A stretch of 64,000 nucleotides of DNA from Galbibacter marinus (GTDB taxonomy: Bacteria > Bacteroidota > Bacteroidia > Flavobacteriales > Flavobacteriaceae). The notes beneath the pieces are model-generated. The model had not been told where the DNA came from. It saw only the letters and a list, made by a program, of their open reading frames with translations, and did not search any database. The position numbers and the translations under genes were made by a program. This document shows, piece after piece, positions 1-64,000 of the stretch. Position 1 is the first letter of the stretch; every line of letters begins with the position of its first letter. The stretch lies in NCBI RefSeq assembly GCF_000300875.1, contig NZ_AMSG01000001.1, positions 124,001-188,000 on the forward strand, written 5' to 3'.

Positions 1-549
1 ATCCAACAAAAGGTTTCCAACAGAGGGAATTATCATGGCAATCATGGCAAATTTAGGTTTACCTTCCGCTCTTATAACTGTGTTGCCCATCATACAAAGA
101 GCCAAAAAAGGAACACCGTATAAAACCACTGTATAATATTCCTTTGCTGGATCAAAAATAGCCCCTTTTCCTCCAAAACTTGGGATAATATCATCTATAA
201 ACCAGAGCCCAACAACTACTAACACAACAGTGAGCAGAACCGTTAGGGTAATTTGGTTCCCAAAAGTAATAAGAGCCTTGGAGCGATTATCTGCCCCAAG
301 AGCACGCGAAATAATGGAAGACCCTCCAATACCAATGGCCATCCCGAGAGCAGCGATGAAAAAAGAAACTGGTAACACCACATTAATTGCAGCGATGGCA
401 ATAGAACCTATCCAATTCCCAACAAAAATGGTATCCACTAAAATATTCAAGGACATCACCAAAATACCGATGGAGGCTGGAACAGCTTGTTTAACTAGTA
501 AACTACCGATACTCTCCTCCCCCAAAGCTTTCGATGAATTCCCACTCAT
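1..549 (-). CDS. MATE family efflux transporter (N-terminal part, runs off the window)
   Basis: The minus-strand frame is open for 183 codons from an ATG at 549 to the window edge. The protein begins MSGNSSKALGEES and then shows hydrophobic spans with small residues (VLVVVGLWFIDDIIPSFGG, VLYGVPFLALCMMGN). This matches the first four or so helices of the MATE fold, which exports drugs or metabolites using a cation gradient. The start lies only four bases after the hemH stop, so it is probably cotranscribed with hemH. The substrate cannot be told, and the C-terminal two thirds are outside the window. Confidence 0.8.
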   Translation of the reverse strand, partial: MSGNSSKALGEESIGSLLVKQAVPASIGILVMSLNILVDTIFVGNWIGSIAIAAINVVLPVSFFIAALGMAIGIGGSSIISRALGADNRSKALITFGNQITLTVLLTVVLVVVGLWFIDDIIPSFGGKGAIFDPAKEYYTVVLYGVPFLALCMMGNTVIRAEGKPKFAMIAMIIPSVGNLLLD

Positions 550-553
550 ACTG

Positions 554-1582
554 CTATGCGTTTTGCTCAGCTAATGCCCACTGATCAATCCAACGCCCTA
601 GAACCTTAATCCAATCCTGGTCATCGTTTAAGCACGGAACCACATGAAGTTCCTCTCCGCCATGTGCTATAAAGTCTTCCTTAGCTTGGATCCCAATTTC
701 TTCAAGGGTCTCAATACAATCGGAGACAAAGGCAGGAGTAACTACTGCTAGTTTTTTTATTCCTTGCTCAGGCATTTGGTCAATTGTTTTATTGGTTGCT
801 GGCTTAAGCCAAGGATCAATCCCTAAACGTGACTGAAATGAGGTAGAATAACTTCCAGGTTTTAAGCCAAGATATTCTGCCACCTGTTTGGTGGTCTGAT
901 AACATTGATGCCTGTAACAAAACTGGTGAGCAGGTGAAGGCGTTTGACAACAACTACCATCAATTTTACAATGGGATTTAGTAATATCAGATTTACGGAT
1001 ATGTCGCTCTGGGACACCGTGATAGGAGAACAACAAGTGATCCCACTCTCGGGTCTGTAAATAGCGTTGTATCGAATTTGAAAGTACGCGTACATAATCA
1101 GGATGGCTATAGAAAGCTGGGATGCTCGTAAATTCCATTTCAGGAAAATGAGCTTGACGTAACTCCTCAGCTAAAACCAATATCGTTTCGGTAGTAGCCA
1201 TGGCAAACTGTGGATAAAGCGGAATAAGCAACACCTCCGTAACGCCCTGATCCTTTAGCGCTTGAAGGCCAGATTTTATGGCAGGGTTTCCATAGCGCAT
1301 TGCCAAAGCGCTTGGAATTGAGGTGAACTTATCTACCCCTTCCTTTAAACGCTCGGAAAGTACAATTAAAGGTGAACCTTCATCCCACCATATTTTTTCA
1401 TAGGCCTCTGCCGACTTTTTAGGTCGAGTGTTAAGTATAATGCCTCTAACTATAAAACTGCGTAACCAATATGGAAAATCAAATACGCGTTCATCCATTA
1501 AAAACTCATCCAAATACCGTTTTACATCTTTGGGATCAGTAGAATCTGGTGATCCCAAGTTGATGAATAAAACTCCCTTCAT
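554..1582 (-). CDS. hemH: ferrochelatase
   Basis: Ferrochelatase inserts ferrous iron into protoporphyrin IX (or coproporphyrin III), the last metal step of heme synthesis. The 342-residue product starts MKGVLFINLGSPDS, the usual N-terminus. It contains LLFSYHGVPERH, which carries the catalytic His, and a C-terminal VVTPAFVSDCIETLEEI segment with the conserved Glu residues. An upstream in-frame start would add 12 residues that do not look like the family, so the ATG at 1582 is chosen. It is separated from the main hem operon by thuA and araC and lies on the opposite strand. The MATE gene follows almost directly. Confidence 0.95.
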   Translation of the reverse strand: MKGVLFINLGSPDSTDPKDVKRYLDEFLMDERVFDFPYWLRSFIVRGIILNTRPKKSAEAYEKIWWDEGSPLIVLSERLKEGVDKFTSIPSALAMRYGNPAIKSGLQALKDQGVTEVLLIPLYPQFAMATTETILVLAEELRQAHFPEMEFTSIPAFYSHPDYVRVLSNSIQRYLQTREWDHLLFSYHGVPERHIRKSDITKSHCKIDGSCCQTPSPAHQFCYRHQCYQTTKQVAEYLGLKPGSYSTSFQSRLGIDPWLKPATNKTIDQMPEQGIKKLAVVTPAFVSDCIETLEEIGIQAKEDFIAHGGEELHVVPCLNDDQDWIKVLGRWIDQWALAEQNA

Positions 1583-1723
1583 ATCTATTTTTCTAAAGAA
1601 TTCTTTGCAAAAGTACACAATTGCAATTCATAAAAACCGTAGGTCAGCTTAACTTTGAAGATAATACTATTTAAAAAATCGATTGTACTTTTTTAAAATA
1701 AAAACTACCCCAATAAAAAGGAC

Positions 1724-2467
1724 TCAATCTCTTTTTAAACAATAATTTATTCCCCCTAAAAGGTGAGCAACAAACAAGGGTTCGCTAAAAGACTCTTTAG
1801 TATGTCCACCCCCAGTATAGAAGACTCTTGCTCCCTCGAATTCATGATACCATGCAATAGGGTGGTGTGTTCCATTAGTTCCTCCTTCATAGGTTGATTC
1901 ATCCAAATTAAGAAGCACCTGTATATCATCACTGATGTTTCTAAAATTATACCACTCATCTATCCGTTGCCACGTAGTGGTAGGAAGCATCTTAGTGGAG
2001 GCGTGATCGGAATCTATTACTTGCATTTCAGCTTTTCTAACATTTGGGTTGTTGGGATGCCCCATAAAATAGGCTCCAATCATTCTTCCATACCACGGCC
2101 AATTAAACTCAGTATCAGTGGCGGCATGAATCCCCATAAAGCTTCCTCCATTATGCATAAAATCTTGAAGTGCCTTTTGACCAGAAGGACCAAGGACATC
2201 ATTGGTGGTGGATAAGAACAACACCATTTTATAGTTTTTTAGATTCTCGCTATTAAAGTCCAGAGAATCCTCTGTATGGGTGACTTTGAAATCATTTTGT
2301 CGGGCTAATTTTTCGAGCAGAGTGACTCCAGTTTCTATTGATTGGTGACGAAATCCACTAGTTTTAGTAAACACTAGCACCTGATCTTTTGTATTTGACT
2401 GAGTTTGCTGAGCGAACCCGACAAAGAAAAAGCATAAAGTAAGAGATAGTAAGAATGTTTTTTCCAT
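1724..2467 (-). CDS. ThuA domain-containing secreted protein
   Basis: The 247-residue product begins with a signal peptide (MEKTFLLSLTLCFFFVGFAQ). The ThuA/class I glutamine amidotransferase-like fold follows: VLVFTKTSGFRHQSIETG near the N-terminus, GGSFMGIHAATDTEFNWPWYG in the middle, and HPIAWYHEFEGARVFYTGGGH near the end. ThuA-domain proteins in Bacteroidetes are mostly linked to carbohydrate use, and the enzymatic role is unproven. An ATG at 2479 would add four residues; 2467 gives the cleaner signal peptide. The gene starts within 15 bases of the araC stop, so the two are probably one operon, an unusual partner for a regulator beside heme genes. Confidence 0.85.
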   Translation of the reverse strand: MEKTFLLSLTLCFFFVGFAQQTQSNTKDQVLVFTKTSGFRHQSIETGVTLLEKLARQNDFKVTHTEDSLDFNSENLKNYKMVLFLSTTNDVLGPSGQKALQDFMHNGGSFMGIHAATDTEFNWPWYGRMIGAYFMGHPNNPNVRKAEMQVIDSDHASTKMLPTTTWQRIDEWYNFRNISDDIQVLLNLDESTYEGGTNGTHHPIAWYHEFEGARVFYTGGGHTKESFSEPLFVAHLLGGINYCLKRD

Positions 2468-2480
2468 AGATAAATTCATT

Positions 2481-3335
2481 TTAAGTAAGTGCCATTGTGT
2501 ATTTTTTTGGCGTGGTTCCATATTTCTTTTTAAAAGCTGCAATAAAATGACTTGAGGTACTATAACCGACCTTTAACCCCACTTCATTGACATTCATCGT
2601 CCCTGCCTCTAACAGCTTTCTGGCGTAATCCATTTTATAATCGAACAAAAAGCTATAAACAGAATCACCATAAACCTGTTTAAACCCTTCCTTTAGTCGT
2701 TTTAAATTAAGTCCAATCTCATCGGCCAATTCTTGAAGCGATGGCGGTTCGGACATTCTTGAAAGTACAATATCTTTAGCCTTGCGTATACGCCGGACAT
2801 TATCTTCGTCAGCTAAAAATGGACATTGTTCGAAATCAGTATCTTCTGGCTTATTAAAATACAAGGCCAATAATTCATATATTTTTCCTTTTAAATACAA
2901 CCTTTCTATAGCACTATGCATGTTAAAATTTAGCATCTGGCTAAGGACAACAGACATAGCAGGATTAATCTGCATGGTTCCGTAATACTTCTTATCGATA
3001 TTTTCTTGATCTAAAAAGTGAATGTAATCCGCCTCATCGGAGAATAAGGCATGGAATTTTTTGATTGGGATGACAATAGATAGTATCCAAGTTTTTGAGT
3101 TCACCTCTAAGTTAATTGGTAAATCTCGCTGTGGGTTATACAACAACAATGCCTCGTCTTCTTTGATGTCTATGGCATAATTCCCTTGGTTATAATGAAA
3201 AATAGCACGTCCTTTCAAGCAAAAATGAAACTGAATATAATTACTGTCAATTTGCTTGCTAATATGCTGAATATCATTAGATTCATTTTGTGTCTTTAGT
3301 ACTAAAAACCCTTCTTCAATTCCAATTTCTTGCAT
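2481..3335 (-). CDS. AraC-family transcriptional regulator
   Basis: The 284-residue protein has an N-terminal sensory part (residues 1-170, beta-rich, FHFCLKGRAIFHYNQG) and a C-terminal AraC/XylS double helix-turn-helix (about 185-280: LQELADEIGLNLKRLKEGFK, then EVGLKVGYSTSSHFIAAFKK and YGTTPKKY). The ligand is not known. It is divergent from hemA across 234 bases. That position, together with hemH on its own strand, suggests control of heme synthesis or iron supply; this is inference. A perfect 7-3-7 dyad lies in its own leader. Confidence 0.9.
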   Translation of the reverse strand: MQEIGIEEGFLVLKTQNESNDIQHISKQIDSNYIQFHFCLKGRAIFHYNQGNYAIDIKEDEALLLYNPQRDLPINLEVNSKTWILSIVIPIKKFHALFSDEADYIHFLDQENIDKKYYGTMQINPAMSVVLSQMLNFNMHSAIERLYLKGKIYELLALYFNKPEDTDFEQCPFLADEDNVRRIRKAKDIVLSRMSEPPSLQELADEIGLNLKRLKEGFKQVYGDSVYSFLFDYKMDYARKLLEAGTMNVNEVGLKVGYSTSSHFIAAFKKKYGTTPKKYTMALT

Positions 3336-3390
3336 AGTCCTTTTCGCGTTACTTTTTAATTTATTTCAGTTCGAATGTCGCGCTTTTTTA

Positions 3391-3407
3391 TTTAGAATCG
3401 TTCTAAA
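3391..3407. promoter_or_regulatory. perfect 7-3-7 dyad in the araC leader (candidate operator)
   Basis: TTTAGAATCGTTCTAAA is an exact inverted repeat of seven bases around a TCG spacer. It sits 56 bases before the araC start codon and downstream of the predicted araC -7 element, so a bound protein would block araC transcription. Dyads of this size fit Fur-, DtxR- or PerR-type dimers, but I cannot assign the regulator from sequence alone. Confidence 0.5.
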
Positions 3408-3437
3408 CTCAAAAAGCCTTCACACTCTACAACCCCT

Positions 3438-3445
3438 CAAATATA
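3438..3445 (-). promoter_or_regulatory. Bacteroidetes-type -7 element for araC
   Basis: Read on the minus strand this is TATATTTG, a full match to TAnnTTTG. A TTTG that could serve as -33 lies 23 bases further upstream (3469-3472). The implied transcript start is about 95 bases before the araC ATG, which leaves room for the 7-3-7 dyad in the leader. Confidence 0.5.
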
Positions 3446-3520
3446 AGGTTATTAAGCAGAAAATAACCCAAAAAAACTATGTATTTCTTAAAACGACACA
3501 AAAAGTACTTAGAGCGTTAC

Positions 3521-3548
3521 TTTGTTACTATCTTAAGGTTTACTTTTG
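3521..3548 (+). promoter_or_regulatory. promoter of the hem operon
   Basis: TTTG (3521-3524) and TACTTTTG (3541-3548) match the Bacteroidetes -33 and -7 elements with 16 bases between them. Transcription would start about 15 bases before the hemA ATG at 3570, giving a very short leader. Confidence 0.6.
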
Positions 3549-3569
3549 TAATCGATTTTCGGAAAGTGA

Positions 3570-4820
3570 ATGGAAGCTTACAATATTTCTAGACATAATA
3601 CATTTTACGCTATAGGTATCAGTTATAAAAAAGCTGATGCTGCAATTCGAGGTAAATTTAGCCTGAACGAAACAGCCAAGATCGGTTTGCTTACCCAAGC
3701 CAAAAATGCTGGGATGGATGGGATAATGGCAACCTCTACTTGTAACAGAACAGAGATCTACGGATTCGCTCAACATCCGTTTCAACTCATTCAATTGCTA
3801 TGCGATAATTCCAATGGAAGCCTTGAAGATTTTCAGCGTATTGGATTTGTGTATAAAAACAAAGAAGCCATAGACCATCTTTTTAAAGTTGGTACTGGGC
3901 TTGATAGTCAAATTCTGGGAGATTTTGAGATCATCAGTCAGATTAAACAAAGTTTCACGATTTCAAAGAAACTCGGACTTACAAACCATTTTTTAGAACG
4001 CCTTTGCAACTGTGTTATTCAGGCCAGCAAACGCATTAAAAATGAGACAGAACTTTCATCTGGTGCAACTTCTGTGGCATTTGCTTCAGTGCAATACATC
4101 CTGGCTCGAGTACCGGAGATTTCAGAAAAAAATATCTTGCTATTTGGTACAGGTAAAATTGGGAGAAACACCTGTGAAAACATGGTAAAGCATACCAGAA
4201 ACAATCACATTGTTCTGATCAATAGAACCAAAGATAAGGCTGAGAAGATTGCAGGAAAGTTTAATTTGATTGTCAAAGATTATAGCAACCTTCAAGAAGA
4301 AATCAGCCAATGTGATATCCTAATTGTGGCCACAGGGGCTCAAAAACCTACCATAACCAAACAATTAATTCACTCTAAGAAAGAATTATTAATCTTGGAC
4401 CTCTCTATTCCACAGAATGTGGACCCCAGTGTACAGGAGATGCCAAATGTTACTTTGGTGCATCTGGATCAATTGTCGCAAATGACCAATGAGACACTTA
4501 AACGAAGAGAGCAGTTTATCCCCCAGGCTGAAGAAATTATTAAGGAGGTCACCGAGGAGTTCCGCAGTTGGTTGGAAACCAGAAAATTTGCACCCACCAT
4601 TAAGGCTTTAAAGAAAAAGCTTAACCACATGAGGGATGCAGAGATCGATTTCCAGCGTAAAAAAATTAATGGATTTAACGATCAACAAGCTGAAATTATC
4701 AGTGATCGTATTATTCAAAAAATAACTACGCAGTTCGCCAATCACCTAAAAGATAGCTCGGACACCTCAACAGAAAGCATTGAACTTATTAAAAAAGTGT
4801 TTCAATTAGAAACCCTATGA
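3570..4820 (+). CDS. hemA: glutamyl-tRNA reductase
   Basis: HemA reduces glutamyl-tRNA to glutamate-1-semialdehyde with NADPH, the entry step of the C5 heme pathway. The 416 residues include the catalytic motif STCNRTEIYG with the nucleophile Cys58, the GTGLDSQILGDFEI substrate-site segment, a Rossmann loop LLFGTGKIGRN near residue 193, and a helical C-terminal dimerisation domain. It is the first gene of the operon and overlaps hemC by four bases (ATGA). The hemL aminotransferase that acts next is not in the window. Confidence 0.97.
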   Translation: MEAYNISRHNTFYAIGISYKKADAAIRGKFSLNETAKIGLLTQAKNAGMDGIMATSTCNRTEIYGFAQHPFQLIQLLCDNSNGSLEDFQRIGFVYKNKEAIDHLFKVGTGLDSQILGDFEIISQIKQSFTISKKLGLTNHFLERLCNCVIQASKRIKNETELSSGATSVAFASVQYILARVPEISEKNILLFGTGKIGRNTCENMVKHTRNNHIVLINRTKDKAEKIAGKFNLIVKDYSNLQEEISQCDILIVATGAQKPTITKQLIHSKKELLILDLSIPQNVDPSVQEMPNVTLVHLDQLSQMTNETLKRREQFIPQAEEIIKEVTEEFRSWLETRKFAPTIKALKKKLNHMRDAEIDFQRKKINGFNDQQAEIISDRIIQKITTQFANHLKDSSDTSTESIELIKKVFQLETL

Positions 4821-5734
4821 GAAAAACTATAAAAATTGGAACTCGCGATAGTGAATTAGCACTATGGCAAGCGAATCGTGTTAAATCATTATTAGAGGCG
4901 GATGGTTATCAGACTGAGATAGTTGCTGTAAAATCTCAAGGAGACCTCTTACTCGATAAGCCCATTCATCAATTGGGCATCACAGGCGTTTTCACAAAAA
5001 CCCTAGACATAGCTATGTTAAACGGAACTGTGGATATCGTTGTACACAGTATGAAAGATGTGCCTACAGAGCTTCCTGATGGTATAGTAAAAGGAGCTGT
5101 TTTAAAACGAGCCAATCCTAAGGATTTATTGATTCAAAAAGAAAAATCTAAGTTACTTCCTAAAAAAGCTACCATTGCCACTGGAAGTTTAAGAAGAAAA
5201 GCTCAATGGCTTAATAAATACCCTGAACATAAGGTAGCTAACATTCGAGGGAATGTTCAAACACGTTTACAAAAACTGGAAGACAGTCCATGGAATGGAG
5301 CCATTTTCGCAGCCGCTGGACTTGAGCGGATCAACCTTCGTCCAGAGACAACCATAGAACTGGATTGGATGATTCCAGCGCCAGCTCAAGGAGCTATGTT
5401 GGTGGTCGCATTAGAACATGACGATTACTCCAGAAAAGCACTTGAGGGCTTAAACGATTATCAAACAGATATCTGTACTACAGTGGAGCGCGATTTTTTA
5501 AGAACCCTTGAGGGTGGTTGTTCAGCCCCTATCGGAGCCCTAGCTACAATAGACATCGATTACCTAACGCTTGTTGCAGGCTTGTTTTCAATTGATGGAA
5601 AACAAAAAGTTACCATCGAGAAAAAGGTATTGATCGAAAACTGTGATGGCTTAGGACATTTAAGCGCTTTAGAGGTTCTAAAACAAGGTGGAGAGGAAAT
5701 TATGAAAGTGATCAGAAAAGATTTAAAACTCTAA
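4817..5734 (+). CDS. hemC: hydroxymethylbilane synthase (porphobilinogen deaminase)
   Basis: HemC joins four porphobilinogen units into hydroxymethylbilane. The 305 residues begin KIGTRDSELALWQAN. Asp81 in HSMKDVPTELP is the catalytic aspartate, and Cys235 in LEGGCSAPIGA holds the dipyrromethane cofactor. Arginines that bind substrate carboxylates are seen in ATGSLRRKAQ and NIRGNVQTRL. Its start overlaps the hemA stop, so translation is probably coupled. Confidence 0.97.
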   Translation: MRKTIKIGTRDSELALWQANRVKSLLEADGYQTEIVAVKSQGDLLLDKPIHQLGITGVFTKTLDIAMLNGTVDIVVHSMKDVPTELPDGIVKGAVLKRANPKDLLIQKEKSKLLPKKATIATGSLRRKAQWLNKYPEHKVANIRGNVQTRLQKLEDSPWNGAIFAAAGLERINLRPETTIELDWMIPAPAQGAMLVVALEHDDYSRKALEGLNDYQTDICTTVERDFLRTLEGGCSAPIGALATIDIDYLTLVAGLFSIDGKQKVTIEKKVLIENCDGLGHLSALEVLKQGGEEIMKVIRKDLKL

Positions 5735-5822
5735 AAACCTTTCAAGGCATCCATCAATTTAGGGATTAAGATTAAGGTGGCTACTATCTTAAAAACGTTA
5801 AGCAAAATTCTTAAAAAGTATC

Positions 5823-6473
5823 ATGATAGAAATATTAAGCACAAAAGAACTCCATATTACGCAAAGGAATATTTTACAAGAAGCTGGTATTGTTTGTCAT
5901 GAACACAACTTTATACAGATTGAACCAATTGACTTTAAGCCTGTCCCAACTATTGAAAATGCCATATTTACATCTCAAAATGCTGTAAGGTCCATTTTGG
6001 ATAAAAACATACAAATCACCAATTGTTTTTGTGTAGGCGATAAAACAGAAGCGCTTTTAAAGCATCACAATTTTAACGTAGTTGAAAAAGCTTATCAGGC
6101 TAGTACATTGGCTAAGAATATTGTGACGAAATACAAAGAGCGTTCCTTTGAGTTGTTCTGTGGAAATCTTCGTCGTGAAGAACTCCCAGCCTTACTTAAA
6201 AAACATCAAGTGGAATTGCATGAAACTCAGGTATACCAAACTAAACTTACCTCAAAAAACATGCTTGGAAGCTTTGATGCTATTTTATTCTTCAGCCCAA
6301 GTGCTGTGGAAAGCTTTGCCCAAAGAAATTTATTTGACAACACCATTGTCTTTTGTTTAGGTAAGACCACAGAGGCTGAAGTAAGAAAGCATACCAATAA
6401 TCTCATTACTGCAAACAGAACGACCATAGAAAATGTTCTAGTTCAGGTAATTAAACATTTTAATGGACTTTAA
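5823..6473 (+). CDS. hemD: uroporphyrinogen-III synthase
   Basis: HemD closes hydroxymethylbilane to uroporphyrinogen III with inversion of ring D. The family is very divergent and has few fixed residues. Here the 216 residues fit in length, show a two-domain alternating pattern, and contain FTSQNAVRSI and FFSPSAVESF, the two places where the family usually has TSxNAV and FTSPSAV. Position between hemC and hemE supports the call. The gap after hemC is 88 bases, wider than the rest of the operon, and I see no clear promoter in it. Confidence 0.92.
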   Translation: MIEILSTKELHITQRNILQEAGIVCHEHNFIQIEPIDFKPVPTIENAIFTSQNAVRSILDKNIQITNCFCVGDKTEALLKHHNFNVVEKAYQASTLAKNIVTKYKERSFELFCGNLRREELPALLKKHQVELHETQVYQTKLTSKNMLGSFDAILFFSPSAVESFAQRNLFDNTIVFCLGKTTEAEVRKHTNNLITANRTTIENVLVQVIKHFNGL

Positions 6474-6485
6474 AAGTATACTATT

Positions 6486-7514
6486 ATGATAAAAAACGAT
6501 CTTTTCTTAAAAGCTTTAAAAGGCGAATCGGTAGAAAGACCGCCAGTTTGGATGATGAGACAAGCAGGAAGATACTTACCTGAGTTTATGGCTATAAAGG
6601 AGAAATACGACTTCTTTACCCGATGCAGAACCCCAGAATTAGCTGCAGAAATTACGGTGCAACCTATTCGGATCGTAAAGCCGGATGCAGCCATACTTTT
6701 TTCTGACATCCTAGTGATCCCTCAGGCGATGAATATAGATGTGGAGATGAAGCCTGGTTTTGGACCTTGGGTGCCAAATCCTATTCGATCTGCCAAAGAT
6801 GTGGAGCAAGTTGTTATACCTGAGATCAATGAAGAATTGGGTTATGTAATGGATGCAATTAGGCTTACCAAAGAAATGTTAGACGATCAGGTTCCTTTGA
6901 TCGGTTTTGCTGGATCTCCATGGACCATTTTATGTTATGCAGTAGAGGGACAGGGATCTAAGAATTTTGATACTGCCAAAGGATTTTGTTTCTCACAACC
7001 GGAGGCTGCCCACGCCTTACTTCAAAAAATAACAGACACCACCATCCTCTACCTAAAAGAGAAGGTTAAAAACGGTGTTAATGCAGTTCAAATATTTGAC
7101 TCTTGGGGAGGTATGCTCTCTCCAGTAGATTACCAAGAATTTTCTTGGAAGTATATCAATCAAATCATTGAGGCCCTCTCTGAGGTTACTGAAGTTATTG
7201 TATTTGGGAAAGGCTGTTGGTATGCTTTAGGAGAGATGTCTAAGAGTAAGGCATCCGCCATCGGAGTAGATTGGACATGTTCACCTGAAAATGCGAGAAA
7301 GCTAACTGGAGGACAGATTACCTTACAAGGTAACTTTGACCCATCACGATTGTTATCTCCGATTCCAGATATCAAGAAAATGGTTCATCAAATGATTGAT
7401 GCATTTGGTAAAGATAAATATATCGCCAATTTAGGCCATGGAATACTACCTAACATTCCTGTGGATCATGCAAAAGCATTTATAGACGCAGTAAAAGAAT
7501 ATCAAGCCAAATAA
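6486..7514 (+). CDS. hemE: uroporphyrinogen decarboxylase
   Basis: HemE removes four carboxylates from uroporphyrinogen III to give coproporphyrinogen III. The 342 residues carry the signature [16 protein letters not shown] near residue 20, [13 protein letters not shown] with the catalytic Asp, and [16 protein letters not shown]. The C-terminal [11 protein letters not shown] is also typical. It starts 12 bases after hemD, and its stop is immediately followed by the ATG of the next gene. Confidence 0.97.
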
Positions 7515-8030
7515 ATGGATTTTGGTCGTATCATAAAGTCCCTCTCCCCAAGTCTAATAGCGGCCATTATAGGTAAGGTAATTACAAGCCCTGTGATGTT
7601 TTATTGTTTTGTTAGGGCTACAAAAAAATGCGTACAGTTGTGCGATAAGCAATTTGGCAAAGCACATCATAAAAACAACAAGGCCAATGCGTATCGCCAT
7701 GCACTTTGGAATATGCTTATAGCGCATCATTGCCTTAAGGTAGGAAAAGGCCTTAATGTATCTTTAACATGGGCCAAAGATATTACCGATTGGCACGAAA
7801 AAGCTTTTGTCAACAATCCATTGGAAACACATATGGATTTACACAATAACAAAAAAGGTCGCCAGTGGTTTGAGGAGTTGCATACCAAGGAACCATCAGG
7901 TGTAAATTATGACCTTATGGATAAGTATCTGATGGAAAAATTACAATACGCTAAAAAACTAAGCAAGAACATACCTCAAGACGAGAATTTTGAACAGCAA
8001 CTCATTTATATTGAAGATTATAAAGCTTAG
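7515..8030 (+). CDS. uncharacterised protein inside the heme operon, DUF6973-like
   Basis: The ATG directly follows the hemE stop with no spacer, and hemF begins 33 bases after its end, so it is cotranscribed with heme genes. The 171-residue product has a hydrophobic N-terminus (about 12-34) and two clusters of polar conserved-looking residues: NAYRHALWNM (Arg61, His62, Trp65, Asn66) and TDWHEKAF...ETHMDLHNNKKG (Asp92, His94, Glu95, Asp108, His110, Asn111). This pattern resembles the family named DUF6973 as I remember it. The His/Asp/Glu pattern could bind a metal, which is inference. No known heme step is assigned to it. Confidence 0.75.
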   Translation: MDFGRIIKSLSPSLIAAIIGKVITSPVMFYCFVRATKKCVQLCDKQFGKAHHKNNKANAYRHALWNMLIAHHCLKVGKGLNVSLTWAKDITDWHEKAFVNNPLETHMDLHNNKKGRQWFEELHTKEPSGVNYDLMDKYLMEKLQYAKKLSKNIPQDENFEQQLIYIEDYKA

Positions 8031-8063
8031 CTTGTTTCAAGTAATACGGTTAAAAAAGCACTT

Positions 8064-8966
8064 ATGAAAGATAAATTCTACCAATACATTGTAAAGCTTC
8101 AAGACACCATAACATCCAAATTGGAGCAAGTAGACACCCAAGCAAAATTTCGGGAAGATCTATGGGAGCGACCTGAGGGAGGTGGTGGAAAAACCAGGGT
8201 TATTGAAAACGGAAAAGTGTTCGAAAAAGGAGGTGTTAACATCTCTGCTGTACATGGTCCTTTACCCAAATCCATGCAAGCATATTTTAAGGTTGATGAT
8301 TGTGATTTTTTTGCCTGCGGACTGTCACTGGTTTTACATCCTAGAAACCCCTTCACTCCTACAGTTCATGCTAATTGGCGTTATTTTGAGATGTATGACA
8401 AACAAGGAAACACTATTGATCAGTGGTTTGGAGGTGGTCAGGATTTAACGCCTTACTATCTTTTCGAGCAAGATGCAAAGCATTTTCACAACGTATGCAA
8501 ACAAGCCTGTGACAAGCACGACGCTGAATTTTACAATGAATTTAAAACCAAATGTGATCAATACTTCTGGAATTCACATCGCAACGAAGCACGAGGGGTT
8601 GGAGGATTATTTTTCGATTATTGTAAAGCAGAGCATGGAAAAAGTATTGAAGATTGGTTTAATTTTGTAACTCAAGTAGGCGATAGTTTTTTAGATGCCT
8701 ACATTCCAATTGTTGAAAAACGAAAAGACCTCGTTTATACACTACAAAATAGAGATTGGCAAGAAATTAGAAGAGGACGCTACGTTGAATTTAATCTAGT
8801 ACATGACAAGGGAACCTTATTCGGATTGAAGACCAACGGAAGAATAGAAAGTATCCTTATGAGTTTACCTCCACACGTTCAATGGGTATATGACCATAAC
8901 CCTGAGAAAGGAAGTGAGGAAGAAAAATTAATAGCAGTTTTAAAAAACCCTAAAACTTGGGTATAG
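8064..8966 (+). CDS. hemF: oxygen-dependent coproporphyrinogen-III oxidase
   Basis: HemF uses O2 to convert two propionates of coproporphyrinogen III to vinyls. The 300 residues contain FFACGLSLVLHPRNPFTPTV with the conserved HPRNP, WFGGGQDLTPYY, and RRGRYVEFNLVHDKGT, all strong family signatures. Presence of the oxygen-using enzyme rather than HemN points to an aerobic life style. It follows the DUF6973-like gene in the operon. Confidence 0.97.
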   Translation: MKDKFYQYIVKLQDTITSKLEQVDTQAKFREDLWERPEGGGGKTRVIENGKVFEKGGVNISAVHGPLPKSMQAYFKVDDCDFFACGLSLVLHPRNPFTPTVHANWRYFEMYDKQGNTIDQWFGGGQDLTPYYLFEQDAKHFHNVCKQACDKHDAEFYNEFKTKCDQYFWNSHRNEARGVGGLFFDYCKAEHGKSIEDWFNFVTQVGDSFLDAYIPIVEKRKDLVYTLQNRDWQEIRRGRYVEFNLVHDKGTLFGLKTNGRIESILMSLPPHVQWVYDHNPEKGSEEEKLIAVLKNPKTWV

Positions 8967-9017
8967 GCTACTAATATCGTCCTAACCTAAAGGTAAGAAT
9001 CATTAAAAAAAACACTG

Positions 9018-10013
9018 ATGTATCCATTAAGAAGAAATAGAAGATTAAGAGCATCACAAGCCATAAGAAGCTTAGTTCAAGAGACGACTCTGAGTCCCAA
9101 TGATTTCCAAGCACCACTGTTTGTGGTAGAAGGAAAAAATATTAAAGATGAAATTTCATCCATGCCTGGATATTACCGATTTAGTTTAGACCTCTTGGTA
9201 GAGGAAGTAAAACTAATTTGGTCTCTTGGGATTAAGTCTGTTTTGTTATTTGTTAAGGTTGAACAAAACCTAAAAGACAACAAAGGAACCGAGGCTATTA
9301 ACCCAGATGGACTTATGCAGCGGGCTGTAAAAACAGTCAAAGACGCAATCCCTGAAATGCTAGTTATGACTGATGTTGCTCTTGACCCCTATTCTATTTT
9401 TGGACATGATGGTATTGTAGAAAAAGGTAAAATACTCAATGATGCCTCAGTAGATGTACTTTCCCAAATGGCCTTATCACATGCCCAGGCTGGTGCTGAC
9501 TTTGTGGCGCCAAGCGATATGATGGATGGTAGAATTTTGTCCATCCGCGAGGCTCTTGAGCATGAAGGGTTTTACGATACTGGGATTATGAGTTACAGCG
9601 CTAAATATGCTTCAGCCTTTTATGGCCCATTTAGAGATGCTCTTGATTCCGCCCCAGTAGATACAAAAGATATTCCCAAGGATAAAAAAACCTATCAAAT
9701 GGATATCGCAAATAGAACAGAAGCTATTAGAGAAACACAAATGGATATCGATGAAGGTGCTGATATTGTTATGGTTAAACCAGGCCTCTGTTATTTAGAC
9801 ATCGTGCGCGATCTTAAAAACACCTTTGATGTACCCATTGCAGTTTATCAGGTTAGTGGTGAATACGCTATGATCAAAGCAGCAGCACAGCGAGGTTGGC
9901 TCGATGAAAATGCGGTGATCCTAGAGCAATCCATGGCTATTAAAAGAGCTGGGGCAGACCTTATATCCAGCTATTATTCCAAAGATGTTGCGAGGCTGAT
10001 TTCTGACCTTTAA
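9018..10013 (+). CDS. hemB: delta-aminolevulinic acid dehydratase (porphobilinogen synthase)
   Basis: HemB condenses two 5-aminolevulinates to porphobilinogen. The 331 residues show the Schiff-base lysines Lys196 (MSYSAKYASAFYGPFRDA) and Lys254 (MVKPGLCYLD). The metal segment reads DVALDPYSIFGHDG and lacks the three cysteines of zinc enzymes, so this is the Mg-dependent type. It ends the operon and is followed by a strong convergent hairpin. Confidence 0.97.
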   Translation: MYPLRRNRRLRASQAIRSLVQETTLSPNDFQAPLFVVEGKNIKDEISSMPGYYRFSLDLLVEEVKLIWSLGIKSVLLFVKVEQNLKDNKGTEAINPDGLMQRAVKTVKDAIPEMLVMTDVALDPYSIFGHDGIVEKGKILNDASVDVLSQMALSHAQAGADFVAPSDMMDGRILSIREALEHEGFYDTGIMSYSAKYASAFYGPFRDALDSAPVDTKDIPKDKKTYQMDIANRTEAIRETQMDIDEGADIVMVKPGLCYLDIVRDLKNTFDVPIAVYQVSGEYAMIKAAAQRGWLDENAVILEQSMAIKRAGADLISSYYSKDVARLISDL

Positions 10014-10051
10014 TCTTTTAATTAAGATTCCTTAAAACCATTTTATACCAA

Positions 10052-10088
10052 TTAGGAATTAGTAAGATAATGCCTTACTAATTCCTAA
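10052..10088. terminator. bidirectional hairpin between hemB and the subtilase gene
   Basis: A perfect 15-bp stem (10052-10066 with 10074-10088) around a 7-base loop lies between two convergent genes and ends 3 bases from the subtilase stop codon. There is no long T-tract on either side, so it may work as a stability or rho-aided element rather than as a classic terminator. Confidence 0.55.
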
Positions 10089-10091
10089 ATG

Positions 10092-12590
10092 TTAGTCTTT
10101 TAAGAATTTTGCAGTAGCTCCTTTGGTTCCATCTGCGATAGCGACCACATACAGTCCAGGAGGAAAAGTAGAAACATCTATAGCTTTATTATACCCATTA
10201 CCATAGGCTACTCTATTACCTGAGGCATTAAAAATTTGGTAGCCATCACTCTCAGCGGTAAGCCCTTTAATTTTAATGGATGAAATAGCTGGGTTTGGAT
10301 ACACTAAAATACGATCAGACTGTTTCTCAAAGCTGCTATCGTTATCAAATCCAATTTCTTGTTGTTTTTTAAGAGTTTTGACTGGGTAAACAGCACTTTC
10401 TAAAGAGCGATTGCCAGCTGCATCTAGAGCCACAACTACAAAGTCATAAGAATGTTCAGGCAAAAGTCCCGTAACAAATGCTTGGTTAGTATCGAAAGAG
10501 CCAATTTTAGTTCCATCCTGATAAAGCTCATAAGAAATGGTAGCCACATTATCTTGTGAAGCTTCCCAGTTAAGAATTAATGATTCGTAAGTGACTTCAT
10601 TAGCATCAAGACCTAAAGGAGTAGTCGGAGCCATGGTATCTACAAACTTTGTTCTAAAGTTCACCACTTTACTAAAATCAGACTCAGCAAGCTCTGAACA
10701 TAAGGTTCTTACCTTCCACTGATACACAGTGTTTTGCTGAAGACTAGTTAATTCAAGGCTATTTTCAGTTACTAATACGGTATTCCACTCTTGAAGACTT
10801 CCTTTTTTATTGGATTGTGTTCTATAAGCAACCTCATAAATAGCATCATCTACAGATTCCCATACCAAATTTACTTTTTCATTTTGGATAGATCCTGTTT
10901 TAAGTTCAGCTGGTGTTTTCAAAACACAATCACTACCCTTGATTCCAGTAACGATCAATGAGAAATCCTGACGGCTTTTTAATAATGTCCCTTTGTGGCT
11001 TACCTGAATTATATAGGTTCCTGAAGCGTTTGAAACTTCCACTTTTTCAAATGGGTCCACATTATTCACACCTTTAATTGCTGCTTTGTATCCATTAGAA
11101 GCGGTAAGCTTCCACGGTAAAAATTCACCATCCTCACCTTCTTTAAACACCACAATATCCAAATCATTAACCAGCACAGAAGTAGCATCGTTAAGATTTC
11201 CTTTATTTTCACCGCTAAAGGCAGGGTCAGTCCAAGAAATTGAAGCCATTAAAGTTTCACCCTCTTCTACTTGGAAAGTATATTGTAACATCTCACCATT
11301 GGCCAATGAAGTCTCCTCAATAGAACTGCTAAGGCCTACATTTGAAATAGCATTGGCTGCTTTTTTAGTATTGACAATTCCCCAACCAAATCGCGCATCA
11401 GGACCAGGAAACTCTCCAGCCTCATCGGCTGTGTGTAAACTCAGCCCTTTCAAGGTAGCAGCTTTCATAAAATCACCGTGGGTTTCTTTGTAATATTGTT
11501 GCAGCAAAAGTAAAGCGCCTGTAACACCAGGTGCAGCCATAGAAGTACCTGATTGGGCGAGGTAACTCGTTTCGCTATCGCTGTAAGCCGAGTAAACATT
11601 AACTCCTTCTCCTGTTAAATCCGGCTTTATACGGCCGTCATCAGTAGGTCCAAAATTACTAAAAGAAGCAATTTGAGCGTTAACTACATTTTGATCTTGA
11701 TCAAATTCTACCTTATCCGCAGCTGCCACAGTAAGACCGTTCTTAGACACTGCATAACCCAATAAAAGATCGTAAGCATCTGAAGCAGTACCTGTGATTG
11801 GTTGTTCGTTATATTGATATTGCTGTGTATTTCCGGCAGCAGTAACCATTAAGTAATAGGGAGCATTGTACATAATTTCATCCCAATCTTTGGATTGGTA
11901 GATATAGGCTCCAAAATACCAATCTGGAATAGTTTTAGCACTGATCCCGTAAGAGTGATTAGAAAGTAATAAACCTTCAGCAGCGGCTTGTGCTACCTCA
12001 GCCTCATCATTGGACCAATCATAACTAACACCCTCTGAATTAAAGGCTACTCCCTTTGCTTTAGGATCAACACCCGCAGCTAGAATAGTACCTAAAACAT
12101 GCGTAGCATGTCCACTTACTCTTTTAGCATCATCCCCATTTTGAACACGACCATTTAACTCTTGATGAGACAGTAAAGCTTTACCACTATCCCATACCCC
12201 TACATACATTCCCAACCCATCAACATCCAAATGCAAATCTCCATTTTGATAGAGCGCATTGGACCTTGATGTATAAACTACGTTGTCATTATAAGTAGTA
12301 TAGTAAATTGGGGCGCCATCAGGTCCAAGTTGCTCTAATTCTTCATAACCTCCATTGGAAAGTTCAGTTGATAAAGTCCAACCTTTTGTCAGGGCCACAC
12401 GTCGCGCCTCGGCCTTTTTACGTTGACTTACATCTTTATATCTATGAGAAAGACTTTTTAATTGTTCCGAATGCTTAAGCTTATAATATGCTCTACCGTG
12501 ATGTTGCTGAGCAACTAAACTTGAAGGATTAAAAAATAACCCTGTTATCATAACTAAAAGAGAAATCGATTTAAGTAGTAGTGCTTTCAT
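10092..12590 (-). CDS. secreted S8 (subtilisin-like) serine protease with fibronectin III domains and a type IX secretion sorting domain
   Basis: The 832-residue product has a signal peptide (1-27, ending SLVAQQ) and a subtilase domain (about 120-410) with the full triad Asp134 (VWDSG), His161 (GHATHV) and Ser350 (GTSMAAP), plus Asn254 for the oxyanion hole. A jelly-roll P-domain-like region follows (about 420-550), then two fibronectin III modules (about 555-645 and 655-745). The end (about 762-832) is a type A sorting domain: VYPNPAISSIKIKG and a final ATAKFLKD. The protease is therefore exported by the T9SS and attached to or released from the surface. LytTR-like repeats lie upstream. Confidence 0.95.
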   Translation of the reverse strand: MKALLLKSISLLVMITGLFFNPSSLVAQQHHGRAYYKLKHSEQLKSLSHRYKDVSQRKKAEARRVALTKGWTLSTELSNGGYEELEQLGPDGAPIYYTTYNDNVVYTSRSNALYQNGDLHLDVDGLGMYVGVWDSGKALLSHQELNGRVQNGDDAKRVSGHATHVLGTILAAGVDPKAKGVAFNSEGVSYDWSNDEAEVAQAAAEGLLLSNHSYGISAKTIPDWYFGAYIYQSKDWDEIMYNAPYYLMVTAAGNTQQYQYNEQPITGTASDAYDLLLGYAVSKNGLTVAAADKVEFDQDQNVVNAQIASFSNFGPTDDGRIKPDLTGEGVNVYSAYSDSETSYLAQSGTSMAAPGVTGALLLLQQYYKETHGDFMKAATLKGLSLHTADEAGEFPGPDARFGWGIVNTKKAANAISNVGLSSSIEETSLANGEMLQYTFQVEEGETLMASISWTDPAFSGENKGNLNDATSVLVNDLDIVVFKEGEDGEFLPWKLTASNGYKAAIKGVNNVDPFEKVEVSNASGTYIIQVSHKGTLLKSRQDFSLIVTGIKGSDCVLKTPAELKTGSIQNEKVNLVWESVDDAIYEVAYRTQSNKKGSLQEWNTVLVTENSLELTSLQQNTVYQWKVRTLCSELAESDFSKVVNFRTKFVDTMAPTTPLGLDANEVTYESLILNWEASQDNVATISYELYQDGTKIGSFDTNQAFVTGLLPEHSYDFVVVALDAAGNRSLESAVYPVKTLKKQQEIGFDNDSSFEKQSDRILVYPNPAISSIKIKGLTAESDGYQIFNASGNRVAYGNGYNKAIDVSTFPPGLYVVAIADGTKGATAKFLKD

Positions 12591-12642
12591 AACATTTGGG
12601 ACTGTTTTGCATTATAAATGTATATTGAATACAAAACTTTCC

Positions 12643-12696
12643 CGATGAAATGCACTATTTATTCGATGAAATACACGGTGTTATTCGATGAACAGC
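12643..12696 (-). promoter_or_regulatory. tandem 21-22 base repeats upstream of the subtilase (candidate LytTR-type operator)
   Basis: CGATGAAATGCAC (12643), CGATGAAATACAC (12664) and a shorter CGATGAAC (12686) repeat with start-to-start distances of 21 and 22 bases, two helical turns apart. They lie 53 to 106 bases before the subtilase start. Two direct repeats separated by about two turns is the known arrangement of LytTR response-regulator sites. The regulator itself is not in the window. Confidence 0.5.
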
Positions 12697-12759
12697 ATAA
12701 AATTACTGATTATGTAAGAATTACCACATTTTTATAGTAGGATTATTCTTTAGCCTAAA

Positions 12760-12772
12760 GTGTATTTCATCG
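12760..12772. repeat. inverted copy of the subtilase upstream repeat
   Basis: GTGTATTTCATCG is the exact reverse complement of the 13-mer at 12664-12676. It lies 84 bases further from the subtilase, between that gene and the 3' end of the endonuclease-family gene. An exact 13-base match in a short gap is unlikely by chance and strengthens the operator call. Confidence 0.5.
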
Positions 12773-12836
12773 GTGATTATTGCACTTAACAGATAAAGTG
12801 GCTCCTAAATCTTAAAATTTAATAAGATTTACAACA

Positions 12837-13787
12837 TTAGGAAGTTTTCAGTACTATATAAACGGGGAAATGATCGCTATATCCTCCTATATATTTACGA
12901 CCTGCGTAGGTTCGAAATGGAAATCCTTCGTATCGTTCATTCCAATCCTCAAGGAATCGTTCGCTAAGAATTTCGGCGCGATCAAATTTTAATCCTTTAC
13001 CTTGGGTGGCAAAAAAGTTTGTAGAAATAATAATTTGATCAAATAGATTCCATCGTCCTCTATAGGTCACACTACCCTGCTGAGTTGGTATTAGCATAGG
13101 GGTCATCGGATTAAATAAACCGTCAATGAGAAGGTGGTCCTTAATACTTTCAGAATCGGGGTTATCATTAAAGTCACCCATAATAATAAATTTTCCTTGG
13201 GGATAGGTCTGTTTAACCTCTTCTAAATGTTTAATAAGAGTCTTGGCCGCGGTGATACGCTTGTAATCTGTCTTCTCACCTCCATCCCTACGAGAAGGCC
13301 AATGATTTACATAAACATGGACCATCTCTCCATGGAGATTCCCCCTTACATAGAGAATGTCCCTTGTGAAATCCCGTTCGTTTTCTGGATTATAAACCAT
13401 AACGGTGACCGTAGCTGATTCCAAAGGTTCAAAATGCCCTTTTTTAAATAATAGGCCTGTATCAATACCGCGTTCATCGGGTGAGTTATGGTGAACAAAA
13501 TCGTATTCCAGATCCTTTAAGCCATTATAACTTATAAGATCATTCAATACCTTTTTATTTTCCACCTCTGCCACACCTACAATAGAAGGAGGTCGATTAA
13601 TGGTCTCATAGCCGATTTCAGAGATCGCTCTACTTAATTTAAACAGCTTATTCTCATAGCGCTCTTTTGTCCATTGCAATGTTCCTTCTGCTGTAAAGTC
13701 GTCATCTAGGATGTGAGGATCGTCTACGGTATCAAAAAGATTCTCCAAATTGTAAAAAGCCACGGAGATCGTACTGCTGTCTGTCAT
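12837..13787 (-). CDS. endonuclease/exonuclease/phosphatase family protein
   Basis: The 316-residue protein has the metal-dependent EEP fold: FYNLENLFDT near the start, GVAEVENKKVL with the metal Glu, VNHWPSRRDG, MGDFNDNP with the Asp/Asn pair, and GYSDHFPVYI with the C-terminal catalytic His. Targets of the fold include DNA, phosphoinositides and sphingolipids, and the substrate cannot be chosen here. No signal peptide is seen, so it is probably cytoplasmic. It is divergent from hflX with 52 bases between them. Confidence 0.9.
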   Translation of the reverse strand: MTDSSTISVAFYNLENLFDTVDDPHILDDDFTAEGTLQWTKERYENKLFKLSRAISEIGYETINRPPSIVGVAEVENKKVLNDLISYNGLKDLEYDFVHHNSPDERGIDTGLLFKKGHFEPLESATVTVMVYNPENERDFTRDILYVRGNLHGEMVHVYVNHWPSRRDGGEKTDYKRITAAKTLIKHLEEVKQTYPQGKFIIMGDFNDNPDSESIKDHLLIDGLFNPMTPMLIPTQQGSVTYRGRWNLFDQIIISTNFFATQGKGLKFDRAEILSERFLEDWNERYEGFPFRTYAGRKYIGGYSDHFPVYIVLKTS

Positions 13788-13814
13788 ATTATTTATTTAA
13801 AAAATCATTTTGTT

Positions 13815-13822
13815 TACCTTTG
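13815..13822 (+). promoter_or_regulatory. -7 element of hflX
   Basis: TACCTTTG fits TAnnTTTG and ends 17 bases before the hflX ATG. No good -33 TTG is seen at the usual distance. Confidence 0.5.
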
Positions 13823-13839
13823 CAAAATACAAATAATAT

Positions 13840-15051
13840 ATGCTAGAGAGAAAACAAATAGATTATGAGAAGGTTGTGCTAGTTGGGATTATCACCAAGG
13901 AGCAAGATGAGGAAAAATCTCAAGAATACCTAGATGAGTTAGAGTTTTTAGCTTTTACCGCTGGAGGCACCGTTGAGGGTAGGTTCACACAAAAGATAGA
14001 CTTGCCAAATCCGAAAACATTTATCGGAAGTGGTAAAATGGAAGAGATCTTAACCTTTGTGGATGAAAACGACATTGGGACGGTCATATTTGATGATGAA
14101 CTGACCCCAGCGCAACAAAAAAATATAGAACGAGTTTTAAAGGTAAAGGTCTTAGACCGTACCAGCTTAATTCTAGATATATTCGCGCAACGTGCTCAAA
14201 CGAGTTATGCTAGAACCCAGGTTGAATTGGCACAATACCAATATTTACTGCCACGTTTAACAGGGTTATGGACTCACCTTGAGCGGCAACGAGGTGGTAT
14301 TGGAATGCGCGGTCCAGGGGAGACCGAAATTGAAACTGATAGACGTATTGTCAGAGATCGAATAGCTTTACTTAAAAAGAAGCTCACAAAGATCGACAAG
14401 CAGATGGAAACTCAAAGAGGAAACAGAGGGGCACTTGTTCGAGTAGCTTTAATTGGGTATACCAACGTAGGGAAGTCAACCCTTATGAACGTGATTAGTA
14501 AAAGTGACGTATTTGCAGAGAACAAATTATTCGCCACACTAGACACTACAGTTAGAAAAGTTGTTATAGGTAATTTACCTTTCCTACTTACCGACACAGT
14601 AGGATTCATCAGAAAACTTCCTACCCAATTAGTAGAATCATTTAAAAGTACTTTGGATGAGGTAAGAGAAGCTGATTTGCTATTACACGTTGTAGATATC
14701 TCTCATCCAACCTTTGAGGATCACATCAATTCTGTGAATCAAATTTTGGATGAAATCAAAAGTGCTGATAAACCAACGATCATGGTCTTTAACAAAATTG
14801 ATAACTACGAGCATCTAACTATTGAGGAAGATGACCTAGTTACCGAGCGTACCACCAAGCACTTTACTCTAGAGGAGTGGAAGAATACTTGGATGAATCG
14901 AATGGGTGACAATGTCCTATTTATATCAGCTTTAGAGCGAGAAAATCTTGAAGAATTCAGAAAAAGGGTTTATGAAGAAGTACGACGGATTCACGTCACT
15001 CGCTTTCCTTATAACAGCTTCTTATATCCAGAATACAACGAGGACCTTTAA
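13840..15051 (+). CDS. hflX: ribosome-associated GTPase HflX
   Basis: HflX binds the 50S subunit and splits stalled or heat-damaged ribosomes. The 403 residues include the N-terminal HflX domain (about 1-190: TFIGSGKMEEI, then FDDELTPAQQKNIE and LERQRGGIGMRGPGE) and a G domain with the P-loop GYTNVGKST near residue 206, DTVGF (G3) and NKID (G4). It is monocistronic, between a divergent promoter region and a strong downstream hairpin. Confidence 0.95.
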   Translation: MLERKQIDYEKVVLVGIITKEQDEEKSQEYLDELEFLAFTAGGTVEGRFTQKIDLPNPKTFIGSGKMEEILTFVDENDIGTVIFDDELTPAQQKNIERVLKVKVLDRTSLILDIFAQRAQTSYARTQVELAQYQYLLPRLTGLWTHLERQRGGIGMRGPGETEIETDRRIVRDRIALLKKKLTKIDKQMETQRGNRGALVRVALIGYTNVGKSTLMNVISKSDVFAENKLFATLDTTVRKVVIGNLPFLLTDTVGFIRKLPTQLVESFKSTLDEVREADLLLHVVDISHPTFEDHINSVNQILDEIKSADKPTIMVFNKIDNYEHLTIEEDDLVTERTTKHFTLEEWKNTWMNRMGDNVLFISALERENLEEFRKRVYEEVRRIHVTRFPYNSFLYPEYNEDL

Positions 15052-15072
15052 AAGCCTACAAACTCTGGATAG

Positions 15073-15128
15073 ATAAAATTTAAAAGCCTTTGAATCTCAA
15101 TAAAAGATCAAAGGCTTTTAAATTTTAT
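15073..15128. terminator. bidirectional terminator, hflX / DUF3078 gene
   Basis: A perfect 21-bp inverted repeat (15073-15093 with 15108-15128) encloses a 14-base loop between convergent genes. The stem has a central AAAAGCCTTTGA core and A/T-rich outer arms, so both strands end in a T-rich run. Confidence 0.8.
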
Positions 15129-15167
15129 GGCCTTTATAGTTTAATACTACTCAAGTTTCAAATCCTA

Positions 15168-16070
15168 TTAAAATCCAACGTTTACTCCTAAACCGAACAC
15201 TTCACGAAGCTGTAATGCACTCACGGCATTATCGTCATATACGGTTTGGACGGTAAAGTTTGTTGAAAGATATTCGTTGATTTTCATAACTACATTAAGA
15301 GTGTAGTCCAAGTCAACATTTTGTGGATCTTCTAAATAATTTGAATACAGGTTTAAGATATTCTCTACTGTAACGTTCTCCATCAAGTTAAATTTATAAT
15401 ATCCAGATGCGTAAAAACCTAACTCATAACGGGTTTGATCACCTGGGTCAATAACATAAGCACTAAGGACATTATTAGGATCTGAGTGTTGAATAAAGGT
15501 ACCTGCAGCACTATCATAGATCCATAAATCATCCGAAATAAAGGTGATTTTAGAAGTAGCTGGCGCTAGGTTAAACTTCAAGTTTTCACTTTCCTTCCAC
15601 TCTAGACCTGGACCGAAGGTTAAATATCCAGGATTAAAAAATCCAGAGGTATGGAAATCAGTTTCCTCATCATTACTGTAATCAAAACCTTTGGTCATTT
15701 GGGTTTTTAGGTTCAAAAAGAAAGAATAATTCCAATTGCCGAAGGCCGTTTTTCCAACAAGGGAGTTAAATTCAAATCGGTCATCCGATTTACGAGTCCC
15801 TTGATCTTTAGTTTTGGTAAGCCCATAAGACAATAAAAGTTTATTGTCCCATGACCAATCTCCTTTTAAATAGTTAAAGTCATAATTGATGTTTCCAGTA
15901 CCAGATATATTGTTCTGACCTCCTGCTACCCAATTGCTAAAAGCAGCTTGGTTTAACAAGAATGTGAAAGTTCCACCTCTAGTCCACCCTTCTGTTGGTG
16001 GCTCCTCATCTTGAGCATAAGTAAATGAAATTCCGAATAACAGTGCTCCTAGCACAACTAATTTTCTCAT
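15168..16070 (-). CDS. DUF3078 domain-containing secreted protein
   Basis: The 300-residue protein starts with a signal peptide (MRKLVVLGALLFGISFTYAQ). The DUF3078 signature follows: WTRGGTFTFLLNQAAFSNW, AGGQNNISGTGN and repeated amphipathic strands ending with VFGLGVNVGF, which fits an outer-membrane barrel. Its function is unknown. The ATG at 16070 is chosen over an in-frame GTG at 16091. It lies after DUF2480 and the suf genes, the usual flavobacterial order as I recall it. Confidence 0.88.
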   Translation of the reverse strand: MRKLVVLGALLFGISFTYAQDEEPPTEGWTRGGTFTFLLNQAAFSNWVAGGQNNISGTGNINYDFNYLKGDWSWDNKLLLSYGLTKTKDQGTRKSDDRFEFNSLVGKTAFGNWNYSFFLNLKTQMTKGFDYSNDEETDFHTSGFFNPGYLTFGPGLEWKESENLKFNLAPATSKITFISDDLWIYDSAAGTFIQHSDPNNVLSAYVIDPGDQTRYELGFYASGYYKFNLMENVTVENILNLYSNYLEDPQNVDLDYTLNVVMKINEYLSTNFTVQTVYDDNAVSALQLREVFGLGVNVGF

Positions 16071-16159
16071 TAAGTTTAAATTTAAATTCACTAATTAAAA
16101 ATATTAATAACTCATTTTCAATAGTAGATAAATTGGGGGAAATTAGGATTCGGTAATAA

Positions 16160-16669
16160 TTATATTTTTCTTTTATAAAGAGGGACTGAAGAACAAGCCT
16201 CTCCATACATCACACTTTTAGCAACTTCTTGCAGTCGGGAAGTAATAAAAAGATAGGCATCCTCAGGTACTGGCTTTTTAGAACATCCTTTTACAATCAC
16301 TGGTTTATCCTTATACTGAGAAAGATCAAGCTTTTGGATTACCTCACGATACACTACAGTTTCTAGGGTATCTAACGTTCCTAAGACAACTTTCTTACAA
16401 TATGGATTAAGTTTTGTGGTAATAAGCATATAAGCCCAAGTCGGCACTATGGCGTCAGAGGAACAATACAAGGCGATATAAGTATCTTGGTATTGCTCCC
16501 AATTATGGCTATTAGCTATGGCTCTAAACTCCTTTTCTTTAAGAATAAAGCCCTGATCCAGCCAATCTTTTATGTCAAAAACAACGCGCCTTCCTTCAGG
16601 ATAAACTTCCTCTAAATTGAAAGTCTGAAGTATGCTCTCGGCTACTCTATTTCTAATTTCTTGTTGCAT
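16160..16669 (-). CDS. DUF2480 family protein
   Basis: The 169-residue soluble protein begins MQQEIRNRVAESILQTFNLE and has FDIKDWLDQGFILKEKEFR and SSDAIVPTWAYMLIT, features of DUF2480. Three cysteines (CSS, CKK, and KGCSKKPVP) occur, the last in a glycine/proline turn, which could suit cluster or metal handling. Its function is unknown. It lies 39 bases downstream of the sufT-like gene and is probably cotranscribed with it. ATG 16669 is used, not the GTG at 16678. Confidence 0.85.
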   Translation of the reverse strand: MQQEIRNRVAESILQTFNLEEVYPEGRRVVFDIKDWLDQGFILKEKEFRAIANSHNWEQYQDTYIALYCSSDAIVPTWAYMLITTKLNPYCKKVVLGTLDTLETVVYREVIQKLDLSQYKDKPVIVKGCSKKPVPEDAYLFITSRLQEVAKSVMYGEACSSVPLYKRKI

Positions 16670-16708
16670 AGAATTCACTACTGTGTAGTTAACAATGCTA
16701 AAATCTAT

Positions 16709-17032
16709 TTATAACAAACCTAATTCTAGCTTGGCTTCTTCACTCATTAGTTCTTGGCTCCAAGGTGGATCAAAGGTGATCTCTACCTCGGCGTCCTTGA
16801 CCTCTTCAATGGTTTTTACTTTCTCTTCCACTTCAACAGGCAGCGTCTCCGCAACAGGACAGTTCGGTGTCGTTAGTGTCATTAGGATCTTAACCTCGTA
16901 ATGATCATTTACAAACACATCATATATCAGTCCAAGCTCATAGATGTCAACTGGAATTTCTGGATCGTATACTGTTTTGAGAACTCTGACTATTTTTTCT
17001 CCAAGTTCCACGGTATTAATAGTTTCACTCAT
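16709..17032 (-). CDS. sufT: SUF-associated DUF59/MIP18-family Fe-S assembly protein
   Basis: The 107 residues fit the MIP18/PaaD-like fold: TVYDPEIPVDIYELGLIYDV and TLTTPNCPVAETLP with the reactive Cys58. Such proteins help in maturation of Fe-S proteins. It follows sufE by six bases and belongs to the sufS-E-T block. The symbol follows common usage for suf-linked members and is not proof of orthology. Confidence 0.88.
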   Translation of the reverse strand: MSETINTVELGEKIVRVLKTVYDPEIPVDIYELGLIYDVFVNDHYEVKILMTLTTPNCPVAETLPVEVEEKVKTIEEVKDAEVEITFDPPWSQELMSEEAKLELGLL

Positions 17033-17038
17033 AACTTT

Positions 17039-17461
17039 TTAATTTAATTGGGTTTGATAAGCCACCGCATACAATTTCAATTGTTTAATCATACTCACTA
17101 GACCATTGGCCCTGGTTGGTGACAAATGTTCTTTTAATCCGATTTCATCAATGAATTTTGTATCGGCATCAATTATTGCTTGGGGGCTTTGATTGGAAAA
17201 AGCGCGTACTAAAATAGCGATGATTCCTTTTGTAATAATGGCATCACTATCGGCCGTAAACACTAATTTATCATCCTGAAGTTCAGCGTGAACCCAAACT
17301 TTACTCTGACAACCTTTAATTATATTGGCTTGTGTTTTATATCTATCCTCAATCAGCGGTAAGGATTTTCCTAGTTCTATCATATACTCATACCGCTGCA
17401 TCCAGTCGTCAAACATAGAAAACTCATCAACGATCTCGTTTTGGATTTCTTGTATTGTCAT
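17039..17461 (-). CDS. sufE: cysteine desulfuration protein SufE
   Basis: SufE accepts persulfide sulfur from SufS and hands it to the SufBCD scaffold. The 140 residues contain the acceptor Cys51 in IIKGCQSKVW, preceded by the family's LPLIEDRYKTQAN. A late LSPTRANGL segment is also typical. It follows sufS by 83 bases. Confidence 0.95.
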   Translation of the reverse strand: MTIQEIQNEIVDEFSMFDDWMQRYEYMIELGKSLPLIEDRYKTQANIIKGCQSKVWVHAELQDDKLVFTADSDAIITKGIIAILVRAFSNQSPQAIIDADTKFIDEIGLKEHLSPTRANGLVSMIKQLKLYAVAYQTQLN

Positions 17462-17544
17462 TGTTTATAATTTATTAGGCAAAAATACAACAACTAAATT
17501 GCCTATTCAACTGTTTTTCACTCTGTTTTATAACCTAAATGCTA

Positions 17545-18759
17545 TCAAGACAACATTTTCTGAGCTAATTTTACAGCAGATACTAAGGTATCTATTTCTT
17601 GCTTAGTGTTATAAAAAGCAAAGCTTGCTCGCACCGTTCCAGGAATTTTAAAGTAATCCATTATCGGCTGCGCACAATGATGCCCTGTTCTAACTGCAAC
17701 TCCTAATTTATCAACTATAGAGCCTACATCGTATGGATGTATCCCCTGGAGGTTAAACGAAATAACGGCAGCCTTATGGGCTGTTTCACCGTAAATTTTT
17801 AATCCAGGAATCTTTTTAAGCTCTGAGGTACCATAGTCAAGCAGCTCTTTCTCATAGTCGTGAATCTCAGCAAAACCTATCTCATTCATATAATCAATTG
17901 CAGCTCCAAAAGCTATACCTCCGCATATATTAGGGGTTCCTGCTTCAAACTTATGTGGTAAATCCGCATAGGTGGTTTTTTCAAAGGTCACCTCCGCAAT
18001 CATTTCTCCCCCTCCTTGGTATGGTGGAAGTTTGCTAAGCCATTGTTCTTTACCGTATAACATTCCCACTCCAGTTGGTCCGCACATTTTATGTGCTGAT
18101 GCCACATAGAAATCAACATCTAATTCTTGAACATTTGGTTTAATATGTGGGGTTGCCTGGGCACCATCAACCAACACCGCTGCACCGACATGGTGTGCTT
18201 TTTTAATAATTTCTGATATAGGGTTGATTACACCTAGGGCATTGGAAACATGATTACAAAACACTAATTTAGTGCGATCTGTAAGAAGCTCATTATACGC
18301 CTGCATATCCAATATCCCTTGGTCATTCATAGGAATGACCTTTAGATTAGCTCCTGTAGATTCACACAACATCTGCCAAGGAACAATGTTGGAATGGTGT
18401 TCAAGAGCAGAGACAATTAATTCATCACCCTTTTTTAAAAGGCCAGAGAACCCATGGGCTACTAAATTGATTCCATCGGTAGTTCCAGAGGTAAATATAA
18501 TTTCACGTGTGAATTTTGCATTAAAATGTGCTCGTATCGTCTCGCGAGCCTGCTCGTATTTGTCAGTCGCCTCTTGAGATAAGCTGTGCACCCCTCTGTG
18601 GATATTTGCGTTGTAATTTGAATAATAGTCTACAATACAATCGATGACCACCTGAGGCGTTTGAGAAGTGGCTGCATTATCGAAATACACCAAGGGGTGA
18701 TCATTAACCTTCCGATTTAAAATAGGAAAGTCAGAACGTATTTTTTGTATATCCATCAT
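17545..18759 (-). CDS. sufS: cysteine desulfurase SufS
   Basis: SufS is a PLP enzyme that takes sulfur from cysteine for Fe-S cluster building. The 404 residues begin IRSDFPILNRKVNDHPLVYF. Lys224 (SAHKMCGPTG) binds PLP, and Cys362 in VRTGHHCAQP carries the persulfide. That Cys lies in the short-loop setting of group II enzymes, which need SufE; sufE is next. Two ATGs stand in tandem at the start. A TAnnTTTG promoter lies just upstream. Confidence 0.96.
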   Translation of the reverse strand: MMDIQKIRSDFPILNRKVNDHPLVYFDNAATSQTPQVVIDCIVDYYSNYNANIHRGVHSLSQEATDKYEQARETIRAHFNAKFTREIIFTSGTTDGINLVAHGFSGLLKKGDELIVSALEHHSNIVPWQMLCESTGANLKVIPMNDQGILDMQAYNELLTDRTKLVFCNHVSNALGVINPISEIIKKAHHVGAAVLVDGAQATPHIKPNVQELDVDFYVASAHKMCGPTGVGMLYGKEQWLSKLPPYQGGGEMIAEVTFEKTTYADLPHKFEAGTPNICGGIAFGAAIDYMNEIGFAEIHDYEKELLDYGTSELKKIPGLKIYGETAHKAAVISFNLQGIHPYDVGSIVDKLGVAVRTGHHCAQPIMDYFKIPGTVRASFAFYNTKQEIDTLVSAVKLAQKMLS

Positions 18760-18774
18760 AACAATTCTTTACTA

Positions 18775-18782
18775 CAAAAATA
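18775..18782 (-). promoter_or_regulatory. -7 element of sufS
   Basis: Minus-strand TATTTTTG fits TAnnTTTG and ends 15 bases before the sufS ATG, so the sufS-E-T block has its own likely promoter, apart from the sufABCD block. Confidence 0.5.
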
Positions 18783-18950
18783 CGCAACTCCTTGCTAAGA
18801 TTAAAGGCTAATAGGTTTAATTTAAATATCTTTTGCCATTACCTAAATAACCCATTTCTATTGATCGCGTTTACAAGTTGTAAAACCTAACAAAGTAATT
18901 TGTAGCATTAAAATTATTAAATTAGTCAGCAAACTAAAACTTAAAACCTT

Positions 18951-20306
18951 GTGAAGAATCTAAAACGTATCCTCCTGCCAGCCCTATTGATTTGTCTTTT
19001 AATTTTTGCTTATTTATTCTACAGCCAATATCCTAGACTTGAACTCATCAGTGGATTCGCTGCTAAAAATATCTGTTCTTGTATGTTTTTGGATGGTAGA
19101 GGACAAGAATTTACACAAAATAATGACAACAATTTCTCGCCCATTAACAAGGCGCAGAGCAGTGTTGATTTGGAGTTAAAAACTGCCACAGCAACGGTAT
19201 ATGGATTTAAAGCTCGAACCGCGATTTATAGAGATGGCTTAGGATGTGTTCTGATTCCACCCCATATGTCAATTGAAGATTTTGTGGAGGCAGAAAAACC
19301 TGTACGCACCCCCGCGCCTAAAACCTTAGCATACCCTTATGGCAATGCCCCACAAAAAGATACCGTATTCTCCACTGTTGATTACCAGCAAATAAATCAG
19401 GTTGTGGACAATGCTTTTAAAAATAATGCAATACAAAAAACCAGGTCTGTCCTAGTAATTTATAAAGATCAAATCATTGCAGAGCGCTATGGAGATTCTA
19501 TTGATCGTAATAGTAGACTATTAGGATGGTCTATGACTAAAACCGTGTTGGCAACGCTCTATGGAATTATATCATTCGAGCGTGGTTTTGAAATAAATCA
19601 AGCCGTTAAAATTGATGCTTGGAAAAATGATCAACGAGCAGAGATCACCTATGCAGATTTACTTCACATGGGTAGTGGATTACAATGGGACGAAAATTAC
19701 AACCAGATATCGGATGTGACTAAAATGCTCTTTCAAGCCGATGATATGACCAAACCGCAAATAAAAAAACAGCCAGAATACCCTCCCAACACTCACTTTA
19801 GTTATTCTTCAGGAACTACCAATTTACTCTCTGGTTTACTTTATAAAGAATTAGATTCCTATAGTGAATATTTGAATTTCCCCTATAAAAAACTAATAGA
19901 TCGAATCGGTATGGAGAGTATGGTTATAGAGACCGATGCCGCAGGAAACTTTATAGGTTCTTCCTACGGATGGGCTACCACTAGAGACTGGGGGAAATTT
20001 GGCTTGCTTTATTTGCACGAAGGTAATTGGAATGGTGATCAACTATTCGATAAGAAATGGGTCGATTTTGTCACCACTCCGGCTCCAGGATCCAACAATG
20101 AATACGGAGGCCATTTATGGCTAAATACTCCCACCAAACTCCCTGATGCGCCTCAAGACACCTATTACGCAGATGGTTTCCAAGGACAACGAGTGTACAT
20201 GGTACCTTCTAAAGATTTAGTCGTGGTTCGTCTAGGCCTCGCATCAACAGAAGCTTTTGATTTTAATGCCTTTTTAAGTGGTATTACACAGGCAATTGGA
20301 AACTAA
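18951..20306 (+). CDS. serine hydrolase of the class C beta-lactamase/DD-peptidase fold
   Basis: The 451-residue protein has an N-terminal membrane anchor (about 6-24) and an outside domain. SMTK (Ser194, Lys197) is the nucleophile motif, YSSG (Tyr285) replaces the YxN motif, and a late GFQGQ takes the place of the third motif. The fold includes beta-lactamases, esterases and peptidases, and the substrate is unknown. The start is GTG, since no in-frame ATG lies in a better place. It converges on bioA and overlaps its 3' end by four bases. Confidence 0.88.
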   Translation: MKNLKRILLPALLICLLIFAYLFYSQYPRLELISGFAAKNICSCMFLDGRGQEFTQNNDNNFSPINKAQSSVDLELKTATATVYGFKARTAIYRDGLGCVLIPPHMSIEDFVEAEKPVRTPAPKTLAYPYGNAPQKDTVFSTVDYQQINQVVDNAFKNNAIQKTRSVLVIYKDQIIAERYGDSIDRNSRLLGWSMTKTVLATLYGIISFERGFEINQAVKIDAWKNDQRAEITYADLLHMGSGLQWDENYNQISDVTKMLFQADDMTKPQIKKQPEYPPNTHFSYSSGTTNLLSGLLYKELDSYSEYLNFPYKKLIDRIGMESMVIETDAAGNFIGSSYGWATTRDWGKFGLLYLHEGNWNGDQLFDKKWVDFVTTPAPGSNNEYGGHLWLNTPTKLPDAPQDTYYADGFQGQRVYMVPSKDLVVVRLGLASTEAFDFNAFLSGITQAIGN

Positions 20307-21571
20307 ACGACCGTATCCAATAGATTTTCTATACCTTGATATATCCGATAAAGTTGCTCATCGGTAATCACATAGGAAGATGCGATATAAACTGTATTTC
20401 CTAAGGGGCGCATAAAGAGATAATTGGCTAGAAAATAATCAAGCATTTTTTTTCGTAAATCTCCATAACGCTCCATATTAACAGCTAAATCAATCGCATA
20501 AATTGTTCCACACTGCCTTGTGCTTGCAACTTTTGGATGATTTTTGATTCTTTGATCGAACGCCTTATGGGATGCAATTACTCTTTGAATATTTTGTTGC
20601 ATCTCTTGACTCTTTAAAAGATCGATCCCTGCGATTGCAGCAGCACAAGCTATGGGGTTTGCGCTATAGGTATGCCCATGGAATAGCCCCTTACTCATAT
20701 CATCGCTATAGAATGCGTTGTACACATTCAAGGTGCAGCTTGTTATAGCCATGGGAACCATCCCACCTGTGAGAGCCTTGCTCAGACACATGATATCAGG
20801 CTGGTTTTGTAAATGCAATGAAGCAAAGTGTTTCCCCGTTTTCCCAAATCCCGTCATAACCTCATCGGCTATGGTCAGAATTCCTTGTCTTTGGCACTCA
20901 CCTATAAGTGAATCTAGACCCTTGGGATCATGCATCTTCATAGCCGCTGCTCCTTGAACTAATGGCTCATATATAAAGGCGGCTACACTGTGCTGATCCA
21001 ATATGGTTTTTAACTGATTTAAAACCTCTTGCCTATTATCAACAGTAGGTACTGGAATTCGTTTCACATTTAAAAAGAAATCTTCGAATGGCCCGTTGTA
21101 TACCGATAGTCCAGAGACGGACATCGCCCCGAAAGTATCTCCGTGAAAACCTTCCTCAAGAGCAATCAGCACTTGCCTCTTTTCTCCACGGTTAAAGTAA
21201 TACTGCAGTGCCATTTTTATAGCAACATCAACTGCTGTGGATCCATTGTCTGAGAAGAATAACTTTTGCTGGTTACTTGGCAAAATCCCCACCAACTTTT
21301 CCGAAAGTTCAACCGCTGGCTCATGAGTAAGTCCTGCAAAAACAACCTGATCTAGTGTTTCTACTTGTTTTTTCACTCTTTCGACAATCACTGGGTTACA
21401 GTGACCATATGCAGATGTATACCAAGAAGCAATACCATCGATGTATTCTTGGCCCTTGTCATCGTATAACAATGCCCCTTTGGCTCGCGAAATAGCCAGG
21501 CTGTCAGGAGTTGTTTTATGTTGGGTTAAAGGATGCCAAAGGTGTTTTTTATCACGTTGAGAAAGTGTCAT
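20303..21571 (-). CDS. bioA: adenosylmethionine-8-amino-7-oxononanoate aminotransferase
   Basis: BioA moves an amino group from S-adenosylmethionine to KAPA, giving DAPA, with PLP. The 422 residues begin KKHLWHPLTQHKT and include IDGIASWYTSAYGHCNP, the metal-free aminotransferase motif IADEVMTGFGKTG and the PLP lysine in CLSKALTGGMVP. It is last in the bioF-bioD-bioA row, with a 145-base gap to bioD in which I see no clear gene or promoter. Confidence 0.95.
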   Translation of the reverse strand: MTLSQRDKKHLWHPLTQHKTTPDSLAISRAKGALLYDDKGQEYIDGIASWYTSAYGHCNPVIVERVKKQVETLDQVVFAGLTHEPAVELSEKLVGILPSNQQKLFFSDNGSTAVDVAIKMALQYYFNRGEKRQVLIALEEGFHGDTFGAMSVSGLSVYNGPFEDFFLNVKRIPVPTVDNRQEVLNQLKTILDQHSVAAFIYEPLVQGAAAMKMHDPKGLDSLIGECQRQGILTIADEVMTGFGKTGKHFASLHLQNQPDIMCLSKALTGGMVPMAITSCTLNVYNAFYSDDMSKGLFHGHTYSANPIACAAAIAGIDLLKSQEMQQNIQRVIASHKAFDQRIKNHPKVASTRQCGTIYAIDLAVNMERYGDLRKKMLDYFLANYLFMRPLGNTVYIASSYVITDEQLYRIYQGIENLLDTVV

Positions 21572-21716
21572 TTTTTAATTCAATTAAAGGGAATGTTATA
21601 CAAAGAAAAGAATTAGTCTGCGTATTAAAAACTAAATAATCAATTAATAAAAGGGATCTGTAACTGCGATCCAGCTGACTGAAAACGTTCAAAATTTATT
21701 TTACGCACTTCAAACC

Positions 21717-22355
21717 TCAGAACTTGTCCTTTTTAGAAAACTGTATTAGATTTTCTCTAAAACGATCTGCGTATTTTAAGATAACTTCTGGGGTAAATTC
21801 CTTCTCCTGCTCGATCCTCCCTATTACGGGAACCTTCGTCATCTTAGAAATTATCTCCTCAGTAGTCGGATGTTTATCTCCACTAAAAATAAGTGCAACA
21901 TCAAATCCTTGCTGCTTGAGTAAGTTCACCGTCAATAAGGTGTGATTGATACTTCCTAAGTAATGCCTTGAGACCACGATCGTTTTATAATCTTTAGACA
22001 TAATATCCAATATTGTATGCTGGTCGTTTAGTGGCACTAAAAGCCCTCCGGCTCCTTCAGCAACTAAATAATTTTCAGTTTTAGGGGGATGAATGTGGTC
22101 AATATCGATTCGAACACCATCAATATCCGCAGAGGCATGAGGACTCATAGGTACGGTTAACGAATAACTATTTGGATGAAATTTAGTTACATTATTGGTA
22201 ATTAATGCTTTTACTTTATGGGTGTCAGAATTATCCAAATCCCCCGACTGAATGGGCTTCCAATAATCTGCTTCTAAGGATTCTGTAATAATGGCTGATG
22301 CAATGGTTTTCCCAACCTCAGTGGAAATTCCAGTTACAAAAAATATGGGTTTCAT
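21717..22355 (-). CDS. bioD: dethiobiotin synthetase
   Basis: BioD closes the ureido ring of dethiobiotin from DAPA, CO2 and ATP. The 212 residues start with the P-loop FFVTGISTEVGKT (Lys16). VAEGAGGLLVPL gives the conserved carbamate-site turn. It lies between bioF and bioA and is transcribed with them. bioB, needed for the last step, is not in the window. Confidence 0.95.
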   Translation of the reverse strand: MKPIFFVTGISTEVGKTIASAIITESLEADYWKPIQSGDLDNSDTHKVKALITNNVTKFHPNSYSLTVPMSPHASADIDGVRIDIDHIHPPKTENYLVAEGAGGLLVPLNDQHTILDIMSKDYKTIVVSRHYLGSINHTLLTVNLLKQQGFDVALIFSGDKHPTTEEIISKMTKVPVIGRIEQEKEFTPEVILKYADRFRENLIQFSKKDKF

Positions 22356-22402
22356 GGGTTATCGGTTACTAGATAGGCCGTTTACTTAAACAGCGCAAAT
22401 TA

Positions 22403-23536
22403 TTAATAAATAAGATGTTTTAAAACATCCGTTATCTGGTCAAAAGTATTAAAACTATGTAAACAAAAACGAATTCTTTCGTGATCTTTTGGGACCGTTG
22501 GGGATAGAATGGGCCTCACATCGAAACCTGCTTCTTGTAGAGTGCTAGCCACAGATTTTACTTCTTCATTTCCTGGAACAATGATACACTGAATAGCAGA
22601 ATCACTGTGCACATAATTTTCCTTATCCAGACCTAAGGAGTTTAATTCAGCTTTAAAAAATTCAATATTGCGAAGTAATTGGGCTCGCTGCTGTTTATAA
22701 AAAGAGTCTAGACTATTTTGATTTAAAAGGCTATAGCGATCCTCAATAACCATAATACTATGCGGGGAAAGAGCCGTAGTAAAAATAAAACTACGGGCAA
22801 AATTATATAGGTAAACTTTCAAAAGTTCACTTCCTAGCACAGCAGCACCATGACATCCAAGTGCTTTTCCAAAGGTGACAATTCTGGCAAAAACGCGATG
22901 CTGTAAATTCAAAGATTGAACAAGGCCTTCCCCCTTTTCTCCAAAAACTCCCACTCCGTGGGCCTCATCTACTATCAAATATGCCCCATAACGTTCAGTT
23001 AATTCGACCATGGCTTGTAAATCGGGAGAATCCCCATCCATAGAGAATACTGATTCGGTAACCACATATAAATTCCCAAGATGAAATTTATGGGTGTTGA
23101 GCACATTTTTTAGATCCTCTAAATCGTTGTGTTTGAATTTATAACTCTTTGCAAGGCAAAGCTGAATTCCATCTCGAATGCTGGCATGAGAAAAGGCATC
23201 ATAAATAACAATATCACCTCTTTGAGGAATCGCACTAAAAAACCCAAGATTGGCATCATAACCTGAGTTAAAAACAAGGGCAGCTTCAACTCTATGAAAT
23301 TCAGATAATAATCCCTCAAGACTGAAAAAACCATCGTGATTCCCTGTTAAAAGTCGGGACCCTGTAGACCCATTGGACACTTCAAAGTCCTTCTGAATTA
23401 AAGGAACGTTCGAAAATCCTAAGTAATCATTGGAAGAAAAGTCCACTCTAGTATGATCGCTATCCAAAGATCGAAGTGCGTTTTCCTGCTTTCTTTTTAG
23501 AATTTTGGAAATGAGATTTTCTGGAAAAGCAGTCAT
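22403..23536 (-). CDS. bioF: 8-amino-7-oxononanoate synthase
   Basis: BioF condenses pimeloyl-thioester with alanine to KAPA. The 377 residues show the alpha-oxoamine synthase features DFSSNDYLGFS, NGSTGSRLLTGNH, VDEAHGVGVFGEKG, and the PLP lysine in TFGKALGCHGAA. First of the bio row. Close relatives include glycine C-acetyltransferase, but the bioD and bioA neighbours settle the role. Confidence 0.93.
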   Translation of the reverse strand: MTAFPENLISKILKRKQENALRSLDSDHTRVDFSSNDYLGFSNVPLIQKDFEVSNGSTGSRLLTGNHDGFFSLEGLLSEFHRVEAALVFNSGYDANLGFFSAIPQRGDIVIYDAFSHASIRDGIQLCLAKSYKFKHNDLEDLKNVLNTHKFHLGNLYVVTESVFSMDGDSPDLQAMVELTERYGAYLIVDEAHGVGVFGEKGEGLVQSLNLQHRVFARIVTFGKALGCHGAAVLGSELLKVYLYNFARSFIFTTALSPHSIMVIEDRYSLLNQNSLDSFYKQQRAQLLRNIEFFKAELNSLGLDKENYVHSDSAIQCIIVPGNEEVKSVASTLQEAGFDVRPILSPTVPKDHERIRFCLHSFNTFDQITDVLKHLIY

Positions 23537-23555
23537 GACTCTTTAAATTTAACAC

Positions 23556-23572
23556 TGTAAATGTACATTACA
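23556..23572. promoter_or_regulatory. imperfect dyad between bioF and the M61 peptidase gene
   Basis: TGTAAATGTACATTACA has a perfect ATGTACAT centre with TGTAA and TTACA arms that are one base out of register. It lies 20 bases before the bioF start and just before the M61 -7 element. It does not look like the known BirA operator. It could be a regulator site or chance. Confidence 0.3.
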
Positions 23573-23578
23573 ATTCGT

Positions 23579-23586
23579 TAAATTTG
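23579..23586 (+). promoter_or_regulatory. -7 element of the M61 peptidase gene
   Basis: TAAATTTG fits TAnnTTTG and ends 41 bases before the TTG start. No clear -33 element is seen. Confidence 0.45.
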
Positions 23587-23627
23587 GTAACTTCAACCCT
23601 AAATCTAACTTAGAAAAATTATTTGTT

Positions 23628-25409
23628 TTGAAGAAAATCATTTGTTTTTACACCCTGCTACTAAGTGCTAGCATTGCATTTGCACAAAACAAGGTTCTCT
23701 ACACTATTTCATTTGAGAATGCCAACCATCATTTGGCAAATGTGAGTGTAACCTTCCCACAGACCGACTCCGACACCCTTTATATTCGCATGAGTCGAAG
23801 TTCACCAGGACGTTATGCCTTACATGAATTTGCTAAAAATGTAAACAATCTCAGCGCTGTAAATCAGCAAGGTGACACCATAGAGGTGATAAGAAAAGAT
23901 CCGCATCAATGGATGATACCAAACCCAAAGGGAACCACAAGAGTTAATTATACCCTTTTTGCCAACAGAGGCGATGGAACATACGCACAAATTGATCTAA
24001 GTCACGCTCATTTAAATATCCCGGCTACCTTTATGTATGCCCAGGAGTTTTTCAACAACCCTGTAGAGGTCACCTTTATACCTAGAAAGGATCTCAATTG
24101 GAAGATCGCTACACAGTTACCACTAAAGGAAGGAACGACCTATACAGCTCCTAATTTTCAGTATTTCTTTGATAGCCCTACAGAACTAAGCAACTTTAAA
24201 AAACGTTCCTTTGATGTAGAATCAAAAGGAAAGACCTATACCATTGAATTTGTATTACACGACCATAGTCCAGAGGATCTACTTAACGACTACTTTGAAA
24301 AGGTTAAAGGAATTGTATTATCTCAAAAACAGGTTTACAAAGAACTTCCAGAATTCGATTACCAAAGGTATACCTTTATCGCATGCTATATAGAGAATGC
24401 TAGTGGCGATGGTATGGAGCACCGGAATTCCACTATACTAACCGATAAAGAAGGACTTGCCAATGGCGGTATGCATAACAATATAGGAACTGTAGCTCAT
24501 GAATTTTTCCACGCTTGGAATGTAGAGAGACTCAGGCCAAAGGATCTTGAACCTTTTGATTATTCAAAAGCCAATATGACGGGTACATTATGGTTTGCAG
24601 AAGGCTTTACCAGCTATTATACCAACTTAACTTTAGTCCGTGCTAAAATTATAGACCAACAGGAATATGTCAAACGTTTAAATGGTACCTTCAATTATGT
24701 ATGGAACTCCCCCGCAAGGCAGCTCTACAACCCGATTGAGATGAGTTATCAAGCTCCATTTGTGGACGCGGCCACAGCGGTGGATGAGATTGATCGTAGC
24801 AATACCTTTGTCTCATATTACTCCTATGGAAGCATGCTTGGTTTGGCTTTAGACCTATCGCTTCGACAAAACGGTTTAACACTAGATGATTTTATGAGGA
24901 AAATGTGGGATGCACAAGGGAAAAGTGAAGATCCATATACCATCGATGATTTGCATTTTAATCTGAGTCTTTATGCAGGAAAAGATTTTGCAGATAACTA
25001 TTTCAACAATTACATTTACAAAGGAGGAATGCCTGATTTTAAAACCCTATTTGAAAGTGTAGGCATTTCGATGGAACGTCAAGAAGACAAACCATACATT
25101 GGAATTCGTTTAAGACAAAATCAGGTGGTTGCATATCCACTTAATGACAGTCCCGCGTATATTTCAGGTCTCACTAAAGGAGATAAAATTCTAGCCATTA
25201 ATGAGATCGAGCTTACCCAAGACACGGACTTCGATGAGATCCTTTCCAGCTTTAAGGTAGGTGAATCTTTAAACATTAGTTACCTACGCTTTGGAGAGCA
25301 GCAAAACACCCAACTTATTCTAAAGAGCGACCCAACTTATCATATAAGCTTAGATCCTCGTGCCAAACGCAGAGTAGAAAAGCATCGTGATCATTGGTTA
25401 ACGAATTAA
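23628..25409 (+). CDS. M61 family glycyl aminopeptidase with PDZ domain
   Basis: The 593-residue protein has a signal peptide (about 1-19, SIAFAQ), an N-terminal beta domain, and the zinc site HEFFHAWN (His291, Glu292, His295) with the third ligand Glu325 in WFAEGFTSYY. GDGMEHRNS is the substrate-binding exopeptidase-like motif. A PDZ domain covers about 495-580. It acts in the periplasm or at the surface. The start is TTG, since no ATG precedes the signal peptide in frame. A hairpin terminator follows. Confidence 0.93.
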   Translation: MKKIICFYTLLLSASIAFAQNKVLYTISFENANHHLANVSVTFPQTDSDTLYIRMSRSSPGRYALHEFAKNVNNLSAVNQQGDTIEVIRKDPHQWMIPNPKGTTRVNYTLFANRGDGTYAQIDLSHAHLNIPATFMYAQEFFNNPVEVTFIPRKDLNWKIATQLPLKEGTTYTAPNFQYFFDSPTELSNFKKRSFDVESKGKTYTIEFVLHDHSPEDLLNDYFEKVKGIVLSQKQVYKELPEFDYQRYTFIACYIENASGDGMEHRNSTILTDKEGLANGGMHNNIGTVAHEFFHAWNVERLRPKDLEPFDYSKANMTGTLWFAEGFTSYYTNLTLVRAKIIDQQEYVKRLNGTFNYVWNSPARQLYNPIEMSYQAPFVDAATAVDEIDRSNTFVSYYSYGSMLGLALDLSLRQNGLTLDDFMRKMWDAQGKSEDPYTIDDLHFNLSLYAGKDFADNYFNNYIYKGGMPDFKTLFESVGISMERQEDKPYIGIRLRQNQVVAYPLNDSPAYISGLTKGDKILAINEIELTQDTDFDEILSSFKVGESLNISYLRFGEQQNTQLILKSDPTYHISLDPRAKRRVEKHRDHWLTN

Positions 25410-25426
25410 ATAACATACACAAAAGT

Positions 25427-25466
25427 AAAAAGCGTCAACTCTATTAAATAGGTTGACGCTTTTTTA
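25427..25466. terminator. bidirectional terminator, M61 gene / atpC
   Basis: A 13-bp stem (25427-25439 with 25452-25464) with core AGCGTCAAC/GTTGACGCT ends in six T on the plus strand and A/T-rich sequence on the other. It serves the plus-strand M61 gene and probably the converging atpDC transcript. Confidence 0.8.
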
Positions 25467-25486
25467 TATGTAATGTATGGCATTGC

Positions 25487-25765
25487 TTAGTCCGCCAATA
25501 CAATAACTTTATTATTATTCATCTCCACAGCACCACTGTTTATTGGTAAAAGGGTAACTCCTTTTTCGTTTTTTGAAAATCTAGAGGAAACTGCTTTGTC
25601 TAATTTGATCTCCCCATGAATTTTCACATTACCCTTACCTAACAAAGAAACAATAGGTGCGTGATTGTCTAACATCTGAAATTCACCATCCACTCCAGGA
25701 ACAGCAACCGAGGTTACTTCTCCCTTAAATAAGGTGGCTTCTGGTGTTACGATTTCTAATTGCAT
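25487..25765 (-). CDS. atpC: ATP synthase epsilon subunit
   Basis: The 92 residues cover only the beta-sandwich domain of epsilon (MQLEIVTPEATLFKGEV, DGEFQMLDNHAPIVSLL). The C-terminal helical pair present in E. coli is missing, as is common in Bacteroidetes. Epsilon couples F1 rotation to the c-ring and can inhibit ATP hydrolysis. ATG 25765 is preferred to an upstream in-frame TTG. Follows atpD; the other atp genes lie outside the window. Confidence 0.93.
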   Translation of the reverse strand: MQLEIVTPEATLFKGEVTSVAVPGVDGEFQMLDNHAPIVSLLGKGNVKIHGEIKLDKAVSSRFSKNEKGVTLLPINSGAVEMNNNKVIVLAD

Positions 25766-25818
25766 ACTTCTCAATTCTTAAGGCAGAAGGTTAAAGTTAA
25801 CCTATGCCTAGGTTCATA

Positions 25819-27330
<1,512 letters not shown>

Positions 27331-27411
27331 TCAAGTGTTTAATGTTAAGCTTATTACTTACGAAACAGAAGTTTAAAATTAATGTGTTTCAAACATGCTT
27401 TTTTCGCGGTG

Positions 27412-27419
27412 CAAAGATA
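27412..27419 (-). promoter_or_regulatory. -7 element of atpDC
   Basis: Minus-strand TATCTTTG fits TAnnTTTG. It ends 84 bases before the atpD ATG, implying a leader of about 75 bases. Confidence 0.5.
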
Positions 27420-27478
27420 TATTTTTAATTGAAATTAAACCCTAATTTATAAAAAAAAATTGTAGTTATAGTTGCTTG

Positions 27479-27486
27479 TAAATTTG
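27479..27486 (+). promoter_or_regulatory. -7 element preceding a short ORF antisense to the gpsA 3' end
   Basis: TAAATTTG fits TAnnTTTG, with a TTG 16 bases upstream (27460-27462), in the plus direction. The only downstream reading frame is the 41-codon ORF at 27497. Confidence 0.35.
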
Positions 27487-27496
27487 AATGTTAGCA

Positions 27497-27622
27497 ATGA
27501 TAGAACCAAAAAGTCAACCCACTGCACCTAAATTGGTTCGAAACCTTCAAAAATTGTTAGATTTTTTGATCGGTGATTTTACAATCAACTACCTTTTGCG
27601 GCTTAATTTAATTTTTCAGTGA
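27497..27622 (+). CDS. possible small protein (41 aa), no known family
   Basis: The frame runs from an ATG 11 bases after a TAnnTTTG element to a TGA inside the 3' end of gpsA on the other strand (20-base overlap). The product would start MIEPKSQPTAPKLVRNLQ and be basic in the middle and hydrophobic at the end. It is too short for composition to prove coding. It may instead mark a small antisense RNA or be chance. Confidence 0.25.
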   Translation: MIEPKSQPTAPKLVRNLQKLLDFLIGDFTINYLLRLNLIFQ

Positions 27623-28604
27623 GCTTACTAAAGGTCTTCTTTGGATCTTTGCCCTGGTATAAAATGGCGTATACGGCATCAATAATAGGCGTTTTGCTTT
27701 TACCTTTTTGATTTGCGGTAATTAGGTGAGCACTCTTGGTAGCATAATATCCTTCGGCCACCATATTCATTTCCATCATAGCACTTTTTACCGTGTACCC
27801 TTTTCCTATCATATTACCAAACATACGGTTACGACTAAAAATCGAGTAACCTGTAACAAGGAGATCTCCCAAATAGGCCAAATCATCAATGTTGCGCTTC
27901 ATTTTATGGATACGTTTGATAAAACGTTTCATCTCACGAATGGAATTGCTCATCAGAACCGCTTGAAAATTATCTCCATAGCCTAATCCATGGGCAATAC
28001 CTGCAGCTACGGCATAAATATTTTTTAACATCGCGGCATATTCCGTACCGATGATGTCATCACTAATTTTCGTGTTTATATAACTGCTCGATAAACGCTC
28101 AGCTAACTCAGTTGCTTTATATTCATCAGAGGAAGCAACGGTAAGATAAGATAATCGCTCTAGAGCAACTTCTTCCGCATGACACGGGCCAGTAATCACC
28201 CCTATATTATCAAAAGGAATCTGATAGATGTCGTGAAAGTATTCTCCGACGATCAAACCATACTCTGGAACAATTCCTTTAATGGCAGAAAATACAACTT
28301 TATCGTTTAAAGGAAGGGTGAGCTTTTGAAGTTCTTGATGCAAAAATGCCGAAGGAATAGCAAAGATTAAATAATCCGCATAATCCACTATTTCATTAAT
28401 ATCATCACTTAAATGAAGCTGATCCACTCGAAACTCAACAGAACTCAAATAATTAGGATTATGTTGATGCTCTTTAATATGTTTTATCGCGGAGGCACTT
28501 CTCATATACCAGCCAACCTCATTTAAATTTTCACAAAGCATTTTCACCAAAGCTGTAGCCCAACTTCCTCCTCCTAATACAGCTACCTTTATAGAATCTT
28601 CCAT
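27603..28604 (-). CDS. gpsA: NAD(P)H-dependent glycerol-3-phosphate dehydrogenase
   Basis: GpsA makes glycerol-3-phosphate for phospholipids. The 333 residues begin IKVAVLGGGSWATALVKML (dinucleotide-binding loop). They include the catalytic lysine region AMLKNIYAVAAGIAHGLGYGDN. ATG 28604 is used; an upstream in-frame start would add 13 residues ahead of the Rossmann strand. Confidence 0.95.
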   Translation of the reverse strand: MEDSIKVAVLGGGSWATALVKMLCENLNEVGWYMRSASAIKHIKEHQHNPNYLSSVEFRVDQLHLSDDINEIVDYADYLIFAIPSAFLHQELQKLTLPLNDKVVFSAIKGIVPEYGLIVGEYFHDIYQIPFDNIGVITGPCHAEEVALERLSYLTVASSDEYKATELAERLSSSYINTKISDDIIGTEYAAMLKNIYAVAAGIAHGLGYGDNFQAVLMSNSIREMKRFIKRIHKMKRNIDDLAYLGDLLVTGYSIFSRNRMFGNMIGKGYTVKSAMMEMNMVAEGYYATKSAHLITANQKGKSKTPIIDAVYAILYQGKDPKKTFSKLTEKLN

Positions 28605-28630
28605 TTTTAAATCACTTTTATTTGCAGAGC

Positions 28631-28638
28631 CAAAAGTA
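28631..28638 (-). promoter_or_regulatory. -7 element of gpsA
   Basis: Minus-strand TACTTTTG fits TAnnTTTG and ends 26 bases before the gpsA ATG. Confidence 0.5.
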
Positions 28639-28833
28639 ACCAAAATTTAAAACAATTATTCTTCCATTCTTACCTCAGATCCCCATTTTGTTTAACTTAA
28701 AAATTAGGCAAGACAATTTTAACACTAGATTATGAAATACAGAGCAATCTAGGTTACAAGACAGCGTTATTAAATTAAAGAACAAGAAAACGTATTAAGT
28801 TAGGTTAATTGATTTTTTTGGTTGGTTATTTGT

Positions 28834-28873
28834 AAAAACCGCTTTTTGATTCTTATCAAAGGGCGGTTTTTTT
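28834..28873 (+). terminator. terminator hairpin with no gene before it
   Basis: A 9-bp stem AAAAACCGC/GCGGTTTTT (28834-28842 with 28863-28871), extended by TTTTGAT/ATCAAAG pairs, ends in a run of T. Upstream on this strand there is no ORF as far back as the gpsA start region (28605-28833), so it may end a small RNA. Downstream the LysM gene starts at 29026. The rest of this 420-base gap shows nothing I can name. Confidence 0.6.
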
Positions 28874-29025
28874 ATACACTAAATGTAGGTAAAACCATTA
28901 TCAAGATGACGTTTAAGAGCTAACATTTAAATTTAAGATGTTTTTTTTCGGGAATTAAATTCTTTCACTTTGTAGAAAAACGTTTATTGCTTACCTTGTT
29001 GCTTGAACTTTAAAATAGTAAAACC

Positions 29026-29523
29026 ATGGGATTATTTTCATTTATCAAAGATGCTGGCGCTAAAATATTTGGCGGAAAGACATCGGCAGAAGAAGCAGCT
29101 GAGGCTGCGGCCAACAAAGAGGCTGCCATAAAAGAAGCGAATGATCAAGCAGCTTCAAAACTCAAAGAAACCATCAGCGATCTAGATTTAAAGGCAGAAA
29201 ATCTACAAATTTCTATCACTGGGGACACTGCTACTGTAAGTGGTAAAGCTTATGATCAAACCACCAAAGAAAAAATCATTTTAGTAGTAGGTAACAGCAC
29301 TGGAATTGGTGTAGTGAACGATCAAATGGAAGTTGAAAACAACGAGCCAGAAGCGCAGTTTCACACGGTAGTATCTGGAGATACTTTAAGCAAGATAGCT
29401 AAGAAGTATTATGGCAATGCCATGAAGTACCCTGAAATATTTGAAGCTAATAAGCCCATGCTGAGTGATCCAGATAAAATATATCCAGGACAAGTGCTTC
29501 GTATTCCAGCATTAGACTCTTAA
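29026..29523 (+). CDS. BON and LysM domain protein (Kbp/YgaU-like)
   Basis: The 165-residue protein has an N-terminal MGLFSFIKDAGAKIFG, a BON domain (about 50-105, ITGDTATVSGKAYDQTTKEK) and a LysM domain (about 113-162, HTVVSGDTLSKIAKKYYGN, then YPGQVLRIP). This matches E. coli Kbp (YgaU), a potassium-binding protein of the cytoplasm. No signal peptide is present. It converges on nadD with nine bases between stops. Confidence 0.9.
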   Translation: MGLFSFIKDAGAKIFGGKTSAEEAAEAAANKEAAIKEANDQAASKLKETISDLDLKAENLQISITGDTATVSGKAYDQTTKEKIILVVGNSTGIGVVNDQMEVENNEPEAQFHTVVSGDTLSKIAKKYYGNAMKYPEIFEANKPMLSDPDKIYPGQVLRIPALDS

Positions 29524-29532
29524 GTAAGATCT

Positions 29533-30123
29533 TTATCGGTAAAAATTCATCAAGTCTACATATTCCCATACTTTGGGTAGGAGTAGAGGTTTTATGTTTT
29601 TACCCTGGGAAATTGCTTTACGTATAAAGGTAGATGATATCTCCATAATAGGAGCATCTACCTTCTTTACCCTTGGATGGTCACTGTATTTTCCAGGATT
29701 ATCATTTGACTGCTGAACCCTGGGGTACACGTAAATATCGTGTTTCTCTATGATCATCTCCACGTTTTTCCATTTGTGCAAGGAGCGTAAATTATCTTCT
29801 CCCATTATCAAACAAAACTCATTTTTAGGGTATTTCTCTTTAAGATAAACAAGGGTCTTTATGGTATAATTTGGTTGAGGCAATCCAAACTCTATATCAC
29901 TTGGTTTTAATTTCTCATAATCCTCGGTAGCGCGGTAGACAAGTTCCAAACGATGATGATCCTCTAGCAGACTGCTTTTTTTCTTAAGTGGATTGTGAGG
30001 GGTAACCACAAGCCAGATCTCCTGAAGATCCGTGAATTCAGCCATATGATTAGCAATCACCAAGTGTCCTAAATGAATTGGATTAAAGGTACCGAAAAAG
30101 AGACCTATCTTTTTCCCTTTCAT
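29533..30123 (-). CDS. nadD: nicotinate-nucleotide adenylyltransferase
   Basis: NadD adenylates nicotinate mononucleotide in NAD synthesis. The 196 residues contain the nucleotidyltransferase motif GLFFGTFNPIHLGHL and the C-terminal EISSTFIRKAI (the ISSTxIR motif). It overlaps the gmk stop by four bases and is third in a yicC-gmk-nadD operon. Confidence 0.95.
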   Translation of the reverse strand: MKGKKIGLFFGTFNPIHLGHLVIANHMAEFTDLQEIWLVVTPHNPLKKKSSLLEDHHRLELVYRATEDYEKLKPSDIEFGLPQPNYTIKTLVYLKEKYPKNEFCLIMGEDNLRSLHKWKNVEMIIEKHDIYVYPRVQQSNDNPGKYSDHPRVKKVDAPIMEISSTFIRKAISQGKNIKPLLLPKVWEYVDLMNFYR

Positions 30124-30728
30124 GCGTTTGATTTTTTAGAAACACCAACAAAATCCGCCACCAAATTATATGCCTCATGCTTAGCGGTATCCAAATCATA
30201 ATTTTTAATCACTGTGTCAAACTGAGGGGCGGTAGCAAGTTCAACAGAAGCTTTGGCAATTCGCATGTTGATTTTATCATCGCTCTCCGTCTTGCGCTTT
30301 TTGAGTCTGATTTTTAATTCATCCACACTGGGCGGTTTTACAAATACAGCCAATGTTTGATCAGGGAATTTACGCTTAATTCGGAGTCCTCCAGCTACAT
30401 CAATGTCAAAAATTACATTTTTACCCATTTTCCACAACCGCTCAACTTCTGACTTTAATGTGCCGTAAAAGTTATCACGATACACTTCCTCCCACTCTAA
30501 AAAATCATTATTCTTGATGTGGTCTTTAAAGGTTCTTGCAGAAAGAAAATAATAGTTTTCACCATCCTTTTCGTCTCCTCTTGGATCTCTAGAGGTAGCG
30601 GATATAGAAAAGGCAAGATTTAATTCTGGATGCTCCAATAGATGCCTTACAATAGTCGTTTTTCCACTCCCAGAAGGAGCCGAGAAAATGATTAACTTTC
30701 CGTTATTCACACTGTTATTTTCTTCCAT
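30120..30728 (-). CDS. gmk: guanylate kinase
   Basis: Gmk phosphorylates GMP to GDP. The 202 residues begin with the P-loop IIFSAPSGSGKTTIVRHL, followed by SISATSRDPRGDEKDGENYYFL and VIFDIDVAGGLRIK, all typical. Coupled to nadD by overlap, and 31 bases after yicC. Confidence 0.97.
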   Translation of the reverse strand: MEENNSVNNGKLIIFSAPSGSGKTTIVRHLLEHPELNLAFSISATSRDPRGDEKDGENYYFLSARTFKDHIKNNDFLEWEEVYRDNFYGTLKSEVERLWKMGKNVIFDIDVAGGLRIKRKFPDQTLAVFVKPPSVDELKIRLKKRKTESDDKINMRIAKASVELATAPQFDTVIKNYDLDTAKHEAYNLVADFVGVSKKSNA

Positions 30729-30759
30729 TAATAGTAATTAAACGCAGAAACCACGTCCT

Positions 30760-31632
30760 TTATAATACATTCAACAATTGCTCCTTGATTTTCTCCAACT
30801 CATCTTTCATTTGAACAACCAATTGCTGCATAGGTGCATAATTGGATTTGGATCCAATGGTATTGATTTCTCGACCAATTTCCTGACTAATAAAACCTAG
30901 CTTCTTTCCATTGGAATCTCCAGAGTTTAGAGATTCAATAAAATAATTTAAATGATTTGCTAGCCGAACTTTCTCTTCTGTAATGTCAAATTTCTCTATA
31001 TAGTAGATCAATTCTTGTTCAAAACGATTTTCATCCACCTCCACTTTAAGATCCTCGACTGCTTTTTCCAATCGTGTGCGGACCACCTGCAGACGTTCGG
31101 GATCGATCTCCTTCACTTTTTCCAGTAAATCTGAAATCGTATTGATACGATCAATGAAGTCAGACTCTAATGCAGACCCTTCCTGAGTTCTAAAAGTATT
31201 GATTTCTTCAAGGGCTTTAATGACTGCATTTTTTATCGTTTGGTATTCCTTTGGATCTATTTCTTCTCGCTCTACTTTAAGTGCATCTGGCATGCGTACC
31301 GCCATTTTCATTAGCTCCACTTCATCATTATGCCCAATAGGTACTGTGCTAGCAGCTCTTAATTGATCCATATACCCTTTTAAAACCCCTATATTTAGTT
31401 GGGTGTTTGAGCTCTCTCCAGTGACTTCCACAAACAAACTAAAATCAATTTTACCCCGCACTAGACCAGAAGCAATAAGATTACGCAGCTCTAGCTCCTT
31501 CTCTCTATAAGACGAGGGAATCCTAGCATTAATATCCAAATTCTTACTATTTAGGGACTTTAACTCTACGGTTATTTTCTTGGCAGGCAGCTGTATAACA
31601 TCCTTACCAAAACCAGTCATCGATTGTATCAT
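30760..31632 (-). CDS. YicC/YloC family protein (putative endoribonuclease)
   Basis: The 290 residues begin MIQSMTGFGKDVIQLP, with ELKSLNSKNLDINARIP and the C-terminal GKKLGFISQEIGREINTIGSKSN, the two ends of the YicC family. Members have been linked to RNA turnover and the family is often next to gmk, as here. First gene of the yicC-gmk-nadD operon. Confidence 0.92.
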   Translation of the reverse strand: MIQSMTGFGKDVIQLPAKKITVELKSLNSKNLDINARIPSSYREKELELRNLIASGLVRGKIDFSLFVEVTGESSNTQLNIGVLKGYMDQLRAASTVPIGHNDEVELMKMAVRMPDALKVEREEIDPKEYQTIKNAVIKALEEINTFRTQEGSALESDFIDRINTISDLLEKVKEIDPERLQVVRTRLEKAVEDLKVEVDENRFEQELIYYIEKFDITEEKVRLANHLNYFIESLNSGDSNGKKLGFISQEIGREINTIGSKSNYAPMQQLVVQMKDELEKIKEQLLNVL

Positions 31633-31650
31633 CTTCTAATTTTAGAATGG

Positions 31651-31658
31651 CAAAAATA
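31651..31658 (-). promoter_or_regulatory. -7 element of yicC-gmk-nadD
   Basis: Minus-strand TATTTTTG fits TAnnTTTG and ends 18 bases before the yicC start. Confidence 0.5.
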
Positions 31659-31692
31659 CAAAATTGGCAGGGCAAACGTATAAAATACAAAA

Positions 31693-31727
31693 CAAAAAAG
31701 CTGTACTTTGCTCAGTCCAGCTTTTTC
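31693..31727 (-). terminator. terminator of the YwqK-like gene
   Basis: AAAAAGCTG/CAGCTTTTT (31718-31726 with 31695-31703) forms a 9-bp stem that on the minus strand ends in six T. It lies about 45 bases after the stop of the YwqK-like gene and before yicC. Confidence 0.7.
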
Positions 31728-31770
31728 AATCAGAAACCTAGGGTCCAATATCCCTAAAATAAAATGATTT

Positions 31771-32127
31771 TTATTGGTTCACTACAACCTTATTTGTTTG
31801 ATTCCATGTCTTTACACTTGCAATTGCACTGTTTTGATAGGTTACTTCTTTTAAAGTATTACCATCGTAAAAGAACCAGTTTCCAGTTTTCTCACCCATG
31901 TTGTAATTGGCAATAGCTAAAGTATTTCCTTCAACATCATAAGACTTCCATTCTCCATGAAGCTTACCATCTAAGTAATTACCAGATTGAGCAACCTTCC
32001 CATTATCGTGATAATAGGTGGCCTTAACCATTCCGTTCTCAATTTCTAATTTTGGCTTTTTCTCTACCTCTTGAGCAAATAGCACTACTGAAAAAACAAG
32101 TGCAAGTGCAGTTAATATATTTTTCAT
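31771..32127 (-). CDS. secreted YwqK/MORN-like repeat protein
   Basis: The 118-residue product has a signal peptide (MKNILTALALVFSVVLFAQ) and then about three repeats of the form Y-x-NG-K-x-x-x-G (YYHDNGKVAQSGNYLDGKLHGEW, then NYNMGEKTGNWFFYDG). These are the antiparallel hairpin repeats called MORN or YwqK type. The function is unknown. It has its own promoter and terminator, so it is not part of the yicC-gmk-nadD operon. ATG 32127 starts directly at the signal peptide. Confidence 0.8.
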   Translation of the reverse strand: MKNILTALALVFSVVLFAQEVEKKPKLEIENGMVKATYYHDNGKVAQSGNYLDGKLHGEWKSYDVEGNTLAIANYNMGEKTGNWFFYDGNTLKEVTYQNSAIASVKTWNQTNKVVVNQ

Positions 32128-32160
32128 ATCGATTTTTTTTAATTTCCAATGATTCTTTCT

Positions 32161-32168
32161 CAAATATA
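32161..32168 (-). promoter_or_regulatory. -7 element of the YwqK-like gene
   Basis: Minus-strand TATATTTG fits TAnnTTTG and ends 33 bases before the start codon. Confidence 0.45.
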
Positions 32169-32337
32169 CGCTTTTTTATTTACAATTACAAAACGTTTAC
32201 GTAACATTAAATTAACATTAAAGCTGCTTCACATTGATTATCAGTTTTTTAATTATAAACTCATATCGCTTTTTCATGGAAAACTTAACATTGGAAAATT
32301 CTTTTTTGAATTTTTTCATTTCACTCACAAACCTTAT

Positions 32338-32345
32338 TAACTTTG
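32338..32345 (+). promoter_or_regulatory. -7 element of aspS
   Basis: TAACTTTG fits TAnnTTTG and ends 25 bases before the aspS ATG at 32371. No -33 match at normal spacing. Confidence 0.5.
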
Positions 32346-32370
32346 CAGCCAATTAATTCCAATAGAATTC

Positions 32371-34119
32371 ATGTATAGAAGTCATACTTGCGGAGCCCTG
32401 CGCTCAGAACATATAGGCAATCAAATCACCCTTTCTGGGTGGGTTCAAAAGGTAAGAGATAAAGGATTTATGATCTGGGTAGACCTTAGAGATAGATACG
32501 GTATTACCCAGCTTATATTTGATGAAAATAGAACTCCAAAAGATGTCTTCAAAGCTGCACAAGACCTCGGAAGGGAATTTGTGATCAAAGTTGAAGGGAC
32601 TGTTATTGAAAGGGAGGCGAAAAACCCAAATTTAAACACTGGGGATATCGAAATTCTTGTAAGCAATATCACCGTACTCAACTCTTCGTTAACCCCTCCT
32701 TTTACCATAGAGAATGACACCGATGGTGGTGATGAACTCAGAATGAAATATCGTTATCTCGATATTAGAAGAAATCCAGTTAAGAACAATCTGATCTTCC
32801 GTCATAAAGTAAGTATGGAGGTCAGAAATTATTTATCCAAGGCTGATTTTATTGAGATAGAAACACCCTATTTGATTAAATCCACACCAGAGGGCGCTAG
32901 AGACTTTGTTGTGCCCTCACGCATGAATGAAGGTCAATTTTACGCCCTTCCACAATCTCCACAAACTTTCAAACAGCTATTGATGGTTGGAGGTATGGAT
33001 AAGTATTTTCAAATTGTAAAATGTTTTAGAGACGAGGATCTTCGGGCTGATAGACAACCTGAGTTCACACAAATAGACTGTGAAATGGCCTTTGTTGAAC
33101 AAGAAGATATTTTAAACATCTTCGAAGGACTTACCAGACATTTATTACAAGAAATAAACAATGTTACTGTTTCCGAATTTCCAAGAATGACCTATAACGA
33201 GGCCATGCGCACTTATGGAAATGACAAGCCCGATATCCGCTTCGACATGAAATTCGGGGAATTAAACCAAGTAGCTCAACACAAGGATTTCAACGTCTTT
33301 AATCAGGCTGAACTTGTAGTAGGAATTGCAGTTCCAGGTGGATCCTCTTATACTAGAAAAGAAATTGACAAACTTATCGATTGGGTAAAACGCCCTCAAG
33401 TAGGCGCCCTAGGTATGGTTTATGTTAAATATAATGAAGATGGTAGTTTTAAATCATCTGTAGATAAATTCTACGATCAAGAAGACTTAAAACAATGGGC
33501 GCAAGCTACAAATGCCAAGCCAGGTGATCTTATCTGCATTCTTTCAGGTCCAGCGGATAAAACTCGAGGGCAATTAAGTGCCCTTAGAATGGAGTTAGCA
33601 GAGCGATTGGGCTTAAGAAAAGCGGAAGAATTTGCACCACTCTGGGTGGTTGATTTCCCATTATTAGAATGGGACGAAGAAACCCAGCGATACCACGCAA
33701 TGCATCATCCTTTTACTTCTCCAAAAACTGAAGACATCCATCTATTAGAAACTGAACCTGGAAAGGTTAGAGCAAATGCCTATGACCTTGTCCTAAACGG
33801 CAATGAAATTGGTGGAGGTTCTATTCGAATTTTCGACAAACAACTACAGGCAACTATGTTCAAACACTTGGGATTCACAGAAGAGGAAGCAAAAGCTCAG
33901 TTTGGATTTTTAATGGATGCCTTTCAATATGGAGCACCTCCGCATGGAGGCCTTGCCTTTGGTCTTGACCGTTTGGTAGCTATATTAGGAGGACAAGAAA
34001 CCATTCGTGATTTTATTGCGTTTCCGAAGAATAATTCTGGTAGAGATGTCATGATTGATGCGCCGTCTTCAATAGATAAGGAGCAGCTCAAAGAGCTTAG
34101 TATCAAGCTAGATCTCTAG
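32371..34119 (+). CDS. aspS: aspartate-tRNA ligase
   Basis: Class II synthetase charging tRNA-Asp. The 582 residues have an N-terminal OB-fold anticodon domain (about 1-105, [20 protein letters not shown]), the motif 2 loop [19 protein letters not shown], a GAD insert domain (about 285-415), and motif 3 [13 protein letters not shown]. The bacterial insert and length fit the full bacterial form. Confidence 0.97.
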
Positions 34120-34193
34120 TGAGAATCAAAATTTTGCGCAGGTAAAATTAAATTTTGTAATTTTATAAAGCTCGAATTAATAGCTTTTAGGGT

Positions 34194-35987
34194 ATGCCAC
34201 AATCTAAAAAATCACTGTTAACACGCTTTCTAATTTGGCGTGCTAAGCATATTTCTCAGCGTGAATTCGTGTATATTCTTAGTATTATAGTTGGTTTTAC
34301 CTCTGGTTTAGGAGCGGTTATTTTAAAGAATCTTACACATTACATCCAACTCTTATTAGAAGGTAGGCTAATTCAAAAATACTCCGAAGCGGTGTACTTT
34401 GCATACCCTCTAATTGGATTTGCTCTAGTATATTTGATGATAAGATATGTTATAGGCAACAAAGTAAATCACGGTATTCCTTCCACCTTATTCGCCATTT
34501 CAAAACGAAAAGGGCTTATGAAAAGGTATCAAATGGTGGGAAGCATCCTTACAGCGCCTTTAACTGTTGGATTTGGAGGGTCAGTAGGATTAGAAGGCCC
34601 CACAGTCTCTACAGGTGCAGCGATTAGCTCAAATATCTCTAGGCTATTCCATATGAACCAGGCCACTAGAACCCTATTAATAGGTGCGGCGGCAGCTGGT
34701 GCAATGTCTTCAATATTCAAAGCACCTATTGCTGCTATAATTTTTGCTATCGAAGTGATGAGTCTCGATTTGACCCTTGCCTCTTTGCTGCCCTTGTTAT
34801 TGGCGTCCATTTCCGGGGTACTCACCTCCTATTTTTTCTTTGGCAGCGAAATACTACTGCCATTTGATTTACAAGATGACTTTATTATCAATGATGTTCC
34901 TTACTTTATTCTTTTAGGAGTCGTTGCAGCTGGGGTTTCTATTTATTTTACAAAAGTATACGGCAGCATTCAAAACCTATTTGATCGGATAAACGGTCCA
35001 ATAAAGAGGTTATTAATTGGAGGTGTAGCCATTGGGGTAATTGTGTTTTTAGTACCTCCTTTATATGGAGAAGGGTACGAGGTAATGAACAACATGGTTC
35101 AAGGGAACCCAACAGCTGCACTAAAGAACAATATTTTAAATATTGATCTGAGTAATGTGTGGGGTGTAATAGTGCTTCTAATTGGATTACTTTTATTTAA
35201 AATTGTGGCCAGCGCTATAACATTTGGAGCAGGTGGTGTGGGTGGCATCTTTGCGCCTACGCTTTTTATGGGTTGTATAATGGGGAACTGCCTTGCTAAG
35301 ATCTTGAACAATATTGGGATATTACAAAGCCCCGTATCTGAAAGCAATTTTACTCTTGTAGGGATGACTGGCCTCATGGCAGGCGTATTACATGCGCCTC
35401 TAACAGCAATCTTTTTAATCGCCGAACTCACCGGAGGTTACGAGCTCTTTTTACCCCTTATGATAACAGCCACCATATCATATGCCATTACAAGATACTT
35501 TGTACCCTACTCTGTTTATACCATGGAACTAGCTAAGAAAGGCGAACTCATTACCCACAATAAGGATAAAGCGGTGTTAACGCTCATGGATATGGATTCT
35601 GTAATTGAAACCAATTTTGTCAGCGTTTATCCAGATATGACCTTAGGGGAGATTATTGGCCAAGCAGTGGTAAAATCAAACAGAAATATCTTTCCAGTGC
35701 TCAATAGAAAAACCAATGAACTTATCGGCATAATACTACTTGATGACATTAGATCCATTATGTTTGATCAAAATTTGTACAAGGAAGTAAAGGCCACTGA
35801 TGTGATGCAAAATCCTCCAGCTATTATAGAAATTGAGAAAGATCGGATGACACAGGTCATGCAAAAATTTCAAGATAGTGGAGCTTGGAATCTACCAGTG
35901 GTAAAAAACGACCAATATTATGGATTCATATCAAAATCAAAGCTACTAACCGCATACCGTAGAAAGTTGATATCATTCACAGAATAG
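34194..35987 (+). CDS. CLC-family chloride channel/transporter with CBS domains
   Basis: The 597-residue membrane protein has the CLC core (about 25-450) and two C-terminal CBS domains (about 465-590). The external gating Glu is kept (Glu134 in VGLEGPTVS) and GGIFAPTLFMG (350-360) matches the GxFxP filter. Two key places differ from ClC-ec1: GSGIP becomes NHGIP (His93 for the anion-binding Ser), and IEEM becomes IEVM (Val188 for the internal proton Glu). The residue equivalent to Tyr445 is probably Tyr442. It follows aspS by 74 bases. Which anion it moves, and whether coupled to protons, is open. Confidence 0.92.
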   Translation: MPQSKKSLLTRFLIWRAKHISQREFVYILSIIVGFTSGLGAVILKNLTHYIQLLLEGRLIQKYSEAVYFAYPLIGFALVYLMIRYVIGNKVNHGIPSTLFAISKRKGLMKRYQMVGSILTAPLTVGFGGSVGLEGPTVSTGAAISSNISRLFHMNQATRTLLIGAAAAGAMSSIFKAPIAAIIFAIEVMSLDLTLASLLPLLLASISGVLTSYFFFGSEILLPFDLQDDFIINDVPYFILLGVVAAGVSIYFTKVYGSIQNLFDRINGPIKRLLIGGVAIGVIVFLVPPLYGEGYEVMNNMVQGNPTAALKNNILNIDLSNVWGVIVLLIGLLLFKIVASAITFGAGGVGGIFAPTLFMGCIMGNCLAKILNNIGILQSPVSESNFTLVGMTGLMAGVLHAPLTAIFLIAELTGGYELFLPLMITATISYAITRYFVPYSVYTMELAKKGELITHNKDKAVLTLMDMDSVIETNFVSVYPDMTLGEIIGQAVVKSNRNIFPVLNRKTNELIGIILLDDIRSIMFDQNLYKEVKATDVMQNPPAIIEIEKDRMTQVMQKFQDSGAWNLPVVKNDQYYGFISKSKLLTAYRRKLISFTE

Positions 35988-36061
35988 CAATTTGAACTAA
36001 TGTTTTGTACATTAAAAGCAGGAAAAAAACCTTAAAAAACAATTAAAACACATTCACATTA

Positions 36062-36316
36062 ATGAAATATCTTATTCAAATATTATTTATCTGTATACTA
36101 TTTGGTTTTGGATCAGGAATTTACGTAAAAAGCCAAATAAATGATCTCTCAGGAGATCAAATACTAGGAGTTACAGTACTTTTTACCGTTTTTATCCTTT
36201 TTCCTCTATTTATATACCATCGTTCCAAGGGAAAAAAGATGTCAGATTATATGTTTACCAAAGAAAATATTGATAAAATGAGCAACAAAGACAAGAAATA
36301 CCCTGATAATCAATAA
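36062..36316 (+). CDS. small two-helix membrane protein of unknown function
   Basis: The 84-residue protein has two hydrophobic segments (about 4-22 and 36-54, GVTVLFTVFILFPLFIYH) and a charged lysine-rich tail (YHRSKGKKMSDYMFTKENI). I recall similar short proteins in other Flavobacteriaceae but know no function. It starts 74 bases after the CLC gene and could be in the same transcript. No named domain. Confidence 0.7.
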   Translation: MKYLIQILFICILFGFGSGIYVKSQINDLSGDQILGVTVLFTVFILFPLFIYHRSKGKKMSDYMFTKENIDKMSNKDKKYPDNQ

Positions 36317-36365
36317 ATTTTAAAATATTTATTTATTTTTTGAAAGCTACTTTCAATTATTTTGA

Positions 36366-36373
36366 TACATTTG
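36366..36373 (+). promoter_or_regulatory. promoter of the cold-shock gene
   Basis: TACATTTG fits TAnnTTTG, with a TTTG 23 bases upstream (36339-36342). The leader would be about 20 bases, far shorter than the long cold-responsive leader of E. coli cspA. Confidence 0.5.
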
Positions 36374-36398
36374 AATATTAATTTTTATAATAATTATA

Positions 36399-36593
36399 AT
36401 GACTGGTACAGTAAAATTTTTCAATGAGTCCAAAGGTTACGGATTCATAACCAACGATGACACCGGAAAAGACATTTTTGTTCACGTAACAGCGTTGAAT
36501 GGTGTTGAACTTAACGAAGGAGACAAAGTAGAATATTTAGAAGAAGAAGGCAGAAAAGGCGTGGTTGCTTCGCAAGTGCAAGTAATCGGATAA
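36399..36593 (+). CDS. cold-shock domain protein
   Basis: A single 64-residue cold-shock OB-fold with RNP1 KGYGFI and RNP2 DIFVHV, which bind single-stranded nucleic acid and melt RNA structure. Full length for the family. Monocistronic, with a promoter just before and a terminator just after. Confidence 0.95.
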   Translation: MTGTVKFFNESKGYGFITNDDTGKDIFVHVTALNGVELNEGDKVEYLEEEGRKGVVASQVQVIG

Positions 36594-36618
36594 AAATATA
36601 TTTTATTTTTGTAAGTAC

Positions 36619-36648
36619 AAAAGTCGTCCAACTCGGGCGACTTTTTTT
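36619..36648 (+). terminator. terminator of the cold-shock gene
   Basis: AAAGTCG pairs with CGACTTT (extended by CC/GG inside) and is followed by a run of T. It lies about 25 bases after the cold-shock stop and also faces the end of tadA. Confidence 0.75.
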
Positions 36649-36659
36649 ATTTCTTATGG

Positions 36660-37109
36660 TTAATTAAGGTTACGTTTCTCAATAAAGAATTTATTAAGAA
36701 GATCTTCGGCCTGGTCTTGAAGTACACCTCTAACCACAGCTGTTTTAGGATGTAGTTTTGTACCCATAACCTCGTATCCACGATGAGGGTCCGAAGCTGC
36801 GTACACTATTTTTGAAAGCTGACTCCAATAAAGCGCCCCTGCGCACATTTGACATGGTTCAAGGGTGACATATAACGTACAACCCCTAAGATATTTGCCT
36901 CCAAGATAATTAGCTGCAGCTGTAATTGCCTGCATCTCTGCATGGGCTGTCACATCAACCAAGGTCTCGGTTAAATTATGTGCCCTAGCAATGATTTTCT
37001 GATCTATAACAACCACTGCACCCACTGGTATTTCTCCCTTTTGGTAAGCTATCTCCGCTTCCTGAAGGGCTCTTTTCATAAAATAAGTGTCATCAAATGG
37101 ATCCATCAT
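36660..37109 (-). CDS. tadA: tRNA-specific adenosine-34 deaminase
   Basis: TadA changes A34 to inosine in tRNA-Arg(ACG). The 149 residues hold the zinc deaminase motifs HAEMQAI (His56, Glu58) and PCQMCAGAL (Cys86, Cys89), with GEIPVGAVVV at the N-terminus. It starts at either of two tandem ATGs. Length and the family's DPHRGYEVMGTKLH segment are normal. Confidence 0.94.
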   Translation of the reverse strand: MMDPFDDTYFMKRALQEAEIAYQKGEIPVGAVVVIDQKIIARAHNLTETLVDVTAHAEMQAITAAANYLGGKYLRGCTLYVTLEPCQMCAGALYWSQLSKIVYAASDPHRGYEVMGTKLHPKTAVVRGVLQDQAEDLLNKFFIEKRNLN

Positions 37110-37126
37110 AAAACAAAGATCGTTAG

Positions 37127-37155
37127 TTTGTTTTTAAAAGACTATATTACTTTTG
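37127..37155 (+). promoter_or_regulatory. promoter of the RluA-family gene
   Basis: TTTG (37127-37130) and TACTTTTG (37148-37155) with 17 bases between them match both Bacteroidetes elements. Transcription would begin near 37162, about 80 bases before the GTG at 37244. Confidence 0.6.
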
Positions 37156-37243
37156 TAAAGATTTTAAATAACTGAACATCGAGAAGCAAGAAACCCATAA
37201 AGTTCCCAACTTAGAATGCCCAATTCGCTTACAGGATTATGGG

Positions 37244-38047
37244 GTGGGTATATTTAAACATGCAGCGACGAAATCCGCGCTGAAAAAAGCCCTAAAAAAG
37301 CAACATATTACAATCGATAATATTCCTGTTAGTTCAGCTACATATATCTATGGAGGGGAAACCATTGTGTTAACCACTCCCTTAGCTCCTCAAAACATTA
37401 AAGATCCTAAAATCTCTTTTGATATAATTTACGAGGATCAATTTTTAGCAGCGATCGTAAAACCTTCTGGTGTCCTAGTAAGCGGAAACAAGTTTAAAAC
37501 CATTGCCAACTCCCTTGCACATCGATTAACAAAAAGTGATCTTCCAGAGGCCTGTATTGCCCAACCTGTACACCGTTTAGACTTTGGCACCTCTGGAATT
37601 CTTCTATGCGGTAAGACCCGATCAAGTATTCGTGAGCTCAATAAAATGTTTGAACACAAACTCATGTCCAAGTCATATTATGCCATTACAGCAGGAGAAA
37701 TGCCAGGTTCAGGCCATATTTCTACCCCAATCGATGGTAAAGAGGCCTTAAGCCTCTTCCAAGTTATAGAGCGAATTGATTCTAAGAAATATAACTGCCT
37801 TAATTTGGTGAAATTAAATCCCAAAACTGGAAGGCGCCACCAACTCAGAAAACACCTAGCTGGTATTAATCACCCCATTTTAGGGGATCGTGACTATGGC
37901 ATAGACCATATAAGTAGTCAGGCCCAAGGCTTGTACCTACATAGCTACAGTCTAGAATTTATACACCCTTTTACAATGGAAAAACAATCGCTAATAGCGC
38001 CAATTCCAAAAAGATTTAAAAAATGGTTTAAAAAGGCACAGTATTAA
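37244..38047 (+). CDS. RluA-family pseudouridine synthase
   Basis: The 267 residues include the catalytic motif PVHRLDFGTSGIL with its Asp, then KTGRRHQLRKHLAGINHPILGD, both typical of RluA. The target uridine is unknown. The start is uncertain: GTG 37244 is the first usual start codon in frame, but the frame is open back to a stop at 37169, and the added residues (ETHKVPNLECPIRLQDYG) continue smoothly into the protein and resemble the N-terminus of relatives as I remember them. The only codons there are CTG 37172 or ATC 37178. It converges with sufD and overlaps its stop by four bases. Confidence 0.88.
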   Translation: MGIFKHAATKSALKKALKKQHITIDNIPVSSATYIYGGETIVLTTPLAPQNIKDPKISFDIIYEDQFLAAIVKPSGVLVSGNKFKTIANSLAHRLTKSDLPEACIAQPVHRLDFGTSGILLCGKTRSSIRELNKMFEHKLMSKSYYAITAGEMPGSGHISTPIDGKEALSLFQVIERIDSKKYNCLNLVKLNPKTGRRHQLRKHLAGINHPILGDRDYGIDHISSQAQGLYLHSYSLEFIHPFTMEKQSLIAPIPKRFKKWFKKAQY

Positions 38048-39360
38048 AGGTCAAAACCTATCTTCACCCCAAGTTTCATAGCGATTAATTTGTTGACTCT
38101 CGCTTTCACCTCAGGTATTTTAACACTCTCAAGGACGTTATTTGCAAAGGCATACATTAACAAGGCGCGTGCTTCCTTTTTAGGAATACCTCTTGTTCTA
38201 AGATAGTACATTGCCTCTTCATCCAATTGACCAATTGTACAACCGTGAGAACACTTCACATCGTCCGCAAAGATTTCCAACTGAGGTTTGGCATTAATGG
38301 TAGCCTTATCACTAACTAAAATATTGTTGTTTTGTTGGAAACCATTGGTCTTTTGTGCTTCTTTATCTACGATAATTCTACCGTTGAAAACTCCAGTACT
38401 TCGATCACCGTAAATTCCTTTGTAGTCTTGATGACTTTCGCAGTTTGGCGTAGCGTGCTGAACCAGGGTACTGTGATCAACATGCTGCTTATCTTCTATG
38501 ATAGTAACTCCTTTCAAAGTTGAATTGATATATTCCCCTTTGTGCAAGAATTGTAAATTGTTTCTAGTCAGCTTTCCTCCAAAGGAGAATGTGTGAACAG
38601 AAGCATGACTATTTTGCTGTTGAGAAATATAGGTATTGTCTATTAAAGAAGCGCTCTCTTGATCGTTTTGAATCTTGTAGTAATCTACAATTCCTCTTTT
38701 ACTTGTATGAATTTCAGTAACTGCATTGGTAAGTACTGGGTTCAGATTAAGGCTTTGGTGACGCTCGATAATTTGAACATAAGCGTTCTCTCCAACAACT
38801 ACTAAATTACGAGGTTGTACCATTTGAGCAGATTCTTTACCTGTTGAGAAATACAGTACTTGAATAGGTTTTTGAACAACCTTTCCCTTAGGAACATTAA
38901 TAAAAGCACCTTCTCTAGAGAATGCGGTATTTAATGCAGTCAGACTATCTTCTTTATCGACAATCTTATTGAAATAATTTTCAATCACCAATTGGTACTT
39001 AGGCTTAGTTAAAGCAGCACCCATAGTGCATACATCGATACCCTCATGAGTAGTTTCAGATAAATGCGAACTGAAAACACCATCGATAAAAACAATTCTG
39101 TAACTATCGATATCATGAATAAAATATTTCTTTATATCGTTAAACTCAATAGAGGATTCCTGTTCAGGAAAAACGCTATAATCGTTTTTTAATAATGCAT
39201 TTAGAGAGGTGTATTTCCATGCCTCATCTTTTTTGGTAGGAAATCCTTTTTCCTCAAAGACTTTTATGGCTTGGGTTCGAATATCATGTACAGCGTGATT
39301 GACATCTACACGATTCTCAAAAGCCATAAATGATGATATTAATTTATCTTTTAATTCCAT
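38044..39360 (-). CDS. sufD: Fe-S cluster assembly protein SufD
   Basis: SufD pairs with SufB on the SufC2 ATPase to build clusters. The 438 residues show the SufBD beta-helix repeats and the family end KCSHGCTIGQLDEEAMYYLR, with RGIPKKEARALLMYAFANNV. ATG 39360 (MELKDKLIS) is chosen over an extended frame. It is the last gene of the sufA-B-C-D block. The next suf gene in normal order, sufS, lies 19 kb further on the same strand. Confidence 0.95.
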   Translation of the reverse strand: MELKDKLISSFMAFENRVDVNHAVHDIRTQAIKVFEEKGFPTKKDEAWKYTSLNALLKNDYSVFPEQESSIEFNDIKKYFIHDIDSYRIVFIDGVFSSHLSETTHEGIDVCTMGAALTKPKYQLVIENYFNKIVDKEDSLTALNTAFSREGAFINVPKGKVVQKPIQVLYFSTGKESAQMVQPRNLVVVGENAYVQIIERHQSLNLNPVLTNAVTEIHTSKRGIVDYYKIQNDQESASLIDNTYISQQQNSHASVHTFSFGGKLTRNNLQFLHKGEYINSTLKGVTIIEDKQHVDHSTLVQHATPNCESHQDYKGIYGDRSTGVFNGRIIVDKEAQKTNGFQQNNNILVSDKATINAKPQLEIFADDVKCSHGCTIGQLDEEAMYYLRTRGIPKKEARALLMYAFANNVLESVKIPEVKARVNKLIAMKLGVKIGFDL

Positions 39361-39504
39361 GATCTTAATTCTAATCTGTTTGCTTTTTACCAAAAGCGCT
39401 ATTTAACAACAGCCCAACTAATATCTCAAATAAAGAAGGATTAGGCTACTTCTTGGTGGTTGACTCAATTTAAAACTAACCTATAGAAATAGAGTAAGCT
39501 TAAA

Positions 39505-40257
39505 CTAAACCTCAACTTCTTGTTTAATCCAATCGTATCCTTTTTCCTCTAATTCGAAAGCGAGTTCTTTACCCCCAGACTTCACAATTCTACCATTGAG
39601 CAATACGTGTACAAAATCAGGAACGATATATTCTAAAAGTCGTTGATAGTGTGTAATAACCACTACAGCATTATCTTTGCTTTTAAGTTTATTAACACCG
39701 TTTGCAACAATACGTAACGCATCAATATCCAATCCTGAATCGGTCTCATCCAAAATTGCCAGTTTTGGCTCTAACATTGCCATTTGGAAAATTTCATTTC
39801 GTTTCTTCTCTCCTCCTGAGAATCCTTCATTCAAGGAACGAGACAAAAATTTACGATCAATTTCCAAAAGCTCAGACTTCTCACGAATCATTTTCAACAT
39901 CTCATTAGCCGGCATATCTTCTAAGCCTTTGGCACGTCTGGTTTCGTTGATTGCTGTTTTTATAAAGTTGGTCACAGATACTCCTGGAATTTCAACAGGG
40001 TATTGGAAGGAAAGGAATAATCCTTTGTGTGCACGGTCTTCAGGTGCAAGCTCTCCTATATCTTCTCCTAGAAATTCGATATTGCCTTTAGTGACTTCAA
40101 AATCTTCATTCCCTGCAATTACCGATGACAATGTACTTTTACCAGAACCATTAGGTCCCATGATAGCGTGGATTTCACCTGGTTTAACATCCAAGTTAAT
40201 TCCTTTCAAAATCTCTTTATCCTCTACGCTAGCGTGTAAATTTTCAATTCTTAACAT
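39505..40257 (-). CDS. sufC: Fe-S cluster assembly ATPase SufC
   Basis: The 250-residue ABC ATPase has Walker A GPNGSGKSTLSSV, the signature NEGFSGGEKKRNEI, Walker B LAILDETDSGLDID (with the extra D of SufC) and an H-loop VVITHYQRLLEYI. It drives shape changes in SufBC2D. The gap to sufD is 144 bases and to sufB 80 bases. Confidence 0.97.
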   Translation of the reverse strand: MLRIENLHASVEDKEILKGINLDVKPGEIHAIMGPNGSGKSTLSSVIAGNEDFEVTKGNIEFLGEDIGELAPEDRAHKGLFLSFQYPVEIPGVSVTNFIKTAINETRRAKGLEDMPANEMLKMIREKSELLEIDRKFLSRSLNEGFSGGEKKRNEIFQMAMLEPKLAILDETDSGLDIDALRIVANGVNKLKSKDNAVVVITHYQRLLEYIVPDFVHVLLNGRIVKSGGKELAFELEEKGYDWIKQEVEV

Positions 40258-40337
40258 TTCTTTCTTGTTATATGCTGTTATCTCATTAAGCTCCCCTACT
40301 ACTTTTTGTCTTTGGGAACCGAATTACCAATTTTTAT

Positions 40338-41783
40338 TTATCCTACAGATCCCTCTAATGAGATTTCTAGTAACTTTTGAGCCTCTACGGCAAATTCCAT
40401 AGGAAGCTTATTCAATACTTCTTTACTAAAACCGTTCACGATCAAAGCAATAGCCTTCTCTGTATCAATACCACGTTGGTTACAGTAAAATATTTGGTCT
40501 TCACCAATTTTACTGGTTGTTGCCTCATGTTCTATTTGAGCGGTTTTATTTTTTGTTTCAATGTACGGGAAGGTATGAGCTCCACATTGGTTACCCATCA
40601 ACAAAGAATCACATTGGGAGAAATTCCTAGCGTTTTCAGCCCTACCGTGGACTTGAACAAGTCCTCTATAACTGTTCTGAGACCTTCCTGCAGAGATCCC
40701 CTTAGAGATAATAGTACTCTTAGTATTCTTCCCTAAGTGAATCATTTTGGTTCCAGTATCTGCCTGCTGATAGTTATTGGTAACTGCGATAGAATAAAAC
40801 TCTCCTACCGAATTATCACCTTTAAGCACACAGGATGGGTATTTCCAAGTAACTGCTGAACCTGTTTCAACTTGCGTCCAACTAATCTTTGCTCGATTTT
40901 CACATAGTCCTCTTTTGGTAACAAAGTTAAATACCCCACCTTTTCCTTCCTTATCTCCAGGGAACCAGTTTTGAACAGTAGAATATTTAATTTCAGCATC
41001 ATCCATGGCAATGAGCTCAACAACTGCTGCGTGCAGCTGGTTCTCATCTCGCGTGGGTGCTGTACAACCCTCTAAGTAACTTACATAACTCGATTCGTCA
41101 GCAATAACCAAGGTGCGTTCAAATTGTCCAGTACCTGCTTGGTTAATCCTAAAGTAAGTTGAAAGCTCCATTGGACAACGTACTCCCTTAGGTATGTAGC
41201 AGAAAGAACCATCGGAGAATACTGCGGAGTTTAAAGCAGCGTAGAAGTTATCCTTCTGAGGAACTACTGTACCCAAATATTTCTTCACCAATTCAGGATG
41301 ATTTTGAATTGCCTCGGAAATTGAGCAGAAAATAATTCCTTTTTCTCCTAGAGTCTTTTTAAAAGAAGTTGCTACGGAAACTGAATCCATCACAACGTCT
41401 ACTGCAACCCCAGCAAGTTTTTTTTGTTCATCTAATGAAATACCAAGTCTTTTAAAGGTATCCAACAACTCTGGATCCACCTCATCTAAACTATCGTACT
41501 TTGGCTTTGATACAGGAGCTGAATAATATGATATAGCCTGAAAATCTGGTTTCTTATATGTCACATTAGCCCATTCTGGCTCCTCCATCTGCTTCCAATG
41601 ACTGAAAGCTTCTAATCGCCAATCCGTCATCCATTGTGGTTCGTTCTTCTTTTTTGAAATCGCACGAACTATATCCTCATTTAAACCAATGGGCAGGGTA
41701 TCCGATTCTATATCTGTATAAAACCCGTACTCGTATTCTTTGGTTTCGAGTTCCTTTTTTAATTCTTCCTCTGTATATGCCAT
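40338..41783 (-). CDS. sufB: Fe-S cluster assembly protein SufB
   Basis: SufB is the scaffold on which clusters form. The 481 residues include [20 protein letters not shown] at the start, [35 protein letters not shown] with the conserved Cys, and the C-terminal [22 protein letters not shown] 41783 is used. Second in the block, after the sufA-like gene. Confidence 0.97.
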
Positions 41784-41853
41784 CTTACTATTAAAGTTGT
41801 TACGTAGAAACACTATTGTCCTCTACCTAAAAATTAACTATAAAATTCGTTTT

Positions 41854-42183
41854 CTATAACGAAAAACTTTCACCGCACCCGCAGGTTCTTTGTGCATTCG
41901 GGTTGTTAAAGACAAACCCCTTCCCATTTAGTCCGCCAGAATACTCTAAAACGGTACCAATGAGATACAGAAAGCTTTTTTTGTCGACAATGATTTTAAC
42001 AGCATTGTCTTCAAAAACCTTATCTTCCTGTTCTTTGTTTTTGTCAAATCTAAGATCATAAGATAATCCACTACAACCGCCACTCTTAACTCCAACACGC
42101 ACAAAATCTTGCGTGACGTTAAATCCATCGTCCGCCATTAATTCGGCAATTTTCTTTTTCGCTGATTCAGAAACTTTTATCAT
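41854..42183 (-). CDS. sufA: HesB/IscA-family Fe-S carrier protein
   Basis: The 109-residue A-type carrier has the three cluster cysteines: GVKSGGCSGLSYDL and the C-terminal TCGCGESFSL. These proteins pass clusters to target enzymes. The name sufA follows its place at the head of sufB-C-D; sequence alone does not separate SufA, IscA and ErpA. Confidence 0.93.
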   Translation of the reverse strand: MIKVSESAKKKIAELMADDGFNVTQDFVRVGVKSGGCSGLSYDLRFDKNKEQEDKVFEDNAVKIIVDKKSFLYLIGTVLEYSGGLNGKGFVFNNPNAQRTCGCGESFSL

Positions 42184-42211
42184 TATATTTTAGTTATTTC
42201 CAAATGGTTTA

Positions 42212-42219
42212 CAAAAGTA
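42212..42219 (-). promoter_or_regulatory. -7 element of the sufABCD block
   Basis: Minus-strand TACTTTTG fits TAnnTTTG and ends 28 bases before the sufA ATG. No -33 match. I see no IscR-like or Fur-like dyad next to it. Confidence 0.5.
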
Positions 42220-42414
42220 AGGTATTCATTATGATTTACCATGCGTATATGCATTAATATATCAAATCCTCCTATAACCTTTTGTTATGCCATTTCATTA
42301 TTCCTTACAAAAATTATAAAATAACTAATTATCAAGGATTTCAGGGATAGATACCCTTTAATAGGTGGGCTGAACTTTTGGGATTAAAAGCTTATAAAAC
42401 ATGTAAACTCTCTT

Positions 42415-42422
42415 TATATTTG
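42415..42422 (+). promoter_or_regulatory. -7 element of thiL, implying a leaderless transcript
   Basis: TATATTTG fits TAnnTTTG and ends only five bases before the thiL ATG at 42428, so the transcript would start at or next to the start codon. Confidence 0.45.
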
Positions 42423-42427
42423 CACCT

Positions 42428-43480
42428 ATGATAGAAGATAAAAATCCACAACGCACCTCCATATCAGAAATGGGAGAATTTGGTTTAATTGACCACCTAA
42501 CCAACACTTTTGACATTAAACAAAAAAGCACCGTAAAAGCTATTGGAGACGATGCCGCTGTACTCGACTTTAAAAGCAAACAAGCTGTTGTAACTACGGA
42601 TCTTTTGGTAGAAGGTGTTCATTTTGATTTAGGGTACATGCCTTTAAAGCATTTAGGATACAAATCTATCATTGTTAATCTCTCAGATGTGTACGCTATG
42701 AATGCCAAGGCTACACAAGTGACCGTTTCCATAGCGCTCTCAAATCGCTTTCCGTTGGAGGCTGTGGAGGAGCTATACCAGGGGATAAAACTCGCCTGTG
42801 ATTTATATAAGGTCGATTTAATTGGAGGAGACACTACCTCATCGGATAAAGGATTACTAATTTCTGTGACTGCGATAGGGGAAATTAACCCAAATGATGT
42901 GGTGTATAGAAGTGGCGCCCAATCTAATGACTTATTAGTAGTTACTGGCGATGTTGGCGGAGCCTATCTTGGCCTTCAGGTTCTTGAACGCGAAAAGCAA
43001 GTCTTCCAAGTGAATCCTCAGAATCAACCAGATTTGGACCAATACAGTTATATTATTGAACGTCAATTGAAACCTGAAGCGAGAAAGGATATACCTGAGC
43101 TTTTAAAGGAACTTAACGTAAAACCTACTTCCATGATTGATGTCAGCGACGGATTATCCTCTGAGATCATCCATATCTGCAAACAATCTAAGGTAGGCTG
43201 TAATTTATACGAAGACAAAATTCCTTTGGATCCACAGACCATTTCCACCTGTGAAGAATTCAACATTAGTAGCACAACAGTAGCACTAAGTGGCGGAGAG
43301 GATTATGAATTGCTTTTTACGATTTCCCAAGAGGATTATCCAAAAATCAAAGCAAATCCTAACCTTACCATCATTGGTCACATGACTCAGGAGTCAGAAG
43401 GCATGCACCTTGTTACCAGAGCAAATACCAAAATACCATTACAAGCAAGAGGATGGAATTCATTCGACAAACAGGCATAA
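42428..43480 (+). CDS. thiL: thiamine-monophosphate kinase
   Basis: ThiL makes thiamine diphosphate from the monophosphate. The 350 residues contain GEFGLIDHLT, the metal/ATP motif GDDAAVLDF, TTDLLVEGVHFDL, GGDTTSSDKGL and DVSDGLSSEIIHIC, a full ThiL pattern of the PurM/AIR synthase fold. No other thiamine genes are near. Monocistronic. Confidence 0.95.
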   Translation: MIEDKNPQRTSISEMGEFGLIDHLTNTFDIKQKSTVKAIGDDAAVLDFKSKQAVVTTDLLVEGVHFDLGYMPLKHLGYKSIIVNLSDVYAMNAKATQVTVSIALSNRFPLEAVEELYQGIKLACDLYKVDLIGGDTTSSDKGLLISVTAIGEINPNDVVYRSGAQSNDLLVVTGDVGGAYLGLQVLEREKQVFQVNPQNQPDLDQYSYIIERQLKPEARKDIPELLKELNVKPTSMIDVSDGLSSEIIHICKQSKVGCNLYEDKIPLDPQTISTCEEFNISSTTVALSGGEDYELLFTISQEDYPKIKANPNLTIIGHMTQESEGMHLVTRANTKIPLQARGWNSFDKQA

Positions 43481-43543
43481 GAATCCTAAGACCTAATGAC
43501 TAACTTCAATGGCCGGGGGAAAAAATTTCGTGATTGAGGAAAT

Positions 43544-43780
43544 CTAGGCGACAGACTGAACTTGGTGCCTTTTACGATAAAACTTAGCTAAAGATTCATT
43601 GATTTCCTTTAATTCCGGAGTCAACACATCCAATGTACCTGATTCTGTTGTGGTCAATTCGCACTTACAATGTTTACAAGTGTATTCTGCAACATGAGAA
43701 GTGATTTTTTTCGATACCACATAGCGATGACCGAATACAGCGCACAGGGCTCTTTTGAATGTAGATTTTGAGGATTTCAT
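43544..43780 (-). CDS. small zinc-binding protein, DUF1660-like
   Basis: The 78-residue protein carries CAVFGHRYVV near the N-terminus and YTCKHCKCELT later (Cys13, His18, Cys35, Cys38, with Cys40 also near), a likely zinc site. The order Cys-x4-His ... Cys-x2-Cys recalls DUF1660, small proteins often seen in phages. No phage genes are nearby and it has its own promoter. Function unknown. Confidence 0.7.
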   Translation of the reverse strand: MKSSKSTFKRALCAVFGHRYVVSKKITSHVAEYTCKHCKCELTTTESGTLDVLTPELKEINESLAKFYRKRHQVQSVA

Positions 43781-43803
43781 ATTAATAAGAATTTTGGGTA
43801 AAA

Positions 43804-43811
43804 CAAATATA
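43804..43811 (-). promoter_or_regulatory. -7 element of the small zinc protein gene
   Basis: Minus-strand TATATTTG fits TAnnTTTG and ends 23 bases before the start codon. Confidence 0.45.
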
Positions 43812-43829
43812 TAATAATCTGTAAACCAA

Positions 43830-44609
43830 TCAAGTATTTTTTAAAAAAATATTGATTTCTTCGATAAACTCCACTTTGTTCTCTATGAAACTCATATGTC
43901 CATCAGCAAATTCTATCAATTTCACTGATGTATTCTGAAGTTGATCGATAACTTCAACATATTTAAGAACAGGGTCTTTTTTGCCTAGGATCATCATTTT
44001 AGCAAAGGGTGTAAAGTGCAGTAATATTTCTCTATCTTCCCTTGTTTTCATACCCTCTAAGGCGGCAACAATACCTTGTAAAGGAGTTTTTAACGCCTCT
44101 TTTTTCAAGATTTTAATCTCCTGAGAGAACAATTTTCTGTTCTTTGGACGAAAGAGATTTGAAATACCCATTCGAACAAAGGTTTTGTGATCTTTTTTTA
44201 CCATTTCTATGGCGCGGTCGCGATTGGCTTTCCGTTCTGGAGAATCTGCTCTTGCTGTAGAATTTGCAAGCACAAGTGCTTTGACTTGGTCTGGATAAGC
44301 TTCCGCAAAAGCTAGTGCTACATACCCACCCATGGAATGTCCTATAATGGAGACTCGGCGCAATTTCAACCATTGTAATACTGCTTTAACAGCTTCAGCC
44401 ATTTGCTCCATGGTGTGAACATAACCAATGCATCCCGTATTGCCATGTCCTAAAAGATCAATACTTACTACCCTGTAGCGACCAACTAAAGACTCTATCA
44501 CAGCATCCCAAATTGTGGAATTCTCTAAAAACCCATGCAGTAACACCACTGTAGAACCTTGACCTTGGTCCGTAAAATACACCGATGTTCCTTTATATGT
44601 AATGGTCAT
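43830..44609 (-). CDS. alpha/beta hydrolase
   Basis: The 259-residue protein has the oxyanion segment VVLLHGFLENSTIW, nucleophile motif GHSMGGYVAL, an acid in MILGKKDPVL and the His in FADGHMSFIE. No signal peptide once ATG 44609 (MTITYKGTSV) is used. Substrate unknown; this fold covers esterases, MhpC-like C-C hydrolases and others. It follows aminopeptidase P by 76 bases. Confidence 0.9.
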   Translation of the reverse strand: MTITYKGTSVYFTDQGQGSTVVLLHGFLENSTIWDAVIESLVGRYRVVSIDLLGHGNTGCIGYVHTMEQMAEAVKAVLQWLKLRRVSIIGHSMGGYVALAFAEAYPDQVKALVLANSTARADSPERKANRDRAIEMVKKDHKTFVRMGISNLFRPKNRKLFSQEIKILKKEALKTPLQGIVAALEGMKTREDREILLHFTPFAKMMILGKKDPVLKYVEVIDQLQNTSVKLIEFADGHMSFIENKVEFIEEINIFLKNT

Positions 44610-44685
44610 TGTTTGCGTTACTGCATTGTGATAAATCAAGTAGCAGTGATTTAAAAAAACCCCTGCTACTTGATTGAAAGTCAAT

Positions 44686-45978
44686 TTATCGGTTCATCCA
44701 ATCTTCAATCTCCTCGATTTCCAGTGGAATTCCCGCCATAAGATTAAATGGTTCTCCATTTTCTTGAATCACCATATCATCTTCTAATCTAATACCAAAT
44801 CCTTCTTCTGGAATATAAATTCCTGGCTCCACGGTAAAGACCATATTAGCCTGCATTGGTTTTTTTAATGGACCGTAATCATGCGTATCCAATCCCATGT
44901 GGTGACTGGTCCCATGCATAAAATACTTTTTATAAGCTGGCCAAGAAGGATCCTCGTTCTGAACATCTGCTTTATCTAAAAGTCCAAGACCTATAAGTTC
45001 ACTTGTCATAAGCCTTCCAACCTCTTCATGGTACTCTTTCCACATAGTCCCTGGAACTAGCATTTTAGTGGCTAGTTTTTTGACATTTAAAACGGCGGAA
45101 TACACCTCTTTTTGACGGGCGGTAAAGCGGCCGCTAACAGGGATAGTTCGCGTCATATCACTGGCGTAATTTGCATACTCTGCCCCAACATCTAAAAGTA
45201 ACAAATCCCCTTCTTTACACTGTTGGTTATTCACCACATAGTGCAATACATTGGCATTATTTCCAGAGGCAACTATTGGTGTATAAGCAAATCCTCTTGA
45301 GCGATTACGCAAGAATTCGTGCATAAACTCAGCCTCGATCTCATATTCCCAAACACCTGGCTTAACAAAACCGAGTATACGTTTAAATCCTTTCTCGGTG
45401 ATTTTACAGGCTTGTTGTATCAAATCAATTTCCTGCTGTTCTTTAGTCCCCCTTAAATCCTGTAGTATAGGGTTACTTTTTTCCCATTTATGAGCAGGGA
45501 ACTTTGCTTTACAGCTCAATATAAAACGATCCTCTCTGGTTTGTGTCTCCACAGATTGTCTGTAGTGTTCGTTGGTATTAAAATAAACGGTATCCACCTC
45601 GGTCATCAATTCATAAAAAATACGGTCAAAATCCTGTAACCAATAGGTGGTTCCTATTCCACTTACCTCTAATGCTCTCTCTTTACTTAGCTTTTCTCCT
45701 TCCCAAACTGCGATATGAGGATTGGTCTCCCTGACAAAAAGAACCTCACGGTGCTTTTTCTCATAGGCATCAGGAAACAATACCAAAATACTTTCCTCTT
45801 GATCTACTCCACTTAAATAAAATAAATCTCTTGCTTGCTGAAAAGGCATTGTACTATCCGCTCCAATAGGATAGACATCATTAGAATTAAAAACTGCAAT
45901 ACTTTTTGGCTTCATTCTCGCCATAAATTTTTGGCGATTTTTAATGAATAAATTGCTGTCGATCAAATCGTATTTCAT
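44686..45978 (-). CDS. pepP: Xaa-Pro aminopeptidase (aminopeptidase P, M24B)
   Basis: Aminopeptidase P removes the first residue when proline is second. The 430 residues have an N-terminal creatinase-like domain and a pita-bread domain with all five metal ligands: LLLDVGAEYANYASDMTRT (two Asp), HGTSHHMGLDTHD (His), TVEPGIYIPEEG (Glu) and IRLEDDMVI (Glu). ATG 45978 is preferred. Probably cytoplasmic. Confidence 0.93.
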   Translation of the reverse strand: MKYDLIDSNLFIKNRQKFMARMKPKSIAVFNSNDVYPIGADSTMPFQQARDLFYLSGVDQEESILVLFPDAYEKKHREVLFVRETNPHIAVWEGEKLSKERALEVSGIGTTYWLQDFDRIFYELMTEVDTVYFNTNEHYRQSVETQTREDRFILSCKAKFPAHKWEKSNPILQDLRGTKEQQEIDLIQQACKITEKGFKRILGFVKPGVWEYEIEAEFMHEFLRNRSRGFAYTPIVASGNNANVLHYVVNNQQCKEGDLLLLDVGAEYANYASDMTRTIPVSGRFTARQKEVYSAVLNVKKLATKMLVPGTMWKEYHEEVGRLMTSELIGLGLLDKADVQNEDPSWPAYKKYFMHGTSHHMGLDTHDYGPLKKPMQANMVFTVEPGIYIPEEGFGIRLEDDMVIQENGEPFNLMAGIPLEIEEIEDWMNR

Positions 45979-45999
45979 GTTGTCTTTTTTGAATTTCCA

Positions 46000-46007
46000 C
46001 AAAATTA
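46000..46007 (-). promoter_or_regulatory. -7 element of pepP
   Basis: Minus-strand TAATTTTG fits TAnnTTTG and ends 21 bases before the start codon. Confidence 0.45.
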
Positions 46008-46173
46008 ATAAGAATCCTAAGGACAGCTGTTAAACTTCGATTAAAGTTTAGATGTTTTTAGCAGATATATAGTAACATTTTCACTTTACTAAAACCTTGG
46101 AGTACAACAAACCAAAACCTAATCACTTTACTTTAAACTCATTCTAAATTGGGATTAAAACCGAAATGAAAGC

Positions 46174-46204
46174 TTGTTAATCATCCCTTGGTGCAGTATT
46201 TTTG
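46174..46204 (+). promoter_or_regulatory. promoter of sdhC-sdhA-sdhB
   Basis: TTG (46174-46176) and TATTTTTG (46197-46204) with 20 bases between them fit the Bacteroidetes pattern. Transcription would start about 18 bases before the sdhC ATG. Confidence 0.6.
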
Positions 46205-46228
46205 TGCATATCTTATAAACTTTTACTA

Positions 46229-46888
46229 ATGAGCGGAATGTTAAATTCAACAATAGCTAGAAAAGTTGCCATGGCACTTTCGGCTATCTTTTTGTTAATT
46301 TTCCTTTTACAGCATTTTATAATCAACTTCACATCTGTAATCAGCGAAACCACATTTAATGAATTATCCCATTTCATGGGAGGCAATTTCTTAGTGCAGT
46401 TCTTGATGCAGCCGATATTGATATTTGCAGTTGTTTTTCACTTTGTTATGGGGTTTTACCTAGAAGTAAAAAATAAAAGCGCACGAAGTATAAAATATGT
46501 AAACTTCAAAGGAAGCGCCAACTCAAGTTGGTTTTCAAGAAACATGATTTATAGTGGGCTTGTCATTCTAGCCTTTCTAGTACTTCACTTTATTGACTTT
46601 TGGTTCCCTGAAATGAATTACAAGTACATTGCAGTAAATCCAGAAGACCCTACTCGCTATTACCACGAAACGGTTGAGAAATTCCACAATCCAATCCGAG
46701 TAATCGCCTATGTCGTGTCTTTTATCTTACTCTCAATGCACCTTTTACACGGGTTCCAGTCTGCGTTTCAGTCTATCGGGTTTAACAACAAGTTTACTCC
46801 AGGGCTTAAAGCTTTCGGTAAGGCCTTTGCGATCTTGATTCCCTTAGGGTTCATATTTATCGCACTTTTTCACTTTTTCAATCAATAA
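46229..46888 (+). CDS. sdhC: succinate dehydrogenase cytochrome b subunit
   Basis: The 219-residue membrane protein has about five helices and heme-ligand histidines in LLQHFIINF, VFHFVMGFYLE, LVLHFIDFW and LLSMHLLHGFQSAF. This is the single fused anchor with two hemes b (type B, as in Bacteroidetes and Wolinella), so no separate sdhD is needed. ATG 46229 (MSGMLNSTIARK) is chosen over an upstream frame start. It precedes sdhA by 12 bases. Confidence 0.94.
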   Translation: MSGMLNSTIARKVAMALSAIFLLIFLLQHFIINFTSVISETTFNELSHFMGGNFLVQFLMQPILIFAVVFHFVMGFYLEVKNKSARSIKYVNFKGSANSSWFSRNMIYSGLVILAFLVLHFIDFWFPEMNYKYIAVNPEDPTRYYHETVEKFHNPIRVIAYVVSFILLSMHLLHGFQSAFQSIGFNNKFTPGLKAFGKAFAILIPLGFIFIALFHFFNQ

Positions 46889-46900
46889 AGACGTAAGATT

Positions 46901-48904
46901 ATGGCAGTATTAGATTCAAAAACTCCCCAAGGCGATATCGCCAAACAGTGGGAAAACTATAAAAACAACATCAACCTTGTCAACCCAGCTAATAAACGTA
47001 ATATTGATGTTATAGTAGTGGGGACAGGTCTTGCGGGAGGAGCTGCCGCAGCTACCCTTGCAGAACTAGGTTATAACGTAAAGACTTTTTGTTATCAAGA
47101 TTCTCCAAGACGTGCACACTCCATTGCAGCACAAGGAGGAATTAATGCAGCAAAAAATTATCAAGGAGACGGTGACTCTATCTACAGATTATTCTATGAC
47201 ACTGTAAAAGGAGGTGACTACCGATCAAGGGAATCCAATGTATATCGTTTAGCTGAAGTATCAGCGAACATTATTGATCAATGTGTTGCTCAAGGAGTCC
47301 CTTTCGCAAGGGAATACGGCGGTTTACTAGACAACCGATCCTTTGGAGGGGTTTTGGTTTCACGTACCTTTTATGCAAAAGGCCAAACTGGACAACAATT
47401 ATTACTTGGGGCTTATGCGGCGATGAATCGTCAAATCAACAGAGGAAAAATACAATCATACACCCGACATGAAATGTTGGATTTAGTGATTGTTGACGGT
47501 AAAGCAAGAGGAATTATCGCAAGAGACCTTATTAGTGGAAAAATTGAAAGGCATGCTGCACACGCTGTTGTTATCGCATCAGGTGGTTATGGAAATGTGT
47601 TTTTCTTATCCACAAACGCCATGGGAAGTAATGTAACTGCTTCGTGGAAAATCCATAAAAAGGGCGCTTACTTTGCAAACCCATGCTTTACGCAAATTCA
47701 CCCAACCTGTATTCCTGTCTCAGGAGATCATCAGTCTAAATTAACTCTGATGTCTGAATCACTTAGAAATGACGGGAGAATTTGGGTTCCTAAGAAAAAA
47801 GAAGATGCTATTGCAATCCGCGAAGGAAGGTTAAAACCAACTGAACTATCAGAGCAGGAAAGAGATTATTACTTGGAACGAAGATACCCTTCATTTGGTA
47901 ACTTAGTCCCTAGAGACGTTGCTTCAAGAGCCGCTAAAGAACGATGTGACGCAGGGTTCGGTGTAAATAAAACAGGTGAAGCTGTATTTTTAGACTTCGC
48001 ATCTGCTATTGAACGTTATGGTAAAGAGCAAGCTGCAATTCATGGTAATAACAACCCAAGTGCAGATGAAATCAGAAAATTAGGAGAAGAAGTAATCGCT
48101 AATAAATACGGTAACCTTTTCCAGATGTACGAGAAAATCGTAGATGAAAATCCATATAAAACTCCAATGAAGATTTACCCAGCGGTGCATTATACCATGG
48201 GTGGTGTTTGGGTAGATTACAATTTAATGACAACCATTCCTGGATGTTATGCCGCTGGTGAGGCGAATTTCTCGGATCACGGTGCTAACCGCCTTGGAGC
48301 TTCAGCGCTTATGCAAGGATTAGCAGATGGCTACTTTGTACTTCCTTACACTATTGGAGATTACCTATCCCAAGACATTAGAACCGGTAAAATATCCACC
48401 GATACTCCTGAATTTGAAGCTGCAGAAAAAGCGGTTGTCGATCAAATTGACAAGCTTGTCAACAACAAGGGGAAATATTCAGTGGACCATTACCACAAAA
48501 AATTAGGTAAGATCATGTGGAATAAATGTGGGATGGCTAGAAATGCAAAAGACTTAGCCGATGCTGCAGTTGAAATACGTGAACTACGCGAAGATTTCCA
48601 TAAAAATGTTCTAATTCCTGGTTCCGCACAAAGCAAAAACAGTGAGCTTGAAAAAGCATTACGTGTTGCTGACTTTTTGGAACTAGGTGAATTATTCGCC
48701 AAAGATGCCTTGCACAGAAATGAGTCTTGTGGAGGTCACTTTAGAGAAGAATATCAAACCGAAGAAGGGGAAGCCCAAAGGGATGATGAAAACTTCAAAT
48801 ATGTAGCTGCTTGGGAATATACTGGGGATCCTAGTAAATCTGAGCTGCACAAAGAAGAATTAGAATATAAAAATATCGAGCTAAAAACACGCTCGTACAA
48901 ATAG
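46901..48904 (+). CDS. sdhA: succinate dehydrogenase/fumarate reductase flavoprotein subunit
   Basis: Catalytic subunit with covalently held FAD. The 667 residues show the FAD fold [19 protein letters not shown], the flavin His region [18 protein letters not shown], and [11 protein letters not shown] then [17 protein letters not shown]. It oxidises succinate in the citric acid cycle and passes electrons to SdhB. Quinone is menaquinone in this group, an inference from family. Confidence 0.97.
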
Positions 48905-48971
48905 ATATAAGATAGAGTTGTTTTCTATTTAATGAACACTCTTTCTTAGGTCAAACTAAATTCTTGAGACT

Positions 48972-49718
48972 ATGAATTTAAAATTAAAAATATGGCGTCA
49001 AAGTGATGCCAACTCAAAAGGAAAAATGGTCGACTACCCCATTTCTGGTATAGAGAAAGACATGTCCTTTCTTGAAATGCTAGATGTCCTTAATGAAGAA
49101 TTGGTAGCAAAAGGAGAAGAGGCAATTGAATTCGATCACGATTGTAGAGAGGGGATTTGCGGAACCTGTTCTTTACAAATTAATGGAGAACCCCATGGTC
49201 CTGACCGCGGTATAACTACCTGTCAGCTACATATGCGTATGTTCAACGATGGAGACACCATTACCATCGAACCTTTTAGAGCAAATGCATTTCCAGTGAT
49301 CAAAGATTTGGTCGTAGATAGATCTTCTTTTGATCGTATCCAACAGGCAGGAGGCTTTATATCAGTCAACACTTCTGGAAATACCATAGACGCTAACTCT
49401 ATTCCAGTTAATAAACACGATGCAGACAACTCTTTCAACGCCGCTACTTGTATCGGTTGTGGGGCTTGCGTTGCGGCTTGTAAAAATGCAAGTGCTATGT
49501 TATTTACCTCAGCAAAGGTATCTCAGTTCGCTTTACTTCCTCAAGGTCAAGTTGAAGCAACAGAGAGGGTAATGAACATGGTTAAACAAATGGACGAAGA
49601 AGGGTTTGGTAACTGCTCCAATACTGGTGCATGTGAAATCGAATGTCCAAAAGGAATTTCATTGGAAAATATTGCTCGAATGAACAGAGAATACCTCTCT
49701 GCCAGTTTGAAGAAATAA
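48972..49718 (+). CDS. sdhB: succinate dehydrogenase/fumarate reductase iron-sulfur subunit
   Basis: The 248 residues hold three cluster sites: the [2Fe-2S] cysteines in CREGICGTC, and [13 protein letters not shown] with the later [12 protein letters not shown] for the [4Fe-4S] and [3Fe-4S] centres. It links SdhA to the membrane anchor. Last of the operon, followed by a strong hairpin. Confidence 0.97.
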
Positions 49719-49750
49719 ACCAATATAATACTTCATAGAAGTAGCCAAAA

Positions 49751-49790
49751 AAAACATCCAGCTCAGTTAAATTGTGCTGGATGTTTTTTT
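49751..49790. terminator. bidirectional terminator, sdhB / symporter gene
   Basis: A perfect 12-bp stem (AAAACATCCAGC at 49751-49762 with its complement at 49776-49787) and seven T on the plus strand lie between the convergent sdhB and symporter genes. The A-run at 49747-49754 gives T on the other strand. Confidence 0.85.
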
Positions 49791-49808
49791 ATGCCTTTTA
49801 ATATTCTA

Positions 49809-51506
49809 CTAATGGGACTGCGCCTGACCAGCCCCTCTAGGAATACGTATATTATCCACAATCTCTACAATTTCTACTGGTGGTTTTTTAGTGAATCGGG
49901 ACACCACTATGGCTACTATAAAATTGAAAAGCATCCCAAGTGTTCCAAAACCTTCTGGGGAGATCCCGAACCACCAATTATCAGGACCTGAATTCTCAAT
50001 ATTACCGATCCAATTTAATTTAAATCGAGCGATATAGTAAAGTGTTATTCCCAGTCCAAAGACCATCCCAGCAATGGCTCCTTCTTTATTCATTCGTTTG
50101 GAAAAAATTCCCATAACAATGGCGGGAAAGAACGAGGAGGCCGCAAGACCAAAGGCCAAGGCGACCACAGAGGCCACAAAACCTGGCGGATGAATTCCGA
50201 AATAACCAGCTACAAGTACAGCAACTACTGAAGCTCCTCTAGCCGCCCATAATTCTTGTTTCTCGGTAATATTAGGCATCACCAACTTTTTCAAAAGATC
50301 GTGAGAAACAGAAGCTGAAATAACTAGTAGTAAACCTGCAGCAGTTGAAAGTGCTGCAGCCATCCCACCGGCAGCCACTAGAGCGATCACCCAATTTGGA
50401 AGATTTGCGATTTCTGGATTTGCCAATACCATTATATCACGATCAATTGTCAATTCGTTTTTATTAGGATCAGCAACATACTGAATGGTGCCGTCATTAT
50501 TTTTATCATCAAAATCCAAAAGCCCAGTTGTCTCCCATTTAGAAAACCATGCTGGCATTTTATCATACTGCTGATTACTAACAGTTTCAATCAGATTTGT
50601 TCTAGCAAAAACAGCAATTGCAGGTGCTGTTGTATATAGAATTGCAATAAAAATAAGTGAATACAAAGCCGATTTACGAGCATCTTTAACCCTAGGTACA
50701 GTAAAAAACCTCACAATAACATGCGGAAGCCCAGCTGTTCCAAGCATAAGAGCTGCAGTAATCATAAACACATCCAAAGTGGACTTACTGCCTGAGGTAT
50801 ACTCGGCAAATCCCAATTCTCTATGCAAACCATCTAATTTATCCAATAGATAAGTTCCATCTGCTACACGATCTCCAAAACCAAGTTGTGGTAAAGGATT
50901 TCCAGTCATTTGAATAGAGATAAATATAGCTGGAACCATAAAAGCAAATATCATAATACAATATTGAGCAACCTGTGTATATGTAATTCCTTTCATCCCA
51001 CCCAATACGGAGTAGAAAAGCACTATTGCCATTCCTACATAAACACCAGTATTAACTTCTACCTCAAGAAAACGAGAAAAGACTACTCCCACTCCTCGCA
51101 TTTGACCTGCGATATAAGTAAAGGATACAAATAATGCACATATAATAGCGACGAGCCTAGCAGTTCTAGAGTAATAACGATCACCTATGAAATCTGGAAC
51201 AGTAAACTTTCCAAACTTCCTAAGATATGGCGCCAATAACAAGGCAAGCAACACATATCCACCTGTCCACCCCATTAAATAAACCGAACCGTCGTAACCA
51301 GAAAAAGATATAATACCGGCCATGGAGATAAAAGAAGCCGCAGACATCCAGTCTGCTGCTGTGGCCATACCATTAGCAAGTGGTGAAACTCCTCCACCTG
51401 CAACGTAAAAATCTTTAGTTGAGCCTGCACGACTCCATATTGCAATACCAATGTATAGGGCAAAACTAAGCCCAACCACAATATAGGTTAAAAGTTGTAA
51501 AGACAT
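49809..51506 (-). CDS. sodium:solute symporter, VC_2705/ActP-like
   Basis: The 565-residue protein has about 13 membrane helices of the SSS family. GSTKDFYVAGGGVSPLANGMATAADWMSAASF is a compact family signature (only its ends are diagnostic), and the later SVVALAFGLAASSFFPAI is in the sodium-site region. Relatives move acetate or other short acids. The small DUF4212 partner lies just upstream, a pairing known for the VC_2705 subfamily. Substrate unproven. Confidence 0.9.
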   Translation of the reverse strand: MSLQLLTYIVVGLSFALYIGIAIWSRAGSTKDFYVAGGGVSPLANGMATAADWMSAASFISMAGIISFSGYDGSVYLMGWTGGYVLLALLLAPYLRKFGKFTVPDFIGDRYYSRTARLVAIICALFVSFTYIAGQMRGVGVVFSRFLEVEVNTGVYVGMAIVLFYSVLGGMKGITYTQVAQYCIMIFAFMVPAIFISIQMTGNPLPQLGFGDRVADGTYLLDKLDGLHRELGFAEYTSGSKSTLDVFMITAALMLGTAGLPHVIVRFFTVPRVKDARKSALYSLIFIAILYTTAPAIAVFARTNLIETVSNQQYDKMPAWFSKWETTGLLDFDDKNNDGTIQYVADPNKNELTIDRDIMVLANPEIANLPNWVIALVAAGGMAAALSTAAGLLLVISASVSHDLLKKLVMPNITEKQELWAARGASVVAVLVAGYFGIHPPGFVASVVALAFGLAASSFFPAIVMGIFSKRMNKEGAIAGMVFGLGITLYYIARFKLNWIGNIENSGPDNWWFGISPEGFGTLGMLFNFIVAIVVSRFTKKPPVEIVEIVDNIRIPRGAGQAQSH

Positions 51507-51514
51507 ATAGTAAG

Positions 51515-51769
51515 TTATTCGTTTACATTGTATTTCTTATCCAATCGATTCATTAGAATAATATAGGCAAGTACTAAAACCAAAAAACAGTAAATTGCTC
51601 CTTGCTGAGCAAACCAGAAGCCCAGCTTGAACCCACCAATTTGAAATTGATTTAAGAAATCGACCAGTAGAATACCACAACCGAATGAAACAATAAACCA
51701 TATTATAAGAAGAAATATTAGGTATTTAATGTTTTCCCGCCAGTAGGCTTTCTTGGTAGCAGCATCCAT
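51515..51769 (-). CDS. DUF4212 small subunit of the sodium:solute symporter
   Basis: The 84-residue protein has two membrane helices (about 16-36 and 54-74) and the family signs AYWRENIKYLIFLLIIWFI and LGFWFAQQGAI. DUF4212 proteins stand next to VC_2705-type symporters and are thought to be a small subunit. Its stop is eight bases before the symporter start. Confidence 0.9.
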   Translation of the reverse strand: MDAATKKAYWRENIKYLIFLLIIWFIVSFGCGILLVDFLNQFQIGGFKLGFWFAQQGAIYCFLVLVLAYIILMNRLDKKYNVNE

Positions 51770-52086
51770 AAATTATAAGTTTATCTAACAATAATACAGA
51801 AATTTTATTAAATATTTACCTCGGCGTTATTTTTAAAACTAAAAATTTATGTATTTAATAATTTACTGACACATTGTTTAATTATTGACTTTATACCAAA
51901 GTTTGATTATACTTAAAAACAAGCAGAAAAGCCACATTAATAAAGGGATACTCCCCTTTAATTAAACCTAGCCTAAAATAGAAGAATTTTATTCTGATTT
52001 AAATTAAGAAAAGAAATTAATAACATACCAAGTTCAGAAAGAGCATAGCGATTAGAAAAATTATAAATTTTTAGAAATATATGTAT

Positions 52087-52112
52087 AAAAAAGACTCAAC
52101 GAATTGAGTCTT
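52087..52112 (-). terminator. terminator hairpin in the gap between the symporter pair and the CoA-transferase genes
   Basis: AAGACTCAA/TTGAGTCTT is a perfect 9-bp stem with a 4-base loop (52091-52112) and on the minus strand runs into six T. It lies 66 bases after a 41-codon ORF and about 380 bases after scoB, so it may end either transcript. Confidence 0.7.
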
Positions 52113-52177
52113 CTTAATACCTTATCTTATCACAAAAAAATATTTTAGGGGCAAGTTGTTCTACTATTAGGGTAATT

Positions 52178-52303
52178 TTAGAACATAAATACTTTTTTAG
52201 CAACAAGAAATAGATTTTTAATTAAAGTCAATGTCCCTTTAACACTGTATGAGGTAGATTGGCTTTCTTGGTTGGAATCGTAGGTTAAGGTATAATCTTC
52301 CAT
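52178..52303 (-). CDS. possible small protein (41 aa) with its own terminator
   Basis: The frame begins MEDYTLTYDSNQESQSTS and ends with a hydrophobic, basic stretch (TLIKNLFLVAKKVFMF). It is the only reading frame of note in the 720-base gap 51770-52490; a terminator follows 66 bases later and repeated TTGTGAA (plus strand) elements lie upstream. It is short and I know no family, so coding is a guess from context. The rest of the gap (51770-52086) is A/T-rich and shows nothing I can name. Confidence 0.4.
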   Translation of the reverse strand: MEDYTLTYDSNQESQSTSYSVKGTLTLIKNLFLVAKKVFMF

Positions 52304-52490
52304 TTCACAATAGTTTAATTAGTAATCCACTTGGGAACCTAAATATAGATCACATTTATTTAATCAGCACATTTTTGTTGTGAACCGTTTGAAAGATGTT
52401 GTGAATTGATCAAATTGTGAAAATAATGGGGGTCTACCCCAATTAAAAAACGTGAATTTGAATAAATATTAAATATAACTGGGAGTAATC

Positions 52491-53150
52491 TTAACTGAAG
52501 GTCATTTCTGGAACTTCATTCGGGATTATCAAAGTACCCGCGGTAGCAGCTTCAATTTCCTTTACACTAATACCAGGTGCACGTTCTAAAACTAAGAACC
52601 CCTTGTCTGTAATTTCAATAACAGCTAGATTAGTAACAATCTTTTTGACACAGCCCACACCTGTTAAGGGTAGGCTACAGGATTCCAGAAGTTTGGACTC
52701 TCCTGCCCTGTTAGTGTGCATCATTGCTACTATTATGTTTTCCGCAGAGGACACTAAATCCATAGCACCCCCCATACCTTTTACCATCTTTTCTGGAATT
52801 TTCCAATTGGCGATATCGCCATTCTGCGCCACTTCCATAGCCCCTAAAATAGTCAAGTCAACATGCTGACCCCGAATCATTCCAAAACTTAGGGAAGAGT
52901 CGAAAAAGGAAGCACCAGCAAGTGTGGTAATAGTCTGTTTCCCTGCATTGATCAAATCAGGATCTTCCTCTCCCTCCCAGGGAAATGGCCCCATACCCAA
53001 CACACCGTTTTCACTTTGAAATTCAACGGCTATATCATCACGAACATAGTTAGCAACTAGTGTTGGTATTCCGATCCCAAGGTTCACGTAATAACCATCC
53101 TTAACTTCTTTGGCGATACGTTGTGCGATTTGCTCTTTACTCAGTGCCAT
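52491..53150 (-). CDS. scoB: 3-oxoacid CoA-transferase subunit B
   Basis: The 219 residues begin LSKEQIAQRIAKEVKDGYYV and include GIGIPTLVANYV and EFQSENGVLGMGP, with catalytic Glu47 in SENG. With subunit A it moves CoA between succinyl-CoA and acetoacetate or a similar acid. The exact acid pair is not certain. Subunit A lies upstream with 27 bases between. Confidence 0.92.
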   Translation of the reverse strand: MALSKEQIAQRIAKEVKDGYYVNLGIGIPTLVANYVRDDIAVEFQSENGVLGMGPFPWEGEEDPDLINAGKQTITTLAGASFFDSSLSFGMIRGQHVDLTILGAMEVAQNGDIANWKIPEKMVKGMGGAMDLVSSAENIIVAMMHTNRAGESKLLESCSLPLTGVGCVKKIVTNLAVIEITDKGFLVLERAPGISVKEIEAATAGTLIIPNEVPEMTFS

Positions 53151-53177
53151 GTTACTTATTTATTAGGTTGTTGATTA

Positions 53178-53879
53178 TTATGGACGTTTTCTAACGGTTC
53201 GTTGTTCGATGCGTTTTTCATAAGTCTTTCCTTGAAAGATTCTTTGTACAAATATTCCAGGAATATGAATTTGATTGGGATCCAGGCTTCCAGCAGGAAC
53301 GAGCTCCTCTACCTCAACAACAGTAATGGTAGCTGCCCCACACATCGCAGGATTGAAATTTCGAGCTGTACCCTTAAAAATAAGGTTTCCAGCATGATCA
53401 CCTTTCCAGGCCTTAATAAAAGCAAAGTCCGCTTTAAAGGCCTCTTCCAATATGTAGTTTTTACCGTTGAAATTTCTAACTTCCTTTCCTTGGGCGATCT
53501 CCGTTCCATAACCAGCGGGCGTAAAAAAAGCTGGAATTCCTACTTGGGCTGAACGACATCGCTCAGCTAAGGTTCCTTGTGGGACCAATTCTACTTCCAT
53601 TTCTCCAGTGAGCATCTGCCGTTCAAATTCAGCATTTTCACCTACATAAGAAGCGATCATTTTACGGATTTGTCGCTTTTGCAGTAGCAACCCTAAACCA
53701 AAATCATCCACCCCAGCATTATTGGAAATACAACAAAGGTCTTTTACTCCCATTGTCACCAATTCGTTGATACAATTTTCTGGAATTCCACAAAGTCCGA
53801 AGCCTCCAAACATCATAGTCATGCCGTCCTGAACACCTTCAAGGGCTTCTTGTATTGAATTTACGCGCTTGTTAATCAT
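53178..53879 (-). CDS. scoA: 3-oxoacid CoA-transferase subunit A
   Basis: The 233 residues begin [36 protein letters not shown], of which [10 protein letters not shown] is the family's oxyanion loop, with [16 protein letters not shown] and [16 protein letters not shown] later. Pairs with scoB. No clear TAnnTTTG element is seen before it. Confidence 0.92.
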
Positions 53880-54000
53880 TTTTCAATAATTTAAAGGAAA
53901 ATTACGAATAATTCAACAGATTTAAAACCTCGGGGATAAAAATTGAAGAATATTTTATTGGAATAAAGACATCTATTATTCCAAACAAGTAAGTTTAGGT

Positions 54001-54540
54001 TTAAATTTGACTTGAAAGTACCAATTCACAACCTGCCTTTTCCATCTGTTTCAAAGCACGATCACCATCACCCTCTTTAAGATTTACAGCTCTGACAGCA
54101 TCCTTAATAACAAAGGTATTAAATCCTTGTTTTTGGGAATCTAATGCGGAAGATAATACGCAATAATCAGTGGCAATTCCACAAACATAAACCGTATCAA
54201 TTTCTTTGGATTTAAGGTATTGGGAAAGGTCAAGATTCGTAGCCTCGAATGCGGAGTAACCGTCGTCTAGATTCGCGGTGCCTTTTTCTACCACCTGGTC
54301 AATTACTTCAGTATTCAGATCTGCATGAAACTCAGCTCCGTGAGAACCTGCTACGCAATGACTTGGCCATTTTTCAAAATGAATCGTCTTTTCGGGATGC
54401 CAATCCTTTGATGCCACAACTAGATCAAACTTATCTGCAATGGCATTAATTACGGGAGCAACCTCTTCTCCCCCTTTGGTAGCAAGGGCTCCTCCAGTAC
54501 AAAAATCATTTTGAACATCTACGATCAATAAAGCTTTCAT
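54001..54540 (-). CDS. pncA: nicotinamidase
   Basis: PncA turns nicotinamide into nicotinate for NAD salvage (nadD is also in the window). The 179 residues have the triad Asp8 (LIVDVQNDF), Lys86 and Cys127 (GIATDYCVLSSA), and metal ligands Asp46, His48 and His54. Full length for the cysteine hydrolase family. Confidence 0.94.
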   Translation of the reverse strand: MKALLIVDVQNDFCTGGALATKGGEEVAPVINAIADKFDLVVASKDWHPEKTIHFEKWPSHCVAGSHGAEFHADLNTEVIDQVVEKGTANLDDGYSAFEATNLDLSQYLKSKEIDTVYVCGIATDYCVLSSALDSQKQGFNTFVIKDAVRAVNLKEGDGDRALKQMEKAGCELVLSSQI

Positions 54541-54597
54541 GACACTTTAGTTATTTTGATATGACAACCTTTACAAATCTGATTAAAGGTAAAGGTC

Positions 54598-56943
54598 TTA
54601 AAAATCGATATCTAAGTTTTCATTATAATCCACCTGTATGGAGTCTTGAGATGCTTCAGGAGGTAAATCACAATCCACCCGTATAGTCATTTCCTCTGGT
54701 TCTTCGAAGGCTTCTTTTGAAACATCCAAATCCTCATCGGCATATAATTTCTTCATATATACCCCCCAAATAGGTAGCGCCATACTTGCTCCTTGGCCAT
54801 AACGGATTCCAGCAAAGTGAATGGAACGATCTTCTCCTCCTACCCAAACTCCAGTCACCAGATTAGGAACCATTCCCATAAACCAGCCATCACTTTGATT
54901 TTGAGTAGTACCTGTTTTTCCTGCAATGGGATTGGTAAATTCATAAGGATAGCCTGTTATAATTTCCTTGTAAATTTGCTGATTTTTAGCATAATTTCCT
55001 CGTAGCCTTGCACCTGAACCACTTTGGGTAACTCCTTCCATTAATTTCACAGTAGTGTAAGCGACTTCTTGACTTAGAACGTCTCTAGTCTCAGGGACTG
55101 ATTCGTATAATACAGTACCATTTTTATCTTCGATACGAGTAATCATCACAGGTTTTACATAAACCCCTTTATTGGCAAAAGTACCAAATGCCCCAACCAT
55201 TTCATATACCGAAAGATCAGGAGTTCCTAAACCAATTGACGGCACTGGCAGAACAGGAGATTCAACGCCCATGCGCTGAATTAAATTCACCACAGGCTGA
55301 GGGCCTACTTTATCCATAAGTCTTGCAGTAATGGTATTAACCGATTTAGCAAGCGCTTCTTTTAAGGTAATCATCTCCCCAGAGTATTTACCATTGGAGT
55401 TTTTAGGACACCAAGGTTCCATATTCCCATACTTATGCGCTTCAATACACGTATAAATATCAGGCAACACATCACAGGGCGATAAATGCAACTGATCAAT
55501 CGCAGTAGCATAAACAAAAGGCTTAAAGGTAGATCCAACTTGTCGACGACCTTGTTTAACGTGATCGTACTGAAAATGTTTATAATTAATACCTCCAACC
55601 CAGGCCTTAACATGCCCTGATTGAGGATCCATGGACATCATTCCAGTCTGTAAAAAGTGTTTGTAGTAACGCAGTGAATCCAAAGGCGTCATAACTGTAT
55701 CAATTTCCCCTTTCCAGCTAAAGATTCTCATAGGCCTTTCTTGTTTAAAAGAAGCTAAGATTTCCTCGGAAGATTTACCTAAATCATCTCGCATATGTCT
55801 CCAACGCTCGGATCTACGCATAGAGTTTTCGATGAGCTTATCGGTTTCTGCCTGGGTTAGATCATGGAATGGTGCCGTTTTATTTCGCTCCTTTGTGTTT
55901 TGTACAAAAAACTCAGCTTGAAGCCTAGACATATGTTCATTCACTGCCTCTTCAGCATACTGTTGCATGCGTGAATCTATAGTTGTGAAAATTCTTAGAC
56001 CATCTAAGTATATATTATACTTCTCTCCATCAGGACGGAAATTTTTAGGATCAGAAGTCCAGTCTTTAAGCCAATCTCTCAGATACATTCTAAAATAAGT
56101 GGCAATCCCTTCACGATGCGATTCAGGATGATAATCGATCTCGAGCTCAGAAGCTTTTAAGGTATCTAACTGAACTTCATTTATAAAATCATTCTTATAC
56201 ATTTGCTCAAAAACCACATTACGTCTGTTGGTTACCCCTACAGGATTTCTACGTGGATTGTAAAGTGATGAATTTTTGAACATCCCAACTAGCATAGCCG
56301 ATTCATCCACTTCCAACTCATGAGGTTCTTTCCCAAAATATATTCGAGCTGCGGAACGGATTCCATCCGCAAAATTTCCAAAATCATAGATGTTAAAATA
56401 CATCGCTATGATTTCTTCTTTGGTGTACTGTTCTTCTAACCGTATTGCAATAATCCATTCTTTGATTTTCTGGATAATTCGCTCACCAATATTAGAGGAC
56501 ACCTTATCTGTAAACAATTGTTTAGCTAGTTGTTGAGAGATTGTACTAGCTCCTCCTCTGGTACCTAAGAAAACAACAGCCCGAAGTGTACCCCATGCAT
56601 CAATTCCAGAATGTCTATAATAACGCTCATCCTCGGTAGCAATTAACGCATTCACCAAGTGATCTGGCAACTCTTCAAAATCTACTGGAGTTCTGTTATC
56701 ATCTAAGTAATATTTCCCTAGAGTTTTACCATCTGAAGAAATCACTTCGGAAGCCAAATTTGTATCAGGACTTTCTAATACTTCAAAGGTTGGAAGTTTA
56801 CCAAATACGCCCCATGAGGCTAACAAAAAGATTAGAGCTACAAAAAGTAACCCTGCTCCAATTATTCCCCAAAACCACAATATGTACTTTTTAAAACTCC
56901 CTTGCTTTTTAACAGTTTGTTTCTTTGATGCTTTTTTAGCCAT
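54598..56943 (-). CDS. bifunctional penicillin-binding protein 1A-type
   Basis: The 781-residue protein has a short cytoplasmic tail, one membrane helix (about 20-45), a GT51 glycosyltransferase (Glu104 in EDERYYRHSGID, then GGASTISQQLAKQLF) and a transpeptidase with STFK (Ser471, Lys474), SVN and KTGTTQ. It polymerises and crosslinks peptidoglycan. It follows gldH by two bases, so wall synthesis and gliding genes share a transcript here. Confidence 0.95.
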   Translation of the reverse strand: MAKKASKKQTVKKQGSFKKYILWFWGIIGAGLLFVALIFLLASWGVFGKLPTFEVLESPDTNLASEVISSDGKTLGKYYLDDNRTPVDFEELPDHLVNALIATEDERYYRHSGIDAWGTLRAVVFLGTRGGASTISQQLAKQLFTDKVSSNIGERIIQKIKEWIIAIRLEEQYTKEEIIAMYFNIYDFGNFADGIRSAARIYFGKEPHELEVDESAMLVGMFKNSSLYNPRRNPVGVTNRRNVVFEQMYKNDFINEVQLDTLKASELEIDYHPESHREGIATYFRMYLRDWLKDWTSDPKNFRPDGEKYNIYLDGLRIFTTIDSRMQQYAEEAVNEHMSRLQAEFFVQNTKERNKTAPFHDLTQAETDKLIENSMRRSERWRHMRDDLGKSSEEILASFKQERPMRIFSWKGEIDTVMTPLDSLRYYKHFLQTGMMSMDPQSGHVKAWVGGINYKHFQYDHVKQGRRQVGSTFKPFVYATAIDQLHLSPCDVLPDIYTCIEAHKYGNMEPWCPKNSNGKYSGEMITLKEALAKSVNTITARLMDKVGPQPVVNLIQRMGVESPVLPVPSIGLGTPDLSVYEMVGAFGTFANKGVYVKPVMITRIEDKNGTVLYESVPETRDVLSQEVAYTTVKLMEGVTQSGSGARLRGNYAKNQQIYKEIITGYPYEFTNPIAGKTGTTQNQSDGWFMGMVPNLVTGVWVGGEDRSIHFAGIRYGQGASMALPIWGVYMKKLYADEDLDVSKEAFEEPEEMTIRVDCDLPPEASQDSIQVDYNENLDIDF

Positions 56944-56945
56944 CT

Positions 56946-57434
56946 CTATTTTGCTGATTTTTCTATACGTATACCTACGTCAGTTACACCCTCTAAGGTT
57001 GTTACGCCCTCAACATTTCCATTTTTTCTCATGGCATGCTGTATGGCAATTTTGTAATTCCCTAGCTCTGGGAAGACTATGTCTTCCTTATAAAAAAGTT
57101 TATTTTCTTTTAATGATGAAAATCCTTGGCCCAACCACTCTCCACTAGCCTTGGCCATTTGGTATTGTAAGGTATCGGCCACTACTTTTCCATTTGGAAA
57201 ATTCATATTGACAATCAAAAACAGGTTACTAAACCCGTAGTCCTCATTATTTCGAAGGTTGATAAACACATCATAAACCTGAGTGGAATCCGGAGCTGGA
57301 AAATCAAAAACAACCTCCTGTCCTTTTTCCCATCCATCAGAAAGCTCCTTATAGTCACCATAAACCATATTGGCATCGTTACATGATGCCAAAAGTATAA
57401 TTATCAACCACAGGGCGGCAAACCTATTTAGCAT
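56946..57434 (-). CDS. gldH: gliding motility lipoprotein GldH
   Basis: The 162-residue protein has a lipoprotein signal with LLASC (Cys18). DANMVYGDYKELSDGW and YDVFINLRNNEDYGFSNLFLIV are typical of GldH, one of the lipoproteins needed for gliding in Flavobacterium. ATG 57434 is used, which overlaps the ricT end by 11 bases; a longer frame would lack the signal peptide at its start. Between ricT and pbp1A. Confidence 0.93.
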   Translation of the reverse strand: MLNRFAALWLIIILLASCNDANMVYGDYKELSDGWEKGQEVVFDFPAPDSTQVYDVFINLRNNEDYGFSNLFLIVNMNFPNGKVVADTLQYQMAKASGEWLGQGFSSLKENKLFYKEDIVFPELGNYKIAIQHAMRKNGNVEGVTTLEGVTDVGIRIEKSAK

Positions 57435-58593
57435 TCTTTGGTCTTTTGGATTTATTGTTTGATTGACGTTTTTTGTTTTGGTTTCTTCTCTTTTTGCCTT
57501 TTGGCCGGTCAAAACGCGTTAAGCTGTCTTGACCTACAACGTTCTCAAAAGAAGTTTTAGTGTCTTCACTTAACTCAACCGCATAATCTTCCAAACTAGC
57601 TACGGTTTGTTTTTTCTTATGCAATTCAATAATTTCTTTTACCTGATCGGTGGTAAGCACATACCAGTTTGCCCATTCTCCTTCATAGGCATACCACATC
57701 ATTTCTTTAAAAATATCCACTTTTTGACAAACGGCATCTCCTTTTTTGGTTTTCAACCGAATTTCTTGGCTTGGAAATCCTTTTAAAGCATCTAGGTAGG
57801 CATCTAATTCATAATTCAAACAACATTTAAGCTTCCCACATTGACCAGCTAGTTTTTGTGGATTTAAAGACAATTGTTGGTATCGAGCTGAGGCTGTATT
57901 TACAGACCTAAAATCTGTCAACCACGTTGAACAGCATAACTCTCGACCACAAGACCCTATTCCACCTAAACGAGCGGCTTCTTGACGGTATCCGATCTGA
58001 CGCATTTCTATACGAATCCCAAAAGCTCTAGCCATGTCCTTAATCAATTGACGAAAATCCACACGTTCCTCAGCCGTATAATAGAAGGTAGCCTTAGAGC
58101 CATCTCCTTGAAATTCAACATCTGAAATCTTCATCGCTAGTTCCAGCCTAATAGCCAACTCACGAGAGCGCTTTTGCACTTCAGCCTCTTTATCTCTAGC
58201 GGCCTGCCATACATCAATATCTTTTTGTGAAGCTTTTCTATATATTTTTGGTAGGGTTTCATCTTTATAATCTACCTTTTTCTTCTTCATCTGTACTCTA
58301 ACCAATTCACCAACTAAGGTTACAATCCCCACATCGTGGCCAGATTGCGCCTCTGTAGCAACAATATCCCCAATAGAAAGTGTTATTGTACTAGGTTTTC
58401 TAAAGAATTCTTTTCTACTGTTTTTGAATCGTACCTCTACACAGTCAAATACTTCTTGACCATTGGGTAATGACATATTTGAAAGCCAATCAAAAACGGT
58501 AAGTTTATTACAACCATCTGTTCCGCAAGTACCGTTATTTTTACACCCACGTGGTTGCCCACCCTTACCGGTTGAACAACTGCTACATCCCAT
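57424..58593 (-). CDS. ricT: PSP1 domain protein (RicT/YaaT-like)
   Basis: The 389-residue protein has a Cys-rich N-terminus (CSSCSTGKGGQPRGC), the PSP1 core (about 95-200) and CGKLKCCLNYELDAY, the cysteines that hold Fe-S clusters in the B. subtilis RicT complex. A long Lys/Arg tail (about 360-389) ends the protein. In flavobacteria its role is not known. It is first in the ricT-gldH-pbp1A row. Confidence 0.9.
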   Translation of the reverse strand: MGCSSCSTGKGGQPRGCKNNGTCGTDGCNKLTVFDWLSNMSLPNGQEVFDCVEVRFKNSRKEFFRKPSTITLSIGDIVATEAQSGHDVGIVTLVGELVRVQMKKKKVDYKDETLPKIYRKASQKDIDVWQAARDKEAEVQKRSRELAIRLELAMKISDVEFQGDGSKATFYYTAEERVDFRQLIKDMARAFGIRIEMRQIGYRQEAARLGGIGSCGRELCCSTWLTDFRSVNTASARYQQLSLNPQKLAGQCGKLKCCLNYELDAYLDALKGFPSQEIRLKTKKGDAVCQKVDIFKEMMWYAYEGEWANWYVLTTDQVKEIIELHKKKQTVASLEDYAVELSEDTKTSFENVVGQDSLTRFDRPKGKKRRNQNKKRQSNNKSKRPKNAK

Positions 58594-58781
58594 AATTTTT
58601 ATATATTGATCCGAAAATTTTCATGTTTAGAAAACTTCGGATTTAGGTTCATAAATTCATTTTCCTATTGGTAAAGATACTATTTTCAAATTAGTTAAAC
58701 CGAACAGGTTTTAAACTTCGTAAATACTTGGTTTGAATACTTCTTCCAGCCCTTATATTTACTAGAATTCTTAATTTAGGG

Positions 58782-59810
58782 CTATTTGAATTTTAAAACT
58801 TCTGAACGTCCTTTTTTGAAAATCATATTACTTTTAGTTTGACCTCTTCGAAGTGCTTTTTGCTCCTCATATGGTAAGGCCGCAATTTCTGCACATTTCT
58901 CTGAACAACAACCACTTAGCTTCTCAGCACATTCAGGACACTGTATAAATAGTAAATGACATGCTTCATTAGCACAATTCACATGCGTATCACACGGCTT
59001 ACCGCACTGGTGACAATGCGCGATAACATCCTCTGAAATCCTCTCAGCGCGTCGCTGGTCAAAAACAAAGTTCTTTCCAATAAATTTATTTTCTAGGTTC
59101 TTTTCTTCAACTTGACGCACATAATTGATAATGCCACCTTCGAGTTGAAAGACATTTTTAAAACCTTTGTGTTTATAATAAGCACTGGCTTTTTCACATC
59201 GTATTCCACCAGTACAATACATCACCAAGTTTTTATCTTCCTTATGCGTCTTTAAGTCCTCTTCTATTATAGATAAGGAATCTCTAAAAGTGTCAACATC
59301 TGGAGTGACAGCATTTTTAAAATGACCTATTTCACTTTCATAGTGATTTCTCATATCGACAAGTACCGTATTAGGATCTTCGATCAGGGTATTGAATCGC
59401 TCCGCATCCACGTGTACGCCTTTATTAGTAACATCAAAGGTATCGTCGTTTAAACCATCTGCTAAAATCTTATCCCTTACTTTTACTTTAAGTTTGAGAA
59501 AAGAAAAATTATCCTGTTCTATGGCAATGTTCAATCGTACGTCTTCCAAAAAACTAATAGAATCCAAGTGATCTTTAAATTTCTGGAAATGATCAGCCGG
59601 AACTGATAATTGTGCATTAATCCCTTCGTGGGCTACATAAATACGGCCTAGGACGTCCAATTCATTCCAAGCGACAAAGAGATGATTTCTAAAAATTTCT
59701 GGATTACCGATTTTTGCATATGTATAGAAAGAGATGGTAAGGCGTTCCTTTCCAGCTTGCTCAATAAGCTTTGCTCTTTCCTCTGCGCTAAGATTATTGT
59801 ACAGTTGCAT
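58782..59810 (-). CDS. trhO: tRNA uridine-34 hydroxylase (rhodanese family)
   Basis: TrhO uses O2 to make 5-hydroxyuridine at tRNA position 34. The 342 residues have an N-terminal acylphosphatase-like domain (about 20-115), a rhodanese domain with the active Cys in MYCTGGIRCEKASAYY and a C-terminal Cys-rich zinc part (HCHQCGKPCDTHVNC, then CPECAEKLSGCCSEKC), all as in E. coli YceA-type long forms. Confidence 0.92.
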   Translation of the reverse strand: MQLYNNLSAEERAKLIEQAGKERLTISFYTYAKIGNPEIFRNHLFVAWNELDVLGRIYVAHEGINAQLSVPADHFQKFKDHLDSISFLEDVRLNIAIEQDNFSFLKLKVKVRDKILADGLNDDTFDVTNKGVHVDAERFNTLIEDPNTVLVDMRNHYESEIGHFKNAVTPDVDTFRDSLSIIEEDLKTHKEDKNLVMYCTGGIRCEKASAYYKHKGFKNVFQLEGGIINYVRQVEEKNLENKFIGKNFVFDQRRAERISEDVIAHCHQCGKPCDTHVNCANEACHLLFIQCPECAEKLSGCCSEKCAEIAALPYEEQKALRRGQTKSNMIFKKGRSEVLKFK

Positions 59811-59849
59811 GCTATACTAATATTTTTAGGTTAAAGAAATAAATTTTTG

Positions 59850-59857
59850 CAAAAATA
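59850..59857 (-). promoter_or_regulatory. -7 element of trhO
   Basis: Minus-strand TATTTTTG fits TAnnTTTG and ends 39 bases before the trhO start. The remaining part of the 381-base gap 59811-60191 carries the recA promoter; the middle shows no gene or hairpin I can support. Confidence 0.45.
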
Positions 59858-60130
59858 CACATTTTTAAACAATCCTTCTCTCCAGACTAAGTATTGATTT
59901 GCGAAGTAAAAAGAACCCCGGCCAGTCTCTGAATCTTTTTTAGTAATTGAATTCACCTTAAGCACCATTATTACAGTAAAAAAAGATGAATCCAATGGCT
60001 CGCATTGTTGTCCTAAAGGGTCAAGGAATCGAATTTTGAGAAAGGCACCTAGCTCTGCCTTAAAGAATTATAAAAACTTCCTTTCTTTGACCAAAAGATA
60101 AAAATTGTTAATAAAGGTTACTTAATTGCA

Positions 60131-60161
60131 TTGTGTGCTGTCAAAAGAAATAGTATTTTAG
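60131..60161 (+). promoter_or_regulatory. promoter of recA
   Basis: TTG (60131-60133) and TATTTTAG (60154-60161, one mismatch to TAnnTTTG) are 20 bases apart. The leader would be about 24 bases. I see no LexA-type palindrome. Confidence 0.4.
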
Positions 60162-60191
60162 CAGCTATCAAATTTTAAGATTTAAGAGAAA

Positions 60192-61199
60192 ATGAGTTCG
60201 GAAAAAGATGCAAAGTTAAAAGCACTCAAACTTACCCTTGATAAGTTAGATAAGACTTATGGTAAGGGCGCAGTTATGAAAATGGGTGACAGTGTTGTTG
60301 AAGATGTTGAGGTAATCCCTACTGGTTCTATCGGTTTGGATATTGCATTAGGTGTAGGAGGTTATCCCCGCGGAAGGGTTATTGAAATATATGGTCCTGA
60401 ATCATCCGGTAAAACTACCCTTACCCTGCATGCCATTGCAGAGGCACAAAAAGCAGGTGGAATCGCAGCGTTTATTGATGCAGAGCATGCCTTTGATAGG
60501 TTTTATGCAGAAAAACTAGGTGTTGATATAGACAACCTAATTATTTCACAACCAGATCACGGGGAGCAAGCATTAGAAATCGCCGATAACTTAATTCGTT
60601 CAGGAGCCATCGATATTGTCATTATTGACTCAGTTGCAGCATTAACTCCAAAGAGTGAAATTGAGGGAGAAATGGGTGATTCTAAAATGGGATTACACGC
60701 AAGGTTAATGTCGCAGGCTTTACGAAAGTTAACATCTAGTATTAGTAAAACAAAATCCACTGTGATTTTCATCAACCAGTTACGTGAAAAGATTGGGGTG
60801 ATGTTCGGGAACCCTGAAACCACCACTGGAGGTAATGCTTTAAAATTCTATGCCTCTGTTAGATTGGATATTAGACGATCTACTCAAATTAAAGGTAATG
60901 ACGGTGAGGCTTCTGGTAATAAAACCAGAGTTAAAGTGGTGAAAAACAAAGTAGCTCCTCCATTTAAAACCACTGAGTTCGATATTATGTATGGTGCTGG
61001 AATCTCTCGTATTGGGGAAATTCTCGACTTAGGAGTTGAATATGAAATTATCAAAAAAAGTGGATCTTGGTTTAGTTATGGAGACACCAAACTTGGCCAA
61101 GGACGTGATGCAGTGAAAGTTATACTTCAAGACAACCCAGAGCTTTTAGAAGAACTGGAAGTCAAGATAAAAGACGCAATAAACACAATCAGTAACTAA
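60192..61199 (+). CDS. recA: recombinase RecA
   Basis: RecA forms filaments on single-stranded DNA for repair and recombination. The 335 residues have the P-loop [26 protein letters not shown] and the L2 DNA-binding loop [22 protein letters not shown]. The C-terminal acidic tail is short. A strong terminator follows. Confidence 0.98.
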
Positions 61200-61222
61200 T
61201 CAACAACCTAACTGATTTGTAG

Positions 61223-61251
61223 AAATCCCAGAGCAATCTGGGATTTTTTTT
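61223..61251 (+). terminator. terminator of recA
   Basis: A 10-bp perfect stem (61223-61232 with 61237-61246) with a GCAA tetraloop and a run of T follows the recA stop by 23 bases. Confidence 0.9.
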
Positions 61252-61310
61252 ATCCCATGCGCAACCCTCATCTTAAAATCGCATCTTAAGTGTATAACTT
61301 AATAAAGCAG

Positions 61311-61796
61311 ATGATGAAGATTTTTAATTCAATCCTATTATTGGTAACACTCGTAGTGGCAAGCTCTTGCGATGTAGATGATGACAATACTAATTTCCAT
61401 TACGAAACTCTTGAAATTACAGATGCGAAATTACCTGAAGCATTTGAATACGGTAAATTATATACCGTTGAATTTAATTACTTAAGACCTACCAACTGTC
61501 ACTATTATGAAGGTTTTGATTTTCAAAAAACCGATAAGACAGAGCGTACTATTTATGCCATTGGTGCTGTTTTAGATCAGACTGATTGTCAAGAGCTCAC
61601 TGAGGACAATATTGGTACTGCAACTTTTAACTTTGAGGTACGTTATAACGATCCCTATACCTTTAAATTTTATTCAGGTGATAACGAAGATGGAGAAAAG
61701 CAGTATATTACCATCGAAGTTCCAGTAGCTCAAGATTCTACTAGAACATCTGGGATCAAACAAGCTAACATTATTAAATCAAGCCAGTATAATTAG
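61311..61796 (+). CDS. lipoprotein of unknown function, upstream of an ECF sigma factor
   Basis: The 161-residue product has a lipoprotein signal (LLLVTLVVASSC, Cys20) followed by DVDDDN. An acidic run right after the Cys resembles the surface-export signal described for Bacteroidetes lipoproteins. The mature part is beta-rich with two Cys (TNCHYY, TDCQE). The stop overlaps the start of the sigma gene by one base, so the two are cotranscribed. No family recognised. Confidence 0.75.
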   Translation: MMKIFNSILLLVTLVVASSCDVDDDNTNFHYETLEITDAKLPEAFEYGKLYTVEFNYLRPTNCHYYEGFDFQKTDKTERTIYAIGAVLDQTDCQELTEDNIGTATFNFEVRYNDPYTFKFYSGDNEDGEKQYITIEVPVAQDSTRTSGIKQANIIKSSQYN

Positions 61797-62338
61797 TGAG
61801 TTTAGAACAACTCATAGAACAATGTAAGGCACAGGATAGAAAGGCACAAGAAAAATTATACAAGCTATTTAGTAACAAACTTTATAGCATTTGCCTTAAA
61901 TATTCTCGTAATGCTACCGAGGCAGAAGACAATCTGCACGATAGTTTCATGACCATTTTTGAAAAAATTAATGGCTATAGTTACAAAGGATCCTTCGAGG
62001 GATGGATCAAAAGAATTACCGTAAATACGGTTCTTCAAAAATATCGCAAACAAGGAACTTTTGACAGCCTTCCATACAATCTGGAAGAAGACATCAATGT
62101 TTCAACAGAACAGCAAGAAGAATATAGTCTGGATTATCTATTAGGTATCATACAGAGTTTACCTGATAGATACAGACTGACTTTTAACCTCTATGTCCTA
62201 GATGGGTATTCCCATAAAGAAATTGCGACCATGCTGGATATATCAGAGGGAACATCGAAATCGAATTTAGCTAGGGCAAAAATGGCCCTAAGAAATAAAA
62301 TTGAAGGAAGGGATAACAACAGGGTTCAAACTATTTAG
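61796..62338 (+). CDS. ECF-type RNA polymerase sigma factor
   Basis: The 180 residues have sigma region 2 (about 20-85: FSNKLYSICLKYSRNATEAEDNLHD, with the -10 contacts) and region 4 (about 120-170: LPDRYRLTFNLYVLDGYSHKEIATMLDISEGTSKSNL). The start is a GTG that overlaps the TAG of the lipoprotein gene. Its partner is likely the next gene, whose N-terminus looks like an anti-sigma domain. Confidence 0.93.
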   Translation: MSLEQLIEQCKAQDRKAQEKLYKLFSNKLYSICLKYSRNATEAEDNLHDSFMTIFEKINGYSYKGSFEGWIKRITVNTVLQKYRKQGTFDSLPYNLEEDINVSTEQQEEYSLDYLLGIIQSLPDRYRLTFNLYVLDGYSHKEIATMLDISEGTSKSNLARAKMALRNKIEGRDNNRVQTI

Positions 62339-62361
62339 TCACCCGCTATGTATGTAGTAAA

Positions 62362-63846
62362 ATGGACGAAAGAAAAAACATAGAACGCTTTTTTCAGGAA
62401 AAGTTTAAAAACTTTGAGGCTGATTCACCAGAGCACATCTGGGGTAAGATCGATCAGTCCCTGAGCAAAAAAGGCACTAACAGAAAAGTGATTCCACTTT
62501 GGTGGAAAATTGCAGGAGCTGCCGCACTATTAGCTGGTGTTTTGTGGACTGGAAACTTATTCCTTAATCCAGAGATCCCCAGTGGCATTCAAAGCGTCAC
62601 AGAAACTAACACCAAAGATAGTACCTCCACCGGCCAGTCACAAGAATCTGTGGTTGCTAATGATCAGGATAACCAAACCCCTTCAACAACTAAAGATCAA
62701 GATACCAATAGAAGCCTAAGACCAGCAGAAGAAATCCATCCAACCCAAGAGTCAACAAGCCTGCAAGGTGTTGCTCAGACCAAATCAGATAATGATGACA
62801 CTTATAACTCATCATTAGGAAAAAAACAGCAGAACAAGGATCAAATCGCCACAGACCAAGCTTTAGCACAAGGGGAACAGAAGACAAATCAAAATCCTGA
62901 TAAAAAAGACATAAAAGATCCAAGCACAGGTCAGCGACCAAAAGAATTAAATAACATTTCAGAGGATAGTAGTTGGGCACAAGTCGATGAGTCCGCTAAG
63001 GAAAAAGAAGAAGACAACTTAGACAAACCATCTATATTAGAGGCCATTAAGGAGATGGAGAAATCCAAGCAAGACGCCTTAGCTTCTAACGAAAACAACA
63101 AACGCGATCTTCGCTGGTCAGTTCAACCTAATGTGGCTCCAGTATATTACAATTCCTTAAGTGAAGGTTCTCCACTGAGTCAGCAGTTTGCAGAGAATTC
63201 TAAACAGGGAGATGTCACCATTAGCTTTGGGGTAAATATCGCCTATCAAATAAGTAAAAGGCTCAGCATTCGTTCTGGTCTTAACTCTGTTGATATGGGT
63301 TATGCCACAGACGGCATTGAGTTTGGACCTGCCATAAGTAGCACCAAAGGACACCAGCTCAATGTAAGATTCAACAATGCCCCTGCAGGTGCACCCCAAC
63401 AACCTAACATCGCTCTCTCTGATGGGAAGTCCCCATTATACAATGAAGATAGTGAATTACAAGCGAGGTCTGAGAATACTCACCAAGGAAGTATCAATCA
63501 AAAATTTGGATATTTAGAAATCCCTTTAGAATTAAAATACCGATTGGTTGACACCAAAGTCGGGGTAAATATAATTGGAGGATTTAGCTCCTTATTTTTA
63601 ACGGACAATAAAGTAATCATCAGCAGTAATAACAATTTAAAATCCGAAGTTGGTGAGGCTAGTAACTTAAACGACACTAGTTTCAGTACCAATATTGGAA
63701 TTGGATTGGACTACCAATTCTCCGAGAAATTACTTTTCAACTTAGAACCCATGTTTAAGTATCAAATGGGAACCTTTTCTTCAGATGATGGTGGATTTTC
63801 ACCCTATATGTTAGGAGTGTATACTGGACTCAGCTTTAGCTTCTAA
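62362..63846 (+). CDS. single-chain protein with anti-sigma-like N-terminus, one membrane helix and C-terminal outer-membrane barrel
   Basis: The 494 residues read in three parts. Residues 1-45 are cytoplasmic in style (ERFFQEKFKNFEADSPEHIW), a form common in Bacteroidetes anti-sigma-like proteins. A membrane helix follows at about 46-68 (LWWKIAGAAALLAGVLW). Residues 70-248 are a polar, Gln/Asn/Asp/Lys-rich linker with no hydrophobic run. Residues about 250-494 form amphipathic strands (DVTISFGVNIAYQISKRLSI, LEIPLELKYRLVD, YMLGVYTGLSFSF) of an OmpA/PorT-like barrel ending in Phe, the usual barrel-insertion end. It follows the sigma gene by 23 bases. The joint topology is inferred. Confidence 0.8.
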   Translation: MDERKNIERFFQEKFKNFEADSPEHIWGKIDQSLSKKGTNRKVIPLWWKIAGAAALLAGVLWTGNLFLNPEIPSGIQSVTETNTKDSTSTGQSQESVVANDQDNQTPSTTKDQDTNRSLRPAEEIHPTQESTSLQGVAQTKSDNDDTYNSSLGKKQQNKDQIATDQALAQGEQKTNQNPDKKDIKDPSTGQRPKELNNISEDSSWAQVDESAKEKEEDNLDKPSILEAIKEMEKSKQDALASNENNKRDLRWSVQPNVAPVYYNSLSEGSPLSQQFAENSKQGDVTISFGVNIAYQISKRLSIRSGLNSVDMGYATDGIEFGPAISSTKGHQLNVRFNNAPAGAPQQPNIALSDGKSPLYNEDSELQARSENTHQGSINQKFGYLEIPLELKYRLVDTKVGVNIIGGFSSLFLTDNKVIISSNNNLKSEVGEASNLNDTSFSTNIGIGLDYQFSEKLLFNLEPMFKYQMGTFSSDDGGFSPYMLGVYTGLSFSF

Positions 63847-63852
63847 GCAAAA

Positions 63853-64000
63853 TCATTTACTATTGCGCTTTTGAAGCGCAGATAATATAAGTGATCTTGT
63901 GCTTTGTTTAAGTGTCTCTGAGTGTTTTACATCCATATTCTGAGTTTTAATAAAGGGCATTACGACCGCTCTCATTCTTCCTGGTGATCCACTAAAAAAC
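63853..64000 (-). CDS. C-terminal end of an unidentified protein (runs off the window)
   Basis: The minus-strand frame is open from the right edge to a TGA at 63853-63855, 48 codons, ending SLILSALQKRNSK. It starts six bases after the barrel gene stop and converges with it. The fragment (RMRAVVMPFIKTQNMDV) is not enough to name a family. Confidence 0.5.
   Translation of the reverse strand, partial: FFSGSPGRMRAVVMPFIKTQNMDVKHSETLKQSTRSLILSALQKRNSK

Follow-up and report, generated by a model that had tools for sequence, protein, structure and literature searches.

The question raised by this locus is whether a single protein chain could connect the outer membrane with a cytoplasmic ECF sigma factor. 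The locus lies near the end of a 64,000-nucleotide stretch of the Galbibacter marinus genome (the window, meaning the whole stretch analysed), where a sequence-only reading had placed, after recA, genes for a lipoprotein, for an ECF sigma factor and for a protein of 494 residues. The coordinates, the Pfam matches and the overlap of start and stop codons agree with that placement, and the features are as follows.

60192..61199, + strand: recA, the conserved upstream neighbour, given for context (recA lies upstream in 48 of the 64 dma loci fetched)
61225..61251, + strand: hairpin and T run after recA, a likely intrinsic terminator read from the sequence
61259..61287, + strand: ECF-type promoter GCGCAACC-N15-CATCTT, 23 nt before the lipoprotein ATG
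61311..61796, + strand: lipoprotein, 161 aa, ATG at 61311 and stop at 61794-61796, with lipobox Cys20 followed by acidic residues
61796..62338, + strand: ECF sigma factor, 180 aa, GTG start at 61796 and stop ending at 62338 (Pfam)
62362..63846, + strand: the 494-aa protein (Dma), last residue Phe
62362..62487, + strand: Dma residues 1-42, anti-sigma-like module, predicted cytoplasmic (conservation; same module in short proteins)
62497..62562, + strand: Dma residues 46-67, predicted inner-membrane helix with a K/R-rich N side (hydropathy, alignment)
62566..63105, + strand: Dma residues 69-248, polar linker, taken as disordered (composition, low identity)
63106..63843, + strand: Dma residues 249-494, predicted outer-membrane barrel with eight drawn strands and a C-terminal Phe (PF13568)
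63853..64000, - strand: convergent acyltransferase gene running past the window end (context)

With a likely terminator after recA, a hairpin that the automatic terminator scan did not list, the lipoprotein-sigma-dma operon would start anew. The GTG at 61290, listed by the ORF caller, is unlikely to be the start of the lipoprotein gene, as it touches the promoter. The GTG of the sigma gene and the stop of the lipoprotein gene overlap by one base, and the sigma factor has regions 2 and 4 (Sigma70_r2, 3.4e-11, and Sigma70_r4_2, 9e-16, in Pfam), with no ECF21 model among the matches from the libraries used. The convergent gene, which we take to encode a plsC-like acyltransferase, has a homologue downstream on the other strand in 46 of the 48 recA-linked loci.

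For the 494-residue protein, the sequence-only reading had described an anti-sigma-like N-terminus, one helix, a linker of about 180 residues and a barrel ending in Phe, and this description is borne out by Pfam, hydropathy and the homologues. OMP_b-brl_2 (PF13568) matches residues 248-461 at 1.2e-10, above the Pfam cut-off, and the most hydrophobic 19-residue window among the first 130 residues is 43-61, with a mean of 1.76. Because many K/R residues stand just before the helix, the N-terminus should be inside. The order of module, helix, linker and C-terminal domain is the same in all 64 homologues fetched, which end in Phe (60) or Leu (4). The start of the most hydrophobic window lies within residues 42-54 in every one of them (mean hydropathy 1.49-2.59), the single helix being read from such windows and the alignment rather than from a membrane predictor. 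Among 48 homologues, residues 1-42 have a mean pairwise identity of 0.53, the helix one of 0.47 and the barrel one of 0.46, against 0.14 in the linker.

The sequence-only reading had looked to structure prediction for the barrel, and here the outcome was divided: AlphaFold, run on the 494-aa protein with a 4-row alignment, gave a mean pLDDT of 33, so that the model confirms nothing, but the PF13568 match does indicate a barrel, which thus rests on Pfam and the alignment. PF13568 is present in 20 of 27 diverse members. Eight strands were drawn by hand with the help of the poor AlphaFold model; these strands and three short turns have a constant length across the 48 homologues, whereas the loops do vary in length, L2 by far the most. 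Alternation of hydropathy is strong in S2, S6, S7 and S8 and weak in S1, S3, S4 and S5. The conservation pattern fits a predicted eight-stranded barrel with both ends periplasmic. A possible short helix before the barrel (225-240) comes from the low-confidence AlphaFold model alone, and a profile search of the PDB with Dma, at E up to 1, hit the linker through low complexity and found no counterpart of the barrel. There are six other places in the genome that match PF13568, and the protein search finds one Dma alone in Galbibacter marinus; the protein at L040/L042, considered as a second Dma, does match PF13568 but was judged by eye to be a secreted barrel that has an OmpA-like end and lacks the anti-sigma module.

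The linker measures 103-294 residues in all 64 homologues, its ends being set from the alignment and its disorder deduced from composition. Linkers of the 48 homologues are 76% polar, hold 4 Trp among 8443 residues and appear nearly random in sequence. Arithmetic with a length of 0.36 nm for each residue and a persistence length of 0.4 nm gives the 180-residue linker a contour of 65 nm and a pull of ~6-11 pN over 20-30 nm. By the same arithmetic, the shortest linker, of 103 residues, still reaches 37 nm, and it is possible that the tether could span the periplasm in every measured member. A standing pull on the tether is plausible, as a matter of arithmetic and not of evidence.

Proteins of this kind are widespread. 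Of 99 genomes searched with the protein, 57 gave a Dma-type match, among them that of the window. The 64 loci fetched (the window's, L002-L004 and 60 regions) represent 54 of these 57 genomes, eight second copies and two genomes that may already be among them, the three weakest matches (G060, G087 and G095) and other second copies being left out. The sigma gene lies directly upstream of dma on the same strand in all 64, and a same-family lipoprotein gene stands between recA and the sigma gene in 40 of the 48 loci with recA upstream. With matches in 57 of 99 genomes and the same domain order in 64 homologues, the architecture is not due to chance. Across the phylum, a profile built from 27 diverse members matched in 87 of 296 genomes, and a separate sigma gene was found upstream in 28 of 29 further loci, two of which repeat genomes counted before; in the remaining one (L252), both matches lie inside one short frame. 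A sigma gene also adjoins 19 of 20 further matches, picked mostly for their N-terminal match, the exception (L276) being a low-complexity match. Fourteen of the 19 are short proteins of 225-281 residues, each beside an ECF gene and without a barrel by length and profile match, and five are of the full-length type (414-452 residues), from outside the class. The N-terminal module, conserved and tied to ECF neighbours in both the 64 loci and the 14 short proteins, looks like a portable anti-sigma module, with the barrel probably one of several possible partners.

The single-chain design is already published, as the Dma and Reo types of Bacteroides and Phocaeicola, so that the sequence-only reading was wrong to hold that known ECF systems of Bacteroidetes use a separate anti-sigma and receptor. 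The founding Dma paper is reportedly that of Pardue 2024 (PNAS). According to the available text of PMC13088901, Dma consists of an anti-sigma domain, a helix, a disordered tether and a C-terminal barrel, beside an ECF21 sigma, and this domain-by-domain match to the Dma family gives the single-chain design good support by comparison. Dma1 and Dma2 of Bacteroides thetaiotaomicron, with Das1 and Das2, are described there as having a helix, tether, barrel and adjacent ECF sigma, as the window locus does by prediction, and an anti-sigma domain, whose counterpart in the window would be the conserved N-terminal module. The window differs in gene content, as the dma2 operon has a third gene, BT_1557, for a DUF4943 protein, placed on the dma2 side by its tag. 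In the same portion of that source, loss of Dma2 is reported to induce its operon, the Dma mechanism is termed elusive and the sensed substrate is said to be unknown. The linkage to recA, the ACGCAACC promoter and the lipoprotein regulon come from the present analysis, not from the Dma1/Dma2 system.

A second relative is EcfO-Reo of Phocaeicola vulgatus and Bacteroides fragilis, which, as described, combines a cytoplasm-to-surface anti-sigma with a surface-lipoprotein regulon, as is proposed for the window type. The P. vulgatus anti-sigma is predicted in the available part of PMC9308784 to span the periplasm and to end in a C-terminal barrel, and the sigma gene there rises 33-fold after treatment with the toxin BcpT. 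The accessible text of PMC13114119 names this anti-sigma Reo, describes it as spanning five compartments from cytoplasm to surface, and lists NigD surface lipoproteins in the EcfO regulon. The P. vulgatus tags 03762 (nigD), 03761 (sigma) and 03760 (anti-sigma), as they appear in these excerpts, suggest the same three-gene order as in the window. The window lipoprotein differs, as neither it nor 27 relatives (28 members in all) gave a NigD match in Pfam at E up to 1.

Two better-known designs are less close. In FecR-type or PUL-type systems, an ECF sigma and a membrane anti-sigma receive an outer-membrane input, with receptor and anti-sigma being separate proteins. A FecR/TonB-receptor reading of the window was rejected, as no FecR domain was matched in the 494-aa protein up to E = 1 and the operon has no receptor gene, its order being lipoprotein, sigma, dma and then the convergent gene. 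In the ECF envelope-stress response of E. coli, sigma-E with RseA and DegS, an outer-membrane signal is relayed by separate proteases, whereas in the window type one chain may do the relay.

What the sigma factor might control can be approached through the promoter. Upstream of the operon, the family has the consensus ACGCAACC-N15-YATCTW, which was found by script, with a slightly looser pattern, in 45 of the 48 recA-linked loci and in 3 of the 16 others. The spacing is exactly 15 in all 48 promoter sites found, and the number of matches to be expected after shuffling of the 64 stretches is 0.15. Among the recA-linked misses, the site is further upstream in L054 and begins at the edge of the scanned stretch in L082; no promoter was found in the scanned stretch of L085. 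The eight second-copy loci (L095-L102) have no promoter, as expected if they go with other sigma factors, and class-level loci L250, L251, L253, L254 and L255 have no such promoter. The window's own copy has one mismatch to the consensus. For comparison, the available text of PMC9723704 describes one ECF motif with a CGT box in F. psychrophilum and allows for further ECF promoters.

The promoter is also linked to Dma across whole genomes. The exact pattern occurs 103 times in 60 genomes, against 6 times for the reversed control, and this pattern turns up in 32 of the 36 genomes that have a Dma match but in 0 of the 24 that lack one (Fisher 5.7e-13, which overstates independence as the genomes are related). 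Within the family, the figures are 31 of 33 Dma genomes against 0 of 4 without (p 2e-4, again for related genomes). Leaving aside the 46 sites at the dma locus, sites are present in 23 of 36 against 0 of 24 genomes (p 1e-7, with the same relatedness). One genome counted as without Dma (G063) has short matches to the profile. These data lead us to infer that the sigma factor reads the ACGCAACC-N15-YATCTW promoter. The exact pattern was not found in the window genome, and allowing one mismatch yields 8 sites (reversed control, 4), a site list barely above control.

Outside the dma locus there are 57 sites, all of which were fetched, and 33 of them lead to a lipoprotein gene, as defined by a fixed lipobox rule, whose start lies 8-45 nt past the site. 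The background is 2 of 55 window genes, or 51 of 431 genes in the window and dma loci, a count that includes many copies of the operon lipoprotein itself; the site test tried every start within 160 nt. Seven more sites were seen by eye to lead to lipoproteins, which brings the total to 40 of 57. By eye, too, six sites lead to mini proteins, 28-36 residues long and with a single hydrophobic stretch, of which two have a lipobox-like Cys, six lead to proteins with a Sec-type signal, and three (the first L185 site, L192 and L205) fit nothing. Two more lead to genes that presumably belong to dTDP-rhamnose synthesis, which they resemble in a motif. The regulon lipoproteins belong to many unrelated families, and most have acidic residues directly after the Cys, which in this group of bacteria is a surface-export signal. 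In the window genome, the site at C1:321504 (L224), with one mismatch, leads to a lipoprotein that is lipocalin-like by eye, and of the eight sites, the own operon and this one lipoprotein gene look convincing. The sites within a coding 3' end, presumably that of clpB (L192, and L225 of the window genome), look false, as do L226 and L227 of the window genome, where the next genes encode a transporter-like protein and an unassigned protein and not lipoproteins.

The operon lipoprotein itself is predicted to be a beta-sandwich with conserved Cys63 and Cys93. In a structural comparison (VIA), all rows were under Z 8, including the NigD-like 3qwn (Z 5.7, rmsd 3.7, 96 aligned), which was tied with unrelated rows. 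Foldseek gave no match for the lipoprotein at E 0.001, and a PDB profile search gave chance matches only. No same-family lipoprotein was found in 8 of the 48 recA-linked loci, though sigma and dma are in place, so it is not needed everywhere. Judged by the promoter data, the operon lipoprotein is at least as likely to be an output as an input.

A second copy of the site, matched by a looser pattern, lies just upstream of recA and points away from it in 32 of the 48 recA-linked loci (L005 and L081 were scanned in part for it), and may drive a small structured transcript. The gene beyond the transcript differs among loci. In 20 of the 32, the transcript holds a peptide frame of 27-41 residues; an ATG or GTG start gives 27-30 residues, and the peptide ends in GG after D or E. 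Across the 14 peptides with a length of 30 residues, changes are most frequent at the third codon position (1205 against 795 and 662), but those that alter the residue are more numerous than silent ones (1198 to 490); the frame is likely, though not certainly, coding. Of 21 stretches cut for folding, L043 and L047 were wrong stretches, which left 19 sequences, and in single folds of nearly all of these, a hairpin lies by eye over the stop codon of the peptide. The terminator hairpin, in which 8 of 12 pairs have changes on both sides in the 19 sequences, was the one structure recovered by RNAalifold, the stop-codon hairpin being missed because the alignment misplaces it. Rfam searches of six loci gave four matches, all far below gathering scores, among them Atu_C9 in L061 (E 0.52), which is on the other strand and overlaps the transcript end, and NCBIfam gave nothing for five of the peptides. 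In the window genome, no second site was seen by eye in 59780-60260, and one hairpin arm, used as a query, had two matches, as did the control. The literature, searched by topic words and not by motif, held no account of the promoter, the lipoprotein regulon or the small transcript in Flavobacteriaceae.

Taken as a whole, the window locus is quite probably a cell-envelope stress switch of the Dma/Reo type. The N-terminal module (residues 1-42) would bind the ECF sigma and hold it in the cytoplasm, and the chain would cross the inner membrane once, traverse the periplasm in the form of a disordered tether and end as a barrel in the outer membrane, being thus presumably inserted in both membranes. 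The signal is likely to be an outer-membrane or barrel-assembly disturbance by which the barrel end would be lost, left unassembled or moved, as carried over from P. vulgatus, where BcpT induces such a pair. Proteolysis or pull would then undo the hold on the sigma, which, once freed, would transcribe from the consensus promoters. Its targets would be its own lipoprotein-sigma-dma operon, giving a positive loop together with fresh inhibitor, and a regulon of mostly small surface-type lipoproteins.

Other readings of the same chain have to be weighed against this. The barrel could act as a ligand-triggered receptor, its outer loops binding a molecule or the lipoprotein partner and the tether passing the event inward with the membrane intact. 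This would suit the co-encoding of the lipoprotein in 40 of the 48 recA-linked loci and the conservation of loops L1 (263-283) and L4 (470-481), at 2.4-2.5 bits against 2.8-3.4 for the strands, which is unusual for exposed loops, with L3 in between (1.95 bits) and L2 variable (1.2 bits). Glycan sensing is also proposed by the Dma2 authors, in the available text of PMC13088901. However, the lipoprotein was not found in 8 loci that have sigma and dma, conserved loops could serve folding, and the P. vulgatus data, as given in part of PMC9308784, indicate general envelope stress. A receptor of this kind is a possibility on the unlikely side.

It is less probable still, and on the whole doubtful, that a routine periplasmic cut separates an anti-sigma stub of Dma from its barrel, leaving no continuous line between them. 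A 180-residue polar periplasmic linker would be an easy protease target, and the short module proteins by ECF genes (14 of the 20 fetched) suggest that the module may work without a barrel, but module and barrel share one chain in 64 of 64 homologues, and a linker never shorter than 103 residues is longer than a mere joint needs. That Dma has no anti-sigma function, being an ordinary OmpA-like barrel whose signal anchor stays uncleaved and which has a sigma gene beside it by chance, is very improbable: PF13568 on its own is common, as its six other places in the genome attest, but the N-terminal module is as conserved as the barrel, recurs in short proteins by ECF genes and has an adjacent sigma gene in 64 of 64 loci.

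With the envelope stress switch as the preferred reading, a broader proposal may be put forward tentatively, its chances being somewhat below even. The recA-linked pair of the Flavobacteriaceae could be a phylum-specific counterpart of the sigma-E response, a single tether under a pull of several pN across the periplasm taking the place of the protease relay. The regulon would then consist of unrelated surface lipoproteins, mini membrane proteins and, in many relatives, the conserved 27-30-residue peptide on the structured transcript divergent from recA.

The single-chain principle was already known, and what is new here is a promoter code that predicts which surface proteins the switch controls. 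So sharp a code provides a ready target list in many relatives, and the regulon that it outlines suggests that the main output consists of small surface lipoproteins. Such an output fits the NigD lipoproteins of the gut species and may help to explain their purpose.

Upstream of recA, at L050, a recA-linked locus fetched from a related genome, and at 31 other loci, a second ECF-type promoter is divergent from the gene.

L050:6192 onward, + strand: second ECF-type promoter and short transcript, upstream of recA and pointing away from it

The short transcript is the predicted product of this promoter, and in 20 of the 32 cases it holds a peptide frame of 27-30 residues, with C-terminal ends reading ..CKADGG, ..NGKLDGG or similar. 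The stop codon of the peptide is overlaid by a predicted hairpin, and the transcript also has a predicted terminator. No match reaching score was found in Rfam for six loci of the transcript, nor any match in NCBIfam for five of the peptides.

Directly 3' of six promoter sites away from the dma locus (L170, L173, L180, L204, L213 and L221) lie mini proteins of 28-36 residues, each with one hydrophobic stretch; those at L170 and L173 also contain a Cys in a lipobox-like setting.

Half of the eight top structural neighbours of the operon lipoprotein, as predicted, are Bacteroidales proteins, one being the NigD-like 3qwn, but every one of the eight has Z < 8.

Window 61311-61796: operon lipoprotein, predicted beta-sandwich

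Adjoining ECF sigma genes at 14 loci (L258-L271) are short anti-sigma-like proteins of 225-281 aa, which share the N-terminal module of Dma, the probable single-chain dual-membrane anti-sigma, and are without its barrel; the C-terminal end of that at L271 resembles a secreted-protein C-terminal domain.

In two genomes (L169, L174), the promoter site lies 65 nt upstream of a gene that we take, by motif, to be dTDP-4-dehydrorhamnose-reductase-like; in P. vulgatus the regulon is reported to lengthen the O-antigen, which this promoter-linked rhamnose-type gene brings to mind.
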